From NCBI RefSeq assembly GCF_900103485.1, contig NZ_FNHW01000001.1, forward strand, positions 2,315,057 through 2,379,056: a stretch of 64,000 bases of DNA, written 5' to 3'. The notes beneath the pieces were generated by a model. The model ran no database searches, was not told where the DNA came from, and was given only the letters and a program-made list of their open reading frames with translations. This document shows, one piece after another, positions 1-64,000 of this stretch (positions within the stretch are counted from its first letter, which is position 1; the number at the start of each line of letters is the position of its first letter). The stretch comes from Fictibacillus solisalsi (lineage in GTDB: Bacteria; Bacillota; Bacilli; Bacillales; Fictibacillaceae). Both the position numbers and the translations under genes were made by a program.

Positions 1-70
1 AATACGCCGGAGAAGCAGCACGTTTTCCCTACAGATTTTGGGTCAAGGATAATCCCTGCGTATCAAAATA

Positions 71-95
71 AGAGCACCCCGTCAGGAGTGCTCTT
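71..95 (-). terminator. Intrinsic terminator overlapping the end of the 82-783 gene
   Basis: An 8-bp inverted repeat (AGAGCACT/GGTGCTCT type) is followed on the minus strand by TTATTTT. The last codons and the stop codon of the minus-strand gene lie inside the hairpin. It could also stop a plus-strand transcript entering from outside the window. Confidence 0.7.
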
Positions 96-783
96 TCATC
101 ATTCTCTCTTCAAATAACAGGTCATCATCGGTTTCTTCTTCAGGGTCAAAAGGATCCGTTAGCTTTTCATTCAAACAGGCGAGGACAATGCCATCCAACT
201 GTGTAAAAGAGCGGATGCGCTTGTTCATCCACAGATGAACAATAATAAACCAAACGACCACAAGCAACACGGTTTTCACTGTGCTTTCCTGGGAAAAAGC
301 AAGGTTATTGATCTTCAGGATGTCCATTGCAAAACTGGTAAACAGGCCAATTAAAATCCCGACAGCATAACCGATCGGTTTGCCACCCTTCAGCGTCCTG
401 ATATTCGTCCTCAGATAGGTGTGGAACAATCTCAATTCGGTTCTTCTCATTTGTAAAAAAAGGCTCCGCATAAAGCGCAAATTGGGAAGCAGACCTCGGG
501 AAATATCTCGTTTCATCGTCGTTTGAAAAAACAGATCAAGGTCAGCAGGTGCGCCCAGGCTGTTTTTTAACTTTCTGTGCACAAAATTATGATAATAATA
601 GTATCGAATACTAAACTCAATGAGTTTCACCAGGACCATTACCACTACGATTGCACTGGCAAATTGCACCCAAAAGTTTTGGAACACAGCTTCTGCCAGC
701 ACGCTCAATGCAAAAGATCCAGCCGCAGCTTTTGCCCATAGCAGTTTACTAACTAAAACAATTAATTGCCAAAATTGATCCAT
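82..783 (-). CDS. Integral membrane protein of unknown function
   Basis: This 233-residue protein is not one I recognise. It shows hydrophobic segments at about residues 7-25, 38-57, 136-155 and 168-185, a basic central stretch rich in Arg and Lys (about 65-130), and an acidic tail with a DPFDPEEETDDD run. The start is well supported: AGGAGG lies 8 bases before the ATG. It ends in its own terminator and its upstream neighbour has a separate leader and promoter, so it is probably monocistronic. No catalytic motif is visible and I assign no function. Confidence 0.75.
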   Translation of the reverse strand: MDQFWQLIVLVSKLLWAKAAAGSFALSVLAEAVFQNFWVQFASAIVVVMVLVKLIEFSIRYYYYHNFVHRKLKNSLGAPADLDLFFQTTMKRDISRGLLPNLRFMRSLFLQMRRTELRLFHTYLRTNIRTLKGGKPIGYAVGILIGLFTSFAMDILKINNLAFSQESTVKTVLLVVVWFIIVHLWMNKRIRSFTQLDGIVLACLNEKLTDPFDPEEETDDDLLFEERMMKEHS

Positions 784-942
784 GCCAACTTCCTCCTGAC
801 AGAAGCATTTCTATTTTTCATGATACCACCTTTTTTGGTGGAAAAGGCAATATTTTACGATATCACGGAAAATTAACAAGAAAAAAGATGATGCACAAAC
901 CATAAAAGGCTTAGACACCATCCTATATTTTCAGAAGTAAAA

Positions 943-2181
943 TTATACACTTGCACTAACGGATGACCGATTCATGTGTTTTTCCTCAGTTTTTGCCACC
1001 ATTACCGCACATGCGGCATCGCCTGTGATGTTTACAGAAGTACGAAGCATATCAAGCAACCGGTCAACACCAAGAATAAGCGCGATCCCTTCTACCGGAA
1101 GGCCAACCGATTGAAGTACCATGGCCAGCATGATCAACCCTACTCCCGGAACACCAGCTGTACCGACTGAAGCAAGAACAGCGGTCAAAATAACAGTGAG
1201 CATTTCACCTAACGTCAGGCTGTGATTGAACACCTGCGCAATGAAAATGGTGGCAACTCCCTGCATGATGGCTGTTCCATCCATATTGATGGTGGCTCCG
1301 AGAGGCTGTACAAAACCGCTTATTGGCTCCGGAACATCCAAATTTTCCTGAGCGGTCTTCATGGAAATTGGAAGTGTCGCATTCGAACTGGATGTACTAA
1401 AGCCAAGGGCCATCGCCGGGGCAAAGCCTTTAAAGAACCAGATCGGACTCTTTCTGGCAACGAGAGCAACAGTTCCTCCGTACGTAACAATAGAATGCAG
1501 GAATAATGCCAATACAACGACAATCATATAAAGCCCCATCGCTTTCAGCGCATTCAGTCCGTAGTTTCCGATCGCCGATGCGATCAGGGCAAACGCGCCG
1601 TACGGAGCCACTTTCATGACCACATTCACCAGGTACATCATAATCACATTAGCCTCTTCAAAGAGGGTAAAGATCCCCTTTGTCTTGCTCCCAAGCATCG
1701 TTATTGCAAAACCCACGAATACAGCAAACGCAATGATCTGAAGCATGTTTGCATCCGTCATGGCAGCCACGGGGTTCTCCGGGATAATACCCATCAGTGT
1801 TTCGGAAACAGGCGGGGCCTTTTCTGCCTTAAATTCCAGGCCTGAAGTATCAAATCCTCCGCCTGCTCCCGGTTTTATGGCAAGAGACAGCAACAAGGCG
1901 ATAACAATCGCAAATGTTGTGGTCCCAAGGAAATAGACAATCGTTTTCACACCAATTCTGCCCAACTTCTTTGGATCTCCAAGTCCTGCTGTTCCAAGAA
2001 CAATGGAAAAGAAAACAATCGGTACGACCAGCATTTTGATCAGCTTTAAAAAAATCTGGCCGACCGGTGTAAGTACATAGGAGTTAATTTCATCAAAAGC
2101 TGTTGGAAAAGCAAGGTTTAAAATTAACCCCACGATAACCCCCAACACAAGACCAATGATAATTTTTACTGATAAGTTCAT
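943..2181 (-). CDS. Dicarboxylate/amino acid:cation symporter (DAACS family, GltP/GltT/DctP-like)
   Basis: This 412-residue secondary transporter imports a dicarboxylate or acidic amino acid such as glutamate with H+ or Na+. The family hallmarks are present: the serine-rich hairpin STSSSNATLP (about 265-274), the NMDGTA motif (about 299-304) and the SVGTAGVPG hairpin (about 340-348), within eight or so hydrophobic segments. Length matches the family. It is the only gene downstream of a c-di-AMP riboswitch ending in a terminator. Since c-di-AMP reports potassium and osmotic status, glutamate as potassium counter-ion is a plausible substrate; that specificity is inference. A dicarboxylate such as succinate or malate is the alternative. 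Confidence 0.9.
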   Translation of the reverse strand: MNLSVKIIIGLVLGVIVGLILNLAFPTAFDEINSYVLTPVGQIFLKLIKMLVVPIVFFSIVLGTAGLGDPKKLGRIGVKTIVYFLGTTTFAIVIALLLSLAIKPGAGGGFDTSGLEFKAEKAPPVSETLMGIIPENPVAAMTDANMLQIIAFAVFVGFAITMLGSKTKGIFTLFEEANVIMMYLVNVVMKVAPYGAFALIASAIGNYGLNALKAMGLYMIVVVLALFLHSIVTYGGTVALVARKSPIWFFKGFAPAMALGFSTSSSNATLPISMKTAQENLDVPEPISGFVQPLGATINMDGTAIMQGVATIFIAQVFNHSLTLGEMLTVILTAVLASVGTAGVPGVGLIMLAMVLQSVGLPVEGIALILGVDRLLDMLRTSVNITGDAACAVMVAKTEEKHMNRSSVSASV

Positions 2182-2270
2182 CTCATCTCCTCCATACCTA
2201 TAATATAAATCTATAAAATCTGTAAATCTGAAAGACTGGTATAAAATTACCCTGTTTCAAGAAATTTATT

Positions 2271-2481
2271 CCAAATAAAAACCCACGAAAAGAGCGAGAC
2301 TTCTCGTGAGCAGACTTGTGGCCTAATTTGCACAACGTATCACTCTCCAAAACGCTTCCGAGGTAAGCTGTCGGATTAGGCAACGAGATTTATGCCCTCT
2401 AAATTACATTAGATTCACCCCCAGGCTAAAAATAGCCGTTGATTGGTTCCCCCGGTTTCTATGTCAAGAAACTCAGCGATT
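2271..2481 (-). ncRNA. c-di-AMP riboswitch (ydaO/yuaA type) with terminator platform
   Basis: Read on the minus strand, the leader has the ydaO landmarks in order: AATCGCTGA (2473-2481), CCGGGGGAACCAA, GGGGGTGAATC, then CCGACAGCTTACCTCGGAAGCGTT, written here as CCGACAGCTTACCTCGG plus AAGCGTT (2351-2357). AATCGCT and AGCGTT can close P1. After the aptamer comes an 11-bp hairpin (CTCACGAGAAG with CTTTTCGTGGG, 2281-2310) and a T-run, an intrinsic terminator. The segment ATTAGGC of the aptamer side (2375-2381) is complementary to GCCTAAT (2321-2327), and TCTCGT to ACGAGA in the terminator arm, giving an antiterminator option. By analogy with known members, c-di-AMP should switch the downstream symporter off. 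Confidence 0.85.
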
Positions 2482-2502
2482 GTACTTTATTCAGTTACTG
2501 TT

Positions 2503-2532
2503 ATCGTAACAGTGTTCCGAAAATTGTGTCAA
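2503..2532 (-). promoter_or_regulatory. SigA-type promoter for the riboswitch-symporter transcript
   Basis: On the minus strand TTGACA (2527-2532) is separated by 18 bases from TACGAT (2503-2508). Transcription would begin about 15 bases before the aptamer. Confidence 0.6.
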
Positions 2533-2659
2533 GTTTCCTCGAAAAACATTAAAATTTACCAATGTAAATTAATTCAATACATAACCCCACCAGCTTTTTG
2601 CCTTAGGGCGAAATATATAAAGAATAGACAGAAATTCCTAAATAGGAGGCAAATAAGAA

Positions 2660-2854
2660 ATGAGAATTGTTTTTTTTGAAAAAGGAGAACTCAGCATTAT
2701 CGTTGGATCTTCACGCTTAAAAGGTGAATTGACGATAGAGCAAATTAAAAACGAGAGTGAAAAGAAAGCAAAAGAACTTAGCCAGCTGCTTGGCCGGGAG
2801 ATCGGTTTCATGATCGATATGAACGGTAAACTTGAAAATGATATTAAACGCTAA
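2660..2854 (+). CDS. Small hypothetical protein
   Basis: This 64-residue soluble protein is not recognised. It has a short beta-like N-terminus, a charged helix (about 24-45) rich in Glu and Lys, and no membrane segment or signal peptide. An AGGAGG lies 10 bases before the ATG, and a hairpin terminator follows the stop, so it is probably a real single gene. It is divergent from the riboswitch-controlled symporter. Confidence 0.6.
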   Translation: MRIVFFEKGELSIIVGSSRLKGELTIEQIKNESEKKAKELSQLLGREIGFMIDMNGKLENDIKR

Positions 2855-2880
2855 ATCCATATAAGAAATGCAAAAAGAAA

Positions 2881-2912
2881 AACCGGACAGCTTCTGCTGC
2901 CCGGTTTTCTTA
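2881..2912. terminator. Bidirectional terminator between convergent genes
   Basis: AACCGG-A-CAGC pairs with GCTG-C-CCGGTT around a TTCT loop, with T-rich flanks on both strands. It serves the small plus-strand gene and the convergent SGNH hydrolase. Confidence 0.8.
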
Positions 2913-2915
2913 TAA

Positions 2916-3695
2916 TCATCTGATCTTCAGTTCTCCAATTACCCGTTGGGCAATCAGATAGTATCCCCGGGGATTTGGATGGATGGCATCCGAGAAATAT
3001 TCCCGCTTTGGAATCCCATTAAATAACTCATACGTAGAAATATAAGTGGAATTAGGGGTTTTTTCGCTGATTTCCTGAATGGATATATTCCATTTCTTAA
3101 TCACTTGCGCAGAAACTGCATCATAAAAATTTTCGGTATAAGGGTTATACAGCCCTAAAATATAAATATGTGCCCTTTTGTTTTGCTGCCGCAGTTTCTT
3201 AGTAATCTTTCCAAGGTTGCTGTACAGCATTTTTTGGCCGATGGCCATCTCCTGCTGATTGATGTTCCTGAAGTTCCAGCCAGCTGTTTTTCTGTAATCA
3301 TTTGTCCCAATAAATAAAAAAATATAATTGGCCTGATGGACGGAACGTGATACCATCCCGTTGCTGAGCTGTTTATACAGCTGATCCGACCTTTGCCCGC
3401 TGATCCCGTAATTATTGAGTACGACAGGACGCTTAAGTTCTCTCTGCATTCCCTGTCTCACCAGACCGATGTAGCCTTTTCGTTTCGGATCTCCCCGACC
3501 GTATGTCAGTGAATCCCCCAAAGCCACAATCCGGATCTGTTTCGGCCGGGGTTCCTTCCCTTGAACCTGAGGAGATTTCCGATGTTCGCTCCCCTGGTCA
3601 CCGCTATACTCTTTTACGAAATAAAATATAAAAAACAATGCTGTCACTAAGACAACAGCACCAAGTAGGTATATGACCTTTTTTCGGTTTCCCAA
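2916..3695 (-). CDS. SGNH/GDSL-family hydrolase, membrane-anchored (YpmR-like)
   Basis: This 259-residue esterase or lipase of the SGNH superfamily carries an N-terminal hydrophobic segment (about 7-27), consistent with an uncleaved anchor or signal peptide and extracytoplasmic action. The four family blocks are visible: GDSLT with the nucleophile Ser (about 60-64), a Gly block NYGISG (about 96-101), GTND with the oxyanion Asn (about 130-133), and DAIHPN with the catalytic Asp and His (about 237-242). It starts at TTG, 7 bases after GAGGAGG. The substrate cannot be told from sequence. Confidence 0.85.
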   Translation of the reverse strand: MGNRKKVIYLLGAVVLVTALFFIFYFVKEYSGDQGSEHRKSPQVQGKEPRPKQIRIVALGDSLTYGRGDPKRKGYIGLVRQGMQRELKRPVVLNNYGISGQRSDQLYKQLSNGMVSRSVHQANYIFLFIGTNDYRKTAGWNFRNINQQEMAIGQKMLYSNLGKITKKLRQQNKRAHIYILGLYNPYTENFYDAVSAQVIKKWNISIQEISEKTPNSTYISTYELFNGIPKREYFSDAIHPNPRGYYLIAQRVIGELKIR

Positions 3696-3858
3696 AAAAA
3701 TCCTCCTCTTTCTGCATGACCCTAGATGTCAAAATTGCTTTGTTGTCTCTCTGAGTTCCCTTTTGCTTATCCATTAAAACAGCAATACCGGGATATTATC
3801 AAGTTTTACTATTATAACGCAAATAGAAGAAGTTAGCACATTGGACACATAAAAAGAA

Positions 3859-3882
3859 AAAACCCCTATTTCAAGGAGTCTT
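3859..3882 (-). terminator. Terminator overlapping a small gene's stop codon
   Basis: On the minus strand AAGACTCC pairs, with two G-T pairs, with GGGGTTTT, and runs into TTTTTTCTTTTT. The stop codon of the 3866-4045 gene lies in the hairpin. Confidence 0.6.
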
Positions 3883-4045
3883 CTTCATCGATTAAAAGGT
3901 AGTCTTCGGCTTTGTAATGACGGTCTTCCCACAGGTTTTCTAAATCATAATTACCCGTATCTCTCCGCACAAATGAACCAATCAGACCAGCTGTACCCAC
4001 CAGGACCAAAGCCACGGGCAGGAGTACAATGACCAGCGCCCCCAT
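3866..4045 (-). CDS. Small single-pass membrane protein
   Basis: A 59-residue protein with one hydrophobic segment (about 4-24) and an acidic cytoplasmic-type tail ending EDYLLIDEEDSLK. I chose the ATG at 4045, six bases after AGGGAGAG, over the GTG two codons upstream. It precedes nothing on its strand and has its own terminator. Function unknown. Confidence 0.6.
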   Translation of the reverse strand: MGALVIVLLPVALVLVGTAGLIGSFVRRDTGNYDLENLWEDRHYKAEDYLLIDEEDSLK

Positions 4046-4135
4046 AACCACTCTCCCTTTCTTTTTTCACATGTATATGAATCAAAGAAAGCAGTTATGT
4101 GGGAGTGAAACTCAAAAAAAAAGAGAAGAGAGAAA

Positions 4136-4501
4136 TCAATTCTCTCTTCCCCAGGTGATCCAATCGTTAACCTCAAGCATTTCTATAAATTTGGCCAGCC
4201 TTGGAACAACCGGCGAGGCCTTTTCTCCAAATTCAGCCGAAAGATTCGAGCTGATCTCATCAATGGTTTTCACGCCATCGATTTGTTCTGCAACAAAGGC
4301 ACCAAGCTCGTCGAGTTTGACCGGAAAAAAGGAGGGCTGTTTTAGAAACCGGATGGACAGCTTTTCAATCGGGTTCGTTCTTGGAATCATCAAGTAAACA
4401 AACCCGTCCTTGCGTTTTTCCGTATGAATACCTTGTTTGAAATGAGGCATCATTGTTAAAAGGTTTTGGCTACTTCTTTTTTTCGATCCAAAAAGACTCA
4501 T
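4136..4501 (-). CDS. PqqD-family protein coupled to the OPT transporter
   Basis: The 121-residue product matches the PqqD fold: a VKLDELGAFVAEQIDG segment (about 61-76), then TIDEISSNL and an FGEKASPVVPRLAKFIEML helix ending in NDWITW. PqqD proteins bind peptides and present them to radical SAM enzymes in RiPP pathways, but stand-alone PqqD-like proteins of unknown role are frequent in Bacillales. The ATG at 4501 overlaps the stop codon of the OPT transporter (TAATG), implying translational coupling, so a role tied to peptide transport is likely. No radical SAM gene is present nearby. Confidence 0.8.
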   Translation of the reverse strand: MSLFGSKKRSSQNLLTMMPHFKQGIHTEKRKDGFVYLMIPRTNPIEKLSIRFLKQPSFFPVKLDELGAFVAEQIDGVKTIDEISSNLSAEFGEKASPVVPRLAKFIEMLEVNDWITWGREN

Positions 4502-6393
4502 TATTTTAACTTGTCCGCTTTCGTCCGGGTGGAGAACCAATAAAGCAGCCAGCAGACAAACAGGAAGATCAGGAATGGAATCAACCGGTTATTTGTGAGC
4601 GGGGTTTCCGGAATGCTCACGTTAAAGAAGATAAGCACGGCGATGAGCACACCAAGCAAGGACTCCCCTGCAATGAGACCAGAAGCAAACAATACGCCCC
4701 TATCGGCACGTGCCTGGCGCTCTTCTTTTGTCTTCGCCGTTACATCCACCAGCCAGCGAACCGCGCCGCCAAACATAACTGGTGCAGAAATATGAACCGG
4801 CAGATATAAGCCAACGGCCACAACGAGCGAATTCAACCCAAGAAATTCAATAACAATCGCAATGGCTGCACCAATAAATATCAGGCTCCATGGCAGATCA
4901 CCGCCAAAGATCCCTTGAACAAGCACTTTCATAATAGCGGCTTTAGGTGCAGGAAGCTGCTGCGAACCCATACCATAGGATTTATCTAAGACAATCAGAA
5001 TAATACCGATGACAAGACCTGAAGCAATAACTCCGATCATCATGGCAACCTGCTGCTTCCAAGGAGTACCTCCAACAAGGTGACCTGTTTTTAAATCCTG
5101 TGAAATATCACCGGCAACGGCAAGTGCTGTACAAACGATGGCTGCCACTGTTAATGCTGCTTTCATGCCATCAAGGCCGGTCATTCCGGTTACTTTATAT
5201 ACGAGGGTTACAATCAACAAGGTAGCGATCGTCATGCCGGAAACCGGAGAGGATGAACTTCCGACAATACCCACGATTCTGGAAGCTACAGCAACAAACA
5301 GGAAGCCGAAGATTGCAATGGCAATCGCACCAATGAACCCAACGTTTGTCACAGGTGCTGCACCAATTATAATAACGAGGACAACCACACCTAAAATAAC
5401 ATAGCGAAACGGCATATCTTTATCCGTACGCTCAATTCCTCCGCTAACCGAACCATCAGACAACCCTTTCATGGTCTTGGCAGCCGTTGAAATCAATGTT
5501 GGCATCGTTTTTAGCAGCGTAATCAATCCGGCTACTGCCACGGCACCTGCACCAATATACTTAATATAGCTATCCCAGATTCCCCAGGCATCCAGCTTGC
5601 CGATCGGATCTTCTGCAGGGAAAATAGCTGTTGTGCTGTCCGCACCAAAAAATGCGATGGCAGGAATTAATACAATCCACGCCAACAAGCCGCCAGCAAG
5701 CATCTGTCCGGCAATTCGCGGCCCAATAATATAGCCCACACCAAGCAGGGCAGGGAATATATCCATACCAACCACAGTATTCTTAAGTTTGCCCACTTGT
5801 GTTTCGATTTCTGTTTTAAAGAGCATGAAGCCGTCTCCCAAAACTTTTACAAGACCGCCGAACAAGAATCCGATGGCCACTGTCTTGGCATTGGCTCCGC
5901 CCTTTTCACCGGACTTTAGAACTTCGGCACACGCGGTTCCTTCTGGATAAGGCAATACACCATGCTCTTTGACAATCAGCATCTGACGCAATGGAACCAT
6001 CATAAAGACGCCGAGCAGTCCACCTGTAAGTACAATAAATATAATAACCGTCTGTGATAAATTAATATCCAGAAGGAAGAAGGCCGGAAGCGTAAATACA
6101 GCTCCTGCTCCAATCGCTTCCCCCGCTGTTGTCATCGTCTGTACGATATTGTTTTCAAGGATCGAATCCCTTCGGAAGATCCCTCTCAATACCCCCATGG
6201 AAATGACCGCCGCAGGAATGGAAGCGGAAACCGTCAAACCAACTTTAAGTCCCAAATATGCATTTGCCGCACCAAAAACAATCGCCAGAATGACACCAAA
6301 AATGATAGCAACCGCAGTTAACTCCGGCAATGATCGTGATGACGGAATATAGGGAACAAAGGATGAGGACTTTTCTTGTTTGTTGTCCATCAT
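4501..6393 (-). CDS. OPT-family oligopeptide transporter
   Basis: This roughly 630-residue protein has about 14-16 hydrophobic segments and belongs to the oligopeptide transporter (OPT) superfamily. Recognisable family stretches are NAYLGLKVGLTVSASIPAAVISMG (about 44-67, given here as the block beginning NAYLG), PYPEGTACAEVL (about 150-161) and FASGLIAGESLLGV near the C-terminus. OPT proteins move small peptides or metal chelates using the proton gradient. AGGCGG lies 5 bases before the ATG at 6393; an in-frame GTG slightly upstream overlaps the binding site and is less likely. The adjoining PqqD-like gene is coupled to it. The substrate is unknown. Confidence 0.9.
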   Translation of the reverse strand: MMDNKQEKSSSFVPYIPSSRSLPELTAVAIIFGVILAIVFGAANAYLGLKVGLTVSASIPAAVISMGVLRGIFRRDSILENNIVQTMTTAGEAIGAGAVFTLPAFFLLDINLSQTVIIFIVLTGGLLGVFMMVPLRQMLIVKEHGVLPYPEGTACAEVLKSGEKGGANAKTVAIGFLFGGLVKVLGDGFMLFKTEIETQVGKLKNTVVGMDIFPALLGVGYIIGPRIAGQMLAGGLLAWIVLIPAIAFFGADSTTAIFPAEDPIGKLDAWGIWDSYIKYIGAGAVAVAGLITLLKTMPTLISTAAKTMKGLSDGSVSGGIERTDKDMPFRYVILGVVVLVIIIGAAPVTNVGFIGAIAIAIFGFLFVAVASRIVGIVGSSSSPVSGMTIATLLIVTLVYKVTGMTGLDGMKAALTVAAIVCTALAVAGDISQDLKTGHLVGGTPWKQQVAMMIGVIASGLVIGIILIVLDKSYGMGSQQLPAPKAAIMKVLVQGIFGGDLPWSLIFIGAAIAIVIEFLGLNSLVVAVGLYLPVHISAPVMFGGAVRWLVDVTAKTKEERQARADRGVLFASGLIAGESLLGVLIAVLIFFNVSIPETPLTNNRLIPFLIFLFVCWLLYWFSTRTKADKLK

Positions 6394-6632
6394 TAACACC
6401 GCCTAATCATCAGAAATTTTGAACAAAGACCATTATACCATAATTCGACAAAAACCGAGTTTTCCAAATGTTCCTTCTTTTTTCAGTCAACTATTTTAAG
6501 CTTCCCTATTCTAATGAAAACTTATCCACTTTTTGAAAAAATTGAAGCTATCATTCAGTGATGATCATAAACCATGTTTATAAACAGCCAGAGAGGGAAC
6601 GTTAGATATGTGTATAGTAGGAGGGATAAACC

Positions 6633-6788
6633 ATGACAGATGAACAAAAGAATCAAAATCAAAAAGGCAATGAAAAGACCAAAAAGAACGTTGAGGACGT
6701 TTTTGAACAGGGAGCAATCGAACAGCGAGAATCATTCGATACCGAATCCCAGAAAGAAAAAGACCAGAAGCAAAAAAATAAAGAATAG
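6633..6788 (+). CDS. Small hydrophilic protein of 51 residues
   Basis: The reading frame beginning MTDEQKNQNQKGNEKTKK codes for a very hydrophilic peptide rich in Lys, Glu, Gln and Asn, with no hydrophobic segment and no Cys. A strong AGGAGGGAT lies 5 bases before the ATG, and a good terminator follows the TAG. The composition resembles small intrinsically disordered Bacillus proteins, some of them spore-associated, but I cannot name a family. Confidence 0.65.
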   Translation: MTDEQKNQNQKGNEKTKKNVEDVFEQGAIEQRESFDTESQKEKDQKQKNKE

Positions 6789-6794
6789 CAAAAA

Positions 6795-6826
6795 AAAGGG
6801 GCAGCAGATGAGCTGTCCCTTCTTTT
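6795..6826 (+). terminator. Terminator of the 51-residue gene
   Basis: AAGGGGCAGC pairs with GCTGTCCCTT and runs into CTTTTT. Confidence 0.8.
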
Positions 6827-6846
6827 TATTAAGTTCAAAAAACAAA

Positions 6847-6867
6847 ACCTGCAAGCACCCTGCAGGT
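6847..6867 (-). terminator. Terminator of the 75-residue gene
   Basis: ACCTGCA and TGCAGGT form a perfect 7-bp stem touching the stop codon, followed on the minus strand by TTTGTTTTTTG. Confidence 0.7.
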
Positions 6868-7094
6868 CATGATACTTCTTTTATGTATGTTGGGACGAAT
6901 TTCAACAGGATTGAGATGATACTGTTATACTGCTCCGGTGACACATGTATACCATCCTTAGCGATCAGTTCTTCCTTTAGCCTAACAATGCAATCCAATT
7001 CCTCTACCGTTGCTTCAGTGGCCATATAATCAATGGTGTTAATTAATTCCAGAAGCTGGTTATTCTTGTTCGTAATAAAATACGTGGATTCCAA
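6867..7094 (-). CDS. Hypothetical protein
   Basis: A 75-residue soluble, acidic protein with predicted helical stretches (LLELINTIDYMA, VEELDCIVRLKEELIA, EQYNSIISILLKFV). I place the start at TTG 7094, because GGAGGGGG ends 8 bases upstream; in-frame GTG codons further upstream overlap that binding site. Not recognised; no catalytic motif seen. Confidence 0.6.
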   Translation of the reverse strand: MESTYFITNKNNQLLELINTIDYMATEATVEELDCIVRLKEELIAKDGIHVSPEQYNSIISILLKFVPTYIKEVS

Positions 7095-7313
7095 CTTGAA
7101 CACCCCCTCCACTTTATTATCAGAGATATGAGGTCATTTTCCTATAAAAACATTTCGTCAAATGCCGACATATCTTACTTTTTCTGGTTTTACGCAACTT
7201 TATCCCTATTCCTTCTGTCGGTTTCTGTCGGTTTGATCAACGTATTTTCCTATATCAGAAGAATATTTGGAAAGACAAAGTTTTATAAATATAGTGCCCG
7301 CAACTCCCGAAAG

Positions 7314-7967
7314 TTATCCAAATAATTTGGACAAAGAGGCAAACGGAGAGGATGTTTTGTCCTCTTCTTCATCTTTTGATTGATAGACCAGCTTTTCGGG
7401 TTCAAAAATTTTGGATTCCAGGTAGGAGCGGGGATTTTTTTCAAGCTTTATTTCCTTATGAATGGCCAGAAAGATTTTTGCAGTATTCATCGCGTCATCC
7501 AGTGCTCTGTGCTGGGACCCCTCCAGTGAAATTTGCAGCTTGTTCAGCGCCCGTGATAGCCCGTACCGGAAGCCTTTATCGCTTTCATGAAGAAGGCTGA
7601 ACAAAAACTGAAGGTCATTGTGATTGATGATCCAGTCAATGGGAGTTTTATGATAAGTAGAATCTGTAATCAGTGCCCATTTGTCTTCCGGGCCCCATGA
7701 ACACAAATAATACTCCTTTTTTCCGATCCAATCCCTAAAGTCTTTGATGACCAGGGTAAACGGCTGCGCATTGATCAAATCCTTTTTAGTAATCCCGGTC
7801 AAGTTGGTAATTCGCGTATTTAAACTATCCATCTTGGGCTGAACAAAAGACTGAAAGGTATCTAATACCACCAATTCACTATTTATCCATCCCAGACGCA
7901 CCGCCCCAATCTCAATGATTTCCGACAGCCTGTTTGTCATTTCCAGATCATACACAATATAATCCAT
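7314..7967 (-). CDS. DEDDh 3'-5' exonuclease (KapD/DnaQ-like)
   Basis: This 217-residue protein has the RNase T/DnaQ exonuclease fold. Exo I is YDLEMT (Asp and Glu ligands, about 6-11), followed by EIIEIGAVRLG; Exo II lies around SWGPEDKWAL (about 130-139); Exo III is HRALDDAMNTAKIF with the His-x4-Asp pattern of DEDDh enzymes (about 175-188). This arrangement resembles Bacillus KapD, known as an inhibitor of the KinA route to sporulation, and eukaryotic ERI-1. The ATG at 7967 follows GGAG by 8 bases; a GTG three codons upstream is less well placed. The substrate could be RNA or DNA. Confidence 0.8.
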   Translation of the reverse strand: MDYIVYDLEMTNRLSEIIEIGAVRLGWINSELVVLDTFQSFVQPKMDSLNTRITNLTGITKKDLINAQPFTLVIKDFRDWIGKKEYYLCSWGPEDKWALITDSTYHKTPIDWIINHNDLQFLFSLLHESDKGFRYGLSRALNKLQISLEGSQHRALDDAMNTAKIFLAIHKEIKLEKNPRSYLESKIFEPEKLVYQSKDEEEDKTSSPFASLSKLFG

Positions 7968-8145
7968 CTTCTTCACTCCATCTCATTCTTCTTGCCTGCT
8001 CTGCCTGTCCTTTATCTTTAATTTTAGTAAATTTTTGAATGTATTGGAATGATATCGTCATTCATTCTACCGTTTCTTTGATTTGTATTTTTTATTGTAT
8101 GTGTAAAAAGAAGATTATTGCCTATACACCGAAGAAAATCAGTGG

Positions 8146-8174
8146 TTGGCAGGCTGAATTCCTTCGTTTATACT
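8146..8174 (+). promoter_or_regulatory. SigA-type promoter of the sigma-54 activator gene
   Basis: TTGGCA (8146-8151) and TATACT (8169-8174) are separated by 17 bases. Two tandem 18-bp operator-like repeats begin at the -10 and cover the transcription start, a position suited to autorepression. Confidence 0.6.
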
Positions 8175-8208
8175 ATTCAGAAATAAATAACTATTCGAAA
8201 ATGAATAA
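8173..8208. promoter_or_regulatory. Tandem 18-bp operator-like repeats
   Basis: CTATTCAGAAATAAATAA (8173-8190) is followed directly by CTATTCGAAAATGAATAA (8191-8208); 15 of 18 positions agree. Each is partly palindromic (TATTC...GAATA). A third copy lies at 12001-12018 within the target operon. Confidence 0.55.
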
Positions 8209-8224
8209 TAGAAGGTGATTAATC

Positions 8225-9598
8225 ATGAGTTTATCGTCATGGAATGAAAACGAGGCTATCCTTCATTCCCTTCAGGATGATATTTTGGTTACCAATGTGG
8301 ATGGGACCATATTGAAGGTCAGTGAAGCCACCGGTAAAATTTACGGGGTTACTTCTGAAAGCCTGCTCGGCAAATCGGTCTATCAGCTTGCGGCAGAAGG
8401 ATTGTTTACACCAATCGCAACACCGATGGTATTAAAGGAAAAGAAAAAAATTACGTTTGTTCAAACGACTAATAAAGGAAAAAAGCTGCTTGTGACCGGA
8501 ATCCCTGTTTTGAACGAGAACGGCCAAATCTTTCGGGTCGTAAGTTATTCGCATGATGTGACAGAGCTGTTGGAGCTTCGCAAATTCCTGCAAACGATGG
8601 AAGGAGAAATGGAGCGGGTCAAAAGTGAACTCGACCTCCTGCGAAGCCTCCAGCTTTATGACAGCGGAATTATCGCCAACAGTGCCGGGATGAAGAATGT
8701 TCTGACCACTTCTCTGCAGGTAGCGGACGTAGATGTGAATGTTCTTCTTCTCGGTGAATCGGGAGTCGGGAAATCACTGATTGCACGATTTATACATAAC
8801 AAAAGCGCAAGAAACAAAGGGCCTTTCATCGAAGTTAATTGCGGGGCGATTCCGGAATCTCTGTTTGAAGCAGAGTTTTTCGGCTACGAGGCCGGAGCGT
8901 TTACAGGTGCTAGCCGCAAAGGGAAGCTCGGTCTTGTTGAATTGGCGGATGGCGGCACTCTTTTTCTTGATGAGATCGGCGAACTCCCCCTGGCCCACCA
9001 GGTAAAGGTTTTGAAGTGCATTCAGGAAAAGAAGTTTTACAGAGTCGGAGGAACAAAGCCGATTTCTGTTGACTTCCGGCTGATTTCTGCAACCAATAAA
9101 GACCTGGAAAAAGCCATTGCAGAAAAGGCTTTCCGGGAGGATTTGTATTTTCGGCTGAATGTGGTGCCTCTGACCATTCCACCATTGCGACAAAGAACAG
9201 AAGACATTATTCCCTTGATTCACTACATTCTGGAAAGGCTTCAGGAGAAATACAAACGGGAAAAACGGCTGGATGAAGCAGTCATTCATCACCTGCTTCA
9301 ATATGACTGGAAAGGCAACGTGCGAGAGCTCCTTAACCTGATGGAACGGCTCGTGGTCATCTCCCCCGCCTCTCTTATCACAACGGAACATCTCCCAGAC
9401 TATCTCAAAGTATCCTATCCTTCCCCCGTTTCCTCTGCTCCTCTATTAAAGCCGTTAAAAGAAGTTTTAGAGAATGTGGAAAAACAAATGATTCAGGACG
9501 CCAGAGATCAATACAAAACGACAACCAAAATGGCCCATGCGCTCGGTATCAGCCAGCCATCAGTGGTTCGAAAAATGCAGAAATATGAGATTTCATGA
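8225..9598 (+). CDS. Sigma-54-dependent PAS/AAA+ transcription activator (RocR-like)
   Basis: This 457-residue enhancer-binding protein has a PAS sensor (about 10-115), a short linker helix (118-142), the sigma-54 AAA+ domain and a Fis-type helix-turn-helix at the C-terminus ([19 protein letters not shown]). Walker A GESGVGKS is at 177-184, the sigma-54 contact loop GAFTGA at 224-229 and Walker B TLFLDEIG at 245-252, so it should be catalytically competent. It is transcribed toward, and lies immediately before, a consensus -24/-12 promoter driving three catabolic genes, so it almost certainly controls them. The inducer is unknown; a PAS-bound guanidino or amino acid is plausible. Confidence 0.92.
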
Positions 9599-9604
9599 GG
9601 AAGT

Positions 9605-9620
9605 TGGCACAAAACTTGCA
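9605..9620 (+). promoter_or_regulatory. Sigma-54 (SigL) -24/-12 promoter
   Basis: TGGCAC-AAAAC-TTGCA is an exact match to the TGGCAC-N5-TTGCW consensus. It lies just after the activator's stop codon and 61 bases before the aminotransferase start at 9682, so it fixes that start downstream. Confidence 0.92.
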
Positions 9621-9681
9621 AGATAAATGTACAAGACTGCAAGTTTCCTCTTTAGACCTATCACAAAAGGAGGTACGTTTT

Positions 9682-11016
9682 GTGCCAAACAAACTCAATG
9701 AATTGATGAATGAATTGTCCGATCTGCTGGCCCCAACGATGGCAAAGGACCATCCCAACCTTCCCGTCGTAAAGGAAGAAGGCTGTTATTACTATGGATT
9801 GGACGGAAAAACGTATTTGGATTTCACATCTGGCATTGCCACTGCTAACACGGGCCACCGCCATCCCAAAGTGGTGGAAGCTATTAAAAAGGGGGCCGAC
9901 GAGCTCATGCATGGCCCGTCCGGTGTCATTATGTATGAATCGATTTTGAAGCTCGCCAAGGAGCTCACGACCGTTTTGCCGCAAGGGCTCGATTGCTTCT
10001 TTTTCGCCAACAGCGGAACAGAAGCGATTGAAGGAGCGATCAAACTGGCCAAGCATGTGACCCGCCGGCCCTATGTGGTTTCTTTTACCGGCTGTTTTCA
10101 CGGCCGAAGTCTCGGTGCGCTGAGTGTTACTACTTCCAAAGCGAAGTACAGAAAGTTTTTGCAGCCGAATGGCCTGACCTATCAGGTTCCTTATGCGTCG
10201 GTTGAAGGCTGCCCTGAAGGCACTGATCCTGGTGAATATGCCGCAAGGAAGCTTGATAAAGATCTGAACTCGCTGTTTAAACACCAGGTGACGCCTGAAG
10301 AAGTAGCGTGCATGATTGTTGAACCGGTGCTTGGAGAGGGCGGTTATATTGTTCCTCCAGCCGAGTGGCTGAAGAAAATGCGTGAAATTTGCAGTGAACA
10401 TGGCATCCTGCTTATCTTTGACGAAGTGCAGACCGGCTTTGGTCGCACCGGGGAATGGTTTGCTGCGCAAACCTTCGGCGTAACTCCTGATATTATGGCA
10501 ATCGCCAAAGGGATTGCCTCAGGCCTTCCGCTGAGTGCAACGGTTGCATCCAAAGAGCTGATGAAACAGTGGCCGCTCGGCAGCCACGGCACCACGTTTG
10601 GCGGCAACCCAATCGCCTGTGCAGCAGGCCTCGCCACCCTTGAAGTACTAAAGGAAGAAAAGCTCGTGGAAAACGCAAAAGCGATGGGTAGTTATGCCAC
10701 GAACCGGTTGCTGGAGATGAAGAAGCGGTATGCCTCTGTAGGCAGCATCCGTTCGATCGGACTTATGATCGGTATTGAAATTGTGGATCCGGTAACGGGT
10801 GTTCCTAACGGAGAAGGCGTCATTAACATTCTGAACAAGAGCCTTGAAAAAGGAGTGCTGTTTTATCTGTGTGGGAACGAAGGTGAAGTGATCCGTATGA
10901 TCCCTCCGCTTACCGTAAACAAAGAACAAATCGATGAAGGGCTATCCTTGCTTGAAGCTTCCATCGCCGAGTATGAAGCAGAAATTCAACCACTCCGCAA
11001 ACTTCAAAATGTATAG
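9682..11016 (+). CDS. Class III PLP-dependent aminotransferase (GabT-like omega-amino acid transaminase)
   Basis: The 444-residue product is an ornithine/GABA-type transaminase. Visible motifs are [16 protein letters not shown], the [12 protein letters not shown] cofactor segment and [12 protein letters not shown] containing the PLP lysine. An in-frame upstream ATG at 9595 exists, but the sigma-54 promoter lies inside that extension; AAAGGAGGT seven bases before GTG 9682 marks the true start. It is first in a tight operon with a ureohydrolase (15 bases gap) and a sodium symporter. I infer it transaminates the amine or omega-amino acid released by the ureohydrolase, such as GABA, beta-alanine or putrescine. 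No semialdehyde dehydrogenase follows. Confidence 0.88.
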
Positions 11017-11031
11017 AAAGGAGCAAATAAG

Positions 11032-12000
11032 ATGTATAAACCAAAAGATTCCTCCGCTTCCCCCCGCTTTTGCGGTGTGAAAACCTTCATGAGACTGGAG
11101 CACATCCAAACCACTGAAAACGTGGATTTCGCCGTACTTGGGGTGCCATTTGATACCGGTGCCTCCAATCGTACAGGCCAGCGGCTCGGTCCGCAGCATA
11201 TACGGAACTTCTCATCCCTGCTTCGTCCCTATAACCCGGATCAGGACATCAACATTTTTGATTACTGCAGCGGGGTTGATTATGGAGACGTAGATGTTGT
11301 GCCCGGCAATATTCATCGCACCTACAGTAATATGGAGGAGGTTTTACAGCCTCTTCTGTCATCCGGCATCACCCCTGTCATTATGGGCGGAGATCATTCC
11401 ATTTCACTTGGGAATCTGAGGGCATTCACCAAGGAATACGGACCGGTTTCCCTCGTTCATTTTGATTCCCACAGCGATACGTGGGACCACTATTTCGGTG
11501 AAAAGTATACACATGGTACTCCGTTCCGCCGGGCTGTGGAAGAAGGATTAATCGATACGGCGCATTCCATCCAAATCGGTATGCGGGGTCCGCTTTACGG
11601 CAAAGAGGACATCCAAGATGCCCGCGACCTCGGGTTTGAGGTGCTGACGATGAGGGATGTACGCCAGCTTGGCTACGAGGCGGTCGTTCGTAAAATTCAT
11701 GAGCGCGCAGGGAACAAGCCGGTGTTCGTTTCCTTTGATATCGATTTTGTGGATCCTGCGTACGCACCTGGAACCGGTACACCTGAAGCAGCAGGACCAA
11801 CAAGTCATGAAGCATTGGAGCTGGTGAGAAACCTGGACGGGCTCAATCTTGTTGGCTTTGATCTTGTGGAAGTACTGCCCAGCTATGACAGCGGTGAGAT
11901 TACCGCCATGCTGGCAAGCTCGGTCATGTTTGAGATGATTACCCTGGTCGCTTTAAAGAAAGCAAGAACGCATTCGACCATTGTACAAACACAGCTTTAA
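11032..12000 (+). CDS. Agmatinase/guanidino-acid ureohydrolase family enzyme
   Basis: This 322-residue enzyme belongs to the arginase-agmatinase superfamily, which splits a guanidino group to urea using two Mn ions. The metal ligands are all present: GGDHS (119-123), FDSHSDT (144-150) and SFDIDFVDPA (235-243). The long N-terminal region before the first motif is agmatinase/guanidinobutyrase-like rather than arginase-like. Substrates could be agmatine, 4-guanidinobutyrate or 3-guanidinopropionate; sequence alone does not decide. The neighbouring sodium symporter and omega-transaminase favour an imported guanidino acid. A typical AAAGGAG precedes the ATG. Confidence 0.88.
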   Translation: MYKPKDSSASPRFCGVKTFMRLEHIQTTENVDFAVLGVPFDTGASNRTGQRLGPQHIRNFSSLLRPYNPDQDINIFDYCSGVDYGDVDVVPGNIHRTYSNMEEVLQPLLSSGITPVIMGGDHSISLGNLRAFTKEYGPVSLVHFDSHSDTWDHYFGEKYTHGTPFRRAVEEGLIDTAHSIQIGMRGPLYGKEDIQDARDLGFEVLTMRDVRQLGYEAVVRKIHERAGNKPVFVSFDIDFVDPAYAPGTGTPEAAGPTSHEALELVRNLDGLNLVGFDLVEVLPSYDSGEITAMLASSVMFEMITLVALKKARTHSTIVQTQL

Positions 12001-12018
12001 TTATTCATAAATGAATAA
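12001..12018. promoter_or_regulatory. Third copy of the 18-bp operator-like motif, inside the operon
   Basis: TTATTCATAAATGAATAA has perfect 8-bp arms (TTATTCAT/ATGAATAA) and agrees at 15 of 18 positions with the repeat at 8191-8208. It sits between the ureohydrolase and symporter genes, 2.4 kb downstream of the sigma-54 promoter. A downstream activating site, as described for RocR at rocG, is one explanation. Confidence 0.45.
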
Positions 12019-12033
12019 AAGGAGGGTTTTGAT

Positions 12034-13449
12034 ATGGGTACGTTGGACACGGTAATCATTTTTCTTTATTTCGCAGTTCTGATTGGGGTAGGCATTATCG
12101 GTTCCACGAAGGCAAAAACGACAGAGGATTTTGCCCTTGCCGGACGAAATCTTGGGCTTTTCATGTATCTTGGTTGTCTGTCTGCCGTTATTTTGGGCGG
12201 AGCTTCAACCATCGGCACAGCCAAACTTGGGTATGAATTTGGTCTTTCCGGCATTTGGTTCGTCTCGATGATCGGGCTTGGAATCATTGTTTTGGGAACC
12301 TTTTTCATCAAAAAAATCGCCAAGTACAAGGTAACAACGATCAGTGAATTGCTCGGCAAAAAATACAAATCCGAAGCCAGACTGATCACCGCCGTTGTTG
12401 CTTCGATTTATACACTCATGGTCGCCGTAACTCAGGTCATCGGAATGGGCACCATCATCAATGTGCTGCTCGGCTGGAATTTGACCATCTCCATGTTTGT
12501 AGGCGGCGGAATTGTTCTTTTCTATACTATCCTCGGCGGAATGTGGAGCGTTACGGTTACAGACATTATTCAATTCGTCGTCATGACTGTCGGTATTTTT
12601 GCGATCATGCTCCCAATGAGCATCGCCAAAGCAGATGGAATCGGAAGTCTGCTCTCGAAATTGCCTGAGTCTCATCTCAGCTTAACATCCATCGGTTATG
12701 CACAAATTTTTCAATACTTTCTCCTATACACCCTGGGAATGGTTGTTTCTCAGGATATCTGGCAGCGTGTATTCACCGCCAAATCACCGTCCATTGCCAG
12801 AAAAGGTTCTCTATATGCCGGCCTTTATTCCATCGCCTACGCGCTTGCCGGCAGCATCATCGGAATGTGTGCGTTTGTGATTTTGCCAAATATCGGCGAT
12901 ACACAAAATACGTTTGCCACACTCGCATTGAACATCCTGCCAGCCGGAATTCTTGGCCTGGTGCTCGCGAGCGTCATTTCTGCGCTTATGTCCACCGCGT
13001 CAGGAACGCTTTTGGCCTCTTCCACCCTGATCACCAACGATATTCTCCGTCAGTATTTTATGAAGGATATCAGTGATAAAAAGTTTCTTGTCATTTCCCG
13101 AGTCACTACTCTATGTGCTGGTCTGCTTGCCATCAGCTTTGCAGTCTGGATTCAGGATGTGCTTGTTGCCCTCGATGTGGCTTATGCTATCCTTTCCGGC
13201 GCCATCTTCGTTCCGGTGCTGCTGATGTTCTTTTGGAAAAAAGCCACACCAAATGCCGGTTTTTACTCTATTCTCGCCAGCACAATCGTTGTAATTGGCG
13301 GATTGCTTATTGAAGGCATTGCATCAACCAACCCAATCATGTACGGGATTGCAACTGGTTTAGTAGTGTTGGTCGGCATTTCACTGACCACAAACTACCG
13401 CAACAAAGAATCGCTTGTAACCCCGCTCGGTGATACAAAGCAAGGCTGA
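12034..13449 (+). CDS. Sodium:solute symporter (SSS family)
   Basis: This 471-residue membrane protein has about 13 hydrophobic segments and SSS hallmarks: TTEDFALAGRNLG near the N-terminus (about 30-42), an LGGASTIGTAKLGYEFG helix and an ALMSTASGTLLASSTLITNDI stretch (about 316-336, beginning ALMSTASG), corresponding to the sodium site region. It follows the ureohydrolase with a 33-base gap and an AAAGGAGGG site, so it belongs to the sigma-54 operon and probably imports the substrate degraded by it. Specificity within the SSS family is not readable. Confidence 0.88.
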   Translation: MGTLDTVIIFLYFAVLIGVGIIGSTKAKTTEDFALAGRNLGLFMYLGCLSAVILGGASTIGTAKLGYEFGLSGIWFVSMIGLGIIVLGTFFIKKIAKYKVTTISELLGKKYKSEARLITAVVASIYTLMVAVTQVIGMGTIINVLLGWNLTISMFVGGGIVLFYTILGGMWSVTVTDIIQFVVMTVGIFAIMLPMSIAKADGIGSLLSKLPESHLSLTSIGYAQIFQYFLLYTLGMVVSQDIWQRVFTAKSPSIARKGSLYAGLYSIAYALAGSIIGMCAFVILPNIGDTQNTFATLALNILPAGILGLVLASVISALMSTASGTLLASSTLITNDILRQYFMKDISDKKFLVISRVTTLCAGLLAISFAVWIQDVLVALDVAYAILSGAIFVPVLLMFFWKKATPNAGFYSILASTIVVIGGLLIEGIASTNPIMYGIATGLVVLVGISLTTNYRNKESLVTPLGDTKQG

Positions 13450-13569
13450 TATCAGGGCATGGCCACCAAAATTCCGCATATGCCCCGGTTTCATAGCCCG
13501 CCTGAATTCATATGATGTATGGAGGAAGAGGGAAAGCCTCTTAAATACAATAATCCGGGAGTGAACAAT

Positions 13570-13734
13570 ATGTCAGGTGGTCACGGAATTTTTAACAACT
13601 TTAGTTTAATTGTCGTCCTATTCATCCTGTTGATTATTATCGGATGCGCTTGTTACGGCGGATATGGCGGATGCGGTGGCTACGGCTACGGTTACGGCGG
13701 CTATGGCGGCTACGGCGGCAAAGGCTGGTACTAA
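13570..13734 (+). CDS. YjcZ-type tiny transmembrane protein (sporulation associated family)
   Basis: This 54-residue protein begins MSGGHGIFNNFSLIVVLFILL, the conserved start of the YjcZ family of tiny Bacillus membrane proteins, and continues into a Gly-Tyr rich tail (CYGGYGGCGGYGYGYGG repeats). I start it at ATG 13570, five bases after GGGAGTGA, not at upstream in-frame codons. Family members are mostly expressed during sporulation. It has its own terminator. Confidence 0.8.
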   Translation: MSGGHGIFNNFSLIVVLFILLIIIGCACYGGYGGCGGYGYGYGGYGGYGGKGWY

Positions 13735-13743
13735 TCAGTAATG

Positions 13744-13780
13744 AAAAAACCGGTCTTCTCTTGGAGAAGGCCGGTTTTTT
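13744..13780 (+). terminator. Strong intrinsic terminator
   Basis: AAAAAACCGGTCTTCTC pairs with GAGAAGGCCGGTTTTTT around a TTG loop, with a T-run. Confidence 0.9.
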
Positions 13781-13843
13781 TCGTTTGGTTAGGGTCAATT
13801 ATCGGTAATCGCAGAATTCCCCCTCCTTCAAACCACACAAAAA

Positions 13844-13864
13844 GCCTCCGGCACCGCCGAAGAC
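13844..13864 (-). terminator. Terminator of the amino-sugar operon
   Basis: On the minus strand GTCTTCGGC-GGT-GCCGGAGGC is followed by TTTTTG, 14 bases after the nagP stop codon. Confidence 0.75.
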
Positions 13865-13877
13865 TCTGATTCTCCCC

Positions 13878-15284
13878 TTATGAAACTCGTTTTTCCTTAG
13901 AAACAATCTTTCTCATCGCCTCAGCAACCGCTTCGACGTCTGTACCGACCACAACCTGGACATCAGTCGAACTCAATTTGAGCACAGCCTTAGCGCCTGC
14001 CTTTTTCAAATCCGGCTCATTGACTTTTCCAACATCGTTCAGCTTCATACGAAGCCGTGTTACGCAGTTGTCGAGCACGTCAATATTATCTGTTCCGCCG
14101 AGTGCCGCAATATAACGGGCAGCAATGCCATCATATTTGTCAGTGCCTTCTTCACTGTCAGATGCTCCTGCACTCGCGTCTTCCACAATGTTTTCATTCT
14201 CATCTTCACGTCCAGGGGTTTTAATATTGAGCTTCATAATCATCACGTAGAAGACCACATAATAGATTACCGCATAGACGAGCCCAATCGGAACAAGAAG
14301 CCATGGCCGCTGGGCAATTTTCAGGTTCAGGAAGAAATCCAGCGCCCCTGCCGAGAACGTGAAACCCTGGTGAATATCAAACATAACCGCAACGGCCATG
14401 GAGATGGCTGTTAATAAGGCATGAATCCCGTATAACAGCGGTGAAAGAAACATGAACGAGAACTCAATCGGTTCAGTAATTCCTGTTAAGAAAGAGGTAA
14501 ACGCCAATCCGCCGAGCATCCCGGCAACGGCTTTTCGCTTTTCCTTTTTCGCCGCCATGATCATCGCCAAACACGCTGCCGGCAATCCGAACATCATAAC
14601 AGGGAAGAATCCGGACATATAAAATCCTGCAGAAGGGTCCCCGGCAAAGAAACGGCTTAAGTCGCCATGTGCCCCTTTAAAGTCACCGAAGATGAACCAA
14701 AGGAAGTTATTGAGAATATGATGCAGCCCCAGCGGAATAAGCAAACGGTTAAGGAATCCGAATACGGCAGCACCAAATGCACCTGCGTCAACGACCCATT
14801 GGCCGACCGCATTGATGCCATCCTGGATCGGAGGCCATACATATCCAAAGATTCCGGCAAGAATAATCATGCTTGCCGCTGTGACAATCGGGACAAACCG
14901 CCTGCCGGCAAAAAAGCCGAGATAATCTGGCAGCTTTACATTATGAAACCTGTTATAAAGGAGTCCGGCGACGATACCCGAGAGAATCCCGCCGAGCACA
15001 CCCATGTTAATATCTTTATCAATGGCTTGTGTCCCGCTTGTCAAAACAAAGTAACCAATAGCTCCTGCCAGGGCGGCAGCTCCGTTTCCATCCTTTGAAA
15101 ATCCGATTGCCACCCCGATGGCAAAGATGATCGCCAAGTTGGCAAACACTGCGTTTCCTGCGGCGGCCATAAACGGGATGTTCCAAATATCCTCTGAACC
15201 TAACCGAAGCAATAGACCGGCAGCCGGCAATACGGCAATCGGCAGCATGAGCGCCCGGCCAATTCGTTGTAAAAACCCTAACAT
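13878..15284 (-). CDS. nagP: PTS IICB component, N-acetylglucosamine type
   Basis: This 468-residue permease has an N-terminal EIIC domain (about 1-365) of the glucose/GlcNAc superfamily and a C-terminal EIIB domain (about 390-468) with the phosphorylated Cys in NCVTRLRMKL. No EIIA is fused, so it depends on an EIIA from another protein. It is the last gene of the nagA-nagB-nagR-murP-mupG-murQ operon, which supports GlcNAc as substrate over glucose. A 35-base gap separates it from murQ. Confidence 0.85.
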   Translation of the reverse strand: MLGFLQRIGRALMLPIAVLPAAGLLLRLGSEDIWNIPFMAAAGNAVFANLAIIFAIGVAIGFSKDGNGAAALAGAIGYFVLTSGTQAIDKDINMGVLGGILSGIVAGLLYNRFHNVKLPDYLGFFAGRRFVPIVTAASMIILAGIFGYVWPPIQDGINAVGQWVVDAGAFGAAVFGFLNRLLIPLGLHHILNNFLWFIFGDFKGAHGDLSRFFAGDPSAGFYMSGFFPVMMFGLPAACLAMIMAAKKEKRKAVAGMLGGLAFTSFLTGITEPIEFSFMFLSPLLYGIHALLTAISMAVAVMFDIHQGFTFSAGALDFFLNLKIAQRPWLLVPIGLVYAVIYYVVFYVMIMKLNIKTPGREDENENIVEDASAGASDSEEGTDKYDGIAARYIAALGGTDNIDVLDNCVTRLRMKLNDVGKVNEPDLKKAGAKAVLKLSSTDVQVVVGTDVEAVAEAMRKIVSKEKRVS

Positions 15285-15319
15285 AACAGGTCCCCCCTAA
15301 TTTTCAAGAATAATAGGTT

Positions 15320-16222
15320 TTAGCGTTTCTTTTCCTGCAATGCCTGTTTCAGCATTCCTTTATGTTTTTTCAGAAGATCCTTTGCCTCCTGTGGAGAACA
15401 CCCCGTGAGCACCTGCAAAATGGCGGCCTTGGCGTAGCCATCATGATCGGAGAGAGCCTGCTCCGCCTCTTGGTGCGTACAGCCGGTCGCTTCCATGACA
15501 ATGTTTTTAGCCCTCTGAATGAGCTTTTTGTTGGAAGGCTGAACATCTACCATAAGGTTGCTGTACACTTTTCCTATTCCGATCATCGATGCCGTGCTGA
15601 TCATATTCAGGACGAGCTTTTGCGCGGTTCCTGCTTTCATCCGGGTGGATCCCGTCACCACTTCAGGGCCAACAACAGCGGCAATTGTGTGCTGCGCTAC
15701 CTTGCTCATCTCAGAATCTTGCGAGCAAACCAGAGCAACGCTCACTGCCCCCACCTCATTGGCGCACTTCAGTGCACCAATCGCATATGGTGTTCTTCCG
15801 CTCGCTGCAATGGCAACCACCACATCATTCTTGGTAAGCTGAAGGTTTAAGAGATCATTTTTGCCGGCTTCTATATCATCCTCTGCCCCTTCCACCGCGG
15901 TATGAATCGCCTGGTCCCCGCCAGCAATGATGCCAATGACCATTTCTGAAGGTGTACCGTACGTTGGCGGACATTCGGATGCGTCCAAAATGCCGAGACG
16001 CCCGCTCGTTCCCGCTCCTGTATAGATGAGACGCCCTTCTTTACGGAAGGCAGCCACAACCTGCTCCACAACCGAAGCAATTTCCGGCAATACTTTTTCA
16101 ATCGCTTCCGGAACCTTTTTGTCTTCCGTATTGATTTTTCTTACCACTTCTAGACTTGTGACTTCATCAATGTCCAGTGTATTTTGATTACGTTTTTCCG
16201 TTGTTAAATGATTGATTTTCAT
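15320..16222 (-). CDS. murQ: N-acetylmuramic acid 6-phosphate etherase MurQ
   Basis: The 300-residue enzyme cleaves the lactyl ether of MurNAc-6P, giving GlcNAc-6P and D-lactate in the cytoplasm. The SIS fold is clear: YTGAGTSGRLGILDASECPPTYG (phosphate-binding loop, starting about residue 59), SGRTPYAIGAL and GSTRMKAGTAQKL. Length fits the family. ATG 16222 is chosen because AAAGGA precedes it by six bases; a GTG five codons upstream lies over that site and inside the mupG end. Its product feeds NagA and NagB in the same operon. Confidence 0.95.
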   Translation of the reverse strand: MKINHLTTEKRNQNTLDIDEVTSLEVVRKINTEDKKVPEAIEKVLPEIASVVEQVVAAFRKEGRLIYTGAGTSGRLGILDASECPPTYGTPSEMVIGIIAGGDQAIHTAVEGAEDDIEAGKNDLLNLQLTKNDVVVAIAASGRTPYAIGALKCANEVGAVSVALVCSQDSEMSKVAQHTIAAVVGPEVVTGSTRMKAGTAQKLVLNMISTASMIGIGKVYSNLMVDVQPSNKKLIQRAKNIVMEATGCTHQEAEQALSDHDGYAKAAILQVLTGCSPQEAKDLLKKHKGMLKQALQEKKR

Positions 16223-16233
16223 GGAATTTCCTT

Positions 16234-17286
16234 TCACTGCACTAAAAATTTTTGTCCGGGGCCGATGTGGGCAAGCAGCTTCAGCTCCTCTTCTCTCACA
16301 CGGCCGAGCACGTTCACTCGTTCATCAGCTGGTAAATCCCGCTTCGTGATTTGCAGCTCACCGGCGTATCGCCCATACCGTTCATTGTCGATGGTGATGC
16401 TTCCTGCCGGCCGCGGTTTTGGCGGAATCTGCGGTGACACTTTGAGTCCGTTTGCTTCAGCATAGGACCTTGACTCCACTGATCGAATCACATCCCGTGC
16501 CACATCCTGGCGATTGGTATGCACCTTCGCCATATGCTCTTCATCCAACCCGCTTGTTCTGAGTGTAATCACGCCACCCTGCCAGTCCGACAACCGCTTA
16601 AGTACCGAATCAGTCGCTTCCACATCACCGATGACAATGTGATCCGTAAAAAAGCGGTTCAATTCCACAGCGGCCACAAACGGATCTTCTGTCCGATGTT
16701 TTTCAAGAGTTGGGAGCCCTTCATAGACAGGTCCCCTCAATGTTTTGTCCCCTGGCACAAAGGCTACTGTCGTTAATCCCCGTTTCTTTAAAAAGCGGTT
16801 TTTTTCCATTAAAAAAGACGACGCAATACCAGTGTTTTGCCGGGGGTAGAAGTTATGCCAGGCTTCCACATTCTCACTCTTTAACCCTCTAGCTTTCCAT
16901 GCGCTCACCATGTCTGCATCAATCGTGCTCGCATTTAATCCAACCTTTAAGGTTTGCGACAAAGCCACGATCTCTTCATCAGAAAATCCATAATCGGCGC
17001 GGAGTCCGGTGATGTTCCAATCTCTTAACTCATCCACCCTGTTCATGCTGATAGCAAGGTTCTGTAATGAATGCGGACCAGCATCCGCCATGATTTCCAT
17101 GCCGGCTTTTCCGGCCGCTTTTCCCAAAAGAATGAGCCTCTCCCGTAAAAGAGAGGCATCTTCTTCTGGAATATGAAGCGAGGTGAAGATTTTAGAGAAA
17201 CCATAGGAGCCGGCTTTTTCGATCCACTGGGAGTACTTTTCCGGGTCACTGCCCAGATACACTGAGATGCCTAGCATGTCTGCCAC
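16234..17286 (-). CDS. mupG: 6-phospho-N-acetylmuramidase MupG (DUF871 family)
   Basis: This 350-residue cytoplasmic protein belongs to the DUF871 family now known as MupG, which hydrolyses MurNAc-6P-GlcNAc disaccharide taken up and phosphorylated by MurP. A TIM-barrel-like N-terminal domain begins GISVYLGSD and includes FTSLHIPEED and GLRADYGFSDEE; a C-terminal beta domain includes NERYGRYAGELQI. It lies between murP and murQ with gaps of 11-18 bases, the same functional set as the Staphylococcus aureus mupG-murQ-murP group. B. subtilis 168 lacks this arrangement as far as I know. Confidence 0.92.
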   Translation of the reverse strand: MADMLGISVYLGSDPEKYSQWIEKAGSYGFSKIFTSLHIPEEDASLLRERLILLGKAAGKAGMEIMADAGPHSLQNLAISMNRVDELRDWNITGLRADYGFSDEEIVALSQTLKVGLNASTIDADMVSAWKARGLKSENVEAWHNFYPRQNTGIASSFLMEKNRFLKKRGLTTVAFVPGDKTLRGPVYEGLPTLEKHRTEDPFVAAVELNRFFTDHIVIGDVEATDSVLKRLSDWQGGVITLRTSGLDEEHMAKVHTNRQDVARDVIRSVESRSYAEANGLKVSPQIPPKPRPAGSITIDNERYGRYAGELQITKRDLPADERVNVLGRVREEELKLLAHIGPGQKFLVQ

Positions 17287-17304
17287 TCCTTAAATACAAT
17301 AGTT

Positions 17305-18672
17305 TTAAATATCCTTCGCCATGGACTCTTTAAAGCCAAAGAGCCATGTGAAAAGGAATCCGAAAATGTAAGCCAATAAAAGTCCGGCAATGTATAGAAC
17401 AATCTGGTTCGTTTCTTTAATCAGGAACGCCAGTGGCAGTCCAGAAACACCGATGGCAATCGTACCAACTTTAAAGAACGCCTGGAACGCTCCCCCAACC
17501 GCTGCGCCAAGACAAGCGGTTAAAAACGGACGCCCGAGTGGAAGAGTTACCCCGAAGATCAGCGGTTCACCGATACCAAGAATACCAACCGGCAATCCGC
17601 CTTTGATGACACGCTTCAGCTTGGCGTTTTTTGTTTTAAAGTAAATCGCGAACGCCGCGCCAACCTGCCCTGCTCCACCCATTGCAAGGATTGGAAGCAG
17701 CGGATCTGATTTGATGCTATTCAAAAGCTCCATATGAACCGGCGTCAAGCCTTGGTGAAGCCCTGTAACAACAAGCGGCAGGAACGTTCCGGCCAATACG
17801 ATTCCGGCAAAAATGCCACCCATATCAAGGATGTTCAAGAGACCTTTCGTAATCAGGTCAGAGATGAATCCTCCAACCGGCTGAAGAACGAATATGGTCG
17901 CGATTCCAGTAGCCAGCAAAGCAAGAGTAGGAGTTACAATGATATCAATTGCAGCTGGTACGAAACGGCGGATCCGTTTTTCACTCCAAGCGATAAAAAA
18001 GGCAGCAAGCATAACACCGATCAGACCGCCTCGTCCTGGAACGAGCTTTTCACCAAACAGTGTAATGTTGGCAAGCGCCGGGTTGATCAGCATAATACCG
18101 GCGACACCACCGAGAGCAGGTGTGCCCCCAAATTCCTTGGCCGTGTTTATTCCCACAAAGATGGCCAGATATCCAAAGAGACCCCAACCGATCATATCGA
18201 TCATCTGCATGATGGCAAGGTCTTTTGGAACACCGCTGCGCAGAAGAACGTTTGAAATACCTGCGATCAGACCGGAGCCCACGATGGCCGGAATAAGCGG
18301 AATAAAAATGCTGGCAATTTTGCGAAGAAACAGCTTAAACGGTGTAGCATTCTTTCTGTTAATGGCATCTTTCGTCGTTTTGGCAAGATCGTCCTCACCG
18401 TCCTCATCAAGAGCAGAAGCGGTAAGCCCCGTGGTGCGGGTCATCTCATCGGCCACCCGGTTGACCGTTCCGGGTCCAACGATGATCTGAAGGGTTTCAT
18501 CCCCCACAACGCCCATAACACCTTCAATGTTCTTGATTCCAGCCAGATCGACCTTGGATTCATCCTTTGGCATCACGCGAAGGCGTGTCATACAGTACGT
18601 TAAGCTGTGTATATTGTCGGCGCCACCCAGCTTTTCCGTAATTTCCTGTGCCATTCGTTGTTCTTTCTTCAT
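17305..18672 (-). CDS. murP: PTS IIBC component for MurNAc or MurNAc-GlcNAc
   Basis: The 455-residue protein has an N-terminal EIIB domain (about 8-95, active Cys in YCMTRLRV) and a C-terminal EIIC domain of ten or so membrane segments, the order found in MurP and in sucrose or trehalose permeases. Position directly upstream of mupG and murQ identifies the muramyl sugar as substrate. No EIIA is fused. ATG 18672 follows GGGGGAT; an in-frame start 18 codons upstream would run through the intergenic repeat. Separated from nagR by about 180 bases holding a fold-back repeat. Confidence 0.9.
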   Translation of the reverse strand: MKKEQRMAQEITEKLGGADNIHSLTYCMTRLRVMPKDESKVDLAGIKNIEGVMGVVGDETLQIIVGPGTVNRVADEMTRTTGLTASALDEDGEDDLAKTTKDAINRKNATPFKLFLRKIASIFIPLIPAIVGSGLIAGISNVLLRSGVPKDLAIMQMIDMIGWGLFGYLAIFVGINTAKEFGGTPALGGVAGIMLINPALANITLFGEKLVPGRGGLIGVMLAAFFIAWSEKRIRRFVPAAIDIIVTPTLALLATGIATIFVLQPVGGFISDLITKGLLNILDMGGIFAGIVLAGTFLPLVVTGLHQGLTPVHMELLNSIKSDPLLPILAMGGAGQVGAAFAIYFKTKNAKLKRVIKGGLPVGILGIGEPLIFGVTLPLGRPFLTACLGAAVGGAFQAFFKVGTIAIGVSGLPLAFLIKETNQIVLYIAGLLLAYIFGFLFTWLFGFKESMAKDI

Positions 18673-18695
18673 TTGACTTATCCCCCTTATTAAGA

Positions 18696-18842
18696 AAAGC
18701 GTAAGCGTCCCGTTTAAGCCCGACAAGCGCTGGAACTCTTACACAGCAACACTGATTTTGTGTTGAGGAGTAAGAGTGAAGCGACCAATGACGAAATGGA
18801 AGTTAATTTCGTTCTTCGAGGACTTGGACGCTGAAGCTAGAT
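18696..18842. repeat. Fold-back intergenic repeat-like element within the nag-mur operon
   Basis: The 147-bp stretch has nested inverted repeats: AGCGTCC (18704-18710) with GGACGCT (18826-18832); ACTCTTAC (18735-18742) with GTAAGAGT (18770-18777); CAACAC with GTGTTG (18747-18765); ACGAAAT with ATTTCGT (18791-18812). It contains no open frame. Its style resembles small interspersed elements of Bacillaceae genomes. No second copy is visible in this window, so its repetitive nature is inferred. Confidence 0.5.
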
Positions 18843-18854
18843 CTCACAACTGCG

Positions 18855-19586
18855 CTATCCCCGCTGCATATCGATGATGAATTTGTAACGGTCACCCCTG
18901 TAAATGGATTGAACGAGCTCCAGTGGCCGTCCGTCCTTCAGGTAGGTGTACCGGCGGATGAGCAGAACCGGAGTTCCTTTTGCAATTCGGAGCACTTCGC
19001 TCTCGGTTTCCCGTGCGACCGAGGCTTCGAGCTCCTGTGTGGCATAATCGATGTTCAACCCCAGTTCTTCTTCCACAAACTGATAAAGCGATCCTTGTAC
19101 GATTCTTTGGTTCAGCCCTTTGACCAGATCGGCGGCGAGATACGTCGTCTCGAGCGCCATCGGAATGTTATCGGCCAGCCTCACTCTTTGGATTTCATAA
19201 ATCTCATCTCCCGGATGAATGCCCAATCCTGCTGCAATCTTTCCCTGGGCCTGACTGATCTGAAAATCGATCAGCTTGGTCGAAGGCTTAAGCCCCCTTG
19301 CCTTCATGTCTTCTGTAAAACTCGTCAGGCCGAGCTTTTGTTCTATTTTCTGGTTGGCAACAAACGTGCCTTTCCCCTTTCGGCGGGTCAAATAGCCGTC
19401 ATTGACAAGATTGGTAATGGCCTGCCTGACGGTCATCCGGCTGATGCCATAGGTTTCGGCATATTCCCGCTCGGACGGGATCATTTCCCCTTCCTGCAGT
19501 TCCCCTTTTTCAATTCGTCCCTTGATGGCTTCCTCGATTTGATAGTAGATCGGCAGAGGCGAATATTTATCAATCATGTTCTTCAT
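18855..19586 (-). CDS. nagR: GntR/HutC-family repressor NagR (YvoA)
   Basis: This 243-residue regulator has an N-terminal winged helix (PSEREYAETYGISRMTVRQAI) and a C-terminal UTRA effector domain beginning near FTEDMKARGLKPS (about 95). It closely resembles B. subtilis NagR, which responds to GlcNAc-6P or GlcN-6P. Its ATG overlaps the nagB stop (TGATG). Two matching operators, CTAGTTGTCTATACCAGT on the plus strand, lie in the promoters of nagA and nagZ, so it probably controls the full cluster, including the muramyl genes, as no murR is present. Confidence 0.92.
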   Translation of the reverse strand: MKNMIDKYSPLPIYYQIEEAIKGRIEKGELQEGEMIPSEREYAETYGISRMTVRQAITNLVNDGYLTRRKGKGTFVANQKIEQKLGLTSFTEDMKARGLKPSTKLIDFQISQAQGKIAAGLGIHPGDEIYEIQRVRLADNIPMALETTYLAADLVKGLNQRIVQGSLYQFVEEELGLNIDYATQELEASVARETESEVLRIAKGTPVLLIRRYTYLKDGRPLELVQSIYRGDRYKFIIDMQRG

Positions 19587-20326
19587 CACTTCCCTAACGA
19601 GTTTACCAGTTTCAACGCTTGCGAATCTGCAATAATTGTCACACGATCATGCATGTTCAGCGCAGATGCCGGCACCGATTCAGTTACTTCTCCCCGCAAA
19701 AGATGAAACAGCGCCTCCTGCTTCCGTTCTCCGGATGCGAGCAGCAGAATTTCCTTGCTCTTTAGAATCGTGGCAATTCCCATCGTAATGGCCTGTGTCG
19801 GCTGTTTGGACGGATCCTTAAAATATTTTGCATTCGCTTCCAGCGTTGAAGGAGTTAAATCGACCACATGCGTAGAGGTGGAAAACAGGGTACCCGGCTC
19901 ATTAAACCCGATATGACCGTTCTCTCCAATCCCCAGCAGCTGCAGGTCAACGCCTCCTATACTTTCAATGAGCATGTCATAACGCAGGCATTCCTGAAGC
20001 AGCTCCGGTGCCGCTCCGTTTGGAATGTTTGTCTGCTCAAGCGGCAGATTCACCGGGTGAAACAGATGCTCACACATATAGGCGTGATAGCTTTCCTGAT
20101 CATCCGGCGTCAGTCCTACATACTCATCCAGGTTATACGTATGAACATGGTCGTAACTCGTTTCGTTTTCCTTGTGATCCTTCACCAGCTCCTGGTAGGT
20201 GCCGAGCGGTGTACCGCCCGTCGCCAAGCCCAGTGTCACTTTCTCCGATCCTTTAATCTTTTTCAAAATGAAATCGGCAGATGCTCTGCTCATTTCCTCG
20301 TAGTTGGCTACCTCGATAATGTTCAT
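19586..20326 (-). CDS. nagB: Glucosamine-6-phosphate deaminase
   Basis: The 246-residue enzyme converts GlcN-6P to fructose-6P and ammonia. Family motifs include LGLATGGTPLGTYQEL (about 35-50), YNLDEYVGL, GIGENGHIGFNEPG with the catalytic Asp-His region, and AITMGIATIL. ATG 20326 follows GGAGGAG and lies one base after the nagA stop (TAACATG), showing tight coupling. An upstream in-frame start would lie inside nagA. Confidence 0.95.
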   Translation of the reverse strand: MNIIEVANYEEMSRASADFILKKIKGSEKVTLGLATGGTPLGTYQELVKDHKENETSYDHVHTYNLDEYVGLTPDDQESYHAYMCEHLFHPVNLPLEQTNIPNGAAPELLQECLRYDMLIESIGGVDLQLLGIGENGHIGFNEPGTLFSTSTHVVDLTPSTLEANAKYFKDPSKQPTQAITMGIATILKSKEILLLASGERKQEALFHLLRGEVTESVPASALNMHDRVTIIADSQALKLVNSLGK

Positions 20327-20327
20327 G

Positions 20328-21512
20328 TTACTTCTCCTCCTTCCGGTGATATGAGAGTTTTCCACGGCAGAAAGTGAAGATAACATCTTTTTCCTCATTC
20401 AGCACAACTACATCCGCATCTTTTCCAGCTGACAGACTGCCTTTCCGGTCATACACCCCAAGCTCCTTCGCCTGGTTGACCGCAGTCATCTGAATCACCT
20501 CTTCAGTGGAACAGTTTGTGAAATCCTGCATGTTCCGTACCGCGTCTTTCATTTTTAAAATACTGCCTGCGAGCGTGCCATCCGCAAGGGTTGCTTGGTT
20601 TCCGTTGACCGTCACGTCCTGTCCGCCAAGTGTATACGAGCCATTTCCCATACACTTTGCCCGCATCGCATCGGTGATCAGCACCACTCGGTCTGCGCCT
20701 TTATTCCGGTACGCAAATTTCACCATTTCCGGTCGGGAATGAATGCCGTCGACGATGATTTCTGTAGTAATCGCATCATGCAGCATTACACCTCCTGCCA
20801 CACCCGGCTCCCTGTGGTGCAGCCCCCGCATGCCGTTGTACAGATGGGTTGCGTGGGTAACGCCTGACTCAATGCTTTTCACGACTTCTTCATACACAGC
20901 ATCAGAGTGGCCAATCGATGCCACAACTCCTGTCTTCTTCAAATAAGAAGAAAGCTCGTAGCCGCCTGGTTCCTCCGGTGCCAGAGTAACCAGTTTAATA
21001 TGGTTGCCCGAAAGCTCCTGCCATTCCTGAAATTGCTTCACATCCGGATTCCTGATATGGTCAAGAGGCTGTGCTCCCGCCCGCTTCGGCGAGATGAACG
21101 GCCCTTCCAGATGAAGTCCAAGAATCTCGGCTTCGCCGGGAGGATTGCTGCCCTCCATGTAGGTGTTGACCGTCTGCAAAGCGCTTTCAATCTCAGGTAC
21201 AGCCTGTGTCATGGTTGTCGCCAGAAAGCTCGTCGTTCCTTCCTCAGGCAGAATTTCCGCCATTGTTTTCAGCGCGTCCATCGTCCCGTCCATCACATCG
21301 GCTCCTGCAGCACCATGAATATGCAGGTCAATCATACCTGGCACAACCGTGTCGCTCTCCGAAAGCTTTAGAACCTCATACGCTTCCAATTGAAGGGCAT
21401 CCACTCCTTCTCCTACCTCTTTGATCTCTTGGTCTTCCATGACGAGGTACCCATTTTTTATAGATCCTTTTTCTGTAAAAACGGTTCCGCCATAAATCAA
21501 TAATGGTTTCAT
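20328..21512 (-). CDS. nagA: N-acetylglucosamine-6-phosphate deacetylase
   Basis: This 394-residue amidohydrolase removes acetate from GlcNAc-6P. Metal and catalytic motifs are GMIDLHIHGAAGADVMD (about 55-71), GLHLEGPFISPKRAGAQ, IGHSDAVYEEV, THLYNGMRGLHHREPG and the catalytic Asp in LITDAM. It is the first gene of the operon; the promoter with a NagR-type site in its spacer lies about 45-75 bases upstream of ATG 21512. Confidence 0.95.
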   Translation of the reverse strand: MKPLLIYGGTVFTEKGSIKNGYLVMEDQEIKEVGEGVDALQLEAYEVLKLSESDTVVPGMIDLHIHGAAGADVMDGTMDALKTMAEILPEEGTTSFLATTMTQAVPEIESALQTVNTYMEGSNPPGEAEILGLHLEGPFISPKRAGAQPLDHIRNPDVKQFQEWQELSGNHIKLVTLAPEEPGGYELSSYLKKTGVVASIGHSDAVYEEVVKSIESGVTHATHLYNGMRGLHHREPGVAGGVMLHDAITTEIIVDGIHSRPEMVKFAYRNKGADRVVLITDAMRAKCMGNGSYTLGGQDVTVNGNQATLADGTLAGSILKMKDAVRNMQDFTNCSTEEVIQMTAVNQAKELGVYDRKGSLSAGKDADVVVLNEEKDVIFTFCRGKLSYHRKEEK

Positions 21513-21556
21513 ACTCCACTCACCATCCTTATTATCTCTATGCACAGGGTACCACG

Positions 21557-21585
21557 CTTATAACTAGTTGTCTATACCAGTCGAA
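21557..21585 (-). promoter_or_regulatory. nagA promoter with NagR operator in the spacer
   Basis: On the minus strand TTCGAC (21580-21585) and TATAAG (21557-21562) are 17 bases apart. The spacer is filled by the NagR/dre-like sequence ACTGGTATAGACAACTAGT (plus-strand 21563-21581), so a bound repressor would block the polymerase. Confidence 0.7.
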
Positions 21586-21620
21586 CTATTTTAATTACTC
21601 AAAAAACGGTACTTATTTCC

Positions 21621-22886
21621 TCATTTGTAGAGAAGATAGTTCTTTCTAACCTTTTTGAACAGTTCAAGCTCTACTTTCCACTTTGCTTTGATCTTCACAA
21701 GCGGAGTTCCTTTTTCAATTTCTTCGCGAACCCAGCCATTGCCGATCAGATTATCAAAATAGGAAATGCCCTGGCTGTTCTCAGCTCTGAACTGAAAATC
21801 CTTCGGATACATGTCATGAATCGTTTTAACGATGGCCAGTCCTGTGTCTACGGAGTTATAGGAATTATAATCGGTCACATGAATCTGAACGCCGTTACAC
21901 AGTTGATTGGCAAACTTGGAGAACGTTGGCGTAAATGAGTTGGAGCGGAAAATAACACCCGGCAGCTTCAAATCATTCAGTGCTTTTGCCAGATCATCGC
22001 CATCAATAAACGGTGCTCCGATGGTTTCAAACGGACGAGTCGTTCCTCTTCCTTCTGATACGTTCGTTCCTTCAATCAAACCGGCTCCCGGATAAACAAA
22101 CGCTGTATCCACGGTCGGCATATTTGGTGATGGCAGAACCCATTGCAGCGGTGTTTCATGGTACGTCTTCCAACGGTGCCATCCTTTCATTTTCACCACT
22201 TTTAAATCCGCGTTAATCTTGAATTCTTTGTTAAACAGCTTTGCAAGCTCACCTACTGTCATTCCGTGGCGAAGAGGAATCGGGTAAAGTCCTACGAATG
22301 TAGCATATTTCGGTTCAAGAATCGGCCCTTCTACCTTTTCTCCACCTAGCGGATTCGGACGGTCGAGCACGACAAATTCAATGTTGTTTTCCTTTGCTGC
22401 TTCCATTGCATACGCCATCGTATAAATGTACGTATAGAAGCGTGTCCCCACATCCTGAATATCAAACACGAGAACATCAATGTCCTTGAGCATTTCAGGT
22501 GTTGGTTTTTTGGTCGGTCCGTAAAGGCTGTATACCGGAAGATTCGTCTTCTTATCAATGTAAAACTCGACATAAGAGCCGGCCTGTTCGCTTCCCCGCA
22601 CCCCATGCTCCGGTCCATACAATGCTTTCAGTTCAAAATCTTTGCTTTTGTACATGGAATCCACGATGCTGTTCAGCTTGCCGTCCACACCAGTCGGATT
22701 TGTGATGAGGCCAACCCGCTTTCCTTTTAAAATATTATTTTTACCGTTCAGCAGCACATCCACCCCAGTTTTAAAATTCTGTGGTGAATTTTTCTGCTGT
22801 GTGTCATTCTTTGCCATCGCGGACGACAGCAAAGAAATGACCAGGACAAACAGTATCCCTGCACTTAACCACTTTTTCAACATCAT
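21621..22886 (-). CDS. namZ: Exo-beta-N-acetylmuramidase NamZ (DUF1343, YbbC-like), secreted
   Basis: The 421-residue protein begins with a signal peptide (MLKKWLSAGILFVLVIS... ending ALMA-like SSAMA) and matches the DUF1343 family, shown in B. subtilis to release MurNAc from the non-reducing end of MurNAc-GlcNAc. Recognisable stretches are GLITNPTGVD, GPEHGVRG, FDIQDVGTRFYTYIYT and LDRPNPLGG. It follows nagZ by 7 bases, so both exoenzymes are co-transcribed and act outside the membrane on muropeptide-derived glycan. Two adjacent ATG codons follow the GGGGTGA site; I give the first. Confidence 0.92.
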   Translation of the reverse strand: MMLKKWLSAGILFVLVISLLSSAMAKNDTQQKNSPQNFKTGVDVLLNGKNNILKGKRVGLITNPTGVDGKLNSIVDSMYKSKDFELKALYGPEHGVRGSEQAGSYVEFYIDKKTNLPVYSLYGPTKKPTPEMLKDIDVLVFDIQDVGTRFYTYIYTMAYAMEAAKENNIEFVVLDRPNPLGGEKVEGPILEPKYATFVGLYPIPLRHGMTVGELAKLFNKEFKINADLKVVKMKGWHRWKTYHETPLQWVLPSPNMPTVDTAFVYPGAGLIEGTNVSEGRGTTRPFETIGAPFIDGDDLAKALNDLKLPGVIFRSNSFTPTFSKFANQLCNGVQIHVTDYNSYNSVDTGLAIVKTIHDMYPKDFQFRAENSQGISYFDNLIGNGWVREEIEKGTPLVKIKAKWKVELELFKKVRKNYLLYK

Positions 22887-22893
22887 TCACCCC

Positions 22894-24978
22894 TTAATAA
22901 GATAATCCGTGTCCAAATGGGTAGAGCACCTCTTTGTTGCTGTCATAAATTGTTACCGGAAGCTTTCCAGCCGGCTGGTTCAGCCCAAAAATGGTATCCA
23001 CGCTCGCGGCAAAGCTGGCAGTTTTGAAGTTATATTGTGCAAGGTACGCATCCACATTCGGATAAGCCATAATGTCGTACGGATTACGAGTTCCGATGCC
23101 AATGACCGGCGCAGTGCTTTCATTGATCACTTGATTCACCAGCTTCATTTGTGCGCTTTCCGGAGATCGGGCCGATACCGTTGATGTATAAGTTCCCACG
23201 ATCACTGCTTTAGCATTCTTCACAAGCTGAAGCTGCGCCGATGTCAGGGATGGGCCTGCTGATTTGATCATCACGCTGTTCGGATACACCCGTTTGACCT
23301 GGGAAGCCAGATCTTCCACGTACGTATTGCCGATAACCACCACTTGTCCGTTGTCTTCGTTCGCAAGCGGAAGTGCATTTCCGTCATTTTTTACAAGTGT
23401 GATGGATTTGTTGGCCGCTTCTTTTTCAAGAGCTTTATGTTCTGGAGAGCCAACGACCTTTTCTGCATTTTCAATCAGCTGGTCAATATCCTGCAGACGT
23501 TCCTGCTTGAAGATGGAGCGCTTTACTTTTAAGGTCAACAAACGCTCAACGGATTGATTCAAACGTTCCTGAGTGATTTCTCCTTTGTTAACCGCGTCGT
23601 AAAGTCCATTTGCCACACTTTCAAGACCTACCGGCATGAGGACGATGTCAGTTCCCGCATTTACCGCACGGATGGCTGCATCCACCGCTCCAAAGTGATC
23701 GGCAATTGCCTGCATATTGAGAGCGTCAGTTGTAATAACTCCTTTAAAGCCCATGTCATCTCTCATCAGTTCGGTCAGTACTTTATGGGAAAGAGTCGCC
23801 GGAATGGCAATAACACTGCCGTCTTTTTTTGAGATGGCTGTTCCCGGCTCAATTTTCGGGAACGTAACATGAGCTGTCATAACAGCGTCGATTCCTGCAT
23901 TCATTGCTTGCTGGAACGGATAAAGCTCCACTTCCTTCAAGCGATCCAGATCATACGGGACTTCAGGCAGTCCGAGGTGGGAATCTACCGCGGTATCCCC
24001 ATGACCCGGGAAATGTTTGGCTGAACCGGCAGTGTTTGTGGATTGGAGACCTTTAATGTACGCAATTCCGAGTTCTGATACGAGCTTAGGATCCTCACCA
24101 AAAGAGCGGGTACCAATAACCGGATTGTCCGGGTTGTTGTTTACATCCAGAGAGGGAGCGAGGTTAAAGTTAATTCCGAGTGCACTCAACTCCTCACCGA
24201 TCGCTTTCCCGACTTTTTCAGAAAGATCGGCAGAGCGTGTTGCACCAAGTGCCATGTTTCCAGGAAAATCGGTTCCGCTTTGCAGACGGGTCACGATCCC
24301 GCCTTCCTGATCAATAGAGATCAGCAGACCTTGCTTTTGGGCGGCTGCCTGATAATCGGCCACGAGCTTGGTCGTCTGATCGGTTGTCACGACATTCTCA
24401 CGGAAAAGAATCACGCCGCCAAGATGATATTTTTTCACAAGTGCTTTAATTTCCGGTGTTAACTCGGTAACATTTTTTCCATTGAAGGTTCTGAAGTCTG
24501 GCATCAGCATTTGGCCGACTTTCTCTTCCATCGTCATCTTGTTGATGGCTTGAGGAATCACATCATATTTCTTGCCTTTTTGCTTTTGAATGGTCGATTG
24601 GCCATGCTTCACTTTGATGGCAATCCGGTCTGTGATTTTGCCATCCGTTGTGTAAATGAATGTTTTGCCGTTGTGATCATTCAACGTAACGAGACCATTA
24701 CGGTCGACTGTGGCTACATTTTTGTTTGAAGACCACCAGGTTCTTGCTTTCGTTTCCATGAAGTATCCTTCTTTATACACGTGAAGTGCATGAAGCTGGA
24801 TTTTGTTATCTTGCACGAGCGGCTGGGCCTGTGGAATGTTTCCACTGATAATCAGCGATTTCACCCCATTGGTGCCCTTGGATGCCGCTTGAGCGGAACG
24901 GGCTTCCGATCCGAAGAACACGGAAACCGCGAGCATACAGATCAAGGCATAAAGCACTAGACTTTTTTTCTTTTTCAC
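22894..24978 (-). CDS. nagZ: Beta-N-acetylglucosaminidase NagZ (GH3), secreted
   Basis: This 694-residue GH3 enzyme carries a signal peptide (about 1-31, ending RSAQA). After a roughly 120-residue N-terminal region comes the TIM-barrel domain with DQEGGIVTRLQ, the KHFPGHGDTAVDSHLGLP loop containing the Asp-His acid-base dyad, and the nucleophile Asp in GVITTDALNM. A C-terminal alpha/beta domain of about 200 residues follows, as in B. subtilis NagZ (YbbD). It removes GlcNAc from cell-wall glycan fragments. It starts at GTG six bases after AAAGGAGG, downstream of a NagR-type operator. Confidence 0.93.
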   Translation of the reverse strand: MKKKKSLVLYALICMLAVSVFFGSEARSAQAASKGTNGVKSLIISGNIPQAQPLVQDNKIQLHALHVYKEGYFMETKARTWWSSNKNVATVDRNGLVTLNDHNGKTFIYTTDGKITDRIAIKVKHGQSTIQKQKGKKYDVIPQAINKMTMEEKVGQMLMPDFRTFNGKNVTELTPEIKALVKKYHLGGVILFRENVVTTDQTTKLVADYQAAAQKQGLLISIDQEGGIVTRLQSGTDFPGNMALGATRSADLSEKVGKAIGEELSALGINFNLAPSLDVNNNPDNPVIGTRSFGEDPKLVSELGIAYIKGLQSTNTAGSAKHFPGHGDTAVDSHLGLPEVPYDLDRLKEVELYPFQQAMNAGIDAVMTAHVTFPKIEPGTAISKKDGSVIAIPATLSHKVLTELMRDDMGFKGVITTDALNMQAIADHFGAVDAAIRAVNAGTDIVLMPVGLESVANGLYDAVNKGEITQERLNQSVERLLTLKVKRSIFKQERLQDIDQLIENAEKVVGSPEHKALEKEAANKSITLVKNDGNALPLANEDNGQVVVIGNTYVEDLASQVKRVYPNSVMIKSAGPSLTSAQLQLVKNAKAVIVGTYTSTVSARSPESAQMKLVNQVINESTAPVIGIGTRNPYDIMAYPNVDAYLAQYNFKTASFAASVDTIFGLNQPAGKLPVTIYDSNKEVLYPFGHGLSY

Positions 24979-25095
24979 AAAAATCCTCCTTTAGAATTTA
25001 TTGGAACGTTAACCTCATTCTGGAGGAATTTGTCGTATCCTTTCGAACAGAACAAAAACGGAGCAATAGGCCCAGTAAGAATTTCTGACTATAGT

Positions 25096-25114
25096 TCTAG
25101 TTGTCTATACCAGT
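25096..25114. promoter_or_regulatory. NagR-type operator upstream of nagZ-namZ
   Basis: TCTAGTTGTCTATACCAGT shares an 18-base core, CTAGTTGTCTATACCAGT, with the nagA operator. A TATAGT -10-like hexamer lies directly downstream on the minus strand (25089-25094); the -35 is weak. Confidence 0.7.
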
Positions 25115-25159
25115 TATCGTATATGTCGAATTTCATAGTAAAATTCTCCCGGCATGAAA

Positions 25160-25187
25160 ACAAGCCATGGAATTCTCCATAGCTTGT
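25160..25187 (-). terminator. Terminator of the coat-like gene pair
   Basis: ACAAGCTATGGA pairs with TCCATGGCTTGT around GAAT (one G-T pair), followed by TTTTC on the minus strand. Confidence 0.75.
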
Positions 25188-25195
25188 TGGTCGCT

Positions 25196-25534
25196 TTATT
25201 GCATTGGCGGATTGTGTGGAAACTGGGACATATACCCTGTAAATTGCTGGGCCGCCTGCTGCAGCTTTTGAGACTGTTCCGGTGACAGGGAGTACCAGCC
25301 TTTTTGGAACATGAGCGTATAAAGTTCCCGCTGCACGTTTTTCGTCTCATCAAAGATCGAATGAATTTCCTGATACAGCGCATCATGGCTCGCTTCGTTC
25401 ATTGCCGTGGAATATGAAGCTGTCATGTACTTTTCGTAGGACAGGATATCATTAAGGAAATCGCGATCGTTCATCTGGGGTGTTTTCGGTACCTGTGACT
25501 CTGGGTTTTGAATTTTGTTTTGATTATTGTTCAT
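25196..25534 (-). CDS. CotF-like spore coat protein
   Basis: The 112-residue protein has a polar Asn-Gln rich N-terminus and then the Coat F type helical domain: DRDFLNDILSYEKYMTASYSTAMNEASHDALYQEI, continuing to QRELYTLMFQKGWYSL (domain starting about residue 23). Such ferritin-like helical proteins occur as small gene sets in spore coats. AGGAGGGG lies 7 bases before the ATG, and the partner gene is 13 bases upstream. Probably expressed from a sporulation sigma factor, not verified here. Confidence 0.82.
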   Translation of the reverse strand: MNNNQNKIQNPESQVPKTPQMNDRDFLNDILSYEKYMTASYSTAMNEASHDALYQEIHSIFDETKNVQRELYTLMFQKGWYSLSPEQSQKLQQAAQQFTGYMSQFPHNPPMQ

Positions 25535-25547
25535 GGGTTCTCCCCTC

Positions 25548-25826
25548 CTATTGATTCATCTGTTGGCTTCCGCCGGACTGGAGTTTTTGAAGAAGCTGCT
25601 GATAGTGCTTTTCATGCATGTGACAGGCCTTCTCAAGTGCTGCGCTCACCTGTTGGTCCTGGCACTGGCTCGCGGCAAAGTGTGCCTTTTTGAATCCAAG
25701 CAAATTCCATGAAAGCATGTCGGTCAGATAGTTAAAATCTTTTCCTGTGATGACGTTTGGGGGCTGCTGAAATATAGGCTGCTGTTGCTGGTTTTGTCCT
25801 GGGCTTGGTGGTTGCTGCTGTTGCAT
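25548..25826 (-). CDS. CotF-like spore coat protein, partner
   Basis: This 92-residue protein starts with a Gln-Pro rich stretch (MQQQQPPSPGQNQQQQPIFQ) and carries a shorter Coat F-like helical segment, GKDFNYLTDMLSWNLLGFKKAHF, then a His and Cys containing helix. AAAGGAGGAG precedes the ATG. It is the first gene of the pair and a likely partner of the downstream coat-like protein, as in YraD-YraF type pairs. Confidence 0.78.
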   Translation of the reverse strand: MQQQQPPSPGQNQQQQPIFQQPPNVITGKDFNYLTDMLSWNLLGFKKAHFAASQCQDQQVSAALEKACHMHEKHYQQLLQKLQSGGSQQMNQ

Positions 25827-26005
25827 AATTACTCCTCCTTTATTCCTTGATTTACCATGTTAGCATTCCAACTTTCCAAAAAACTATGCTTGGACACTAG
25901 AAATTTTAGAAGGTATTATTAGAAAGATAAGCGTTCACCATACACTAGTTCATGAAGCTTCTGGCAACAACCATTTGAAAACTAAAAATAATTTCAAAAA
26001 AGGAC

Positions 26006-26035
26006 TTGCTTTTAGTAAGGCTTGTATTATATAAT
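26006..26035 (+). promoter_or_regulatory. Promoter of the tRNA-Ala gene
   Basis: TTGCTT (26006-26011) and TATAAT (26030-26035) lie 18 bases apart, ending 23 bases before the mature tRNA 5' end. Confidence 0.65.
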
Positions 26036-26058
26036 TTTTCTTGTCAGCAACACATCGT

Positions 26059-26134
26059 GGGGGCTTAGCTCAGCTGGGAGAGCGTTTGGCTGGCAGCCAA
26101 AAGGTCAGCGGTTCGATCCCGCTAGTCTCCACCA
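26059..26134 (+). tRNA. tRNA-Ala (anticodon GGC)
   Basis: A full cloverleaf can be drawn: acceptor GGGGGCT with AGTCTCC (two G-T pairs), D arm GCTC/GAGC, anticodon stem TTTGG/CCAAA with loop CTGGCAG giving anticodon GGC, and T arm AGCGG-TTCGATC-CCGCT. The CCA end is encoded. It is a single gene with its own promoter and terminator. Confidence 0.96.
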
Positions 26135-26147
26135 AATACATCATTTC

Positions 26148-26178
26148 AACCATCTCACTGCGTGAGATGGTTTTTTAT
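26148..26178 (+). terminator. Terminator of the tRNA gene
   Basis: AACCATCTCAC and GTGAGATGGTT form an 11-bp perfect stem with loop TGC, followed by TTTTTATT. Confidence 0.9.
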
Positions 26179-26418
26179 TGCACATTACATAATTTGACAA
26201 AAATTGGAATCTCTTGATTAAGAGATTGGGTTTTATTTTATACTGCCTTACTTCTTACGTTATTAGCACCTTTGAATTAAAACATTACACTTCATTGTTA
26301 TGAGAATTCTATTAAAGTATAGTTTAGTCTATTAATTGTTCAGAAAGTATCAGAATAATTGGGGTATATGATGCTGTTTGTTTTTTAATTCCATCTCCAA
26401 ACAGGATCCATAATAAAA

Positions 26419-26439
26419 AGCACTGCACACCGCAGTGCT
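26419..26439 (-). terminator. Terminator downstream of the 49-residue gene
   Basis: AGCACTGC and GCAGTGCT form an 8-bp stem; the minus strand continues TTTTTATTAT. Confidence 0.8.
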
Positions 26440-26510
26440 CTTCATATTTAATGAAAAAGAAATATCAAACCCTTTTTATTATTTATCTATATTGGGTACC
26501 TTTAAGGCCA

Positions 26511-26660
26511 TTAGTTCTGGATCGGTTCGGGATTCAGCTGTTGGTATAAAGTGATGATTTCGTGCACGTCAGCTACATGAACAAACGTAACTGAACTATT
26601 TTGAATCTCCTGCACTTTCCGGGAAATCTCCTGCTTGATTGCTTCCTTATCTTTAACCAT
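26511..26660 (-). CDS. Small protein of 49 residues
   Basis: The frame starts MVKDKEAIKQEISRKVQEIQ and ends LNPEPIQN. It is a charged helical peptide followed by a FVHVADVHEIITLYQQL segment, without membrane features. GGGGGAG lies 5 bases before the ATG, and a clear minus-strand terminator follows. Family not recognised. Confidence 0.6.
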   Translation of the reverse strand: MVKDKEAIKQEISRKVQEIQNSSVTFVHVADVHEIITLYQQLNPEPIQN

Positions 26661-26770
26661 ACTAACTCCCCCTTTACATAATCTTAAACTTCTTAATCAT
26701 GTATTTCGTCATGGTATGACGATAATCCTTCTTATTTCAAACAAATTGTCAGAATTAATTATTTACAGAG

Positions 26771-26812
26771 AAACACCCTTATGACAATTTTCTCATAAGG
26801 GTGTTTCTTTTT
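26771..26812 (+). terminator. Orphan strong terminator-like hairpin
   Basis: AAACACCCTTATGA and TCATAAGGGTGTTT form a 14-bp perfect stem followed by CTTTTTT on the plus strand. No plus-strand gene is seen between the tRNA terminator and here. The 26661-26966 stretch holds nothing else except the next terminator. Confidence 0.6.
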
Positions 26813-26907
26813 AATGGACTTTGCCTGCCAATCGAAAGGTAATCTCAGCAAAAGTGGCAGCATTATTCTACTAAAAAGGGAATAATCAGCCGTCTGTGCG
26901 CACACAA

Positions 26908-26944
26908 AAACACCCTTTAGGAAATGATTTTCCAACGGGTGTTT
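26908..26944 (-). terminator. Terminator of the MFS sugar transporter gene
   Basis: AAACACCC and GGGTGTTT pair with further pairing of GGAAA and TTTCC inside; T-rich on the minus strand. Confidence 0.75.
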
Positions 26945-26966
26945 CAGTAGTTCAATTTCTCAATGG

Positions 26967-28247
26967 TTACGCATACTTCTTCATATCTTCTACTGCTACC
27001 GACGTTTCCTTCTCCACTTTTAAAAAGTGAGCAAGAACGAACCCAATTAAGTAAAGACCCGCTAAAGCCCAAACGAACCCCTTGGTACCAAATGCTGTGA
27101 ACAGTACTCCCGCTAGTGCTGGTCCGATAAATTGACTTAGACCCGCTGAAAGATTATGAATAGACATTGCTGCTCCTCGGTTCTCAGGATCAATAGCAGC
27201 AAAAATGGAAGACATTTGAGCGAAAGCCCCTAATACTGCTCCGAAGAAACCGGATACACAAACCATTAGCCAAAAGTTGTCACCAAATGTAATTGGTACA
27301 TAATAAAACAAGAGGCATGACAGAGCTACACCAATACAACCAAAATATTGCACCACTTTGTTCCACGCCATTTTATTCGCCACAAATCCCCAAATCAGGT
27401 TAAAAATAATATTTACCATGTACATTGCAGACCAGATCTGCAGCCATTCAGATGTGGTAAAGCCTACTTCCTTGCTCGTTAAAAACAACGGCATGGCTAC
27501 AACAAATCCATAAACTGCGAGCTGGTTAATGATTCGCACCACAGAGGCAATTGCAATTTTAGGATTCGTAAACAGTATTGTAATTCCCTTTTTGATTGTA
27601 TCTCCTGTTTCTTTTTCTTCGCCTTGCTGCTTATCAATATTCCCTTTCGTAAATAAAACACCAATAACACCGCCTACTATTACAAATGCCAAACCTAACC
27701 ATAGAGAGCCATTATAACCGATGCTTGGAATGGTATAACTTGGCAAGTAGGAACCAAAGACTCCAAGTCCTAATGAATGGGCAAACCAGAACCAGCCCAT
27801 TGCACTTGGCAGCTTTCTGTAAGGAGTTGCATAGGCGATCCATACTACAAAGGAGTATGCGAAAAGTGGAAATCCAAATCCACGCAATCCATACATTACC
27901 CTCATCATAGTCAAGCTCTCAGGTACTGTGCCCAGTGAAATGAAACCAATATGAAAGATCACCCATATGATTAAGCCCGCTAACATTGTTTTACGCGGAC
28001 CCCAAATATCTGCAAAAAGTGCAGCCAGCCAAGAGGCAATGGCTACCGTAATCCCATAAATGGTAAATACGGATGCTGATTGTGACGGAGAAAATCCCAT
28101 ATCAACAATTTGCTTGGATAAAAAAGCTTGTTCAATTCCATCTCCTGTCATAAAGATTATGATCGCCACAAATCCCCAAATAAGTGCTTTCGGCATTCCA
28201 AATAACGTTTTTGGTTCCTGAACAGACAAAGCGCTTACATTTTTCAC
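26967..28247 (-). CDS. MFS transporter of a LacI-controlled sugar cluster
   Basis: This 426-residue major facilitator has twelve hydrophobic segments, with an MFS loop signature around ADIWGPRKTMLAG between segments 2 and 3. AGGAGGGG lies 5 bases before GTG 28247; an in-frame upstream start is rejected because it would contain this site. It is divergent from the epimerase-kinase pair, and operators GTAACCGGTTAC lie between them, so it likely imports the pentulose, ketohexose or polyol metabolised by those enzymes. Substrate not determined. Confidence 0.85.
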   Translation of the reverse strand: MKNVSALSVQEPKTLFGMPKALIWGFVAIIIFMTGDGIEQAFLSKQIVDMGFSPSQSASVFTIYGITVAIASWLAALFADIWGPRKTMLAGLIIWVIFHIGFISLGTVPESLTMMRVMYGLRGFGFPLFAYSFVVWIAYATPYRKLPSAMGWFWFAHSLGLGVFGSYLPSYTIPSIGYNGSLWLGLAFVIVGGVIGVLFTKGNIDKQQGEEKETGDTIKKGITILFTNPKIAIASVVRIINQLAVYGFVVAMPLFLTSKEVGFTTSEWLQIWSAMYMVNIIFNLIWGFVANKMAWNKVVQYFGCIGVALSCLLFYYVPITFGDNFWLMVCVSGFFGAVLGAFAQMSSIFAAIDPENRGAAMSIHNLSAGLSQFIGPALAGVLFTAFGTKGFVWALAGLYLIGFVLAHFLKVEKETSVAVEDMKKYA

Positions 28248-28359
28248 AGTAACCCCTCCTATTTTCTTACTCTTTAAATAGCCATGATCACCAACTGCAA
28301 TACCCAACTTTTAAAATCTAAAAAAACAAATGGAATTGTAATCTTTTACAAAATTCCAC

Positions 28360-28371
28360 GTAACCGGTTAC
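28360..28371. promoter_or_regulatory. LacI-type operator 1
   Basis: GTAACCGGTTAC is a perfect 12-bp palindrome, 113 bases upstream of the MFS start. Confidence 0.75.
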
Positions 28372-28455
28372 ATATGAGGGGAAAAAATTTTCCGCTTCAT
28401 AACATGGAATTTTTTTAAATTGATGTTTGTATATTAGCACAGGATTTTTAAAGAG

Positions 28456-28467
28456 GCAACCGGTTAC
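28456..28467. promoter_or_regulatory. LacI-type operator 2
   Basis: GCAACCGGTTAC differs from operator 1 by one base and lies midway between the divergent genes. Confidence 0.65.
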
Positions 28468-28546
28468 GTAAATATATTTTTTATTAGCATTTCGTATTAT
28501 CCTATAAATTTAAAATACATTGATACAGCTACCATTATGGTTTGTA

Positions 28547-28593
28547 TTGACATGTCATCAACTCAAATGATAAGGTTTTCGTAACCGGTTACG
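28547..28593 (+). promoter_or_regulatory. Epimerase-kinase promoter with LacI-type operator 3
   Basis: TTGACA (28547-28552) is followed about 17 bases later by a weak -10 near GATAAG (28569-28574). The perfect 14-bp palindrome CGTAACCGGTTACG (28580-28593) covers the expected transcription start. Confidence 0.65.
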
Positions 28594-28621
28594 TAAAAAT
28601 AAACTTGGAGGCTGCAAACTA

Positions 28622-29314
28622 ATGGCTTTAATTGGACCTTCTTTGATGTGTGCTGATATGGGAATTTTAAAAGAAACTGTCATTCGTCTTGATGAGGCAG
28701 GAGTAGATTTTTTCCACCTTGATGTGATGGATGGAAGCTTTGTTCCGAACTTTACATTGGGACCTGATTTAATCAAAAGCATTCGTTCCTATACATCCAA
28801 ACCTTTTGATGTTCATTTGATGGTGAAGCATCCCGAGAATCACCTGGATCTTTTTGCAGAAGCGGGTGCAGACATGATTTCTGTTCATGCTGAGGCCACA
28901 GAACATTTACAGAGAACACTGCAAAGCATACGAAAAAAAGGCTTAAAGGCTGGAATCGCACTTAATCCTTCCACTCCTATTGCTCACTTGCGATATGTTT
29001 TGGATACGGTAGACTACATTACTCTGATGACTGTAAATCCAGGCTTCGCCGGACAAAAGTTTATCCCTCTCATGTATCAGAAAGTAAAAGATTTAAAAGA
29101 TTTAATAGATGGAAATGGATATAAAATCGACATTCAAGTTGATGGAAATATAGGATATGAAACCATCCCTGGTGTATTAGAAAACGGAGCAACTATGCTG
29201 GTATGCGGTACCTCCTCTTTATTCAGGCCTGAGCTAACCTTTGAAGAAGCAGTAGAGAGATTAAATCATTTTATCCGACAGTTCGAAGCAGAACAGCTTC
29301 ACGTCAAACTTTGA
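28622..29314 (+). CDS. Ribulose-5-phosphate/allulose-6-phosphate 3-epimerase family protein
   Basis: This 230-residue TIM-barrel enzyme has the family metal and catalytic motifs: HLDVMDGSFVPNFTLGP (about 37-53), VHLMVKHPE, MTVNPGFAGQKF and IQVDGNIG. It is longer at the C-terminus than housekeeping Rpe and stands in a sugar-specific cluster with a kinase, an MFS transporter and a LacI repressor, so a catabolic role such as D-allulose-6P (AlsE-like) is more likely than the pentose phosphate pathway. It follows GGAGGCTGCAAACTA-type spacing after the operator. Confidence 0.85.
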   Translation: MALIGPSLMCADMGILKETVIRLDEAGVDFFHLDVMDGSFVPNFTLGPDLIKSIRSYTSKPFDVHLMVKHPENHLDLFAEAGADMISVHAEATEHLQRTLQSIRKKGLKAGIALNPSTPIAHLRYVLDTVDYITLMTVNPGFAGQKFIPLMYQKVKDLKDLIDGNGYKIDIQVDGNIGYETIPGVLENGATMLVCGTSSLFRPELTFEEAVERLNHFIRQFEAEQLHVKL

Positions 29315-29323
29315 GGTGAGAAA

Positions 29324-30274
29324 ATGGGGGAAATAACCGTAGTTGGAAGTATTAATATTGATATTGTAGCGTATACGAATAAATACCCAAATCATGGAGA
29401 CACCAATTTTGGGGAAAGAATGACGACACTCCCTGGTGGCAAAGGGGCCAATCAAGCCGTCGCCAGTGCAGTACTTGGTAAAACAGTCAACATGATTGGT
29501 TCAATTGGCAAAGACCTATATGGAGACAATATCCTTCAGTCATTGAATAATAAAGGAGTTAATACAACCCACATTAAACGAATAGATACGAGCTCAACAG
29601 GTTGTGCTATTATTACCGTTGACCAAGGGGCAGAAAATACAATGCTCGTTGTAAAAGGGGCAAATGACGAACTGAGCAAAGAAGATATCAAACTGGCATT
29701 TAACACCATTACAGACAGCAAGGTTCTTCTTGTACAAATGGAAGTTTCAGAAGAATCTGTAATAGAAGCGTTGATACAAGGTAAGAACAAAGGGATGTTT
29801 GTCATATTGGATCCTGCACCAGCTGATGGCATTACCAAACATGCTCTTCAGTATGCGGATCTTATTGTTCCGAATAAACAAGAAACAAAAGAACTGACTG
29901 GAATTGATGTTCTTGATCTCCCATCAGCACAACAAGCAGCAAACATTTTTCATCAAATGGGCATCAAAAATTCCATCATAAAAATGGGCTCTCAAGGTTC
30001 CTTTATTTTTATAAATGGCACAACAAGCTATATTGAACCTATTACTGTAAACGCGGTAGATACAGTTGGAGCTGGAGATACATTTGCCGGTGCCTTGGCA
30101 TTCGCTATAGCAGATGGAGCGGACATTCAGGAAGCAGTACAGTTCGCAAATATAGTTGCGGCTTTAAAAGTAACTCGACAAGGGGCACAATCGATCCCAA
30201 CTTTAGATGAAGTAAATGAGTTTTGTAAGCAAAAAGGGCTCTCTCACTATATTCAAGAAATGGCAAAAGCGTAA
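29324..30274 (+). CDS. Ribokinase-like PfkB-family sugar kinase
   Basis: The 316-residue kinase begins VVGSINIDIVAY and has GGKGANQAVASAVLG (sugar site), the NxxE-like motif PNKQETKELTG and the catalytic GAGDTFAGALAFA near residue 250. Similarity in layout is to ribokinase RbsK. It starts 9 bases after the epimerase. I infer that it phosphorylates the imported sugar, after or before which the epimerase acts; the substrate might be allulose, ribulose or ribose. Confidence 0.87.
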   Translation: MGEITVVGSINIDIVAYTNKYPNHGDTNFGERMTTLPGGKGANQAVASAVLGKTVNMIGSIGKDLYGDNILQSLNNKGVNTTHIKRIDTSSTGCAIITVDQGAENTMLVVKGANDELSKEDIKLAFNTITDSKVLLVQMEVSEESVIEALIQGKNKGMFVILDPAPADGITKHALQYADLIVPNKQETKELTGIDVLDLPSAQQAANIFHQMGIKNSIIKMGSQGSFIFINGTTSYIEPITVNAVDTVGAGDTFAGALAFAIADGADIQEAVQFANIVAALKVTRQGAQSIPTLDEVNEFCKQKGLSHYIQEMAKA

Positions 30275-30287
30275 ATCTGTCTAAACT

Positions 30288-30315
30288 AAAAGAGACTCAA
30301 ATTAGAGTCTCTTTT
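30288..30315. terminator. Bidirectional terminator
   Basis: AAAAGAGACTC and GAGTCTCTTTT form an 11-bp stem with T-rich flanks on both strands, between the kinase and the convergent repressor gene. Confidence 0.85.
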
Positions 30316-30325
30316 GTCTCTTCTT

Positions 30326-31324
30326 TTATCGCATAGAGGATTCCCGAAGAATAAATTCCACATCCAGTTCTTGCTTTTTCGCATACCAATTGTGTTCATC
30401 CAACTTTTTCAACCTCAAAAGTTCTTCAATAGCCATTCTTCCCATTTCATAAGCCGGTTGTTTCACCGTAGAGATCGGAGGGTTTGTATATTGTGTCATA
30501 TCAATACCATCAAAACCTACGATGGCCAGTTCGTCAGGAACCTTCCTCCCCCATTCATGCGCCGCTTTTAATAGCCCAATCGCCATTAAATCATTGGCGG
30601 CATAAACTCCGTCAATATCCGGATGGCGCTGGAACAATTCTTTCATGCAAAGGTAACCACTTTTCACACTAAAATCTCCAAGAGCAATCCAGCTCTGATC
30701 GAACCAATCAAAATTTTTTACACAATCACGATATCCCCATAAACGTTGAATCGCCGTTGAATCATCTTCCGGACCCCGAATGATACCAATCCGCTTACAA
30801 CCAATGTCAATTAAATGGCTAGTAGCAAGCCGGGCTCCTTCACGATGCTTTACTCCGATGGAGGAAAACTTATGAGAAGAAAACGTTCGGTCCAACGTAA
30901 CAGTTGGTATACCATGGGAATGTAGTTCTTCCAGATCCTCTTCGGTCACATTCAGGGAATTGACAATGACACCATCTACATATCGATCTCGTAAAGAAAT
31001 GAGATAATTGCGGACTTTTTCCCGTTCATCATCAGTATTACATAAAAAAATGTTCAATCCGTAAGAATTTGCGCTATCCTCTACTCCCCGGGCAAGTTCC
31101 GGAAAAAATGGATTGCTTATGGTAGGTACAAGCAAAGCAATCGTATTTGATTGACGGCTTGTCAGGCTCCTTGCAACCACATTAGGTTTGTAACCCATTT
31201 CCTTGATGACAGCATGAACCCTAGCGATCGTCTCTGGAGTGGCTTGGCCTTTCCCATTAATTATCCTTGATACAGTAGCTGCTGAAACACCTGCTTTAGC
31301 GGCAACATCTCTGATAGTAACCAA
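30326..31324 (-). CDS. LacI-family transcriptional repressor
   Basis: The 332-residue protein has a LacI helix-turn-helix and hinge (TIRDVAAKAGVSAATVSRIINGKGQATPET, then YKPNVVARSL) and a periplasmic-binding-type effector domain beginning IALLVPTISNPFF, most like RbsR/CcpA types. I prefer TTG 31324: GGAGGTC lies six bases before it and family members start MVTI-; the ATG five codons upstream overlaps that site. Its probable sites are the GTAACCGGTTAC palindromes near 28.4-28.6 kb, and a half-like site lies upstream of itself. Confidence 0.88.
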   Translation of the reverse strand: MVTIRDVAAKAGVSAATVSRIINGKGQATPETIARVHAVIKEMGYKPNVVARSLTSRQSNTIALLVPTISNPFFPELARGVEDSANSYGLNIFLCNTDDEREKVRNYLISLRDRYVDGVIVNSLNVTEEDLEELHSHGIPTVTLDRTFSSHKFSSIGVKHREGARLATSHLIDIGCKRIGIIRGPEDDSTAIQRLWGYRDCVKNFDWFDQSWIALGDFSVKSGYLCMKELFQRHPDIDGVYAANDLMAIGLLKAAHEWGRKVPDELAIVGFDGIDMTQYTNPPISTVKQPAYEMGRMAIEELLRLKKLDEHNWYAKKQELDVEFILRESSMR

Positions 31325-31390
31325 CTTAACGACCTCCATAAAATGTTACAACTGTTACGCTAAAAGAAGGTATAAAGCATTAAAAAATCC

Positions 31391-31406
31391 TTACGTAACC
31401 GTTTTC
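31391..31406. promoter_or_regulatory. Diverged LacI-type operator upstream of the repressor gene
   Basis: TTACGTAACCGTTTTC retains CGTAACCG of the palindrome at 28580-28593, suggesting weak autoregulation. Confidence 0.4.
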
Positions 31407-31451
31407 CAAAAGCGTACCATTCTCTAATCTTCCATGTCAAATAGAGAAAAA

Positions 31452-31489
31452 GGCAAGGACGATCAAGAAACCTCCTGATCCTCCCTGCC
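31452..31489 (-). terminator. Terminator overlapping the end of murB
   Basis: GGCAGGGAGGATCA pairs with TGATCGTCCTTGCC with one mismatch, then TTTTTCTC on the minus strand. The stop codon lies in the hairpin. Confidence 0.75.
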
Positions 31490-32392
31490 TCTGATAATCA
31501 CTTCAGTTTCCAGGTCGACATCAAATTTTCGTTTGACCGTTTTTTGGATGATCCTGATTAAGTCGGTGTAATCTTTTGCAGTCGCTCCGCCGACATTAAC
31601 GATAAAGCCTGCGTGCTTGGTAGAAATCTGGGCACCGCCAATCCTCAAGCCTTGAAGGCCGCAGTCCTGGATCAGCTTGCCTGTATAATGCCCTTCAGGC
31701 CGTTTGAACACACTTCCGCAAGATGGATATTCAAGGGGCTGTTTACTTTCTCTGAGGCAGGTAAAGTGATCCATTTTTTCTTTTATCTCTTTATATATTC
31801 CCGGCTCAAGTCCAATTTCAGCTTCCAGCACGATGTAGTCTCCGGTTGCGATAAGGCTTTTTCTGTACCCCATGTTCAGCTCGTCCTTACTCATGATCAG
31901 CAATTCACCTTCTTTGTTCATGACCAGCGCTCTGTTCAGGACATCGGAAACTTGTCCGCCGTACGCACCGGCATTCATGTACAGGGCGCCGCCGATGGTT
32001 CCGGGAATTCCGCAGGCGAACTCCAGCCCGGATAATTTCATTTCAAGCGCCTTGCGGGATACATCAATGAGCCCTGCTCCTGCCTGGGCGTAAATGGAAT
32101 GATGAAGTGTACTGATTTCGTTCATATGCTCCAGATTGATGGTCAGCCCCAGCAAACCGTTGTCCTTAATGATCAAGTTGGATCCATTTCCCATGACAGT
32201 TACCGGTGTCTGATATTCTTTAGCGACCTGCATTATTTCTTTAAGCTGCCCGATTGTGGTAGGGGTGACAAAGATGTCGGCTTCCCCTCCAAGTTTGGTA
32301 TACGTATGTTTCTTGATCGGTTCAAAAAAGATACTATCCTCCGGCGGCAATACTTCCCGCAGTCTCGCTTTGATTTTAGAATATTGTCTCAT
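31463..32392 (-). CDS. murB: UDP-N-acetylenolpyruvoylglucosamine reductase MurB
   Basis: The 309-residue FAD enzyme reduces UDP-GlcNAc-enolpyruvate to UDP-MurNAc. FAD-binding stretches NGSNLIIKDNG, GLEFACGIPGTIGGALYMNAGAYGG, YRKSL and PSCGSVFKRPEGHYTGKLIQ, with the catalytic Ser, are all present. It stands away from any division and cell wall cluster, downstream of a pirin gene by 17 bases. It may be a second murB copy, as many Bacillus species carry two; that needs the rest of the genome. Confidence 0.95.
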   Translation of the reverse strand: MRQYSKIKARLREVLPPEDSIFFEPIKKHTYTKLGGEADIFVTPTTIGQLKEIMQVAKEYQTPVTVMGNGSNLIIKDNGLLGLTINLEHMNEISTLHHSIYAQAGAGLIDVSRKALEMKLSGLEFACGIPGTIGGALYMNAGAYGGQVSDVLNRALVMNKEGELLIMSKDELNMGYRKSLIATGDYIVLEAEIGLEPGIYKEIKEKMDHFTCLRESKQPLEYPSCGSVFKRPEGHYTGKLIQDCGLQGLRIGGAQISTKHAGFIVNVGGATAKDYTDLIRIIQKTVKRKFDVDLETEVIIRGREDQEVS

Positions 32393-32409
32393 GCTGTCCT
32401 TTCCTCCTG

Positions 32410-33288
32410 TTAGATGGCAGGCGGTCCAAACTTGCCATCCCGAAAATCTCTATATGCCTGTTTGATTTCTTCCATTGTATTCATCACAAATGGTCCGTAC
32501 GGCACCACCTCTTCGTTAATCGGTGCTCCTGAATATACGAGCAGCCTTGTACGTCGGCTGTTGGATTTTATCTTTAGCTCACTGTTATTCTTTTCATTTC
32601 CCTCTTTATCAAAAGTTAAGGTGGCAACACCATGTTTTTTTAACGAAACACGAGAATTGCTTAGCTCCACATCTCCTGACAAAGCATACACAAAGGCGTT
32701 GTGGTTCTCCGGCAGGGTGTGAACATATTCTGCCCCCTCGCTTAATGAAATTTCTGCCAATGTAATAGGAACAATCGATTTAAGCGGGCCCTTCACACCA
32801 GCTGTTTCACCCGAGAACACTTTTATACGGCCTCCTTCAATGGAAACAGATTGTGCCTCTTCGGCATAAACGTTTTGATAAGACGTTTCGGTTTGTTTTA
32901 ATGTTTTGGGCAGGTTGAGCCATAGTTGGAGAGTATGTGCAATATCCTCGTCCACCCCTTCCTCGGCATGACGTGCCGCCCAGCCCGCATTCATGTACTG
33001 GACGTCACCGGGTTCAAGAATGTCCCGTCCCCCTGCATTATCGATGTGTTCCAGTCTTCCATCAATGACATAGGTAATCGTTTGGAAACCTCGATGCGGA
33101 TGGTCCGAGAACGTTCCCCGCTTAAACCAATCCTCTGCCATTAAAATAAATGGGTCAAAATCGTACCAACGCCCCGGCGGCAACACCCATCCTTTTTGTA
33201 TCGCCGGAAAATCCACCTCTTCATAATTCACATACCAATGATCCTTTACATCCCGCTGAAAAATATCTGTTGAAGATGAAACTGACAT
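32410..33288 (-). CDS. Pirin-family bicupin protein
   Basis: This 292-residue protein has the pirin N-terminal cupin with metal ligands in DHPHRGFQTITYVIDGRLEHIDN (about 62-84) and a C-terminal second cupin. Pirins are iron-binding proteins; some have quercetinase activity, others act in redox regulation. It is transcribed toward murB with a short gap. Upstream are two 17-bp direct repeats that may bind a redox- or quinone-sensing regulator. Confidence 0.88.
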   Translation of the reverse strand: MSVSSSTDIFQRDVKDHWYVNYEEVDFPAIQKGWVLPPGRWYDFDPFILMAEDWFKRGTFSDHPHRGFQTITYVIDGRLEHIDNAGGRDILEPGDVQYMNAGWAARHAEEGVDEDIAHTLQLWLNLPKTLKQTETSYQNVYAEEAQSVSIEGGRIKVFSGETAGVKGPLKSIVPITLAEISLSEGAEYVHTLPENHNAFVYALSGDVELSNSRVSLKKHGVATLTFDKEGNEKNNSELKIKSNSRRTRLLVYSGAPINEEVVPYGPFVMNTMEEIKQAYRDFRDGKFGPPAI

Positions 33289-33324
33289 ATATGAACCTCT
33301 CTCAATTCGCCGTTATTGTAAGAA

Positions 33325-33385
33325 AGTTACTTTTTAAAATCGAAATATTCACAAACTAATTCAATCATAGTTACTTACTAAAATC
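33325..33385. repeat. Two 17-bp direct repeats upstream of the pirin gene
   Basis: AGTTACTTTTTAAAATC (33325-33341) and AGTTACTTACTAAAATC (33369-33385) agree at 15 of 17 positions, with starts 44 bases apart (about four helical turns). They lie 37-97 bases upstream of the pirin start. Confidence 0.45.
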
Positions 33386-33643
33386 AATTTATTTGTCATA
33401 TTAAAGAAGGTTGTTTTTCCTTATATAGGGAATGATTGTGAATAATTAACTGAATAACTGTCTATTTTTCAGAAAGAGTGTGGAATATGCAAAAGGATAT
33501 AGGAGCGGGTTTGTTACTCGGCATTATGTTTTTCTGAAGATTCGATTGCATTCTCGCTTTTACTTGCCCTGATCGATCGATAGAGCATGGATTACCCAAA
33601 GATATTAACAGTCTCCTTACTATATTTTTTTCCAGTGCCTTGA

Positions 33644-33815
33644 AGCTACACCCTTTCTAAATATTTTGGCAAAATAAGAATTAAAAAAGTAAACGGCGAA
33701 AAAGGGAGTTTACTAGATTAACCTCGGCTCTTCTGCACAAAATATTAACAACACCGTCAACTTTAACGTAAACCAAGATACTGCTGTGGTTGAGACAGTA
33801 AATGGCAACAAATAA
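33644..33815 (+). pseudogene. Decayed reading frame with intact terminator
   Basis: The 33289-33934 gap has no complete gene. From 33644 a fragment reads ...SKYFGKIRIKKVNGEKGSLLD and stops at 33718-33720; a shift then gives INLGSSAQNINNTVNFN... ending VETVNGNK at 33813-33815, eight bases before a strong terminator. No start codon with a binding site serves either piece. This looks like the 3' end of a lost gene; the family is not identified. Confidence 0.3.
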
Positions 33816-33822
33816 TAAACTA

Positions 33823-33850
33823 AAAAACTCGTCATTTATGACGAGTTTTT
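33823..33850 (+). terminator. Terminator after the decayed frame
   Basis: AAAAACTCGTCA and TGACGAGTTTTT form a 12-bp stem with loop TTTA. Confidence 0.85.
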
Positions 33851-33934
33851 GTCATGTCACAGGTGGACGGACAGTAAATGATCTGGGCGGGCGATTTTTA
33901 AAAGGCTCTAGTCTGGAAACTGCCTAAAAGTAAA

Positions 33935-34222
33935 CTAATCCTCCAACCTGTCTGCCCTTTTCACCTCTTTTTCGGTAAAAAAGCTCGCAATAAAAAGAAT
34001 AATAGCCCCAATTAACAATAAAAAATGACCGAGCATCAGGCTTGCCACTCCATCCAGCCCCTTCCACTTTCCTACCATTGGAACTAGCCAGGGATACATA
34101 AACACGGCATACAGCATAAGAAGGATGCTGACGATCGTTCTCCTTATTCGTCTTCTTACAGTGAAGCAGGTTGCCAAACTGATGATAATAATGAAATAAA
34201 AGATAAAAAGTACTAAAATCAC
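33935..34222 (-). CDS. Small three-pass membrane protein
   Basis: A 95-residue protein with hydrophobic segments at about 1-20, 30-48 and 62-82 and a charged C-terminus (TEKEVKRADRLED). GTG 34222 is placed after GGGGAGAAGGACC; upstream in-frame codons overlap this site. It has no recognised family and stands alone between convergent or unrelated genes. Confidence 0.6.
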   Translation of the reverse strand: MILVLFIFYFIIIISLATCFTVRRRIRRTIVSILLMLYAVFMYPWLVPMVGKWKGLDGVASLMLGHFLLLIGAIILFIASFFTEKEVKRADRLED

Positions 34223-34318
34223 GGTCCTTCTCCCCTCTCTTATTCCTATCATACTGTGAATAACTACACATTTTTCCTTTTTATCTCGTTATTTCAAACA
34301 ATCGGAATCAAAATCTAA

Positions 34319-34352
34319 AAAACCTCTCTCTAGAAAATGTCTAAGGAGAGGT
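34319..34352 (-). terminator. Terminator of the scoAB-thiolase operon
   Basis: ACCTCTC pairs with GAGAGGT, extended by TCTAAG/TCTAGA-type pairs; the minus strand continues TTTTTTAG. Confidence 0.65.
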
Positions 34353-34406
34353 CTTTCCTTTTAAATGCACAGTCTTTCTTGCTCTTTCTCTGTTTTGGCA
34401 GATAAA

Positions 34407-35600
34407 TCAAATTTGTGTATTTTCAATAATGCTTGTAATTCCTAAGCCGCCTGCAATACATAAAGTGATTAAGCCATACCGCTTGCCTGTCCGCTCGAGT
34501 TCATGGAGCGCTTTAGTGGCAAGAATGGCTCCTGTTGCTCCAATCGGATGCCCAAGTGCAATCGCACCGCCATTCGGATTGACTTTATTGATATCGAGCT
34601 TCAATTCTTTAATAACGGCCAGTGACTGGGCAGAAAAAGCTTCATTGAGCTCAATAACATCGATTTCCCCCGCCGAAAGGCCTGACTGTTTAAGTGCTTT
34701 CATAGTGGCTGTGACCGGACCGATTCCCATGTATTCGGGAGAGACACCAGAGGCTGCTTGAGCAATAATGCGTGCTTTCGGCTTTTTACCCAGAAGTTGT
34801 GCTTCTTCTTCCGACATTAATACGAGTGCAGAGGCTCCATCATTGCGGCCGCTTGAGTTGCCGGCTGTAACCGTTCCGTTTTCCTTGAACACCGGCTTGA
34901 GCCTGGCGAGCTTTTCCATCGACGTTTCCCGCGGATGTTCATCTGTTGTAAACTCTATCACCCCTTTTTTGGTGTTTATCCGATAAGGAACGGTTTCTGC
35001 TTCAAATTTTCCACTGGAGATCGCGTTTCTTGCGTTTTCCTGGCTGCGTAAAGCAAATTCGTCCTGCTCGGTTCTTGAAATATTATATTTTTCCGCCAGG
35101 TTTTCAGCGGTCAATCCCATCGTTAGTCGGCCATAGTCTTCCGCCGGCTGAGAGCCTGGCTGGCTTTCGGTGTTCGGATCGAGCAACTGTCCGTTACCTG
35201 ACTTCAGGCCAAAGCGTATGTTTCTCATATAATAAGGCGCTGTGCTCATAGATTCCGCACCGCCTGCGACAACAATGTTTGCCAGTCCGCATTGAATCTG
35301 CTGAGCAGCAGAGTTAATGGCCTGCAGACCCGAGCCGCATTGCCGGTGAACGGTAAAGCCCGGTACCTCAACAGGAAAGCCTGCCCGGAGGGAAGCCACC
35401 CTGGCGAGGTTGGACGCATCCGAGCTTTGTTTTGCCTGACCCATGATAATTTCATCCACCCTATCTTTTGTTATGCCTGCCCGCTGTACCGCTTCTTCCA
35501 ATACCGCTGCTGCGAGAAAATCTGCCGGTACGGTTTCCAATGCACCGCCAAGCTTTCCGATGGCAGTCCGGACAGCGTCAATAATGACTACATTCTTCAT
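34407..35600 (-). CDS. Acetyl-CoA acetyltransferase (thiolase)
   Basis: This 397-residue thiolase has the nucleophilic Cys in VHRQCGSGLQA (about 88), the LNEAFSAQ motif, the catalytic His in GHPIGATGA and the second Cys in CIAGGLG. It overlaps the scoB end by 23 bases and completes a three-gene operon: acetoacetate is activated by ScoAB and cleaved by this enzyme to acetyl-CoA. The reverse, biosynthetic direction is possible. It is a degradative/biosynthetic acetyl-CoA thiolase rather than a FadA partner, since no fatty acid genes adjoin. Confidence 0.9.
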   Translation of the reverse strand: MKNVVIIDAVRTAIGKLGGALETVPADFLAAAVLEEAVQRAGITKDRVDEIIMGQAKQSSDASNLARVASLRAGFPVEVPGFTVHRQCGSGLQAINSAAQQIQCGLANIVVAGGAESMSTAPYYMRNIRFGLKSGNGQLLDPNTESQPGSQPAEDYGRLTMGLTAENLAEKYNISRTEQDEFALRSQENARNAISSGKFEAETVPYRINTKKGVIEFTTDEHPRETSMEKLARLKPVFKENGTVTAGNSSGRNDGASALVLMSEEEAQLLGKKPKARIIAQAASGVSPEYMGIGPVTATMKALKQSGLSAGEIDVIELNEAFSAQSLAVIKELKLDINKVNPNGGAIALGHPIGATGAILATKALHELERTGKRYGLITLCIAGGLGITSIIENTQI

Positions 35601-36261
35601 TTAGGTTCCCTCTTCCAAATTGTCTTTGCTTTAGGTGAATGGAAAACTCCGCTTCTGTTTTTTCTTCCACTTCATCAAGGGTGGCACCCGGCATAAGTTC
35701 CACAAGCTCCAGCTTTTTCTCCTTCACTTCAAAAACCGCCAATTCCGTAATGATCATGTCCACACTTCTTGTAGACGTAATAGGAAATGTGCACTCTGTT
35801 AACAGCTTGCTGCTGCCATCCTTTGTCGTATGTGTCGTTGTGACGATGACTTTTTTGGCCCCGACGAGAAGGTCCATCGCGCCGCCCACTCCCATGATGT
35901 TTTTTCCGGGAACAGCCCAGTTCGCGATCTTTCCTGTTTGATCCATTTGCAGCACACCGAGTATAGCAACATCCACGTGACCGCCACGAATCATGCCAAA
36001 TGATTCGGCACTGTTAAAAAAAGAGGCACCGATCGTTTCACCGACTGGCAGCTTACCGGCATTCACCAGGTTTGGATCTTTGTTTTCTTCGTCTACATCG
36101 GTCACACCGAGCAAACCGTTCTCAGTGTGAAAGTAGACCTGTTCATCGTCAATGTACTTTGCAACCAGGGTGGGAATCCCAATTCCCAGATTTACCACAC
36201 ACGGTCTATTGAGCTCCTTTGCCGCCCGTCTTGCTATGGATTCCTGTATTTCGTTAGCCAT
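35578..36261 (-). CDS. scoB: 3-oxoacid CoA-transferase subunit B
   Basis: The 227-residue B subunit contains the TENGLLG motif with the catalytic Glu that forms the CoA thioester (about residue 50) and PGKNIMGVGGAMDL. ATG 36261 overlaps the scoA end by 8 bases and follows AAGGAG; an upstream in-frame start lies within scoA. With ScoA it transfers CoA from succinyl-CoA to acetoacetate. Confidence 0.92.
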   Translation of the reverse strand: MANEIQESIARRAAKELNRPCVVNLGIGIPTLVAKYIDDEQVYFHTENGLLGVTDVDEENKDPNLVNAGKLPVGETIGASFFNSAESFGMIRGGHVDVAILGVLQMDQTGKIANWAVPGKNIMGVGGAMDLLVGAKKVIVTTTHTTKDGSSKLLTECTFPITSTRSVDMIITELAVFEVKEKKLELVELMPGATLDEVEEKTEAEFSIHLKQRQFGRGNLNEECSHY

Positions 36262-36943
36262 GTTGGACAACTCCTTCGTTCGTGAGAATCTTGGATGCCA
36301 AAAGTATGCCATCAACAAAGAGATGCGGCGTAACAATTGCTTCAGGAGATAATTCTCCCGCCTCTACAATCTCATCGACCTCTGCAATCACCACATCTGC
36401 GGCCGTCGCCATGACCGGATTAAAATTCCTGGCCGTTTTATAATAGACAAGATTTCCAAGCGTATCGGATTTCCAAGCTCTGATCAGTGCGATGTTCGCC
36501 CGGATTGCCGGTTCAAAAATATACGTTTCGCCATTGATTTCCCGCTCTTCCTTATTTTTGGCCAGATCCGTTCCGACACCAGTTTTGGTGTAATATCCTC
36601 CAATTCCCGCTCCTCCTGCCCGGATCGATTCCGAAAGTGTCCCCTGAGGGAGCAACTCCAATTCAATTTCACCTCTTTGATAGGCATCTCCTACATCCCG
36701 GTTACTTGTAAAATAGGACCCGATGCCTTTTTTAATTTTTTTCTGTCCCAGCAATATGCCCAGTCCCTTTCCCTTTTCACCTAAATTATTGCTGATGATC
36801 GTTAAATCCGTTACATCCTTGTTCGTGAGCGCATCAATCAAAGTTAGTGGAGCACCAATCAGCCCAAATCCACCAACCATGATTGTGTCACCCGTTTTAA
36901 CGGCTTTAAGAGCTGCAGTGCCATCCTTTAACAATTTTGTCAT
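36254..36943 (-). CDS. scoA: 3-oxoacid CoA-transferase subunit A
   Basis: The 229-residue A subunit has the glycine-rich GGFGLIGAPLTLIDAL segment (about 24-39) and DVVIAEVDEIVEAGEL near the end, typical of CoA-transferase family I. ATG 36943 follows AAAGGA by 8 bases; an ATG three codons upstream is closer to the site. It is the first gene of the operon and is preceded by a leader with a large hairpin and T-run. Confidence 0.92.
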   Translation of the reverse strand: MTKLLKDGTAALKAVKTGDTIMVGGFGLIGAPLTLIDALTNKDVTDLTIISNNLGEKGKGLGILLGQKKIKKGIGSYFTSNRDVGDAYQRGEIELELLPQGTLSESIRAGGAGIGGYYTKTGVGTDLAKNKEEREINGETYIFEPAIRANIALIRAWKSDTLGNLVYYKTARNFNPVMATAADVVIAEVDEIVEAGELSPEAIVTPHLFVDGILLASKILTNEGVVQHG

Positions 36944-36987
36944 GATAATCATCCTTTATTTGATTTAATGGATCACTTGCTGCCAAC

Positions 36988-37047
36988 AAAAAAGGCCGCC
37001 CTGAACATTACTATCCAATGAGAGATAGCAAGGCGTTCAAGACAGCC
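36988..37047 (-). promoter_or_regulatory. Terminator-like hairpin in the scoAB leader
   Basis: On the minus strand GGCTGTCTTGAAC (37035-37047) pairs over 13 positions, four of them G-T, with GTTCAGGGCGGCC (36994-37006); an inner GCTATC/GATAGT stem adds to it. TTTTTT follows, 45 bases before the scoA start. It lies downstream of a promoter at 37126-37154, so it may attenuate the operon. Confidence 0.6.
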
Positions 37048-37125
37048 GGAAGTTCACTAGTTTAAAATTAAAAAAGGGCATTTTTTAATCGCTAATGAGT
37101 AGGCAAGCCATGTTTAATTATCTAT

Positions 37126-37154
37126 ATAGTACAACGGAAATTTAAAGATTACAA
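37126..37154 (-). promoter_or_regulatory. SigA-type promoter of scoAB-thiolase
   Basis: TTGTAA (37149-37154) and TACTAT (37126-37131) are 17 bases apart on the minus strand. The implied leader is about 175 bases long. Confidence 0.55.
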
Positions 37155-37319
37155 CAATGGATATAAAATCTGATTCAATCGCTCTTCTGAACAACGGAAC
37201 GATTGTCCCCTTTTTTCCTCTTGTTTAAATCGTTAAAAATTTTTTCTGAATTTATAAAATATTCCTTTACAAGAATATTCCTTTCGGGGTATATTGGTGA
37301 TGAAAGGAGAACACTTGAT

Positions 37320-37646
37320 ATGAGCGCGAACATCAATGCCACATTATCTGCACTTGCCGAGCCTAAGCGCCTCCAGATTGTTGAGCTTTTACGGGAAGGA
37401 CCCCTCACAGTGGGGGAGATCGCAGAAAAGCTGGAGCTTCTCCAACCTCAGACGTCGAAACATCTTGGTGTATTAAATAAGGCCGGTCTTGTTGAGGTCA
37501 AAGCTCAAGCAAACATGCGGATTTACAAGCTTTGCCAGCAGCCGTTCAAGGATTTAGATGGATGGCTTTCCTCCTTCGGGCATGTATGGGAGGAACGATT
37601 TGACCGTTTGGATGAGTATTTGCAAAAACTGCAAGGAAAAGACTGA
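37320..37646 (+). CDS. ArsR-family winged-helix regulator
   Basis: The 108-residue protein is a compact ArsR-type repressor: LSALAEPKRLQIVELLREGPLTVGEIAEKLELLQPQTSKHLGVL covers the helix-turn-helix (about 8-51). It lacks the metal-binding CxC motif of ArsR/SmtB sensors, so it probably does not sense metal. ATG 37320 is preferred over upstream in-frame codons because AAAGGAG precedes it. It is co-transcribed with an AHSA1-type gene, a common pairing in Bacillales. Confidence 0.85.
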   Translation: MSANINATLSALAEPKRLQIVELLREGPLTVGEIAEKLELLQPQTSKHLGVLNKAGLVEVKAQANMRIYKLCQQPFKDLDGWLSSFGHVWEERFDRLDEYLQKLQGKD

Positions 37647-37695
37647 CCCTTATTTCAAGAAAAGCAGTGACTAACCATTTAGGAGGAAATTGTTC

Positions 37696-38214
37696 ATGTC
37701 CAACTCTTTAAAAACGAGCACTGAAGGCCGAGTATTAATTGTGGAGAGAGTCTTTGACGCTCCAAGAACGCTTGTTTTTCAAGCCTTTTCTGATCCCAAA
37801 CACCTGGCCAACTGGTGGGGGCCAAAAGGCTGGCAGACAGAAATACGGGAATTTGATTTTAAGCCGGGCGGTGTGTGGTATTACAGCATGAGGTGCACGG
37901 ACAAAAATCAGGGAGAGTTTTACGGTCAGGAATCCTGCGGCAAAGCATTTTACGAGGAAATTTCCGCTCCTGAAAGGCTTGTTTATAAAGACACCTTCGT
38001 GGACAGTGACGGCAATCTTATGGAGAACATGCCCGAGCTCCTGATCACGATGGAATTTGTGGAACAAGGCGACAAAACCAACGTTATTACGCGAACTACC
38101 TTCGCAACGGAAGAAGCACTGCAGCAGGTCAAAGAGATGGGCATTATTGAAGGTGTTACCTCCCAATATGAACGGTTGGATGAATTTTTGGAAAAAGAAC
38201 TGGTTGATCAATAA
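37696..38214 (+). CDS. SRPBCC (AHSA1/CalC-type) domain protein
   Basis: This 172-residue protein has the AHSA1 lipid-binding fold: IVERVFDAPRTLVFQAFSDPKHLANWWGPKGW (about 16-47), GEFYGQESCGKAFYEEI and the C-terminal helix QYERLDEFLEKEL. ATG 37696 follows AGGAGG by 9 bases. It forms an operon with the ArsR-type regulator, and such regulators usually control their AHSA1 partner. The ligand is unknown. Confidence 0.85.
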   Translation: MSNSLKTSTEGRVLIVERVFDAPRTLVFQAFSDPKHLANWWGPKGWQTEIREFDFKPGGVWYYSMRCTDKNQGEFYGQESCGKAFYEEISAPERLVYKDTFVDSDGNLMENMPELLITMEFVEQGDKTNVITRTTFATEEALQQVKEMGIIEGVTSQYERLDEFLEKELVDQ

Positions 38215-38223
38215 CCTGAAAAG

Positions 38224-38253
38224 AAAGGCAGCTCACATGATCGGGCTGCCTTT
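38224..38253. terminator. Bidirectional terminator
   Basis: AAAGGCAGC and GCTGCCTTT form a 9-bp stem with T-runs on both strands, between the AHSA1 gene and ssuB. Confidence 0.8.
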
Positions 38254-38260
38254 TTCAGGT

Positions 38261-39013
38261 TTACCGTGTTAATTTCAATTCCGAATTTCTTCCCATAATG
38301 TGGTTCAGTATGTTTGTCACCGTTTTGGCAAATATCGGATTGTCTTTTTTTCGGGGGAAGGGCATTTTAATGGTTTGATTCAAGGCAATCTCTCCATCAT
38401 CGATTAAAATGACCCTGGTGGCAAGAGCCACAGCCTCCTCCACATCATGCGTAACCAAAACCGCAGTAAACTCTTTTTCCTCCCATAAGTTTCGGATGAG
38501 TTCATGCATCTCCAGTCTGGTTAAAGCGTCTAATGCGCCAAGCGGCTCATCCAGCAACAGAAGTTCGGGATGATGAACGAGAGCTCTTGCCAATGCTACC
38601 CGTTGTTTTTGTCCCCCGGATAACACCGCTGGCCACTCATCCGCTCTGTCACTGAGCCCTACCTGGTGGAGCATCTGCAGAGCTTCTTTTTTCTCCTCCT
38701 CCTTCTTTAACCCTAAAGCCACGTTGTCTTTTACTTTTTTCCAGGGAAGCAGCCTTCCGTCCTGAAACATGATTTTGACCTTTTTGTTTTGTCCCTTTAC
38801 CGTTTCACCATCCAATCTTACCTCACCGTCTGTCGGCTTCTCAAGACCCGCAAGAATTCGCAGCAATGTGCTTTTTCCGCATCCGCTCTTACCGACCACA
38901 GCGACAAATTCTCCTTTTTCAACCGTTAAGTCCATTTGTTTTAACACTTGTTTATTCCCAAACGATTTTCCGAGATCCGATAATTCAAGAAAAGCCTGGC
39001 TGCCTTGATTCAT
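38261..39013 (-). CDS. ssuB: Aliphatic sulfonate ABC transporter ATPase
   Basis: The 250-residue ATPase has Walker A GKSGCGKST (about 38-46), the signature LSGGQKQRVALARAL (about 130-144), Walker B LLLLDEPLGALD and the switch His in VTHDVEEAV. It is the last gene of ssuA-ssuD-ssuC-ssuB. It energises import through SsuC. GGAGGTGA precedes the ATG. Confidence 0.92.
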   Translation of the reverse strand: MNQGSQAFLELSDLGKSFGNKQVLKQMDLTVEKGEFVAVVGKSGCGKSTLLRILAGLEKPTDGEVRLDGETVKGQNKKVKIMFQDGRLLPWKKVKDNVALGLKKEEEKKEALQMLHQVGLSDRADEWPAVLSGGQKQRVALARALVHHPELLLLDEPLGALDALTRLEMHELIRNLWEEKEFTAVLVTHDVEEAVALATRVILIDDGEIALNQTIKMPFPRKKDNPIFAKTVTNILNHIMGRNSELKLTR

Positions 39014-39029
39014 ATTCCATCACCTCCAT

Positions 39030-39785
39030 TTATTTTTGATAATTCGGATGCCATTTTAAGCACTGCTTTTCTGCAAGCTTTGCAGCAAAATCAGATAGTT
39101 TTCCAAGAATGGCATATAGGATGATGCTTAGGATGACCACATCCAACTGCATAAACTCACGGGCATTCATCGCCATATAGCCAATACCGGAATTGGAGGC
39201 AATAGTTTCAGCAACAATGAGTGTGACCCAGGTGATTCCAAGAGCAAAGCGGATACCCACGAGTATGGATGGAAGGGCACCCGGCAGCACGATGTTCCAG
39301 AACAGAGAACGTTTGCCCAATCCGTAGACACGACCCATTTCAATCAGTGAACTGTCGACCGTTCTGATTCCATGATACGTATTTAAATAAATGGGAAAGA
39401 AGGTTCCTAAAGCGACGAGAAAAAGCTTTGCTTCCTCACCAATTCCAAACCACAAAATAACAATCGGAATTAAGGCAAGATGCGGTATGTTTCTCACCAT
39501 TTGGATGGTCGTATCCAGCAGGTTTTCCGATACTCTTGACAGACCATTCATAAGGCCCAGTACAAAGCCGATGCCGCCTCCGACTAGAAAACCAAGTGCG
39601 GCCCGTTTAAAGCTGATCCAGATGTTTTCAAATAACAAGCCTGACTTTCCCAGTTCAATGGCTGATTTGACAATGTCCACCGGATTGGGCAAAACTCTCG
39701 TTGAGAGCAGCCCAGTTGAAGAAAGACTTTGCCAAACCACTAGTAAAAGCATCGGTACGATCCAAGGGACAAATGATTTTCTCAT
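39030..39785 (-). CDS. ssuC: Aliphatic sulfonate ABC transporter permease
   Basis: The roughly 251-residue permease has six hydrophobic segments and the EAA-type cytoplasmic loop around IEMGRVYGLGKRSLFWNIVLPGALPSILVG. The ATG overlaps the ssuD stop codon (TGATG), so expression is coupled; a GTG one codon upstream is the alternative start. It pairs with SsuB. Confidence 0.9.
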   Translation of the reverse strand: MRKSFVPWIVPMLLLVVWQSLSSTGLLSTRVLPNPVDIVKSAIELGKSGLLFENIWISFKRAALGFLVGGGIGFVLGLMNGLSRVSENLLDTTIQMVRNIPHLALIPIVILWFGIGEEAKLFLVALGTFFPIYLNTYHGIRTVDSSLIEMGRVYGLGKRSLFWNIVLPGALPSILVGIRFALGITWVTLIVAETIASNSGIGYMAMNAREFMQLDVVILSIILYAILGKLSDFAAKLAEKQCLKWHPNYQK

Positions 39786-40936
39786 CACCTGTTCCCCACC
39801 CTTTTATCCTTTGGATAAAGCTCATTGGCAACAATCTCACCAAAAGGACTGATGATAGATGACTCACTGCTTGGTTTCTTGCTCTTTCCAACATCTAGAA
39901 GAGGAAATAATTGCTCCGCTACCCGGTACGCTTCTTCCAGGTGGGGATAGCCTGATAGAATAAAAGTCTCAATTCCGATCTCCTCGTATTCTTTCATTCT
40001 CTTTGCCACATTCTCAGCACTGCCTACCAGCGCCGTTCCTGCTCCACCGCGGACCAATCCTACTCCCGCCCATAAGTTTGGACTGATCTCCAGATTGTTT
40101 TTACTGCCCCTATGCAGTTCGGACATTCGTTTCTGGCCTTCGGAATCAAACCTGGAAAACACTTTTTGCGACGAAGCAATCGTTTCGTCATCCACATATT
40201 TTATGAGGTCATCGGCTGCCGCCCATGCTTCCTTTTCTTCCTCTCGTACAATCACATGAAGTCGAATGCCAAACTTCACTTTACGGCCTTTGGCTTCAGC
40301 CAGCTTCTTTACTTTTTTGATTTTCTCTTCCACCCGATGCGGAGGCTCTCCCCAGGTTAAATAAACATCCACATGATCCGAAGCAATTTGCTGCCCGATG
40401 TCTGAGGACCCGCCAAAATAAATCGGGGGATAGGGCTGCTGAACTGGAGGATAAAGGAGTTTACTTTGATTCACCTTTAAATAGTTGCCGCTGAAATCTG
40501 CGGATCCCGTGTCCAGGAGAGAACGGTAAATAGCAAGAAATTCATCTGTCAGCTCATACCGCTCCTTATGCGACAAATGGAGACCATCACCTGCAAGTTC
40601 AACAGGATCCCCTCCTGTAACTACATTGATCAGCAGTCTTCCATTTGATAACCTGTCAAATGTTGACGTCATGCGTGCGGCTTGGGAAGGCGATGAAATA
40701 CCCGGGCGAACGGCCACAAGAAATTTCATTCGAGAAGTCACTGGGATTAATGTAGAGGCAACCACCCACGCATCTTCACAAGATCTTCCGGTAGGAAGCA
40801 GCGCTCCCTCATATCCCAGGTGATCAACAGCCTTTGCGATCTGCTGAAGGTAAGGTGTATCGATGGCCCTTCCTCCCTTGGAAACACCCAGATATCTTGA
40901 ATCGCCATGTGTTGGAATAAACCAGAATACATTCAT
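39785..40936 (-). CDS. ssuD: FMNH2-dependent alkanesulfonate monooxygenase
   Basis: This 383-residue bacterial-luciferase-fold enzyme splits alkanesulfonates to aldehyde and sulfite. Typical SsuD stretches are [14 protein letters not shown] at the start, [13 protein letters not shown] (the region of the active-site Cys), [34 protein letters not shown] and [13 protein letters not shown]. It needs reduced FMN from a reductase; no ssuE is present here. ATG 40936 is chosen over the adjoining GTG. Confidence 0.93.
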
Positions 40937-40954
40937 CACAAACTCTCCTCTTTA

Positions 40955-41929
40955 TTATTGTTGGGGCAGTGCGTCTTTGACTTTAATCTCATTAGGAATT
41001 AATTTCAGATCGAGAAATTGATCCGCAATATCCTGTTGGTCACTGGCTACCTTTTGATTGATCTTTTCCAATCCATACGTTCGCCGCTGCAGGACAAGCT
41101 CCAGCGTCTTTTCATCCATTCCAAGCTGTGGAGCAAGGAATTTTGCAGCTTCTTTTTTGTTGCCCGATACCCATTTTTCTGCGCTTTGAACTTCCTTTAA
41201 AATGATATTGATGATATCTTTGTGGTCCTTTGCAAACTGATCAGAGGCCAGAAAGAATTCACGGTTGTTCACCAGGTCTGTTCCATCTTGCAGAATTTTT
41301 GCTCCTGTTGTTCGCTGGGCTTCCGCCAGGAATGGGTCCCAGATCACCCAGGCATCTACTTCCCTTTTTTCAAAAGCCGCCCTCGCATCTGCCGGGGGAA
41401 GAAAGGCGGTTTGAATATCTTTATACTGAACTCCGGCCTTTTCCAGCGCCTTTACGAGAAGATAGTGCACATTGGAGCCTTTATTCAAAGCAATCTTTTT
41501 ACCTTTTAAATCTTTAACCGATTTGATGTTTGACCCTTTTGGCACGAGAATAGCTTCACCCTTGGGATTTGGCGGTTCATTTGCCACATATACTAAGGGC
41601 GCTTTTGCTGCCTGCGCAAAGATTGGCGGCGCTTCTCCCGTATGTCCGAAATCCAAACTGCCTACATTTAATGCTTCAAGAAGCTGTGGCCCCCCGGGAA
41701 ACTCGGTCCACTTTACTTTGTAACCTTTTGGCTCCAGTTTCTTTTCCAGGCTTTTTTGCGCTTTTAAAAAATTTAAGGTGCCGAATTTCTGGTAGCCAAT
41801 TTCTATAACCTTATCTGAATTTTTCTTTTTTTCTTCCGAGCCTGCATGCGATGAATGGCCGCACCCTGCGAGGAATAACAGCATCAGACTGAAAAACAAC
41901 CCCATGAGTTGATGACTTTTTTTCTTCAA
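40955..41929 (-). CDS. ssuA: Aliphatic sulfonate-binding lipoprotein
   Basis: The 324-residue protein is a type II substrate-binding lipoprotein with lipobox LFLAGC (Cys about 23) after a short hydrophobic segment. The NMT1/SsuA core shows IEIGYQKFGTLNFLKAQ, DFGHTGEAPPIFAQAA and WVIWDPFLAEAQRTTG. It starts at TTG seven bases after GGAGGGG. As first gene it lies behind a leader with a terminator-like hairpin. Confidence 0.92.
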   Translation of the reverse strand: MKKKSHQLMGLFFSLMLLFLAGCGHSSHAGSEEKKKNSDKVIEIGYQKFGTLNFLKAQKSLEKKLEPKGYKVKWTEFPGGPQLLEALNVGSLDFGHTGEAPPIFAQAAKAPLVYVANEPPNPKGEAILVPKGSNIKSVKDLKGKKIALNKGSNVHYLLVKALEKAGVQYKDIQTAFLPPADARAAFEKREVDAWVIWDPFLAEAQRTTGAKILQDGTDLVNNREFFLASDQFAKDHKDIINIILKEVQSAEKWVSGNKKEAAKFLAPQLGMDEKTLELVLQRRTYGLEKINQKVASDQQDIADQFLDLKLIPNEIKVKDALPQQ

Positions 41930-41968
41930 AATAAATCCCCTCCTGTACCTGCTCTATATATAAAATAA

Positions 41969-42006
41969 AAAGGCTCCCCCTCAAAACATCTTGAGAAGGA
42001 GCCTTT
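41969..42006 (-). promoter_or_regulatory. Terminator-like attenuator in the ssu leader
   Basis: AAAGGCTCCTTCTCAA pairs with TTTGAGGGGGAGCCTTT (G-T pairs included) and runs into TTTTATTTTAT on the minus strand, 40 bases before ssuA. The previous gene on this strand has its own terminator, so this one belongs to the ssu leader. I see no S-box (SAM-I) or T-box landmarks upstream of it. Confidence 0.65.
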
Positions 42007-42123
42007 GGTTGACCAATCAGCTCTAACCTTGACTGTATTTTTATTTAATAAAACGGATCCGTAAGCGTTGACCTTCGGTTTTTCCAATCGGTCATTATAT
42101 TCAAAGTATTTAGATTACTACTC

Positions 42124-42151
42124 ATTATACATAATTCCTATCTATTTACAA
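42124..42151 (-). promoter_or_regulatory. Promoter of the ssu operon
   Basis: TTGTAA (42146-42151) and TATAAT (42124-42129), with a TG just before the -10, are 16 bases apart on the minus strand. The leader is therefore about 190 bases long. Confidence 0.6.
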
Positions 42152-42174
42152 GGAATTATATGAAGCGATAATAA

Positions 42175-42206
42175 AAAGGTTCCCAGCCTTAAGGCAAAGA
42201 ACCTTT
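42175..42206 (-). terminator. Terminator of the alpha-glucosidase gene
   Basis: AAAGGTTCTTTGCC and GGCTGGGAACCTTT pair around TTAA, followed by TTATTAT on the minus strand. Confidence 0.8.
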
Positions 42207-42218
42207 CTTTTTGTATTA

Positions 42219-43889
42219 CTAGCTCAATAAATACACCCTCGTTTCATAGGGCTGAAGGGCAATCTGCTTAGACAGCATAGTGTCTGTCTCCTTGTAATTG
42301 TTGAGCACCAATTGTGATGATTCAAATGCCAGATCGTCCGGCACTTCAAACTCCGAAGGCTGGCCACTGAAATTGTTTATGACAATAGCACACTTGTCAT
42401 CAAGTGTTCGCGTATAAACAAAAAGTTCAGGATGATCCTCAAGCAACAATTCGTATACGCCGTATACCCAGATTGGATTTTCTTTGCGCATCCTGATCAA
42501 TTTTTTGTAAAAGCTTAAAATGGAATCCGGGTTGTTCCATTGTCCTTCTACATTAATTTCTTTGTAGTTCGGATTAACGCCCAGCCATGTTTGATCCCCT
42601 GTAGTGAAGCCTCCCTTATGCTCAGCATTCCATTGCATCGGGGTACGGGAATTATCGCGCCCTGTTTTCCAAATGATGTTCATAATCTCATCATGCGAGC
42701 GCCCCTTTGCCGTTTCAATGCGGTAATAGTTCACCATTCCCACATCATTGTAGTCTTCTATCAAAGGAAACTGAACGTTGGTCATGCCAATTTCCTGTCC
42801 CTGATAAATGAACGGAGTTCCTTTCATAAGAAAGTACAGCGCGGCCAGCATTTTGGCACTTTCTGACCAATAGTTCTGATCATTCCCCCATGTGGAAACG
42901 CGGCGCGGCTGGTCATGGTTTTCAATGAAAAGCGCGTTCCATCCTCTGCCTTCAAGCCCTGTTTGCCACTTGCTCAATACCTTCTTCAGCCCAACGACAT
43001 CAATGCCCTCTTCTGCATCTTTATCCCAAAGATCCAGGAATTCAAACTGAAAAATCATATTAAAATGGCCATTCTCTTCGCCAACCCATTTTTCAGCTTC
43101 TTCAATTTTTACACCATTGGCTTCTCCAACTGTCATAACGTCGTATTGCTTAAATGTTTTTTGTGAAAGCTCGGTCAGCCATTCATCAATGCCTTCCACG
43201 TTCATCATATACGGGAAACAAGAGACACACTCCAACTCGTCAGGATTCTCCATATCGGGAAAGCCCGGTTCTTTTTTAATATGTGAAATGGCATCTACAC
43301 GGAACCCATCGATTCCCTTTTCAAGCCACCAATTGACCATGTCATAAAGGGCGTCTTTAACCTCCGGATTCTCCCAGTTCAGGTCAGGCTGGCGTTCGGA
43401 GAAAATGTGCATGAAATACTGGTTGGTTTGTTCATCATACTTCCAGGCCGGCCCGCTGAAAATGGACTCCCAGTTGTTTGGCGCTTTACCATCTTTTCCA
43501 TCACGCCAGATATACCAGTCCCGCTTTGGATTATCTTTGGAAGAACGCGATTCAATAAACCATGGATGCTCATCACTGGTATGATTGATCACCAGGTCAA
43601 GGATCAGCTTCATGTCCCGCTTGTGCACTTCTGCCAGCAGCTCATCAAAATCGGCCAATGTTCCGAACTCACTCATGATGTCCTGATAATCCGAAATATC
43701 ATAACCATTATCGTCGTTTGGTGATTTAAACATCGGACAGAGCCAGATGACATCAATCCCAAGTTCTTTTAAATAATCAAGCTTTGTTGTAACTCCTTTC
43801 AAATCCCCGATTCCGTCGCCGTTGCTGTCCATAAAGCTGCGGGGATACACTTGATAGACGACACTTTCTTTCCACCATATTTTGCTCAT
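42219..43889 (-). CDS. GH13 alpha-glucosidase (MalL/oligo-1,6-glucosidase group)
   Basis: The 556-residue intracellular enzyme belongs to GH13 subfamily 31. Conserved regions are DLVINHTSDEHPWF, the nucleophile in GFRVDAISHI, the acid-base Glu in TVGEANGV and the transition-state Asp in FIENHDQPR. Ala after the nucleophile (DAISH) is typical of alpha-1,4-acting members, whereas B. subtilis MalL has Val there; so maltose-type substrates are favoured over isomaltose, by inference. ATG 43889 follows GGAGG. It shares a 20-bp upstream element with the ABC importer 5 kb away. Confidence 0.88.
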   Translation of the reverse strand: MSKIWWKESVVYQVYPRSFMDSNGDGIGDLKGVTTKLDYLKELGIDVIWLCPMFKSPNDDNGYDISDYQDIMSEFGTLADFDELLAEVHKRDMKLILDLVINHTSDEHPWFIESRSSKDNPKRDWYIWRDGKDGKAPNNWESIFSGPAWKYDEQTNQYFMHIFSERQPDLNWENPEVKDALYDMVNWWLEKGIDGFRVDAISHIKKEPGFPDMENPDELECVSCFPYMMNVEGIDEWLTELSQKTFKQYDVMTVGEANGVKIEEAEKWVGEENGHFNMIFQFEFLDLWDKDAEEGIDVVGLKKVLSKWQTGLEGRGWNALFIENHDQPRRVSTWGNDQNYWSESAKMLAALYFLMKGTPFIYQGQEIGMTNVQFPLIEDYNDVGMVNYYRIETAKGRSHDEIMNIIWKTGRDNSRTPMQWNAEHKGGFTTGDQTWLGVNPNYKEINVEGQWNNPDSILSFYKKLIRMRKENPIWVYGVYELLLEDHPELFVYTRTLDDKCAIVINNFSGQPSEFEVPDDLAFESSQLVLNNYKETDTMLSKQIALQPYETRVYLLS

Positions 43890-43957
43890 GTCAAACCTCC
43901 AACTTTTCATCAAAAACTTTACCTATCCATTTTACATTTTAGAGGATCAACACCGTA

Positions 43958-43977
43958 ATGAAACGGCTTACATTGAC
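43958..43977 (-). promoter_or_regulatory. Shared 20-bp element upstream of the alpha-glucosidase
   Basis: Minus-strand GTCAATGTAAGCCGTTTCAT is identical to plus-strand 48584-48603 and has the same orientation relative to its gene. TGTAAGCCGTTTCA resembles a CcpA cre with one mismatch. The rest of the 43890-44213 gap holds nothing else I can support. Confidence 0.65.
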
Positions 43978-44213
43978 GGATAAGGTGGAATATATTGAAC
44001 CCTGTTTTTCCAGAAGCCATCCTGCTCTCACCCAGGCAGAAGACACAGAGATTTTAAAAATGGAAACCAGCGCTTAAATTTTGGATACCTTTCTGTCGGG
44101 AGGTCTTTTAGTGAACAAGTTTTCCTGCTCCCCCATTACATCGAAAATATGGATAAAAATCCCAAGTACATGTAAAATGGAAGAAGAAACCTTTTTTGCA
44201 GGGAGGATATCTG

Positions 44214-44474
44214 TTGTTTAAGTATGGGGCAATATTTTCTGTTATTTTTTCTGTCATCGGATTGGCGACACCTCTATTAGCGTCTGTCATTCCCTTTTTC
44301 AACCATTCTAAGATCCTGATCGTATCGGCTTCCTTATTGTTGTCTTTACTGTTTTCTCTCTTGGATTATGACTCGGATTGGAGAAAGGTAGCCTTTTTAT
44401 TCTCATTTGGCGTGATCAGTATGATGGGCATATGGTACTTGTTGTGGTCAGTACTCTTCCCGCCTTTGCCTTGA
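44214..44474 (+). CDS. Small membrane protein 1 of a three-gene set
   Basis: The 86-residue protein has three closely spaced hydrophobic segments. TTG 44214 is chosen because GGGAGG lies seven bases upstream; an ATG at 44196 precedes that site. A gap of 23 bases separates it from the next small membrane protein. No family recognised. Confidence 0.55.
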   Translation: MFKYGAIFSVIFSVIGLATPLLASVIPFFNHSKILIVSASLLLSLLFSLLDYDSDWRKVAFLFSFGVISMMGIWYLLWSVLFPPLP

Positions 44475-44497
44475 ACCTTCAGATAAAGGAGATAAAG

Positions 44498-44773
44498 ATG
44501 AATTTTAAGAATACGCTAACAGCAGGATTAATTATTAGTTTAATAGGACTCCTATTTTTGATAAAGAGTGCCACCTTTGGTTATTCCATGGCAGTCAGTT
44601 GGTTAAGTGATTTCGGAGATGGGGGCGCAAATCCAAGTGATTATAATACTATCTTAAAAAGCTACATAACTATTTTCGTAATTTTAGGCAGTCTGCTGTT
44701 TGCGTTCGGCCTTTTCTTCATCAGCTTTTCTTTCATCAAATTGTGTGAAATGAAGGGAGTTGATAAACTATGA
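44498..44773 (+). CDS. Small membrane protein 2 of a three-gene set
   Basis: The 91-residue protein has hydrophobic segments at about 8-24 and 60-82 with a polar extracytoplasmic-type stretch (SWLSDFGDGGANPSDYNTIL) between them. AAAGGAGAT lies 4 bases before ATG 44498. Its stop overlaps the next start (ATGA). Not recognised. Confidence 0.65.
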   Translation: MNFKNTLTAGLIISLIGLLFLIKSATFGYSMAVSWLSDFGDGGANPSDYNTILKSYITIFVILGSLLFAFGLFFISFSFIKLCEMKGVDKL

Positions 44774-45000
44774 AAAACTCTTTCTCAATCGCTATCATTG
44801 CCTCAATGATTATTTTGGCTGCAGGGTTCTTTTTAACAAATTCCATAGTTTGGGTTTATGCATTGGCTGCGGTATGGGCTATTGACATCCTCATAAAAGG
44901 AATCAAAGCCGTCAAGCAAAAAAACACGTTGGATATTATGGGTTCCGTTTTTTTGATCGGTGTTTACGTTTTTGTTATGAAGGACGTTTTGACCAGCTAA
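44770..45000 (+). CDS. Small membrane protein 3 of a three-gene set
   Basis: The 76-residue protein has three hydrophobic segments and a short basic loop (KGIKAVKQKN). It is translationally coupled to the previous gene by a 4-base ATGA overlap and is followed by a terminator. Not recognised. Confidence 0.65.
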   Translation: MKNSFSIAIIASMIILAAGFFLTNSIVWVYALAAVWAIDILIKGIKAVKQKNTLDIMGSVFLIGVYVFVMKDVLTS

Positions 45001-45005
45001 ATACA

Positions 45006-45032
45006 AAAGAAGAGGGGATCTCCCTCTTCTTT
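45006..45032. terminator. Bidirectional terminator
   Basis: AAAGAAGAGGG and CCCTCTTCTTT form an 11-bp stem; T-rich on the plus strand and close to the convergent regulator gene's stop. Confidence 0.8.
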
Positions 45033-45048
45033 TTTTGTGCAGCAATTG

Positions 45049-46632
45049 TTATTTTTCCGAAGATTGATCGCGGTATTCGTTCGGGGTAATGCCCTCAACC
45101 TTTTTGAATACTTTGCGGAAATATTTATCGTCCTGGTAGCCGATCATGCCAGCAATTTCATAGATTTTCAGGTCACTGTTTTTTAATAACGATTTCGCTT
45201 TGTTCATGCGGATTCTTACCAAATAATCCGAAATGTTAACATTGAGTTCCTGCTTGAATTTCCTCGAAATGTATTCCCTGCTGATGTAAAAATGGTCCGA
45301 GATCTCCTGAAGTTTTACATCCCGGTCAAAGTGGGATTGCAAATACTTTTCAATTTCATGTATGATGTTGCCCTTTTGTTTTGAAGCTTTCTTTACTTTT
45401 TTCAGAAAGACGGAAATTTCCCGGCGGATTCTTTTCTTGTAGTCTTCCAGATTAAACGTGCCCTCAGCATCAAAATAGGGGTCGATCCGTTTTTCAATGC
45501 TTTCACTTGATCCGATTGGAAGATTGTAATGTTTGAACCATGTATTGCTGATCACCTGATATTCGTTTTCAAAATGCAGCAATTGCTTCAATGACAAATA
45601 GCGGTCCTCGGTAAAATCGTTTGTCACATCCTCAATGAGATCGTCAAACGCTTCGATTCGTCCGGCCATCATTGCGCCTTCAATGTCGGAACTATAGGAC
45701 ATCAGGCTTTTCGGTGAGATAATTTGAATCGCATCCTGTCCATAGACCCGCTTTTCTTTACGCTCCAACAGATTGCTCGAAAGCAGTACTTGCTTGGCAT
45801 GCTGATATGATTGCAGCAACCCCGCGGTACCGGTAACTGCTTCCCCAATTGCGATCGGACAAGAACGATTCAATACCTTCTTCAGTGTCTGATGAATTTG
45901 GGACAGACGGTCCTCGATCTGGTCGAGCTTGTTCCAGTAAATCATAACAATTTCACCTTTGCTGGAGAGGTAGCGGAAGCCGATTCCGCAGTCACACTCC
46001 ATAAGAATTTCGTTGATCACATTTAAAATCGTAAAGTAAGCAAGATCCCTGTCTCCCTGAAACGATTCAATCGTTTTGCCATCCATCCGCATGAGAGCAA
46101 CCATATAGGTTTGAGACAATTGAAAGCCAAGCTCTTTGTACAGCTCATCCTTGATACTGTCACTGCTTACAAGCTGGGTAAGCTTCCGGTCACGAAACAC
46201 CGGTTTCATTTCATTGATCATCTGGTAGCTGCTTTCCTTGCTTTTGCGGTCTGCTTCTTCTTTCTTCCATTCCTCTACGGCGTTTTTCAACGTCTGATTC
46301 AGGATTTCCGGATCAATCGGTTTAAGAAGATAGTCATAGCTCCCAAAATGAATCGCTTTTCTCATATAGTGATAATCATCATAACCGGTTACCACGATGG
46401 TTTTGCTTTTCGGATGATTCGCCTTAATCCATTCGAGAAGCTGTGTGCCGTCCATCTTTGGCATCTTCATATCGGAAAATATAATCTCAGGCCGGTGCTC
46501 CTGAATCAAATGAATGGCATCTTCCCCATTTTCGGCTTCATAAAATTCACCGATACCGTTATCTTCCCAGTCACCAAGCAGCCGGATTCCATCTCGAACG
46601 TGTTTCTCATCATCAATAATCAAGACTTTCAA
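45049..46632 (-). CDS. Two-component response regulator with AraC output (YesN-like)
   Basis: The 527-residue regulator has an N-terminal receiver domain (VLIIDDEKHVRDG, phospho-acceptor Asp54 in FSDMKMPKMDG, TGYDDYHYM, LKPID), a long central region and a C-terminal AraC-type double helix-turn-helix (about 425-525; ISREYISRKFKQELN and IAGMIGYQDDKYFRKVFKK). Its ATG overlaps the kinase stop (ATGA). Divergent location from the ABC importer suggests it activates that operon. Confidence 0.9.
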   Translation of the reverse strand: MKVLIIDDEKHVRDGIRLLGDWEDNGIGEFYEAENGEDAIHLIQEHRPEIIFSDMKMPKMDGTQLLEWIKANHPKSKTIVVTGYDDYHYMRKAIHFGSYDYLLKPIDPEILNQTLKNAVEEWKKEEADRKSKESSYQMINEMKPVFRDRKLTQLVSSDSIKDELYKELGFQLSQTYMVALMRMDGKTIESFQGDRDLAYFTILNVINEILMECDCGIGFRYLSSKGEIVMIYWNKLDQIEDRLSQIHQTLKKVLNRSCPIAIGEAVTGTAGLLQSYQHAKQVLLSSNLLERKEKRVYGQDAIQIISPKSLMSYSSDIEGAMMAGRIEAFDDLIEDVTNDFTEDRYLSLKQLLHFENEYQVISNTWFKHYNLPIGSSESIEKRIDPYFDAEGTFNLEDYKKRIRREISVFLKKVKKASKQKGNIIHEIEKYLQSHFDRDVKLQEISDHFYISREYISRKFKQELNVNISDYLVRIRMNKAKSLLKNSDLKIYEIAGMIGYQDDKYFRKVFKKVEGITPNEYRDQSSEK

Positions 46633-48449
46633 GATTGTTTCACCTCTTTCGGCATTACCCTGGGAATCTCAATGGTCACTATAAAGCTTCCTGCATCTCC
46701 GCTTTCCACTGACATTTTTGCCTGATTGCTGTAATAGATCTGAAGCCGGTCATAAATGTTTTTTAACCCGATGGCATCGCTGCGTTCTTCTTCTGATGGA
46801 TTTTCCTCGAAAAGCGCACGCTTCAAATCCTTTAATTGCTGAGTATCAATGCCCCTTCCGTTATCGCTCACGGACAGTTTAATTGTTTCTTCGTCTATGG
46901 CATGCCCTTTGATTGTGATAAAAGCTTCCTCGATCTGCTGATCAAAACCGTGCTTGAAGCTGTTCTCCACAATGGGCTGTAAAATCATTTTCGGAACCAT
47001 AATCTGATCAACTTCTTTTTCAACCTGAAGCTCATATTCAAATTTGTCTTCGAACCTCTGCTTTTGCAGCACCAAATACGATTTCACATGTCTCAGTTCA
47101 AGATTCAATGGAACAACATCTTCATTCATGTTCATGCTGTACCTCATGATGTTGGATAAGGAGGTTAACAGCGAATAGACGGGTGCAGCATTTGATTTAA
47201 GTGCCAGCGTACCAATCGACTGAAGTGCATTGTAAAGAAAATGAGGGTTGATCTGAGAACGCAGCACCCTGAGCTGAGATGATTTATTTTCAATCTCCAA
47301 TTTGTATTCCCTGTCAATCAGCTGATTAATTTTGGTGATCATCGATTTAAAGTTGCGGCCAAGCATGCCAATTTCATCATTCCCCAACGAATCAAAGTCA
47401 GCTTCAAGTTCCCCATTCTCCACCTTTTTCATGTTGTTGCTTAATACTTTTATCGGCGCGGTCAGCTTAAATGAAACAAAAAATGTTGCCAAAAGTACGA
47501 TGAGCAAGGTAATAATACCGATAAAAATATTCATCAATGCCGTTTCCCTTGCGCTCTTGTAAAGAACGTCATACGGAATCCTTTTTATAATATACCAGTT
47601 TTTATACGGCGCCGAAAAACGCTCGTACACAATCTCTCCCGAAAATTTCTTGTCCTGCCATTCCAGGCTTTTACTGCCTTTTCTGCTTTTCTTAACCTGA
47701 ACGAACCATCTGTCTTTATTTTTGTTTCCAATCAGATGTTCATTGGACGAATAAACGATATTCCCTTGATCATCCATAATGTATAGATCTTCAACACCCT
47801 TTGTATACAGACGGTTTGAAAGAGAGCTAATCTTTGAAAGGTTTATATCAATCGACAAGAAGCCAAGAAACTTATCTGAAGGAACGTCACGGATCATATT
47901 ATGAAAACTCAAGACTTTTTTCTTTTCGGAGTCTGGAATATCTGACAAATGATTATAAGGATAAATTTTATGAGGCGGCTCAATGATGGAGAAGGTGCTG
48001 CTCTTTTTCAACTCGGCATAATACGGATGTGAAAAAATGTTCTCATACTTCCCTCTTCCGCTGATGGAAGAATGAAAATTGGTATACGAATCCTTTTCTT
48101 TATCGATGTACAGATGCATCTGTTCAATTTCCGGACGAGTGTTAAATAAATAGGCGAGCAGCCGGCGAACCTCTTCCTGGTTGTTGTTAAAGTCGGCCGA
48201 TACTCCACCCCTCATTACATTCATAAAAGGAGTATACCGGTATAAAACCGTACCCATATCTGCTACTTCATCAAAGTAAGCAGCGAGGTCCTCTTCTCCC
48301 TTTTCAATTAAATCATGGTTTGTGGAAACAAAGCGGTCATTAAGCGCTTGTGTCGTTTGATAATACGTGACGGCAATCGAGGTTCCAAACGGAAGCACGG
48401 TTGCTACAAGCAATAAGATGATGAGTTTCTTGCGGATCCCCCACTGCAT
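46629..48449 (-). CDS. Sensor histidine kinase (YesM-like)
   Basis: The 606-residue kinase has two membrane segments (about 10-30 and 300-322) flanking an extracellular Cache-type sensor, then a HAMP region (TAPIKVLSNNMKKVENGELEADF), the His-kinase family motif NPHFLYNALQSIG with the phospho-accepting His, and a HATPase domain with ENSFKHGF and DNGRGI. The binding site before ATG 48449 is weak. Its stimulus is probably the importer's sugar. Confidence 0.9.
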   Translation of the reverse strand: MQWGIRKKLIILLLVATVLPFGTSIAVTYYQTTQALNDRFVSTNHDLIEKGEEDLAAYFDEVADMGTVLYRYTPFMNVMRGGVSADFNNNQEEVRRLLAYLFNTRPEIEQMHLYIDKEKDSYTNFHSSISGRGKYENIFSHPYYAELKKSSTFSIIEPPHKIYPYNHLSDIPDSEKKKVLSFHNMIRDVPSDKFLGFLSIDINLSKISSLSNRLYTKGVEDLYIMDDQGNIVYSSNEHLIGNKNKDRWFVQVKKSRKGSKSLEWQDKKFSGEIVYERFSAPYKNWYIIKRIPYDVLYKSARETALMNIFIGIITLLIVLLATFFVSFKLTAPIKVLSNNMKKVENGELEADFDSLGNDEIGMLGRNFKSMITKINQLIDREYKLEIENKSSQLRVLRSQINPHFLYNALQSIGTLALKSNAAPVYSLLTSLSNIMRYSMNMNEDVVPLNLELRHVKSYLVLQKQRFEDKFEYELQVEKEVDQIMVPKMILQPIVENSFKHGFDQQIEEAFITIKGHAIDEETIKLSVSDNGRGIDTQQLKDLKRALFEENPSEEERSDAIGLKNIYDRLQIYYSNQAKMSVESGDAGSFIVTIEIPRVMPKEVKQS

Positions 48450-48583
48450 ACCAATTTGGTCAGCTATACTTCTGGCTAACCTTCCTCCCTTTCATTATAT
48501 TGCTTACAGAATTTTCTTTATTGTAGCATAATCTTCTCATTTCTTTATTCAAAAATCACTGTTCAATATTTTCCACCCTGTTG

Positions 48584-48603
48584 GTCAATGTAAGCCGTTT
48601 CAT
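48584..48603 (+). promoter_or_regulatory. Shared 20-bp element upstream of the ABC importer operon
   Basis: GTCAATGTAAGCCGTTTCAT is identical to the element before the alpha-glucosidase gene and lies 46 bases upstream of the first permease start. Confidence 0.65.
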
Positions 48604-48648
48604 AAATTTCCAGAATCCCTAAAATAAGAGGTACGGGAGGTGCTTTAT

Positions 48649-49611
48649 GTGAATAGTCAGACGAAAGCTACAAATCTTCAAGGTGGTGCCTTACAAAAAA
48701 ACACCAATGTATCAAAGCCTGTTTCCATGGCTTCCAAGAAAAAATGGAAAGATGCAGGATTATTCACTCTTTTTGTTGGCCCTGTTCTGTTAGCGTTTAC
48801 AATAATCGTTTTAATCCCTTTCTTTACAGGGATCTATTACGCCTTCACCGATTGGAACGGAGTAACAGGGAATATCAATTGGGTCGGATTCGATAACTTC
48901 AAATACTTATTCACGGAAGACAAGCAATTTCAGGCTTCGTTTCTGCTAACCGCTAAATACACAGTCGTTGCCATTATACTTACCAATGTGATTGGATTTG
49001 CGCTTGCCATTCTGGTCACACAAATGCTTAAGACAAGAAACATTCTGCGTACCGTATTCTTCATGCCGAACTTAATCGGCGGATTGCTTTTAGGCTTCAT
49101 CTGGCAGTTTATTTTCGTCAAAGGGTTTGCATCCATCGGGCAAATCACAGGTATTCCACTTTTTGAAATGGCCTGGCTTGGAGACGCAAAAACGGCGTTT
49201 TGGGGAATCGTAATTGTCAGTGTATGGCAGGGAGCCGGCTACATTATGATCATCTATATTGCCGCTCTGCAAAATGTTCCTCAGGAAATAGTGGAAGCTG
49301 CTCGTATCGATGGTGCCAACCGATGGCAGATCCTTCGCCATATTACCATCCCGATGGTAGCACCAGCGGTAACCATTTGTTTATTTTTAACCACTGCATC
49401 ATCGTTCAAAATCTTTGATGCCAACCTGTCCCTGACGAATGGCGGTCCGTTCAAATCAACCGAAATGCTGGCACTGAACATTTACACAGAAGCCTTTGTC
49501 AACAACCGTTACGGAATTGGTGAAGCAAAAGCGTTGATCTTCTTCATCGTTGTTGCAGCCATTACGGTCATACAGGTTATGTACACGAAGAAAAAGGAGG
49601 TTGAATCGTGA
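48649..49611 (+). CDS. Sugar ABC transporter permease 1 (MalF/LacF-type)
   Basis: The 320-residue permease has six hydrophobic segments and the EAA loop EAARIDGANRWQILRHITIPMVAPA. GTG 48649 lies 8 bases after GGGAGG; a GTG three codons upstream overlaps that site. First gene of a three-gene importer operon divergent from the YesMN-like two-component system. Confidence 0.9.
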   Translation: MNSQTKATNLQGGALQKNTNVSKPVSMASKKKWKDAGLFTLFVGPVLLAFTIIVLIPFFTGIYYAFTDWNGVTGNINWVGFDNFKYLFTEDKQFQASFLLTAKYTVVAIILTNVIGFALAILVTQMLKTRNILRTVFFMPNLIGGLLLGFIWQFIFVKGFASIGQITGIPLFEMAWLGDAKTAFWGIVIVSVWQGAGYIMIIYIAALQNVPQEIVEAARIDGANRWQILRHITIPMVAPAVTICLFLTTASSFKIFDANLSLTNGGPFKSTEMLALNIYTEAFVNNRYGIGEAKALIFFIVVAAITVIQVMYTKKKEVES

Positions 49612-50438
49612 TGGAAAATAAATATACGGGCAAAACATTCATTGTTGAAATCCTTGCGATTCTGCTTGGCCTGCTCTTTCTGGTTCCTTTCTATTACGTA
49701 ATCTCAAATTCTCTGAAGCCGTTCGCCGAAATCCTGACCAATACTTCGGCGCTTCCCAAGGTCTTTCAATTTGAGAACTATGTAAACGCATTTGAAAAGC
49801 TGAACTACCTGAAAGTATTTTCAAACTCACTGATCATTACGGTCGCCAGCAACGTTGTTCTTGTAGTGTTCTGTTCCATGGCCGCCTACATGTTGGTCCG
49901 GACCAAAAAGAAAATCAGCAATATCATTTTCATGATGTTCGTTGCAGCCATGATCATTCCGTTTCAGTCCATTATGATTCCCTTGATCAAAACGGCCGGA
50001 ACATTCGGCCTTCTCAACAGCATCTGGGGACTGGTCATCATGTATCTTGGATTTGGATCAGGGATGACGATCTTCCTGTACCACGGCTTTATTAAAGGAA
50101 TTCCAAAAGAACTGGAAGAAGCTGCAATTATCGATGGGTGTTCCCGGTTCGGAGTATTCTGGAGAATTGTGTTCCCGCTGCTAAAACCGATTACAGTAAC
50201 CATTGTAATTCTGAACAGCCTGTGGATTTGGAATGACTTCTTGCTTCCGTCACTCGTTCTGCAAAATCCGGAATTACGAACGGTACCACTCGCTACGTTC
50301 TTCTTCTTTGGACAGTATACGAAGCAATGGGATCTTGCACTAGCCGCTTTGATCCTGGGTATCATTCCTTTGCTTATCTTCTTCTTCTCTATGCAGAGGC
50401 ACATTATTAAAGGCATTACCAGCGGTTCCATCAAATAA
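49608..50438 (+). CDS. Sugar ABC transporter permease 2 (MalG-type)
   Basis: The 276-residue permease has six hydrophobic segments and the EAA loop EEAAIIDGCSRFGVFWRIVFPLLKP. Its GTG overlaps the end of permease 1 after an AAAGGAGG site, with an ATG directly following; both are possible starts. It forms a heterodimer with permease 1. No ATPase gene is present. Confidence 0.9.
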   Translation: MMENKYTGKTFIVEILAILLGLLFLVPFYYVISNSLKPFAEILTNTSALPKVFQFENYVNAFEKLNYLKVFSNSLIITVASNVVLVVFCSMAAYMLVRTKKKISNIIFMMFVAAMIIPFQSIMIPLIKTAGTFGLLNSIWGLVIMYLGFGSGMTIFLYHGFIKGIPKELEEAAIIDGCSRFGVFWRIVFPLLKPITVTIVILNSLWIWNDFLLPSLVLQNPELRTVPLATFFFFGQYTKQWDLALAALILGIIPLLIFFFSMQRHIIKGITSGSIK

Positions 50439-50489
50439 GGTTATTCTTATATCAAACTATAAATGAACCATTTTCAGGAGGGTAAAATC

Positions 50490-51791
50490 ATGGTTAAAAA
50501 CATGAAGAAGTTTTCATTAGCAGCAGGTGTCCTTTCCGCATCACTTCTTTTTACAGCAGCTTGTTCAAGTGACGGCGCATCAGGAGATAAAACAAGCGGA
50601 AGCAAGGGCGACAAAGTCGTCATTGATATGTTCCAGGGAAAAGTGGAAATTGCCGACCAGCTTAAAGCATTGACCGATCAGTATACAAAAGAACATCCTA
50701 ACGTAACCTTTAACATCGAAACCGTAGGCGGCGGTGCAGATGGTGGTGCAGCTCTTAAAGCGAAATTTGCTTCCAACAAAGCGCCTGATATTTTCACCAG
50801 CTCTGGTTATCAGGATGCCGTCACATGGAAAGACAAACTGGAGGACCTTTCCGATCAGCCATGGGTAAAAAATGCATATCCTAATGCATTAAAGCCAATG
50901 ACACTGGATGGAAAAGTTCTTGGCCAGCCGGTAAACCTCGAAGGCTACGGATTTGCATACAACAAGGAATTATTCAAAAAAGCAGGAATCACCAAGCTGC
51001 CTACTACATTCTCTGAGCTGGAAGCGGCAGCAAAAAAATTAAAAGCCAAAGGCATCACACCTTTCTCAGTGGGTTATGGCGAGTGGTGGGTGCTTGCAAA
51101 CCACGGCTTGAATGTTCCATTGGCGTATCAGGAAAGTGCTGACAAGAACTTTATCAATGGTTTGAACGAAGGTAAATCAAAAATCGCAGACAGTAAATAC
51201 TTTGACGATTATTTCAAATTGCTTGACCTGACGATTAAATATGGCAACAAGAACCCGTTAACTACTGACTACAACACACAAGTCACGCTATTTGCCAGCG
51301 GTGATGCAGCGATGATCCAGCAAGGAAACTGGATTCAGCCGATGATCGACAAAATCACACCGAACATGGATGTTGGTTTTATCCCAATGGCACTGAACAA
51401 CAATGAAAAAGAAGCAGATAAGCTTATGGCAGATGTACCTAGTAACTGGGTCGTATACAACAAAGCGCCTGAGGCCGATAAAAAAGCAGCAAAAGACTTC
51501 TTGAACTGGATGGTGTCCTCTAAAGAAGGAAAAGAAGCGTTGACGAAGGAATTCAAATACATCCCTGCCTTCAAGAACATTGACGCAAAAGCAGAAGATA
51601 TCGGACCACTTGGTGCCGAAATCCAGAAGTACTCCAAAGAAGGAAAAACCTATACTTGGCAGTTCATGAAATACCCTGATGGTGCTGGCCAAGAGTTTGG
51701 ATCTGCTCTTCAAGCCTATGTTGGCAAGAAAAAATCCGAAAAAGAAACATTGGAAGCTCTTGATGCAACATGGAATAAATTAAAGAAATAA
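50490..51791 (+). CDS. Sugar-binding lipoprotein (extracellular solute-binding family 1)
   Basis: The 433-residue protein has a lipoprotein signal (lipobox FTAAC, Cys about 25) and a family 1 carbohydrate-binding fold, with GQPVNLEGYGFAYNKELFKKAGI as a recognisable stretch. ATG 50490 follows GGAGGG by 6 bases. It delivers sugar to the two permeases; an alpha-glucoside oligosaccharide is likely given the shared element with the GH13 gene. The energising ATPase is presumably an MsmX-type protein elsewhere. Confidence 0.9.
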   Translation: MVKNMKKFSLAAGVLSASLLFTAACSSDGASGDKTSGSKGDKVVIDMFQGKVEIADQLKALTDQYTKEHPNVTFNIETVGGGADGGAALKAKFASNKAPDIFTSSGYQDAVTWKDKLEDLSDQPWVKNAYPNALKPMTLDGKVLGQPVNLEGYGFAYNKELFKKAGITKLPTTFSELEAAAKKLKAKGITPFSVGYGEWWVLANHGLNVPLAYQESADKNFINGLNEGKSKIADSKYFDDYFKLLDLTIKYGNKNPLTTDYNTQVTLFASGDAAMIQQGNWIQPMIDKITPNMDVGFIPMALNNNEKEADKLMADVPSNWVVYNKAPEADKKAAKDFLNWMVSSKEGKEALTKEFKYIPAFKNIDAKAEDIGPLGAEIQKYSKEGKTYTWQFMKYPDGAGQEFGSALQAYVGKKKSEKETLEALDATWNKLKK

Positions 51792-51800
51792 TAGAACACA

Positions 51801-51829
51801 AAACCCCTGAAGCTGAGCTTCAGGGGTTT
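51801..51829. terminator. Bidirectional terminator
   Basis: AAACCCCTGAAGCT and AGCTTCAGGGGTTT form a 14-bp perfect stem after the importer operon. Confidence 0.85.
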
Positions 51830-52082
51830 ACTTATTGATTCTGGTAATTTTTTCAGACAAAAAAAAGGCAAGCATAGCAATTAATAACGTTCCGATGAAA
51901 AAAGAAATCCGGCCAAACACTTGATAACCCACGGTTTTGCCCTGGTCCATGATTTCCGGTGAGTAACCCGCCGTTAGAAAAAGGCCGGATACCAGCTGTT
52001 TGTTTTTGTTTGAGTAAAACAAAAACCAGCTGCCTTTTAACAGACAGCTGGTCATCCTCTTATTTTTCCGTATTCCTGTCAT
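51828..52082 (-). CDS. Uncertain small membrane protein frame, possibly truncated
   Basis: The open frame codes for a C-terminal membrane segment (GRISFFIGTLLIAMLAFFLSEKI) preceded by a polar stretch with QLVSGLFLTAGYSPEIMDQG, which resembles small DUF3784-like proteins lacking their first segment. The beginning of the frame runs through the terminator of the upstream gene, and no convincing binding site is present; the only internal ATG is at 51950. It may be a remnant. Confidence 0.3.
   Translation of the reverse strand: MTGIRKNKRMTSCLLKGSWFLFYSNKNKQLVSGLFLTAGYSPEIMDQGKTVGYQVFGRISFFIGTLLIAMLAFFLSEKITRINK
52025..52052 (-). terminator. Terminator of the lamin-tail protein gene
   Basis: ACCAGCTG and CAGCTGGT form an 8-bp stem; the minus strand continues TTTTTGTTTT. 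Confidence 0.75.
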
Positions 52083-53982
52083 CCTTCATTAAGGTTTTCA
52101 TATCAATCTTAAGCATCCGGTCTCTTGGATAAGAACCTGTATACCGATATTTGTTAGCGCCGGATTCAAAAGACACATACAGATCACTTTTTACGAGTAC
52201 AGCTCCCTCTTTCATAGGAATGGCCGTAATACTCTTAACCGGCTTTGCATTTTCCCCGTCAAGGAACCAAAGAGGCACTTCTTTCCCCCCAATGGTTACA
52301 TATTCATGCGGTTCTTCTTTCATCGGATCATTATATCGATACAGAACACTGTCATTCGCCCGACCGTAAGACGTTACCAGAGAAATTCCCTTCTTCTGGA
52401 CGATTGCTCCCTGTACCTTTCCAATAGTGGAAAAAACATAGTCTGGTTTTGCGGGCTCATTGCCTGCAGGATCCCACTGCTCGCGAGTCAGCATATCGTT
52501 ATTCGGTCTTAGCTGGTATCCTACCATCCACGCATACTGCATTTCACCGGCCCGGTTTACGAGATGATGAGAAGGATCGGTAGGATAGGCATTTGGCTCA
52601 TAAAACTCACCGACCCACAGAACTTTTTTGTCATCATCATAAACATCATAAGCCGCCTCTACGGGTACCGGGATCTCGTTTGTGAACGTAAGCTCATCAT
52701 TATTTTCTGCGGAGACAATGTCGTTAACATCCAATGTAAATAGGGATTCTTCGGAGGATATCCATACATGGTCCATACTTACGGTAACACCCCCTGCGTG
52801 TCCGGTGTAAGGTGTCCCATCCTGATTGTACAGCACCAATGATTTTACTAGTTTTTCAGTTGTGGCATCTACCACACAAAGTGTCCCTGGTCGGCCATCA
52901 TCCAAATAATTGATGGTAAACAACCAGTTCTTTTTCTTATAATAACCAATTCCTTGAGGAACGAGGTCTTCTGCCAGTCCGGGGATAACAGGGCCATCCT
53001 TGGATATATCCCATAGTGTTTGATACGCGGGATTTCTGTCGTTTGATGATCTTTCGGTTTGCGTGATCAGCTGATGATCGGGCTGAACGCGCAATACGGG
53101 AGATTTCGGTGATTCATTTCCCGAAGTATCTTCAGCCGTGATCTGGAGATCATAATTGAGATGGCCAATCAGTGCAGACATGCGGAATGAATTTTTTGAC
53201 GGATCAACCGAATATTCGAGAGTGCCGTTTTTGTAGATGTTATAACGATAGAGGTCCGTTTCTCTATTGGGATTCCAGGTTAAATTGATTTCACCGTTTC
53301 CTGCCTGTGCCTGAATACCTGCTGGAACAGCTGGTGCCGCATCATCCAGTTTTGGTCTTGCCGGGCTTTGCCCTGATACCACCCAGCCAGGTGTAGGCGA
53401 TTGGCTTCCTGCCAAGGTTTTCATCGTAGTGCTGCTGTCTGTCGGAAAGCCGAACGTAATGGACTTGTTTGCACTTACCTGGCTTCCGGTATACTTCGCT
53501 TTTACGATCTCTTTTCCACCCGGATCGTAAACGGAAACCGTCTGGTTGTTACTGTTTACCAGACCGCCCACATTTTCAATTGGTTGTATATGATCTTGTT
53601 GTATGTATTTACTTGAATATGAGGAAAAGTAAAGGTGGTTAAATCCTTCCAATGTCATAGACTGGACTTCCTGCCTTCTTGGCCAAAACAGGACGGTATC
53701 CCACGGAGCGATTTTAATCGGATTCTCGATTGCCGCATTCCAGTTGCTGGACGCAATATGATAGCCTTGAAGATTGATCTCCTGATCGCTGTTATTATAG
53801 ATTTCAATGTACTCGAACGCATCAAATCCTGCATAATTGTCCGTGTCCGGAACGACCTCTGTGATCAGCAAACGGGGAATCGCACTTTCAGCCGCTGCCG
53901 GTTTAATCGTGTTTAATCTTAAATCCGTACCCAAACCTATAGCACATGCCATCATACCAATCAGCCACTTCCTGCCTCTCAT
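52060..53982 (-). CDS. Exported protein with lamin-tail domain, FN3 domain and C-terminal propeller-like region
   Basis: The 640-residue protein has a signal peptide (RGRKWLIGMMACAIG... ending PAAAES). A lamin-tail-type beta domain follows (LLITEVVPDT, FEYIEIYNNSDQEINLQGYHI, about 38-190), then a fibronectin III domain (VPAGIQAQAGNGEINLTW to LQITAEDTSGNESP, about 215-300), then about 330 residues of beta-rich repeats (for example GTLCVVDATTEKLVKSLVL, KVLWVGEFYEPNAYP). No catalytic motif or wall-anchor signal is recognised. ATG 53982 follows AGGAGG. A long hairpin with T-run lies in its leader. Confidence 0.72.
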   Translation of the reverse strand: MRGRKWLIGMMACAIGLGTDLRLNTIKPAAAESAIPRLLITEVVPDTDNYAGFDAFEYIEIYNNSDQEINLQGYHIASSNWNAAIENPIKIAPWDTVLFWPRRQEVQSMTLEGFNHLYFSSYSSKYIQQDHIQPIENVGGLVNSNNQTVSVYDPGGKEIVKAKYTGSQVSANKSITFGFPTDSSTTMKTLAGSQSPTPGWVVSGQSPARPKLDDAAPAVPAGIQAQAGNGEINLTWNPNRETDLYRYNIYKNGTLEYSVDPSKNSFRMSALIGHLNYDLQITAEDTSGNESPKSPVLRVQPDHQLITQTERSSNDRNPAYQTLWDISKDGPVIPGLAEDLVPQGIGYYKKKNWLFTINYLDDGRPGTLCVVDATTEKLVKSLVLYNQDGTPYTGHAGGVTVSMDHVWISSEESLFTLDVNDIVSAENNDELTFTNEIPVPVEAAYDVYDDDKKVLWVGEFYEPNAYPTDPSHHLVNRAGEMQYAWMVGYQLRPNNDMLTREQWDPAGNEPAKPDYVFSTIGKVQGAIVQKKGISLVTSYGRANDSVLYRYNDPMKEEPHEYVTIGGKEVPLWFLDGENAKPVKSITAIPMKEGAVLVKSDLYVSFESGANKYRYTGSYPRDRMLKIDMKTLMKDDRNTEK

Positions 53983-54035
53983 TCCTTTTCCTCCTCGAAA
54001 TTTTTTCCCACCAGATAACCACCTCCGACCACACG

Positions 54036-54096
54036 AAAAACCCCATGACCAAATGGTGTGCTGCTCATTTTGCAGTACACATCTGTTCACAGGGTT
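54036..54096 (-). promoter_or_regulatory. Long terminator-like hairpin upstream of the lamin-tail gene
   Basis: On the minus strand AACCCTGTGAACAGATG (54080-54096) pairs with CATTTGGTCATGGGGTT (54039-54055), with one mismatch and several G-T pairs. An inner TGTACTGC/GCAGCACA stem extends it to about 25 bp. TTTTT follows, about 55 bases before the start. The same frame is open upstream to 54153, through the hairpin. Confidence 0.6.
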
Positions 54097-54223
54097 CTCC
54101 CATATCTCTACCCATACGGATATTAAACTCGTTATCTGATTATTCATAATCATACCTAGATGTTAAACGTTTTACAATAGAAAATTGTTTAAGCCTATGA
54201 TTTAAATGCCCTCGAAAATTACG

Positions 54224-54252
54224 TTGACAGACTTATTTGAATATTGTATAAA
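54224..54252 (+). promoter_or_regulatory. SigA promoter of the MFS-TIM-barrel operon
   Basis: TTGACA (54224-54229) and TATAAA (54247-54252) lie 17 bases apart. The leader to the ATG is about 143 bases. Confidence 0.85.
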
Positions 54253-54282
54253 TGATTTAGCAATCCAAAAAATTTAATGTAG

Positions 54283-54356
54283 CTTTATGGCCGGAGATGA
54301 AGAGAAGCCATAGTCATTAAAAACATGGTACATGTTTTTTTGGCTATGGCTTTTAT
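54283..54356 (+). promoter_or_regulatory. Antitermination-type leader of the MFS gene
   Basis: The motif GAGATGAAGAGAA (54294-54306) runs into an intrinsic terminator: AAGCCATAG (54305-54313) with CTATGGCTT (54344-54352), inner AAAAACATG with CATGTTTTT (54319-54339), then TTATTTG. TATGGC (54286-54291) can pair with GCCATA of the terminator arm, an alternative structure. The same 13-nt motif precedes the terminator at 56554, and glpP is 3 kb downstream, so GlpP is the likely antiterminator. Confidence 0.65.
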
Positions 54357-54400
54357 TTGTTCTTTTCCATAATGTTACACAGAAAAAGGGGGAAAAAGTA

Positions 54401-55765
54401 ATGAGCTTTGAGCATTTGGATTCTCCAAAACTAAAGCGCTTTCAAAGGAAGGTCACCCTGCTGTCGGCTGCCGGTACGTTTCTTGATGGTTTTGACTTAA
54501 CCGTCATTGCCGTAGCCATGCCGCTCATTTTAAGCCAGTGGGAAATCACTCCTGGTCTTCAGGGGCTAATTACTTCGTCTGCAGTCATTGGCTCGTTAAT
54601 CGGTGCTTTATGGCTCGGAAATTTAACAGACAAATACGGAAGAAAAGCGATGTATGTGGTTGATTTGGTCGCATTTGTCGTCTTTGCTGCCTTAACTGCT
54701 TTCGCACAAGCCCCGTGGCAGCTCATTCTGTTCCGCTTCTTACTTGGGATTGGTATCGGAGCTGACTATCCGATCTCTGCCACCCTTGTGTCTGAATTCA
54801 GTTCCACCAAAAGCCGCGGCAAACATAGTACTTCACTTGGTGCCATGTGGTTCGTCGGAGCGGTAACCGCCTACCTTATCGGAATGCTGATGCTTCCTCT
54901 TGGTCCGAGTGCGTGGAGATACATGCTGCTGGTCGGTGCTGTATTTGCTCTTATTGTTTTCTTTTTCAGGGTTACACTCCCCGAGTCACCGAGATGGCTT
55001 GCCTCAAGAGGACGTGAAAAAGAAGCGGAAGAAATCATGCTGAAGATCACAGGGCAAAAAGTTATCATCAAGCCGGATGCAGCACCAAAGCAAAAGGTCG
55101 GAGCTCTTTTTTCAAAATCTCTTTTCAGACGAACGTTCTTCGTTTGCGGTTTCTGGTTCTGTTATGCGGTCGCGTACTATGGAATTTCCATGTATACACC
55201 AACGATCTTAAAACCGTTTACCAATGGTTCACAAATGATGGTATATACAGGTTCCCTGACGGTGAGTGTACTGGGCTTGCTTGGAGCCATTGTCGGATTG
55301 AATCTGGTTGAAAGAATCGGCAGACGGCCGCTTATTATTACATCATTTACGGGATTATCCATCGCGTTAATCATTCTCGCATTAAATCCCCATCCTACCA
55401 TGGCCTTTTTAGTTATTCTTTTTAGTTTAGCTGTTCTGTTTGCCAATATGGGTGGAGGCATCCTGAACTTTGTCTACCCGACGGAACTGTTCCCAACCAG
55501 TATCCGGGCAAGTGCTTCAGGTCTGGCTACCGGGGTAAGCCGTATCGGTTCCATTCTCGGAATCCTTGTATTTCCGAATCTTGTCGCCGCATGGGGAAAT
55601 TCCAAAGCACTTTGGTTCTTCGCGGTAATCAGCATGGCCGGCCTGCTTGTTTCTGTATTGTTGGCCCCGGAAACAAAAGGCAAAAACCTGGAGGAGCTCA
55701 ACAACGAATTAAACGTAAGTCCAGGAACAACATTGAAAGGAGAGAATCATGGAGAAATGGCTTAA
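54401..55765 (+). CDS. MFS transporter, metabolite:H+ symporter type
   Basis: The 454-residue transporter has twelve hydrophobic segments and sugar/metabolite-porter motifs: GTFLDGFDLTVIAVAMPLI near the start, GNLTDKYGRKAMY between segments 2 and 3, and LPESPRWLASRGRE after segment 6. ATG 54401 follows GGGGGAAAAAGTA; the in-frame start upstream lies inside the terminator hairpin. It overlaps the next gene by 17 bases. Substrate unknown; control by a GlpP-type leader suggests a glycerol-phosphate-linked compound. Confidence 0.85.
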   Translation: MSFEHLDSPKLKRFQRKVTLLSAAGTFLDGFDLTVIAVAMPLILSQWEITPGLQGLITSSAVIGSLIGALWLGNLTDKYGRKAMYVVDLVAFVVFAALTAFAQAPWQLILFRFLLGIGIGADYPISATLVSEFSSTKSRGKHSTSLGAMWFVGAVTAYLIGMLMLPLGPSAWRYMLLVGAVFALIVFFFRVTLPESPRWLASRGREKEAEEIMLKITGQKVIIKPDAAPKQKVGALFSKSLFRRTFFVCGFWFCYAVAYYGISMYTPTILKPFTNGSQMMVYTGSLTVSVLGLLGAIVGLNLVERIGRRPLIITSFTGLSIALIILALNPHPTMAFLVILFSLAVLFANMGGGILNFVYPTELFPTSIRASASGLATGVSRIGSILGILVFPNLVAAWGNSKALWFFAVISMAGLLVSVLLAPETKGKNLEELNNELNVSPGTTLKGENHGEMA

Positions 55766-56525
55766 CAGCTGGTCACTTGGATTGGATGCTGGTTTGAGTG
55801 ACTTTGAACGTCTAAAAGAAGCCAGGTTCACAGGCATTGAAGTCCTGGCAGAACAGAGGAAAGCAGCAGACTATCTGGAATTTGCGCATCGATCCGGTTT
55901 CAACGTGGGACTGCACCTCCCCTTTCATGATCTGAATTTGGCTACTCCCGATTCAGTAGTCTATGAACGTACATTTTCTATTTTAACGGATTGGATCAAA
56001 AGGCTCGCTGACTACGGAGGGACACATGCTACCTTTCATGGCGGATATGCCTGGTTTTCTGAAGAAAAGCATGAATGCTTAGAAAGGGTGGCGGAACGGA
56101 TCCTGCGGCTGGATGAGGTAGCAAAACCGTATGGAATTGACCTTCTGCTGGAGAATTTGATCCCCGATCATTTGAACTATTGTCATCAGGTTGCTTCCAG
56201 CCTGGATGAATGGGTTGATCTCATAAAAAACACACAGGTCAAGGCTTGCCTGGATACAGGCCATCTGAATCTTATGGGCAATGAATTGAAAGAAGCGGTC
56301 GACCGGCTCGGCGCCTGTCTTGGGGCTCTCCACCTATCAGAGAATGATGGAAAAACAGACCTTCATTTACTCCCGGGTGACGGCAACCAATTTACAAAAA
56401 ACGCAGGGGAGCATTTAACCAACTGCCAATTTAGCGGGCCGATAATCTATGAAATCAACCCATACAAATACTCGCTTCAGCAAATCATTGATCATCAGTC
56501 AAACACCAAGTCAGTCTTGACGTAA
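55749..56525 (+). CDS. Sugar phosphate isomerase/epimerase-like TIM-barrel protein
   Basis: This 258-residue protein has the xylose-isomerase-like (AP endonuclease 2) barrel. Metal-ligand stretches include GLHLPFHDLNLATPD, HATFHGGYAWF, LLLENLIPDH, ACLDTGHLNLMG, ALHLSENDGKTDLHLLPGDG and YEINPY. The MFS end overlaps it by 17 bases, and AAAGGAGAG precedes its ATG, so the two are co-expressed. Its substrate could be a sugar or polyol imported by the MFS protein. Confidence 0.83.
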   Translation: MEKWLNSWSLGLDAGLSDFERLKEARFTGIEVLAEQRKAADYLEFAHRSGFNVGLHLPFHDLNLATPDSVVYERTFSILTDWIKRLADYGGTHATFHGGYAWFSEEKHECLERVAERILRLDEVAKPYGIDLLLENLIPDHLNYCHQVASSLDEWVDLIKNTQVKACLDTGHLNLMGNELKEAVDRLGACLGALHLSENDGKTDLHLLPGDGNQFTKNAGEHLTNCQFSGPIIYEINPYKYSLQQIIDHQSNTKSVLT

Positions 56526-56542
56526 TACACTATCGCAGGGAA

Positions 56543-56608
56543 GAGATGAAGAGAACCCCCAGCTATTTTGCCTTTACTCAATAGGAGGCTTCTTTAGCTG
56601 GGGGTTTT
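56543..56608 (+). promoter_or_regulatory. Second antitermination-type leader, before the HAD gene
   Basis: GAGATGAAGAGAA (56543-56555) overlaps the start of a terminator: AACCCCCAGCTA (56554-56565) with TAGCTGGGGGTT (56595-56606), 12 perfect pairs, followed by TTTT. No good promoter is seen between the TIM-barrel gene and this hairpin, so it separates the operon from the HAD gene and probably needs antitermination. Confidence 0.65.
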
Positions 56609-56642
56609 GCATCATTAGCTCATACGTATCGGAGGTATCACA

Positions 56643-57431
56643 ATGGCAAAAGGTTTTATATTGGATTTGGATGGGACCGTCTATGTGGAGGAAAAAATCC
56701 TGGAGGGTGTTAAGGAATCCATCGACTATTTACGGCAGTGCGGTCACAAGGTGGTCTTCTTTACCAATAAATCCATAGCCACACGGAAAGATTATGTAAA
56801 AAAACTTCGGGGATTGGGAATTGATGCATCCATTGAAGATGTCATTAATTCGAATTACATTACAGCTATGTTCTTAAAACAAAAAATGGCACCGGAAGAA
56901 GCTGTGTACGTGATTGGAGAGGCTGCTTTATTCGAGGAACTGCAAAATGAAGGAATCCGGTTGACCGCTGTTCCGCGCGAGGCCAACTATGTGGTTTTGG
57001 GATGGGACCGGCAATTTAATTACCGCAAGCTGAATGATGCCTACCAGGCATGGGCTGCCAATAACGCGATGATTATCGCCACAAATCCTGACCGGACGTG
57101 TCCGATGATGGACGGACAGCTTCCTGATTGCGGGTCCATCATTGGTGCTTTTGAAGGAACAACCGGTCAGCCTGTTGACTATATTATGGGAAAACCCTCC
57201 AAACTTGCAGCCGATATTGTGATCAGAGAAATCTTAAAGTTGTCACCCGAAGATTGCTATATTGTCGGAGACCGTCTGGAAACGGATATACGAATGGGCA
57301 TTGACCATGGCATTCAGACAGTGCTGGTCATGTCAGGCATCACCACGGAAGAGATGGTCAAAACCTCCATTCATAAGCCTTCTTATGTACTTCCAAGCAT
57401 GAAAGACATCCATCAATTACAAATCAGTTAA
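56643..57431 (+). CDS. HAD-superfamily IIA phosphatase (NagD/AraL-like)
   Basis: The 262-residue enzyme has the HAD motifs: nucleophile and acid Asp in LDLDGTVY (about 7-14), motif II FFTNKS (about 39-44), motif III Lys in MGKPSK and motif IV GDRLETDI (about 206-213). The NagD-type cap lies between motifs II and III. Family members dephosphorylate small sugar phosphates or glycerol phosphates. Placed behind a leader with the putative GlpP motif and convergent with glpP, it may dephosphorylate glycerol-3-phosphate or a product of the MFS-TIM-barrel route; that is inference. Confidence 0.87.
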   Translation: MAKGFILDLDGTVYVEEKILEGVKESIDYLRQCGHKVVFFTNKSIATRKDYVKKLRGLGIDASIEDVINSNYITAMFLKQKMAPEEAVYVIGEAALFEELQNEGIRLTAVPREANYVVLGWDRQFNYRKLNDAYQAWAANNAMIIATNPDRTCPMMDGQLPDCGSIIGAFEGTTGQPVDYIMGKPSKLAADIVIREILKLSPEDCYIVGDRLETDIRMGIDHGIQTVLVMSGITTEEMVKTSIHKPSYVLPSMKDIHQLQIS

Positions 57432-57455
57432 AAAGGGGAACCCGGTTCCCCTTTT
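57431..57455. terminator. Bidirectional terminator
   Basis: AAAAGGGGAACC and GGTTCCCCTTTT form a 12-bp stem between the convergent HAD and glpP genes. Confidence 0.85.
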
Positions 57456-58019
57456 TTATATATCAAAGTTCCAAAGCCCAGGATCCCCGGTGGACATGGC
57501 AAGCGCCCCTGCTTCCAGTCCTTTAACAATATCCTCCTTGGAGCTTATGAGGCCACCTGCAATGATGGGCAGGTTGATCCGATGGGTGAGGTGATCAATA
57601 ATATTAGGCATCAGCCCGGGCAAGACTTCAATGGCATCCGGGGCAAACGTCTCACAAATGCTGATTCCCTTTTTTAAGGCCGTATGGTCGATAAGAAACA
57701 TACGTTGAATAACCATTAATTTCTCTTCCTTTGCAAATTTAATCAAGGAACTTTTTGTGGTAATAATGCCTGCGGGCTTCCACTTTTTAGCGATATACTT
57801 AATGGCGCTTTTCGTATTGGACAGGCCTTCAATAAAATCAATATGTATGAAAACACTTTTCTGAGCACATTTCAACCGGTGCAGGTGCTCTGTCATGTTC
57901 AATAGATTACCGGTTAACAGAAAAACGATATTGGATGTGCTGTTTATCGCTTTCTCAATATCGTCCTCTTCTTTTACAGACGCGATCACTTGTGACTGAA
58001 CAAGGTCAACAATATTCAT
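57456..58019 (-). CDS. glpP: Glycerol uptake operon antiterminator GlpP
   Basis: The 187-residue protein matches GlpP: HIDFIEGLSNTKSAIKYI, GIITTKSSLIKFAKEE, RMFLIDHTALKKGI, EVLPGLMPNII and LPIIAGGLISSKEDIV, with the glycerol-3-phosphate site expected in the last two stretches. In B. subtilis GlpP with glycerol-3-phosphate binds glp leader mRNAs and prevents termination. It stands alone here, without glpF, glpK or glpD, convergent to genes with terminator-bearing leaders, the likely local targets. AAGGAG lies 11 bases before the ATG. Confidence 0.93.
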   Translation of the reverse strand: MNIVDLVQSQVIASVKEEDDIEKAINSTSNIVFLLTGNLLNMTEHLHRLKCAQKSVFIHIDFIEGLSNTKSAIKYIAKKWKPAGIITTKSSLIKFAKEEKLMVIQRMFLIDHTALKKGISICETFAPDAIEVLPGLMPNIIDHLTHRINLPIIAGGLISSKEDIVKGLEAGALAMSTGDPGLWNFDI

Positions 58020-58117
58020 GTGAAGTGCAGCTCCTTATGCAAGTTTTAGGTACATTTACGAGGTATTCGATAGGACCATACCTTTTTCCTTGTTTTTAGA
58101 AGCACTCCTAAAGTAAC

Positions 58118-58151
58118 AAAAGAAGTGCCGGGGGAAGCCGGCACTTCTTTT
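58118..58151. terminator. Bidirectional terminator
   Basis: AAAAGAAGTGCCGG and CCGGCACTTCTTTT form a 14-bp stem downstream of the exported coiled-coil gene. Confidence 0.85.
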
Positions 58152-58213
58152 ATTGCTCGATTAACAGTTCGGATAAACAAAGGAGAGGCTGTTGCCTGTC
58201 TCCTGTTATATCA

Positions 58214-58702
58214 TTAACGTTCCGGCGAAGTCGGGGGAGCTGGAATGGATGAATTGGTTTCCCGAATGAGCTGGTCAACGGTTGCTTTTGCATCTGAATC
58301 AATCTCCAACTTGGCGTCCGATACCTCTTTGGTTACCTTTTCCTGGATACTCGATTTTGCTAGAGCGGTATTTTCGTTGGTCGCAGCCGTAATGGCCTTT
58401 TTGTATTCCTCGGCATAGCTGTTGATTTGTGCATTGCCATCCGCCACCGTTTTACTGTACGCATTGCCTACTTCCGTCTTTCCTCTCTGATATTCGCTTT
58501 TCACGTGGGCGTTCACTTCATCTTCCTTCTTTTCGGCGTTATCTGCCACTTGATACCCTGCCCATGCCGCCACTTTCCCAATCAGCGGGGCTACCCCCGC
58601 CTTTACATGATCCACAAAGCTGTCAGAGGCCGCTCCTGCAAACAAAGCCCCAGTTACCGTGAGTCCGATAACTGCTGCTGCTGCTTTCTTTTTGACTGAC
58701 AT
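58214..58702 (-). CDS. Exported coiled-coil protein A
   Basis: A 162-residue protein with a signal-type N-terminus (VKKKAAAAVIGLTVTGALFAG, about 3-23), a short hydrophobic stretch VAPLIGKVAAWAGYQVA, then a long Glu-Lys-Ala rich helix (about 55-150) and a Pro-rich end. AAGGAG precedes the ATG. It lies 71 bases after a second exported coiled-coil gene of similar layout. Function unknown. Confidence 0.68.
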   Translation of the reverse strand: MSVKKKAAAAVIGLTVTGALFAGAASDSFVDHVKAGVAPLIGKVAAWAGYQVADNAEKKEDEVNAHVKSEYQRGKTEVGNAYSKTVADGNAQINSYAEEYKKAITAATNENTALAKSSIQEKVTKEVSDAKLEIDSDAKATVDQLIRETNSSIPAPPTSPER

Positions 58703-58773
58703 TTCTAGATTCTCCTTCCGGCTTCCGCCACGTCGATGTATAGAAAAAGTACATCTGTACTCTATTCCTGTAT

Positions 58774-59271
58774 TTATTGGCCGCTTTTCTGTATTTGTCC
58801 GGCGGCCACTGCATCTGCAGCTTGATCGATTTGCTTTTGTGCTTCTTCTATTTTTTCATTGGTGGATTGCCTAATTGCCTGCTTCGCTTTTGCTTCACTT
58901 CGTATTCTTTTTCTTTTAATAGATTGCTTTTTTTGTTCCTCATATTTCTTTACTTCTTTTTTGTAGCGCTCAAGCTCCAAATTTGCATAGGCAGACATCT
59001 CTTGATTCATCGCTATCGATTCATTTTGTACCGTTTGTTGCACGTCTGTGGAAGATTCTTCAATCACTTGTTTCATTTCGGGTTGCAGCCGGGCCAAAAG
59101 TTGACCGAGAATTTGCTGGGACTGATTGGAAAGGTAATCTTTTATGCTACTACTCTCGGCATAGGCGAATGTTCCGCATCCCGAGAGAATGAGAAATGAA
59201 AGAATAATAAGGAGTCTTGTTTTCAACGTTCTTTGCCGTTCTTTTCTCCGCTTTTCTTTTAAGCTTTCCAA
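58774..59271 (-). CDS. Exported coiled-coil lipoprotein-like protein B
   Basis: The 165-residue protein has a basic start, a hydrophobic segment and a lipobox-like LILSGC (about 27-32), then a long helix rich in Gln, Glu and Lys (about 45-160). TTG 59271 is chosen because GAGGAGG lies seven bases upstream. It is first of a two-gene set with protein A; both would sit outside the membrane as elongated helices. Family not recognised. Confidence 0.65.
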   Translation of the reverse strand: MESLKEKRRKERQRTLKTRLLIILSFLILSGCGTFAYAESSSIKDYLSNQSQQILGQLLARLQPEMKQVIEESSTDVQQTVQNESIAMNQEMSAYANLELERYKKEVKKYEEQKKQSIKRKRIRSEAKAKQAIRQSTNEKIEEAQKQIDQAADAVAAGQIQKSGQ

Positions 59272-59436
59272 AAGGCTTCCTCCTCTACACCAAAACAAAT
59301 GGGACTTTTTACACATCACCACAAGTAATTTATCACAGTCGCAATACTCTTTTCTAGTATTTATTACCTATAAAAATGAAAAAATTTATAAATTTGCATA
59401 ATTATGTATGTAAGCTTATAAGTACCCAACAGTAAA

Positions 59437-59471
59437 GAAACAGAACAGCCACCTATCGGCTGTTCTGTTTC
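59437..59471 (-). terminator. Terminator of the glycoside-hydrolase-like lipoprotein gene
   Basis: GAAACAGAACAGCC and GGCTGTTCTGTTTC form a 14-bp perfect stem just after the gene's stop. Confidence 0.8.
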
Positions 59472-59482
59472 ACAGTAAGTTT

Positions 59483-60709
59483 CTATTTTTTTGGCTGAAG
59501 CGCTTCTTTAGTATATTCATTCTTCGCGTTCCATAGTAAATAGCCGTCAATGCCCAATTCTTTACCGGCGCGGATTTGATCTTTAACTTGCTGAGAGCCA
59601 TATGTAATATGGCCATCCACCCAGGTCGCTGTAAAATCCTGATACCACGGCCTGATTTTTGCTGCATGCTTCTTTTGTTTTTCCAGTACTTTGTCCCTTT
59701 GGACCGCGGGCTGAAGGGCGCTCTTGATTAATTTGTAGGGCTCTGCATCAGGAACTTTGATGCCATAGTCCCCTGGTCCGTAATGAGATGGATATGTCAT
59801 CGGGCTCAAGATATCGACAGCCTGTGTCAAAGACTCCCACTGCTGTCCAATTCCCGTATCTCCTTTCGCGCTTGTCGAAACCCCAAACACATCGGCAGAC
59901 ACATTGACTCCATAAGGCTTCAGTTCTTTTTTGGCATAGGTGAGAAAGTCGTGGATGTTCTGCGCTTTTGACTTCTTGTTCGGGTTATCGAATTTCACTT
60001 CCCGGTCAACCTTTGCTCCGTTATCCGGAAAGCGGACATAATCGAACTGAATCTCATCAAACCCGAGTTTGGCGGCTTCCTTTGCAACAGATGTGACATA
60101 CTTCCAGTACTGTTCTTTATACGGGTCAACCCAAGGAATGCCGTCATTGTAATACAATCCGCCGCTTTTCTTCTTCATGGCGAATGCCGGCTTCTTTTTG
60201 GCCATGTATGGGTCTTTAAAGGTAACCACCCTGGCAATGGTATATATATCTTTGTCTTTCATGACCTTTAGCCGCTGCTTCATGTTTTTAATTGGCGGAT
60301 GTTGATCAGAACCATATGAATTTACTTCTTTAACGTTTGAATCGTATGTAATTTCACCGCTATCCCCTTTTACATCTACTACAAGTGAATTGAGTTCCGT
60401 GTCGTCCACCAGCTTGATCAGCTCATTGAACTTGCTGTTCATGCCTGCTGCAGCACCTGATACGTATACGCCTTTAACCGTCATGTCCTTTGGCTTGGGA
60501 GCAGGCTTTGGTTTTGGTGCTTCGGCTTGTTTTTTCTCCTCCTCTTTTTTTCCTTGTGCTGATTTTTCCTGGTCTGCTTTCTTGTCTTCTTTTTCCTTAG
60601 CCGGTTGCTTGTTTGTCTCATCTCCTGCTGCATCTTGTGCATTGCAGCCGGCAATCCCTCCAAACAAAAGCACGCTTGCCAGCGAAATACTCGACCATAG
60701 TTTTCTCAT
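59483..60709 (-). CDS. Lipoprotein with DUF4015 putative glycoside hydrolase domain
   Basis: The 408-residue protein has lipobox FGGIAGC (Cys about 21), a 50-residue Lys-Glu-Pro linker (about 28-78), and a TIM-barrel-like domain beginning MTVKGVYVSGAAAG with VVDVKGDSGEITYDS, YTIARVVTFKDPYMA, WVDPYKEQYWKYV, EIQFDYVRFPDNG and SADVFGVST, the hallmarks of the DUF4015 putative glycosidase family. An Asp in FDYVRFPD is a likely catalytic residue. ATG 60709 follows AGGAGGG. Substrate unknown; a cell-surface polysaccharide is plausible. Confidence 0.85.
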   Translation of the reverse strand: MRKLWSSISLASVLLFGGIAGCNAQDAAGDETNKQPAKEKEDKKADQEKSAQGKKEEEKKQAEAPKPKPAPKPKDMTVKGVYVSGAAAGMNSKFNELIKLVDDTELNSLVVDVKGDSGEITYDSNVKEVNSYGSDQHPPIKNMKQRLKVMKDKDIYTIARVVTFKDPYMAKKKPAFAMKKKSGGLYYNDGIPWVDPYKEQYWKYVTSVAKEAAKLGFDEIQFDYVRFPDNGAKVDREVKFDNPNKKSKAQNIHDFLTYAKKELKPYGVNVSADVFGVSTSAKGDTGIGQQWESLTQAVDILSPMTYPSHYGPGDYGIKVPDAEPYKLIKSALQPAVQRDKVLEKQKKHAAKIRPWYQDFTATWVDGHITYGSQQVKDQIRAGKELGIDGYLLWNAKNEYTKEALQPKK

Positions 60710-60915
60710 CCAAAACCCTCCTGTGATGTCGTTATCTTGCAAGACTTCCATTAAAGTCTTCGAACAACGTTTGGCATTACGTTGTGTCTATACCCTCTTT
60801 TTTCATGATTAACCGTTATACAATTGGTTTTGCAAGGGAATAGTAAAGGGAAATAAGGACAATAAAAGCAGAAAATAATTTTTCCAGAGATCATGTTGAA
60901 AAGGTTGGTGTATCT

Positions 60916-62277
60916 ATGAAAAAGGAAGAAGAGTTGCACCGCGGTTTGAAAAACCGGCACATCCAATTAATAGCCATAGGCGGTGCCATTGGCACTGGTC
61001 TGTTTTTGGGTGCAGGCAAGTCCATTCATCTGACAGGCCCGTCCATCATGATCAACTACGCGATGATTGGCATCATGCTTTTCTTCATGATGCGCGCATT
61101 GGGTGAAATGCTGCTGTATAATCCGACATCGGGTTCCTTTACACACTTTGCCGAATCCTTTATCGGTCCCTGGGCTGGTTTTATTACAGGCTGGACGTAT
61201 TGGTTCTGCTGGATTGTGACCGGTATGGCAGAAATTACAGCGGTTGGTGTGTACGTAAAGTATTGGTTTCCTTCCATTCCTCAATGGCTGACAGCACTTG
61301 CTGTGGTTCTCATCTTACTGCTGATCAATATGTCGGCGGTCAAAGCGTTTGGAGAAATCGAGTTTTGGTTTGCCATTATTAAAATCATCACCATTATTGC
61401 ATTGATTGTGATCGGTATTGTACTCATCGTCATGGGACATGAAAGCCATGGAACACAGGCTTCCTTTTCCAATCTTGTCAGTCATGGCGGATTTTTCCCA
61501 AATGGCGCTTCAGGTTTTGTTCTGGCCTTTCAGATGGCCCTTTTTGCATTTGTCGGAGTTGAACTTGTTGGGGTCACTGCCGGTGAAGCACAGGATCCGG
61601 ATACCACGCTGCCTAGCGCGATCAACAATATTCCGGCCCGGATCCTTCTCTTTTATATCGGATCCCTGATTGTGATCATGTCGATCTATCCTTGGGATAA
61701 AATCAACCCGTCGAGCAGTCCATTTGTTTCGGTCTTCTCGCTGATTGGAATACCAGCTGCAGGTGGTGTCATTAACTTTGTGGTTATTACTTCTGCCATG
61801 TCATCCTGCAACAGCGGCTTATTCAGTACAGGGCGAATGTTGTATACACTGGCCAATGAAGGAAAGGCACCGAAGCGCCTGGCTTCCCTGAACGATAAAA
61901 AAGTACCGGCTGCTGCACTGATTGTATCTACCTTTTTCCTGTCATTTGGCGTACTGCTTAACTACTTATTGCCGGAAGATGTTTTTACCCTGGTTACGAG
62001 CATTGCGACCATCTGTTTTATCTGGGTATGGGGCATTATTCTGATCGCTCATCTTCGTTTCAGAAAGCAAAAACCCGAAGAGGCAGCAAAAAGCAAGTTC
62101 AAAATGCCGCTCGCTCCCTTTATCAATTGGATAGTCCTTTTGTTCTTTGCCTTTGTTGTAGTGGTGCTCGGGTTTGCAAAAGATACCCGGATCGCCTTGT
62201 TTGTCACTCCTGTCTGGTTTATCATCCTGTTCGTTGCTTACCTGTTAACCAAACGAAACAAGCCCAGCGCTTCCTGA
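60916..62277 (+). CDS. Amino acid permease (APC superfamily, CycA/AapA-like)
   Basis: The 453-residue transporter has twelve hydrophobic segments and the AAT-family signature LHRGLKNRHIQLIAIGGAIGTGLFLG at the N-terminus, GEMLLYNPTSGSFTHFAE after segment 2 and SSCNSGLFSTGRML later. It is related to D-alanine/D-serine/glycine permeases and to RocE and GabP; which amino acid is moved cannot be said. The binding site before ATG 60916 is modest. A terminator follows. Confidence 0.88.
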   Translation: MKKEEELHRGLKNRHIQLIAIGGAIGTGLFLGAGKSIHLTGPSIMINYAMIGIMLFFMMRALGEMLLYNPTSGSFTHFAESFIGPWAGFITGWTYWFCWIVTGMAEITAVGVYVKYWFPSIPQWLTALAVVLILLLINMSAVKAFGEIEFWFAIIKIITIIALIVIGIVLIVMGHESHGTQASFSNLVSHGGFFPNGASGFVLAFQMALFAFVGVELVGVTAGEAQDPDTTLPSAINNIPARILLFYIGSLIVIMSIYPWDKINPSSSPFVSVFSLIGIPAAGGVINFVVITSAMSSCNSGLFSTGRMLYTLANEGKAPKRLASLNDKKVPAAALIVSTFFLSFGVLLNYLLPEDVFTLVTSIATICFIWVWGIILIAHLRFRKQKPEEAAKSKFKMPLAPFINWIVLLFFAFVVVVLGFAKDTRIALFVTPVWFIILFVAYLLTKRNKPSAS

Positions 62278-62285
62278 AAAATGGA

Positions 62286-62317
62286 GGAACTGACATTAAC
62301 CCGTCAGTTCCCTTTTT
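62286..62317 (+). terminator. Terminator of the permease gene
   Basis: GGAACTGAC and GTCAGTTCC form a 9-bp stem followed by CTTTTTG. Confidence 0.85.
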
Positions 62318-62402
62318 GATGCTAATCTAATGCTAGATACATATGAACAGGAAAATTTTCACTTTCCCTTTGAGCTCCTGGACCAGGCCATTAAAAAGTA
62401 AA

Positions 62403-62431
62403 TTTACCCGATTGCATGAAAGTGGTATAAT
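62403..62431 (+). promoter_or_regulatory. Promoter of the formate dehydrogenase transcript
   Basis: TTTACC (62403-62408) and TATAAT (62426-62431) lie 17 bases apart. The leader is about 185 bases long. Confidence 0.65.
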
Positions 62432-62540
62432 CGAAAAAGGAAACGTTCATTGTTCTTTGGTAACGATCAGCTGCCAGAAGTTCATGGCGTGCAAATCACA
62501 TAGCGGGATGGATTGCTGGTATAAATAATGCTTAGCTATT

Positions 62541-62599
62541 AACCCACTGTAAAGGAATTTGTGTCAATCGGCACAGATTGTTTTATAGTGGGTTTTTTT
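62541..62599 (+). promoter_or_regulatory. Terminator-like hairpin in the formate dehydrogenase leader
   Basis: AACCCACT (62541-62548) pairs with AGTGGGTT (62586-62593), with an inner TGTG/CACA stem; TTTTTTT follows, 22 bases before the start codon. I could not match the upstream 100 bases to a known riboswitch; a molybdenum-cofactor element was considered but not supported. Confidence 0.6.
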
Positions 62600-62620
62600 A
62601 GTTTTAAGGAGGAAATTAGA

Positions 62621-64000
62621 GTGGAAAATACGTTAACCGTACAGATCAACGGTGTAACACAGCAAGTCAAAGAAGGAACAAGGGTACTCGATCACCTTTT
62701 GCAGCAGGGAGTAGAGCATCCTCATATTTGTTATACGGAAACGCTTGGACCGATCCAGACATGTGATACATGCATGTGCGAGATTGATGGAAAAGTAATG
62801 AGAGCCTGCTCCACCGAAATAAAAGAAGGGATGAACATTCTCACCTCTTCACCTGCAGCAAAAGAAGCGCAGAATGAGGCGATGGACCGTATCTTGGAGA
62901 ATCACCTTCTCTACTGTACCGTATGCGACAACAACAATGGCAACTGCAAGGTCCATAACACCGCTGAATTGCTCGAGGTCGAACATCAGGAACGCCCATT
63001 CCGTGAAAAAGGTTATGAGGTGGATATGTCCCACCCTTTTTACCGCTATGACCCCAACCAGTGCATCCTTTGCGGAAAATGCGTGGAAGTCTGCCAGGAC
63101 CTGCAGGTTAATGAAACACTGACCATTGATTGGGAGCGCAACATGCCACGCGTTATCTGGGATAATGACACATCGATCAATGAATCTTCCTGTGTTTCTT
63201 GTGGCCAGTGTGCCACTGTCTGCCCTTGCAATGCCTTGATGGAAAAATCCATGCTTGGAGAAGCGGGCTTTATGACCGGAATCAAACAGGACCTGCTCAA
63301 CCCGATGGTCGACTTAATTAAAGAAGTAGAACCGGGCTATGGAAGTATCTTTGCCATTTCTGAAGTGGAAGCTGCAATGAGGGAAACACGTACGAAAAAA
63401 ACCAAAACGGTCTGTACCTTCTGCGGCGTAGGTTGTTCGTTTGAAGTATGGACAAAAGGAAGAAAAATTTTAAAAATTGAACCAACGGAGGATGCCCCTG
63501 TTAACAGTATCTCCACATGTATTAAAGGTAAATTCGGCTGGGATTTCGTGAACAGCGACCAGCGCCTGACTCACCCGCTCATCCGTAAAGGCGATGAATT
63601 TGTCACAGCGACATGGGAGGAAGCACTCTCAGTAATTGGGGAAAAAATGGGCAGCATTAAACAGCAGTATGGCGGCAATGCCTTTGGATTTGTCAGTTCT
63701 TCGAAAACAACCAATGAAGAAGCTTATTTGATGCAAAAGCTGGCACGTCAAATCTTTGAAACCAACAATGTGGACAACTGCTCACGCTACTGCCAGTCTC
63801 CTGCGACCGACGGATTGCTTTCCACAGTCGGTTATGGCGGTGATTCCGGTACCATTAAAGATATAGAATGCGCCGGACTGGTTATCATTATCGGTGCAAA
63901 TCCAACGGAGGGACACCCAGTTTTGGCCACCCGCGTCAAACGAGCGAAAAAATTGAACGGGCAAAAGCTGATCGTTTCTGATCTTCGCAAGCATGAAATG
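62621..64000 (+). CDS. fdhA: NAD-type formate dehydrogenase alpha subunit, 5' part (truncated by window end)
   Basis: The first 460 codons are present. A 2Fe-2S domain (Cys37, 48, 51, 63) is followed by a His-Cys cluster ([18 protein letters not shown]), two 4Fe-4S ferredoxin motifs ([12 protein letters not shown] and [13 protein letters not shown]), and the molybdopterin domain opening VCTFCGVGC. The catalytic residue is Cys391 in [11 protein letters not shown], a TGC codon, so this is not a selenoenzyme. It resembles B. subtilis YrhE/YjgC. AAGGAGG precedes GTG 62621. The stop and any beta-type partner lie outside the window. Confidence 0.93.

Follow-up and report, generated by a model that had tools for sequence, protein, structure and literature searches.

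A candidate GlpP-type antiterminator hairpin in the leaders of an MFS, TIM barrel and HAD operon of Fictibacillus solisalsi

The glpP2 locus and its repeated 13-nt string

The window analysed here is a 64,000-nt stretch of the Fictibacillus solisalsi genome (NZ_FNHW01000001.1, nt 2,315,057–2,379,056), and the positions given below refer to it. It carries genes for a transporter, a TIM barrel protein and a phosphatase, together with a convergent glpP gene (glpP2) and a divergent gene for a lamin tail domain (LTD) protein (Table 1), the start of which was picked by eye from its ribosome site and the sequences at loci L033 and L034. The MFS leader shows the order promoter (judged by eye), candidate target site, intrinsic terminator and gene, and the HAD and LTD leaders each have a candidate site and a terminator. 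The antiterminator hairpin, the site in the LTD leader and the presence of three GlpP paralogues in the genome had not been seen in the earlier note on this DNA.

Table 1. Features of the locus, by position in the window. R1 and R2 are models of the element (see text); terminator scores of at least 20 occur at 0.85% of random places.
Feature	Position (nt)	Strand	Evidence
LTD protein, secreted-looking by eye, divergent	52060–53982	-	
Terminator of LTD leader, ACCC arm in common with antiterminator	54034–54096	-	Terminator score 31.5
Third, variant candidate element before LTD gene, GGG-TA-GAGA-TATGG-GAGA-A-CCC, 5-base middle	54087–54118	-	By eye
Promoter-like site for MFS, TTGACA, 17 bases, TATAAA	54224–54252	+	By eye
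Candidate antiterminator hairpin before MFS, stem TTATGGC/GCCATAG, loop CG-GAGA-TGAA-GAGA-A	54285–54313	+	R1 44.1 bits; R2 (built without this genus) 42.3 bits
Intrinsic terminator before MFS, 5' arm is the antiterminator's 3' arm	54306–54358	+	Terminator score 25.5
MFS transporter (Sugar_tr/MFS_1)	54401–55765	+	
Xylose-isomerase-like TIM barrel with all nine endonuclease IV zinc-ligand positions	55749–56525	+	
Candidate antiterminator hairpin before HAD, GGG-AA-GAGA-TGAA-GAGA-A-CCC	56538–56558	+	R1 34.6 bits (training row); R2 22.7 bits, genome rank 3
Intrinsic terminator before HAD, CCC arm in common with antiterminator	56556–56612	+	Terminator score 27
HAD-IIA phosphatase (NagD/PGP type)	56643–57431	+	
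glpP2, GlpP-family antiterminator, convergent with HAD	57456–58019	-	

Two exact copies of the string GAGATGAAGAGAA lie in the window (nt 54294–54306 and 56543–56555), and both overlap the first bases of T-tailed terminator hairpins, which confirms the starting observation of the earlier note. Allowing up to two mismatches, the window holds 7 matches relative to 2.43 expected, a number reached in 3 of 100 shuffles. The whole genome has 5 exact copies, and with up to one mismatch 26 (the 5 exact ones included) compared to 10 for a reversed control. The three exact copies outside the window (L001, L004, L005) fall inside open reading frames or where these begin, and have no adjoining terminator (terminator scores 10, 4 and 5.5). 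Since three of the five genome copies are found elsewhere without a terminator, the string alone is weak evidence, and the exact 13-mer was rejected as the signal, being too common in the genome. What is unusual about the string is its hairpin context. A one-mismatch copy at nt 52561 was also rejected, as it is inside the LTD gene on the opposite strand (terminator score 10), and scanning the genome for GATGAAGAGAA with a run of T 3–20 bases downstream gave 0 matches, this gap being too short for the terminators described here.

A hairpin that shares an arm with the terminator

The 13-mer forms the loop of a small hairpin, in which a short stem closes GAGA-N4-GAGA. The 3' arm of the stem doubles as the 5' arm of the terminator, and because one arm is common to both, antiterminator and terminator are mutually exclusive. 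For the first 31 nt of the MFS leader the proposed hairpin is the minimum-energy fold (-6.0 kcal/mol). The earlier view that the motif is conserved independently of the hairpin therefore holds for the loop, but not for its flanks, which pair together and share an arm with the terminator.

Among 29 distinct aligned rows, the innermost pair (columns 8/24) is GC in 13, UA in 8, CG in 6, AU in 1 and unpaired in 1, so that pairing is kept in 28 of 29 despite the changes. Its covariation score is 0.371, compared to 0.131 in shuffled alignments, and was reached in none of 500 shuffles. Pairs 6/26 and 7/25 are invariant across rows, and a control in which partners were slid by 3 columns scored 0.334; as this nearly equals 0.371, the outer stem pairs are weak evidence. 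The alignments (A2–A5) omit sites with a 2-base 3' spacer (the HAD sites of L035, L036 and L037, and the sites of L050 and L055) and the weak glpD sites of L046 and L048, and in A3–A5 one or a few of each set of near-identical rows were kept. No Rfam family was found at gathering score in the window leaders or in 9 loci of relatives carrying the element, and a lax threshold applied to nt 53950–57450 returned only 5 implausible matches, all below gathering scores.

The element recurs in front of orthologous MFS genes. The TIM barrel gene is present at 27 loci. In each of the 17 that include glpP2, the element precedes MFS at an R1 score of at least 20 bits, although 12 of these sites had been found by pattern and sat in the R1 training set; it occurs in only 2 of the 10 TIM loci lacking glpP2 (Fisher p 2e-5, kinship ignored). 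Before HAD the element is less conserved: among 18 loci that have HAD as a neighbour, it scores at least 25 bits in 6 and 14–16 bits in 2 more. Conservation in relatives was one of the checks proposed in the earlier note. Elements like that of the LTD leader are also seen in L033, L034, L035, L036, L037, L041 and L054.

A second check concerned glp leaders of the organism itself. Neither its glpF leader nor its glpD leader contains the exact 13-mer, which goes against the claim by its letter, but a similar element is present in each, GAGA-ATCG-GAGA and GAGC-TATG-GAGA respectively (the latter in a GGTC/GACC stem), and each runs into a terminator. Energy folding of the first 31–38 bases of the glpF leader does not give the proposed hairpin. 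GAGA-N4/5-GAGA was present in 30 of 30 glpF leaders read, relative to a background of 0.03 per 200 nt, and a model whose training rows came mostly from the new loci picks out glpD and glpT leaders elsewhere. The glp leaders and the new leaders have their architecture in common, not the 13-mer, and by that architecture the window sites appear to be the same RNA element as that of glpD, glpF and glpT leaders.

Model R2, built without Fictibacillus, was run over 199 genomes and gave 30 matches, most commonly before glpD (14). The others precede LTD (6), HAD (2), ugpB-like (2) and MFS genes (2, one of them in this window), a MgtC-GDPD pair, a GlpD-like oxidoreductase gene and two unrelated genes. 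The glpD and LTD matches are not wholly independent, as the 16-row training set (A3) already held 2 glpD/glpP-linked and 2 LTD rows. With the broader class model, R3, 30 of 37 listed loci were read, of which 18 are before glp-linked genes and 12 are not; its targets include glpT twice (TIGR00712, 850.8 and 852.7 bits, cut-off 632.55), dhaK (487.7 bits, cut-off 406.25) and glpA-like genes. A further large search with R3, own genome included, had 30 of 69 matches read in context. Unrelated loci made up 12 of 30 in the class set and 6 of 27 in the new family set, so the model E-values are too good. An overlapping terminator scoring at least 16 accompanies 62 of 64 glp-linked matches, none of 18 unrelated ones and 3% of 2000 random places; the clipped locus L132 is outside this count and, scored separately, has 12.5.

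In the genome of origin, R2 ranks the HAD site behind C4:2712253 (L062; 23.7 bits), which was rejected as probably due to chance (terminator score 7.5); R3 also reports that site and one coding site. Matches L144–L147 were likewise rejected, being conserved but inside a reading frame. The organism's own glpF, glpD and LTD leaders were reported by none of R1, R2 and R3 and were found by eye or pattern. The large searches used strict filters and scored only part of the candidates, and in the majority of genomes that have a GlpP match no element was reported at these cut-offs, which may reflect the strict filters together with a poor fit of glpF-type loops to the models.

GlpP paralogues and a model of control

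The earlier note had described glpP as lacking glpF, glpK and glpD. This is correct for the window locus, but the genome has all three beside another glpP, on a different contig, and a third glpP adjoins a PTS operon. GlpP2 matches the G3P_antiterm profile (PF04309) over positions 1–173 of 173 with 213.9 bits (cut-off 27) and has sequence likeness to 3kts and 1vkf, and its sequence suggests a putative glycerol-3-phosphate (G3P)- and RNA-binding protein. In a tree it groups apart from GlpP1, the classical paralogue. Within the same 199 genomes, R2 matches were found in 12 of 16 with a GlpP2-type protein (by our own limit of E 1e-60 or better) compared to 13 of 183 without (p 1e-9, kinship ignored). 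The leader of the organism's own GlpP3 departs from the loop consensus.

Judged from these sequence comparisons, the motif is very probably the loop by which a GlpP-family protein recognises an antiterminator hairpin, the window would hold three such switches, and GlpP2 would be their likeliest reader. Control of the MFS, TIM barrel and HAD genes by GlpP, as first proposed in the earlier note, is supported by the element before MFS in 17 of 17 GlpP2 loci and by like elements in glp leaders, since the models land on glpD and glpT, and all 30 glpF leaders have GAGA-N4/5-GAGA. The emerging leader RNA could first form the small hairpin, with a stem of 3–8 bp and the loop GAGA-N4-GAGA. With no inducer this hairpin would be too weak, its 3' arm would be taken by the terminator, and transcription would stop; GlpP with G3P would hold the hairpin, and transcription would then enter the genes. 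One switch would serve MFS and the TIM barrel gene, one would act as an operon-internal attenuator ahead of HAD, and the third would serve the divergent LTD gene. GlpP presumably binds these leaders in a G3P-dependent manner, and of the three paralogues we infer the neighbouring GlpP2 to be most likely the one that acts.

The element is a compact, 31-nt candidate RNA target with a shared-arm switch. It ties the new operon to leaders of glpD, glpT and one dhaK gene in Bacilli, would add a new gene set to the likely GlpP regulon, and offers a route to the function of the transporter, TIM barrel enzyme, HAD phosphatase and LTD protein.

Role of the operon and alternative readings

Among solved proteins, the MFS protein has its best relatives in phosphate transporters and in GlcP, a glucose transporter, and the solved relatives of the HAD protein include glycerol-3-phosphate phosphatases. 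The family of the TIM barrel protein aligns end to end with E. coli endonuclease IV (Nfo) at 23% identity, and H60, H97, E135, D169, H172, H195, D204, H206 and E235 are invariant in 24 homologues; these correspond to the nine zinc ligands of endonuclease IV, the letters having been checked on E. coli nfo. The protein nevertheless scores 37.6 bits against an Nfo model cut-off of 129.65, and its gene, unlike nfo, sits in an operon with a transporter. It has no match to PF03009 (GDPD glycerophosphodiesterase), and only PF01261 (AP_endonuc_2) was hit (E 0.001). Because the nine ligands are kept, the operon is proposed to degrade a glycerophosphodiester: the MFS protein would import it, the endonuclease-IV-type zinc site of the TIM barrel protein would cleave it, G3P would induce via GlpP, and the HAD protein would remove the phosphate. 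The chances of this proposal appear about evenly balanced.

Somewhat less probable, but a serious competitor, is that the TIM barrel protein is a sugar epimerase or isomerase in an operon for a sugar phosphate, under G3P control only because the product feeds triose metabolism. Among the best 50 fold matches listed, the closest are MJ1311 and D-psicose and D-tagatose 3-epimerases, and endonuclease IV does not appear; the best NCBIfam match is also D-psicose 3-epimerase, though at 48.1 against a cut-off of 300. Such an enzyme fits poorly with the invariance of the nine zinc ligands, the D204/H206 pair is missing from the three epimerase alignments listed, and genes of GDPD, ugpB-like and metallophosphoesterase type are found repeatedly, either close by or downstream of this element. 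A wider scheme can be put forward tentatively. GlpP proteins would be paralogous antiterminators, each with its own regulon and all reading one RNA fold, in which two GAGA halves face each other across a 4–6 base cap, possibly as stacked G-A pairs. The short stem below them would have an arm that also starts the terminator. GlpP2 would then govern a new glycerophosphodiester salvage (LTD protein, MFS, endonuclease-IV-like diesterase, HAD), and GlpP3 a galactitol-type PTS operon, maybe answering another polyol phosphate.

The element may be a GlpP target and yet be driven in the window operon by the classical GlpP1, or by both proteins with crosstalk. Genomes with a single, classical GlpP match (e.g. 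G088, G123, G176, G200) carry GAGATTAGGAGA loops before glpD, and the classical protein therefore seems to accept GAGA-N4-GAGA. We consider this unlikely for the window operon. Of 19 loci where the element precedes MFS, 17 also encode GlpP2, which is apart from GlpP1 in the tree, and in their details the loops of the new operon are unlike those ahead of the organism's glpF and glpD.

That a different RNA-binding antiterminator (LicT/SacT or ANTAR type), or a metabolite acting directly, recognises the loop is improbable, even though a short hairpin with a terminator-overlapping arm is common to several antitermination systems, according to PMC7430163. The targets are glp genes, R2 had no matches in the 17 genomes lacking any GlpP match (a small sample, of little weight alone), the Rfam comparison gave no family (see above), and a 15-nt loop is, in our judgement, small for a metabolite pocket. 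Chance placement of two purine-rich strings beside ordinary terminators, for which the 5 exact genome copies and the 12 of 30 unrelated class loci could be cited, is unlikely for the MFS site and overall very hard to sustain, given the covariation, the recurrence of the element ahead of orthologous MFS genes and the landing of the models on glpD.

In B. subtilis, the GlpP system consists of promoter, short leader, binding site and intrinsic terminator (PMC9604022). G3P-bound GlpP binds an antiterminator (PMC7430163). A printed consensus for the RNA site was not found in the portions of PMC9604022, PMC3997798, PMC7430163, PMC3750489 and PMC3302838 covered here; the classical work (Glatz 1996, 1998; Darbon 2002; Holmberg 1991, 1992) was outside our scope and the site may be published there. 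A GlpP site is said to be given in the supplement of PMC9604022. A survey of Thermotoga from 2013 left the GlpP regulon out of its comparative genomics (PMC3750489). The B. subtilis system (glpD, glpFK, glpTQ), as described in PMC9604022, and the present locus are alike in GlpP-family protein and leader layout; glpD and glpT leaders of relatives show the same hairpin-and-loop architecture, and glpF leaders the GAGA-N4/5-GAGA core. The present locus differs from the classical system in its targets (MFS, endonuclease-IV-like TIM barrel, HAD and LTD genes), its paralogous GlpP2, a switch inside the operon, and a GAGA-TGAA-GAGA loop in place of the GAGA-ATCG-GAGA or GAGA-ACATG-GAGA of glp leaders.

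The LicT/SacT/GlcT proteins form a family unrelated to GlpP, and the EutV/ANTAR proteins are another family again, associated with a pair of hairpins. In LicT/SacT/GlcT systems, too, a protein stabilises an RNA hairpin at the expense of a terminator (PMC7430163), but the present element has a single apical loop, rich in purines, on its short stem in place of two bulges. EutV/ANTAR systems likewise place an RNA-binding antiterminator on leader RNA (PMC3369931); a single hairpin is seen here. Short, repeated purine-rich triplets are read by HutP and TRAP (PMC7430163), where the repeats are many and spaced, whereas the present element has two GAGA halves inside one loop.

Leader hairpins, terminators and the glp leaders

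The 13-mer GAGATGAAGAGAA, from which the earlier note had proposed GlpP control of the MFS-TIM-HAD genes, was found ahead of both MFS and HAD, each time in contact with a terminator with a T tail. The string by itself is weak evidence, since the whole genome of Fictibacillus solisalsi has five exact copies, of which three fall inside reading frames or at their beginnings, without an adjacent terminator. In the MFS leader, TTATGGC-CG-GAGATGAAGAGA-A-GCCATAG, the two flanks mutually pair, and the terminator GCCATAGTCA...GGCTATGGC-TTTT also uses GCCATAG as its 5' arm. The HAD leader reads GGG-AA-GAGATGAAGAGA-A-CCC, and its terminator likewise begins with CCC; the Sporosarcina MFS leader is CCGGG-TA-GAGACGATGAGA-A-CCCGG. 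These small hairpins (hereafter, the element) are putative antiterminators. Folding of the MFS leader gave the small hairpin for its first 31 bases (-6.0 kcal/mol) and the terminator for 75 bases (-28.2 kcal/mol), a pair of alternatives also seen in the F. solisalsi glpD leader and, at 31-34 bases, in the LTD leader. The GGG/CCC pairing also forms in the HAD leader, in a register moved along the C run and extended by two pairs on the outside (-3.8); the F. solisalsi glpF leader, folded likewise, did not form the small hairpin.

A third element, GGG-TA-GAGA-TATGG-GAGA-A-CCC, lies upstream of the divergent LTD gene, in a leader with a terminator that shares its arm; model searches of the F. solisalsi genome did not report this site. 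Among the loci fetched from this genome and its relatives (L-numbers), LTD-type elements have the same 5-base middle length (L033, L034), a 4-base middle (L035, L036, L041, L054) or a 6-base middle (L037).

GlpP is reported to activate glpD, glpFK and glpTQ via a leader site and a terminator (PMC9604022), and G3P-loaded GlpP to bind the antiterminator (PMC7430163). A Thermotoga survey reportedly left the GlpP regulon out of its comparative genomics (PMC3750489), and no printed GlpP RNA consensus was found in the texts searched, which did not extend to the classical papers. The earlier note regarded absence of its motif from the glp leaders of the same organism as refuting the proposal. The letters are indeed absent (the exact 13-mer in 0 of 30 glpP-glpF leaders), whereas the architecture is shared: GAGA-N4/5-GAGA occurs in all 30 leaders fetched from the family, many of them near-identical, against a background of 0.03 per 200 nt. 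An example of the glpF loop is GTGACGGAGAACATGGAGATCCAC, and the F. solisalsi glpD leader is GGTC-GGAGCTATGGAGA-GACC.

Among 29 distinct rows, the innermost stem pair takes all four Watson-Crick forms (one row is unpaired), the second and third pairs from the loop are invariant G-C, and each of the three outer pairs forms in 14 to 18 rows. The whole-structure covariation score (0.371) lies above every shuffle, but sliding the partners by 3 columns gives 0.334, and a firm claim is therefore limited to the three inner pairs, of which change tests the innermost only.

Conservation and genome searches

The TIM gene was present at 27 loci, 17 with and 10 without a GlpP2 gene. The element precedes MFS at all 17 GlpP2-holding loci with at least 20 bits (weakest L046, 20.5); 12 of these sites were training rows of the first search model, R1, while L033, L035, L046, L050 and L055 were outside it. 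At the loci without GlpP2 it was found before MFS at two (L040, where the contig ends early, and L044) and not at the other eight. The site between TIM and HAD recurs less widely, 6 of 18 loci with a HAD neighbour reaching at least 25 bits and two more, L040 and L054, 14-16 bits. At four loci glpD, lying beside glpP2, is preceded by the element as well (L038, L048, L050, L055; glpD named by eye in L048 and L055), that of L048 being weak (10.5 bits) with a middle one base longer. The Parageobacillus thermantarcticus MFS gene lacks its middle (residues about 62-309 unaligned), and no element was reported upstream of it.

Model R2 had 16 rows, Fictibacillus excluded, four being glpD/glpP-linked or LTD leaders. 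Its best hit in the F. solisalsi genome was the MFS site (42.3 bits, E 4e-8), followed by a probable chance site (23.7) and then by the HAD site (22.7). Over 199 genomes of the order it gave 30 hits in 25 genomes, 28 glp-linked (14 glpD, 6 LTD, 2 HAD, 2 ugpB-like, 2 MFS including the window, 1 MgtC-GDPD and 1 GlpD-like oxidoreductase) and two unrelated. R3 (31 rows) hit 30 of 34 family genomes (E 0.01) and 30 of 398 in the class (E 3e-4), and such large-search counts are lower bounds because 18-36 candidates were scored per genome under strict filters. Of 27 new family loci, 21 were glp-linked (6 MFS, 2 ugpB-like, 13 glpD) and 6 were not; the 30 class loci read divided 18 to 12. The latter added glpT (L172, L175), glpA-like pieces (L162, 473.3 bits, and L163, 500.2, under the cut-off of 552.8) and the dihydroxyacetone kinase gene dhaK, a possible GlpP target. 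At L174 a PpaX-like HAD gene (157 bits, under the cut-off of 218) is followed by an MFS orthologue.

Terminators were scored as hairpins beginning at the 3' arm of the element and ending in T. A score of at least 16 was reached at 62 of 64 glp-linked hits (below it, L130, 13.5, and L162, 13) and at none of 18 unrelated hits (top value 15.5); the rate at 2000 random places is 3% for a score of at least 16 and 0.85% for at least 20. The window sites score 25.5 (MFS), 27 (HAD) and 31.5 (LTD), and L132, scored separately outside the 64, 12.5.

GlpP paralogues

The F. solisalsi genome encodes three PF04309 proteins. GlpP1, encoded next to glpF, glpK and glpD, GlpP2, encoded in the window, and GlpP3, encoded next to a PTS operon, separate in a midpoint-rooted tree of 42 proteins, which carries a long-branch warning. 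Gene position favours GlpP2 as the candidate protein acting on the window operon. Crosstalk between GlpP1 and GlpP2 may occur, since some single-GlpP genomes carry GAGATTAGGAGA ahead of glpD, which suggests acceptance of similar loops by the classical GlpP type.

A GlpP3 paralogue occurs in 5 of 397 genomes (E 1e-50). In F. solisalsi its gene lies ahead of a galactitol-type PTS IIC gene (EIIC-GAT 414.3 bits, under the cut-off of 542.2), and the leader loop has diverged. In four order relatives this leader has a GAGA-like loop and an overlapping terminator, the loop being GAGACGATGTGAGA between GGG/CCC (L191, L192) or GAGG...GAGA (L189, L190).

Operon function and linked genes

The TIM protein belongs to PF01261, and its predicted structure (pLDDT 90.7) is closest to MJ1311 and sugar epimerases, endonuclease IV not being among the 50 matches listed. 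All nine endonuclease IV zinc-ligand positions are kept, invariant across 24 homologues, and their retention suggests that the substrate is a phosphodiester. HAD is closest to NagD/PGP-type phosphatases, its relatives including glycerol-3-phosphate phosphatases, and MFS to phosphate transporters and GlcP. Among the genes linked in relatives are GDPD, ugpB-like, MgtC and an LTD protein bearing a metallophosphoesterase. That the operon serves glycerophosphodiester use is an evenly balanced proposition.

Coordinates of sites and genes in the window and at fetched loci
Feature	Location	Strand	Remark
13-mer, MFS leader	window, from 54294		
13-mer, HAD leader	window, from 56543		
Third element	window 54087-54118	minus	
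GlpP3-PTS IIC loci	L029:1471-2034; L031:1934-3899		F. solisalsi C4:3201933 onward
MFS gene, P. thermantarcticus	L045:5399-5957		
dhaK	L181:1501-2607		beside divergent glpF and glpK
MgtC-family membrane protein gene	L037:7705-8412		Pfam; by eye in L038, L041, L042, L046, L048, L050, L054, L055; within the MFS-TIM-HAD cluster of relatives, not in the window
Large LTD protein, Sporosarcina	L048:1-4155	minus	C-terminal calcineurin-like phosphoesterase domain; upstream of MFS
ABC transporter with ugpB-like binding protein, and GDPD gene, Sporosarcina koreensis	L055:439-4304		immediately upstream of MFS
c-di-AMP riboswitch (RF00379)	window 2338-2488	minus	88.3 bits
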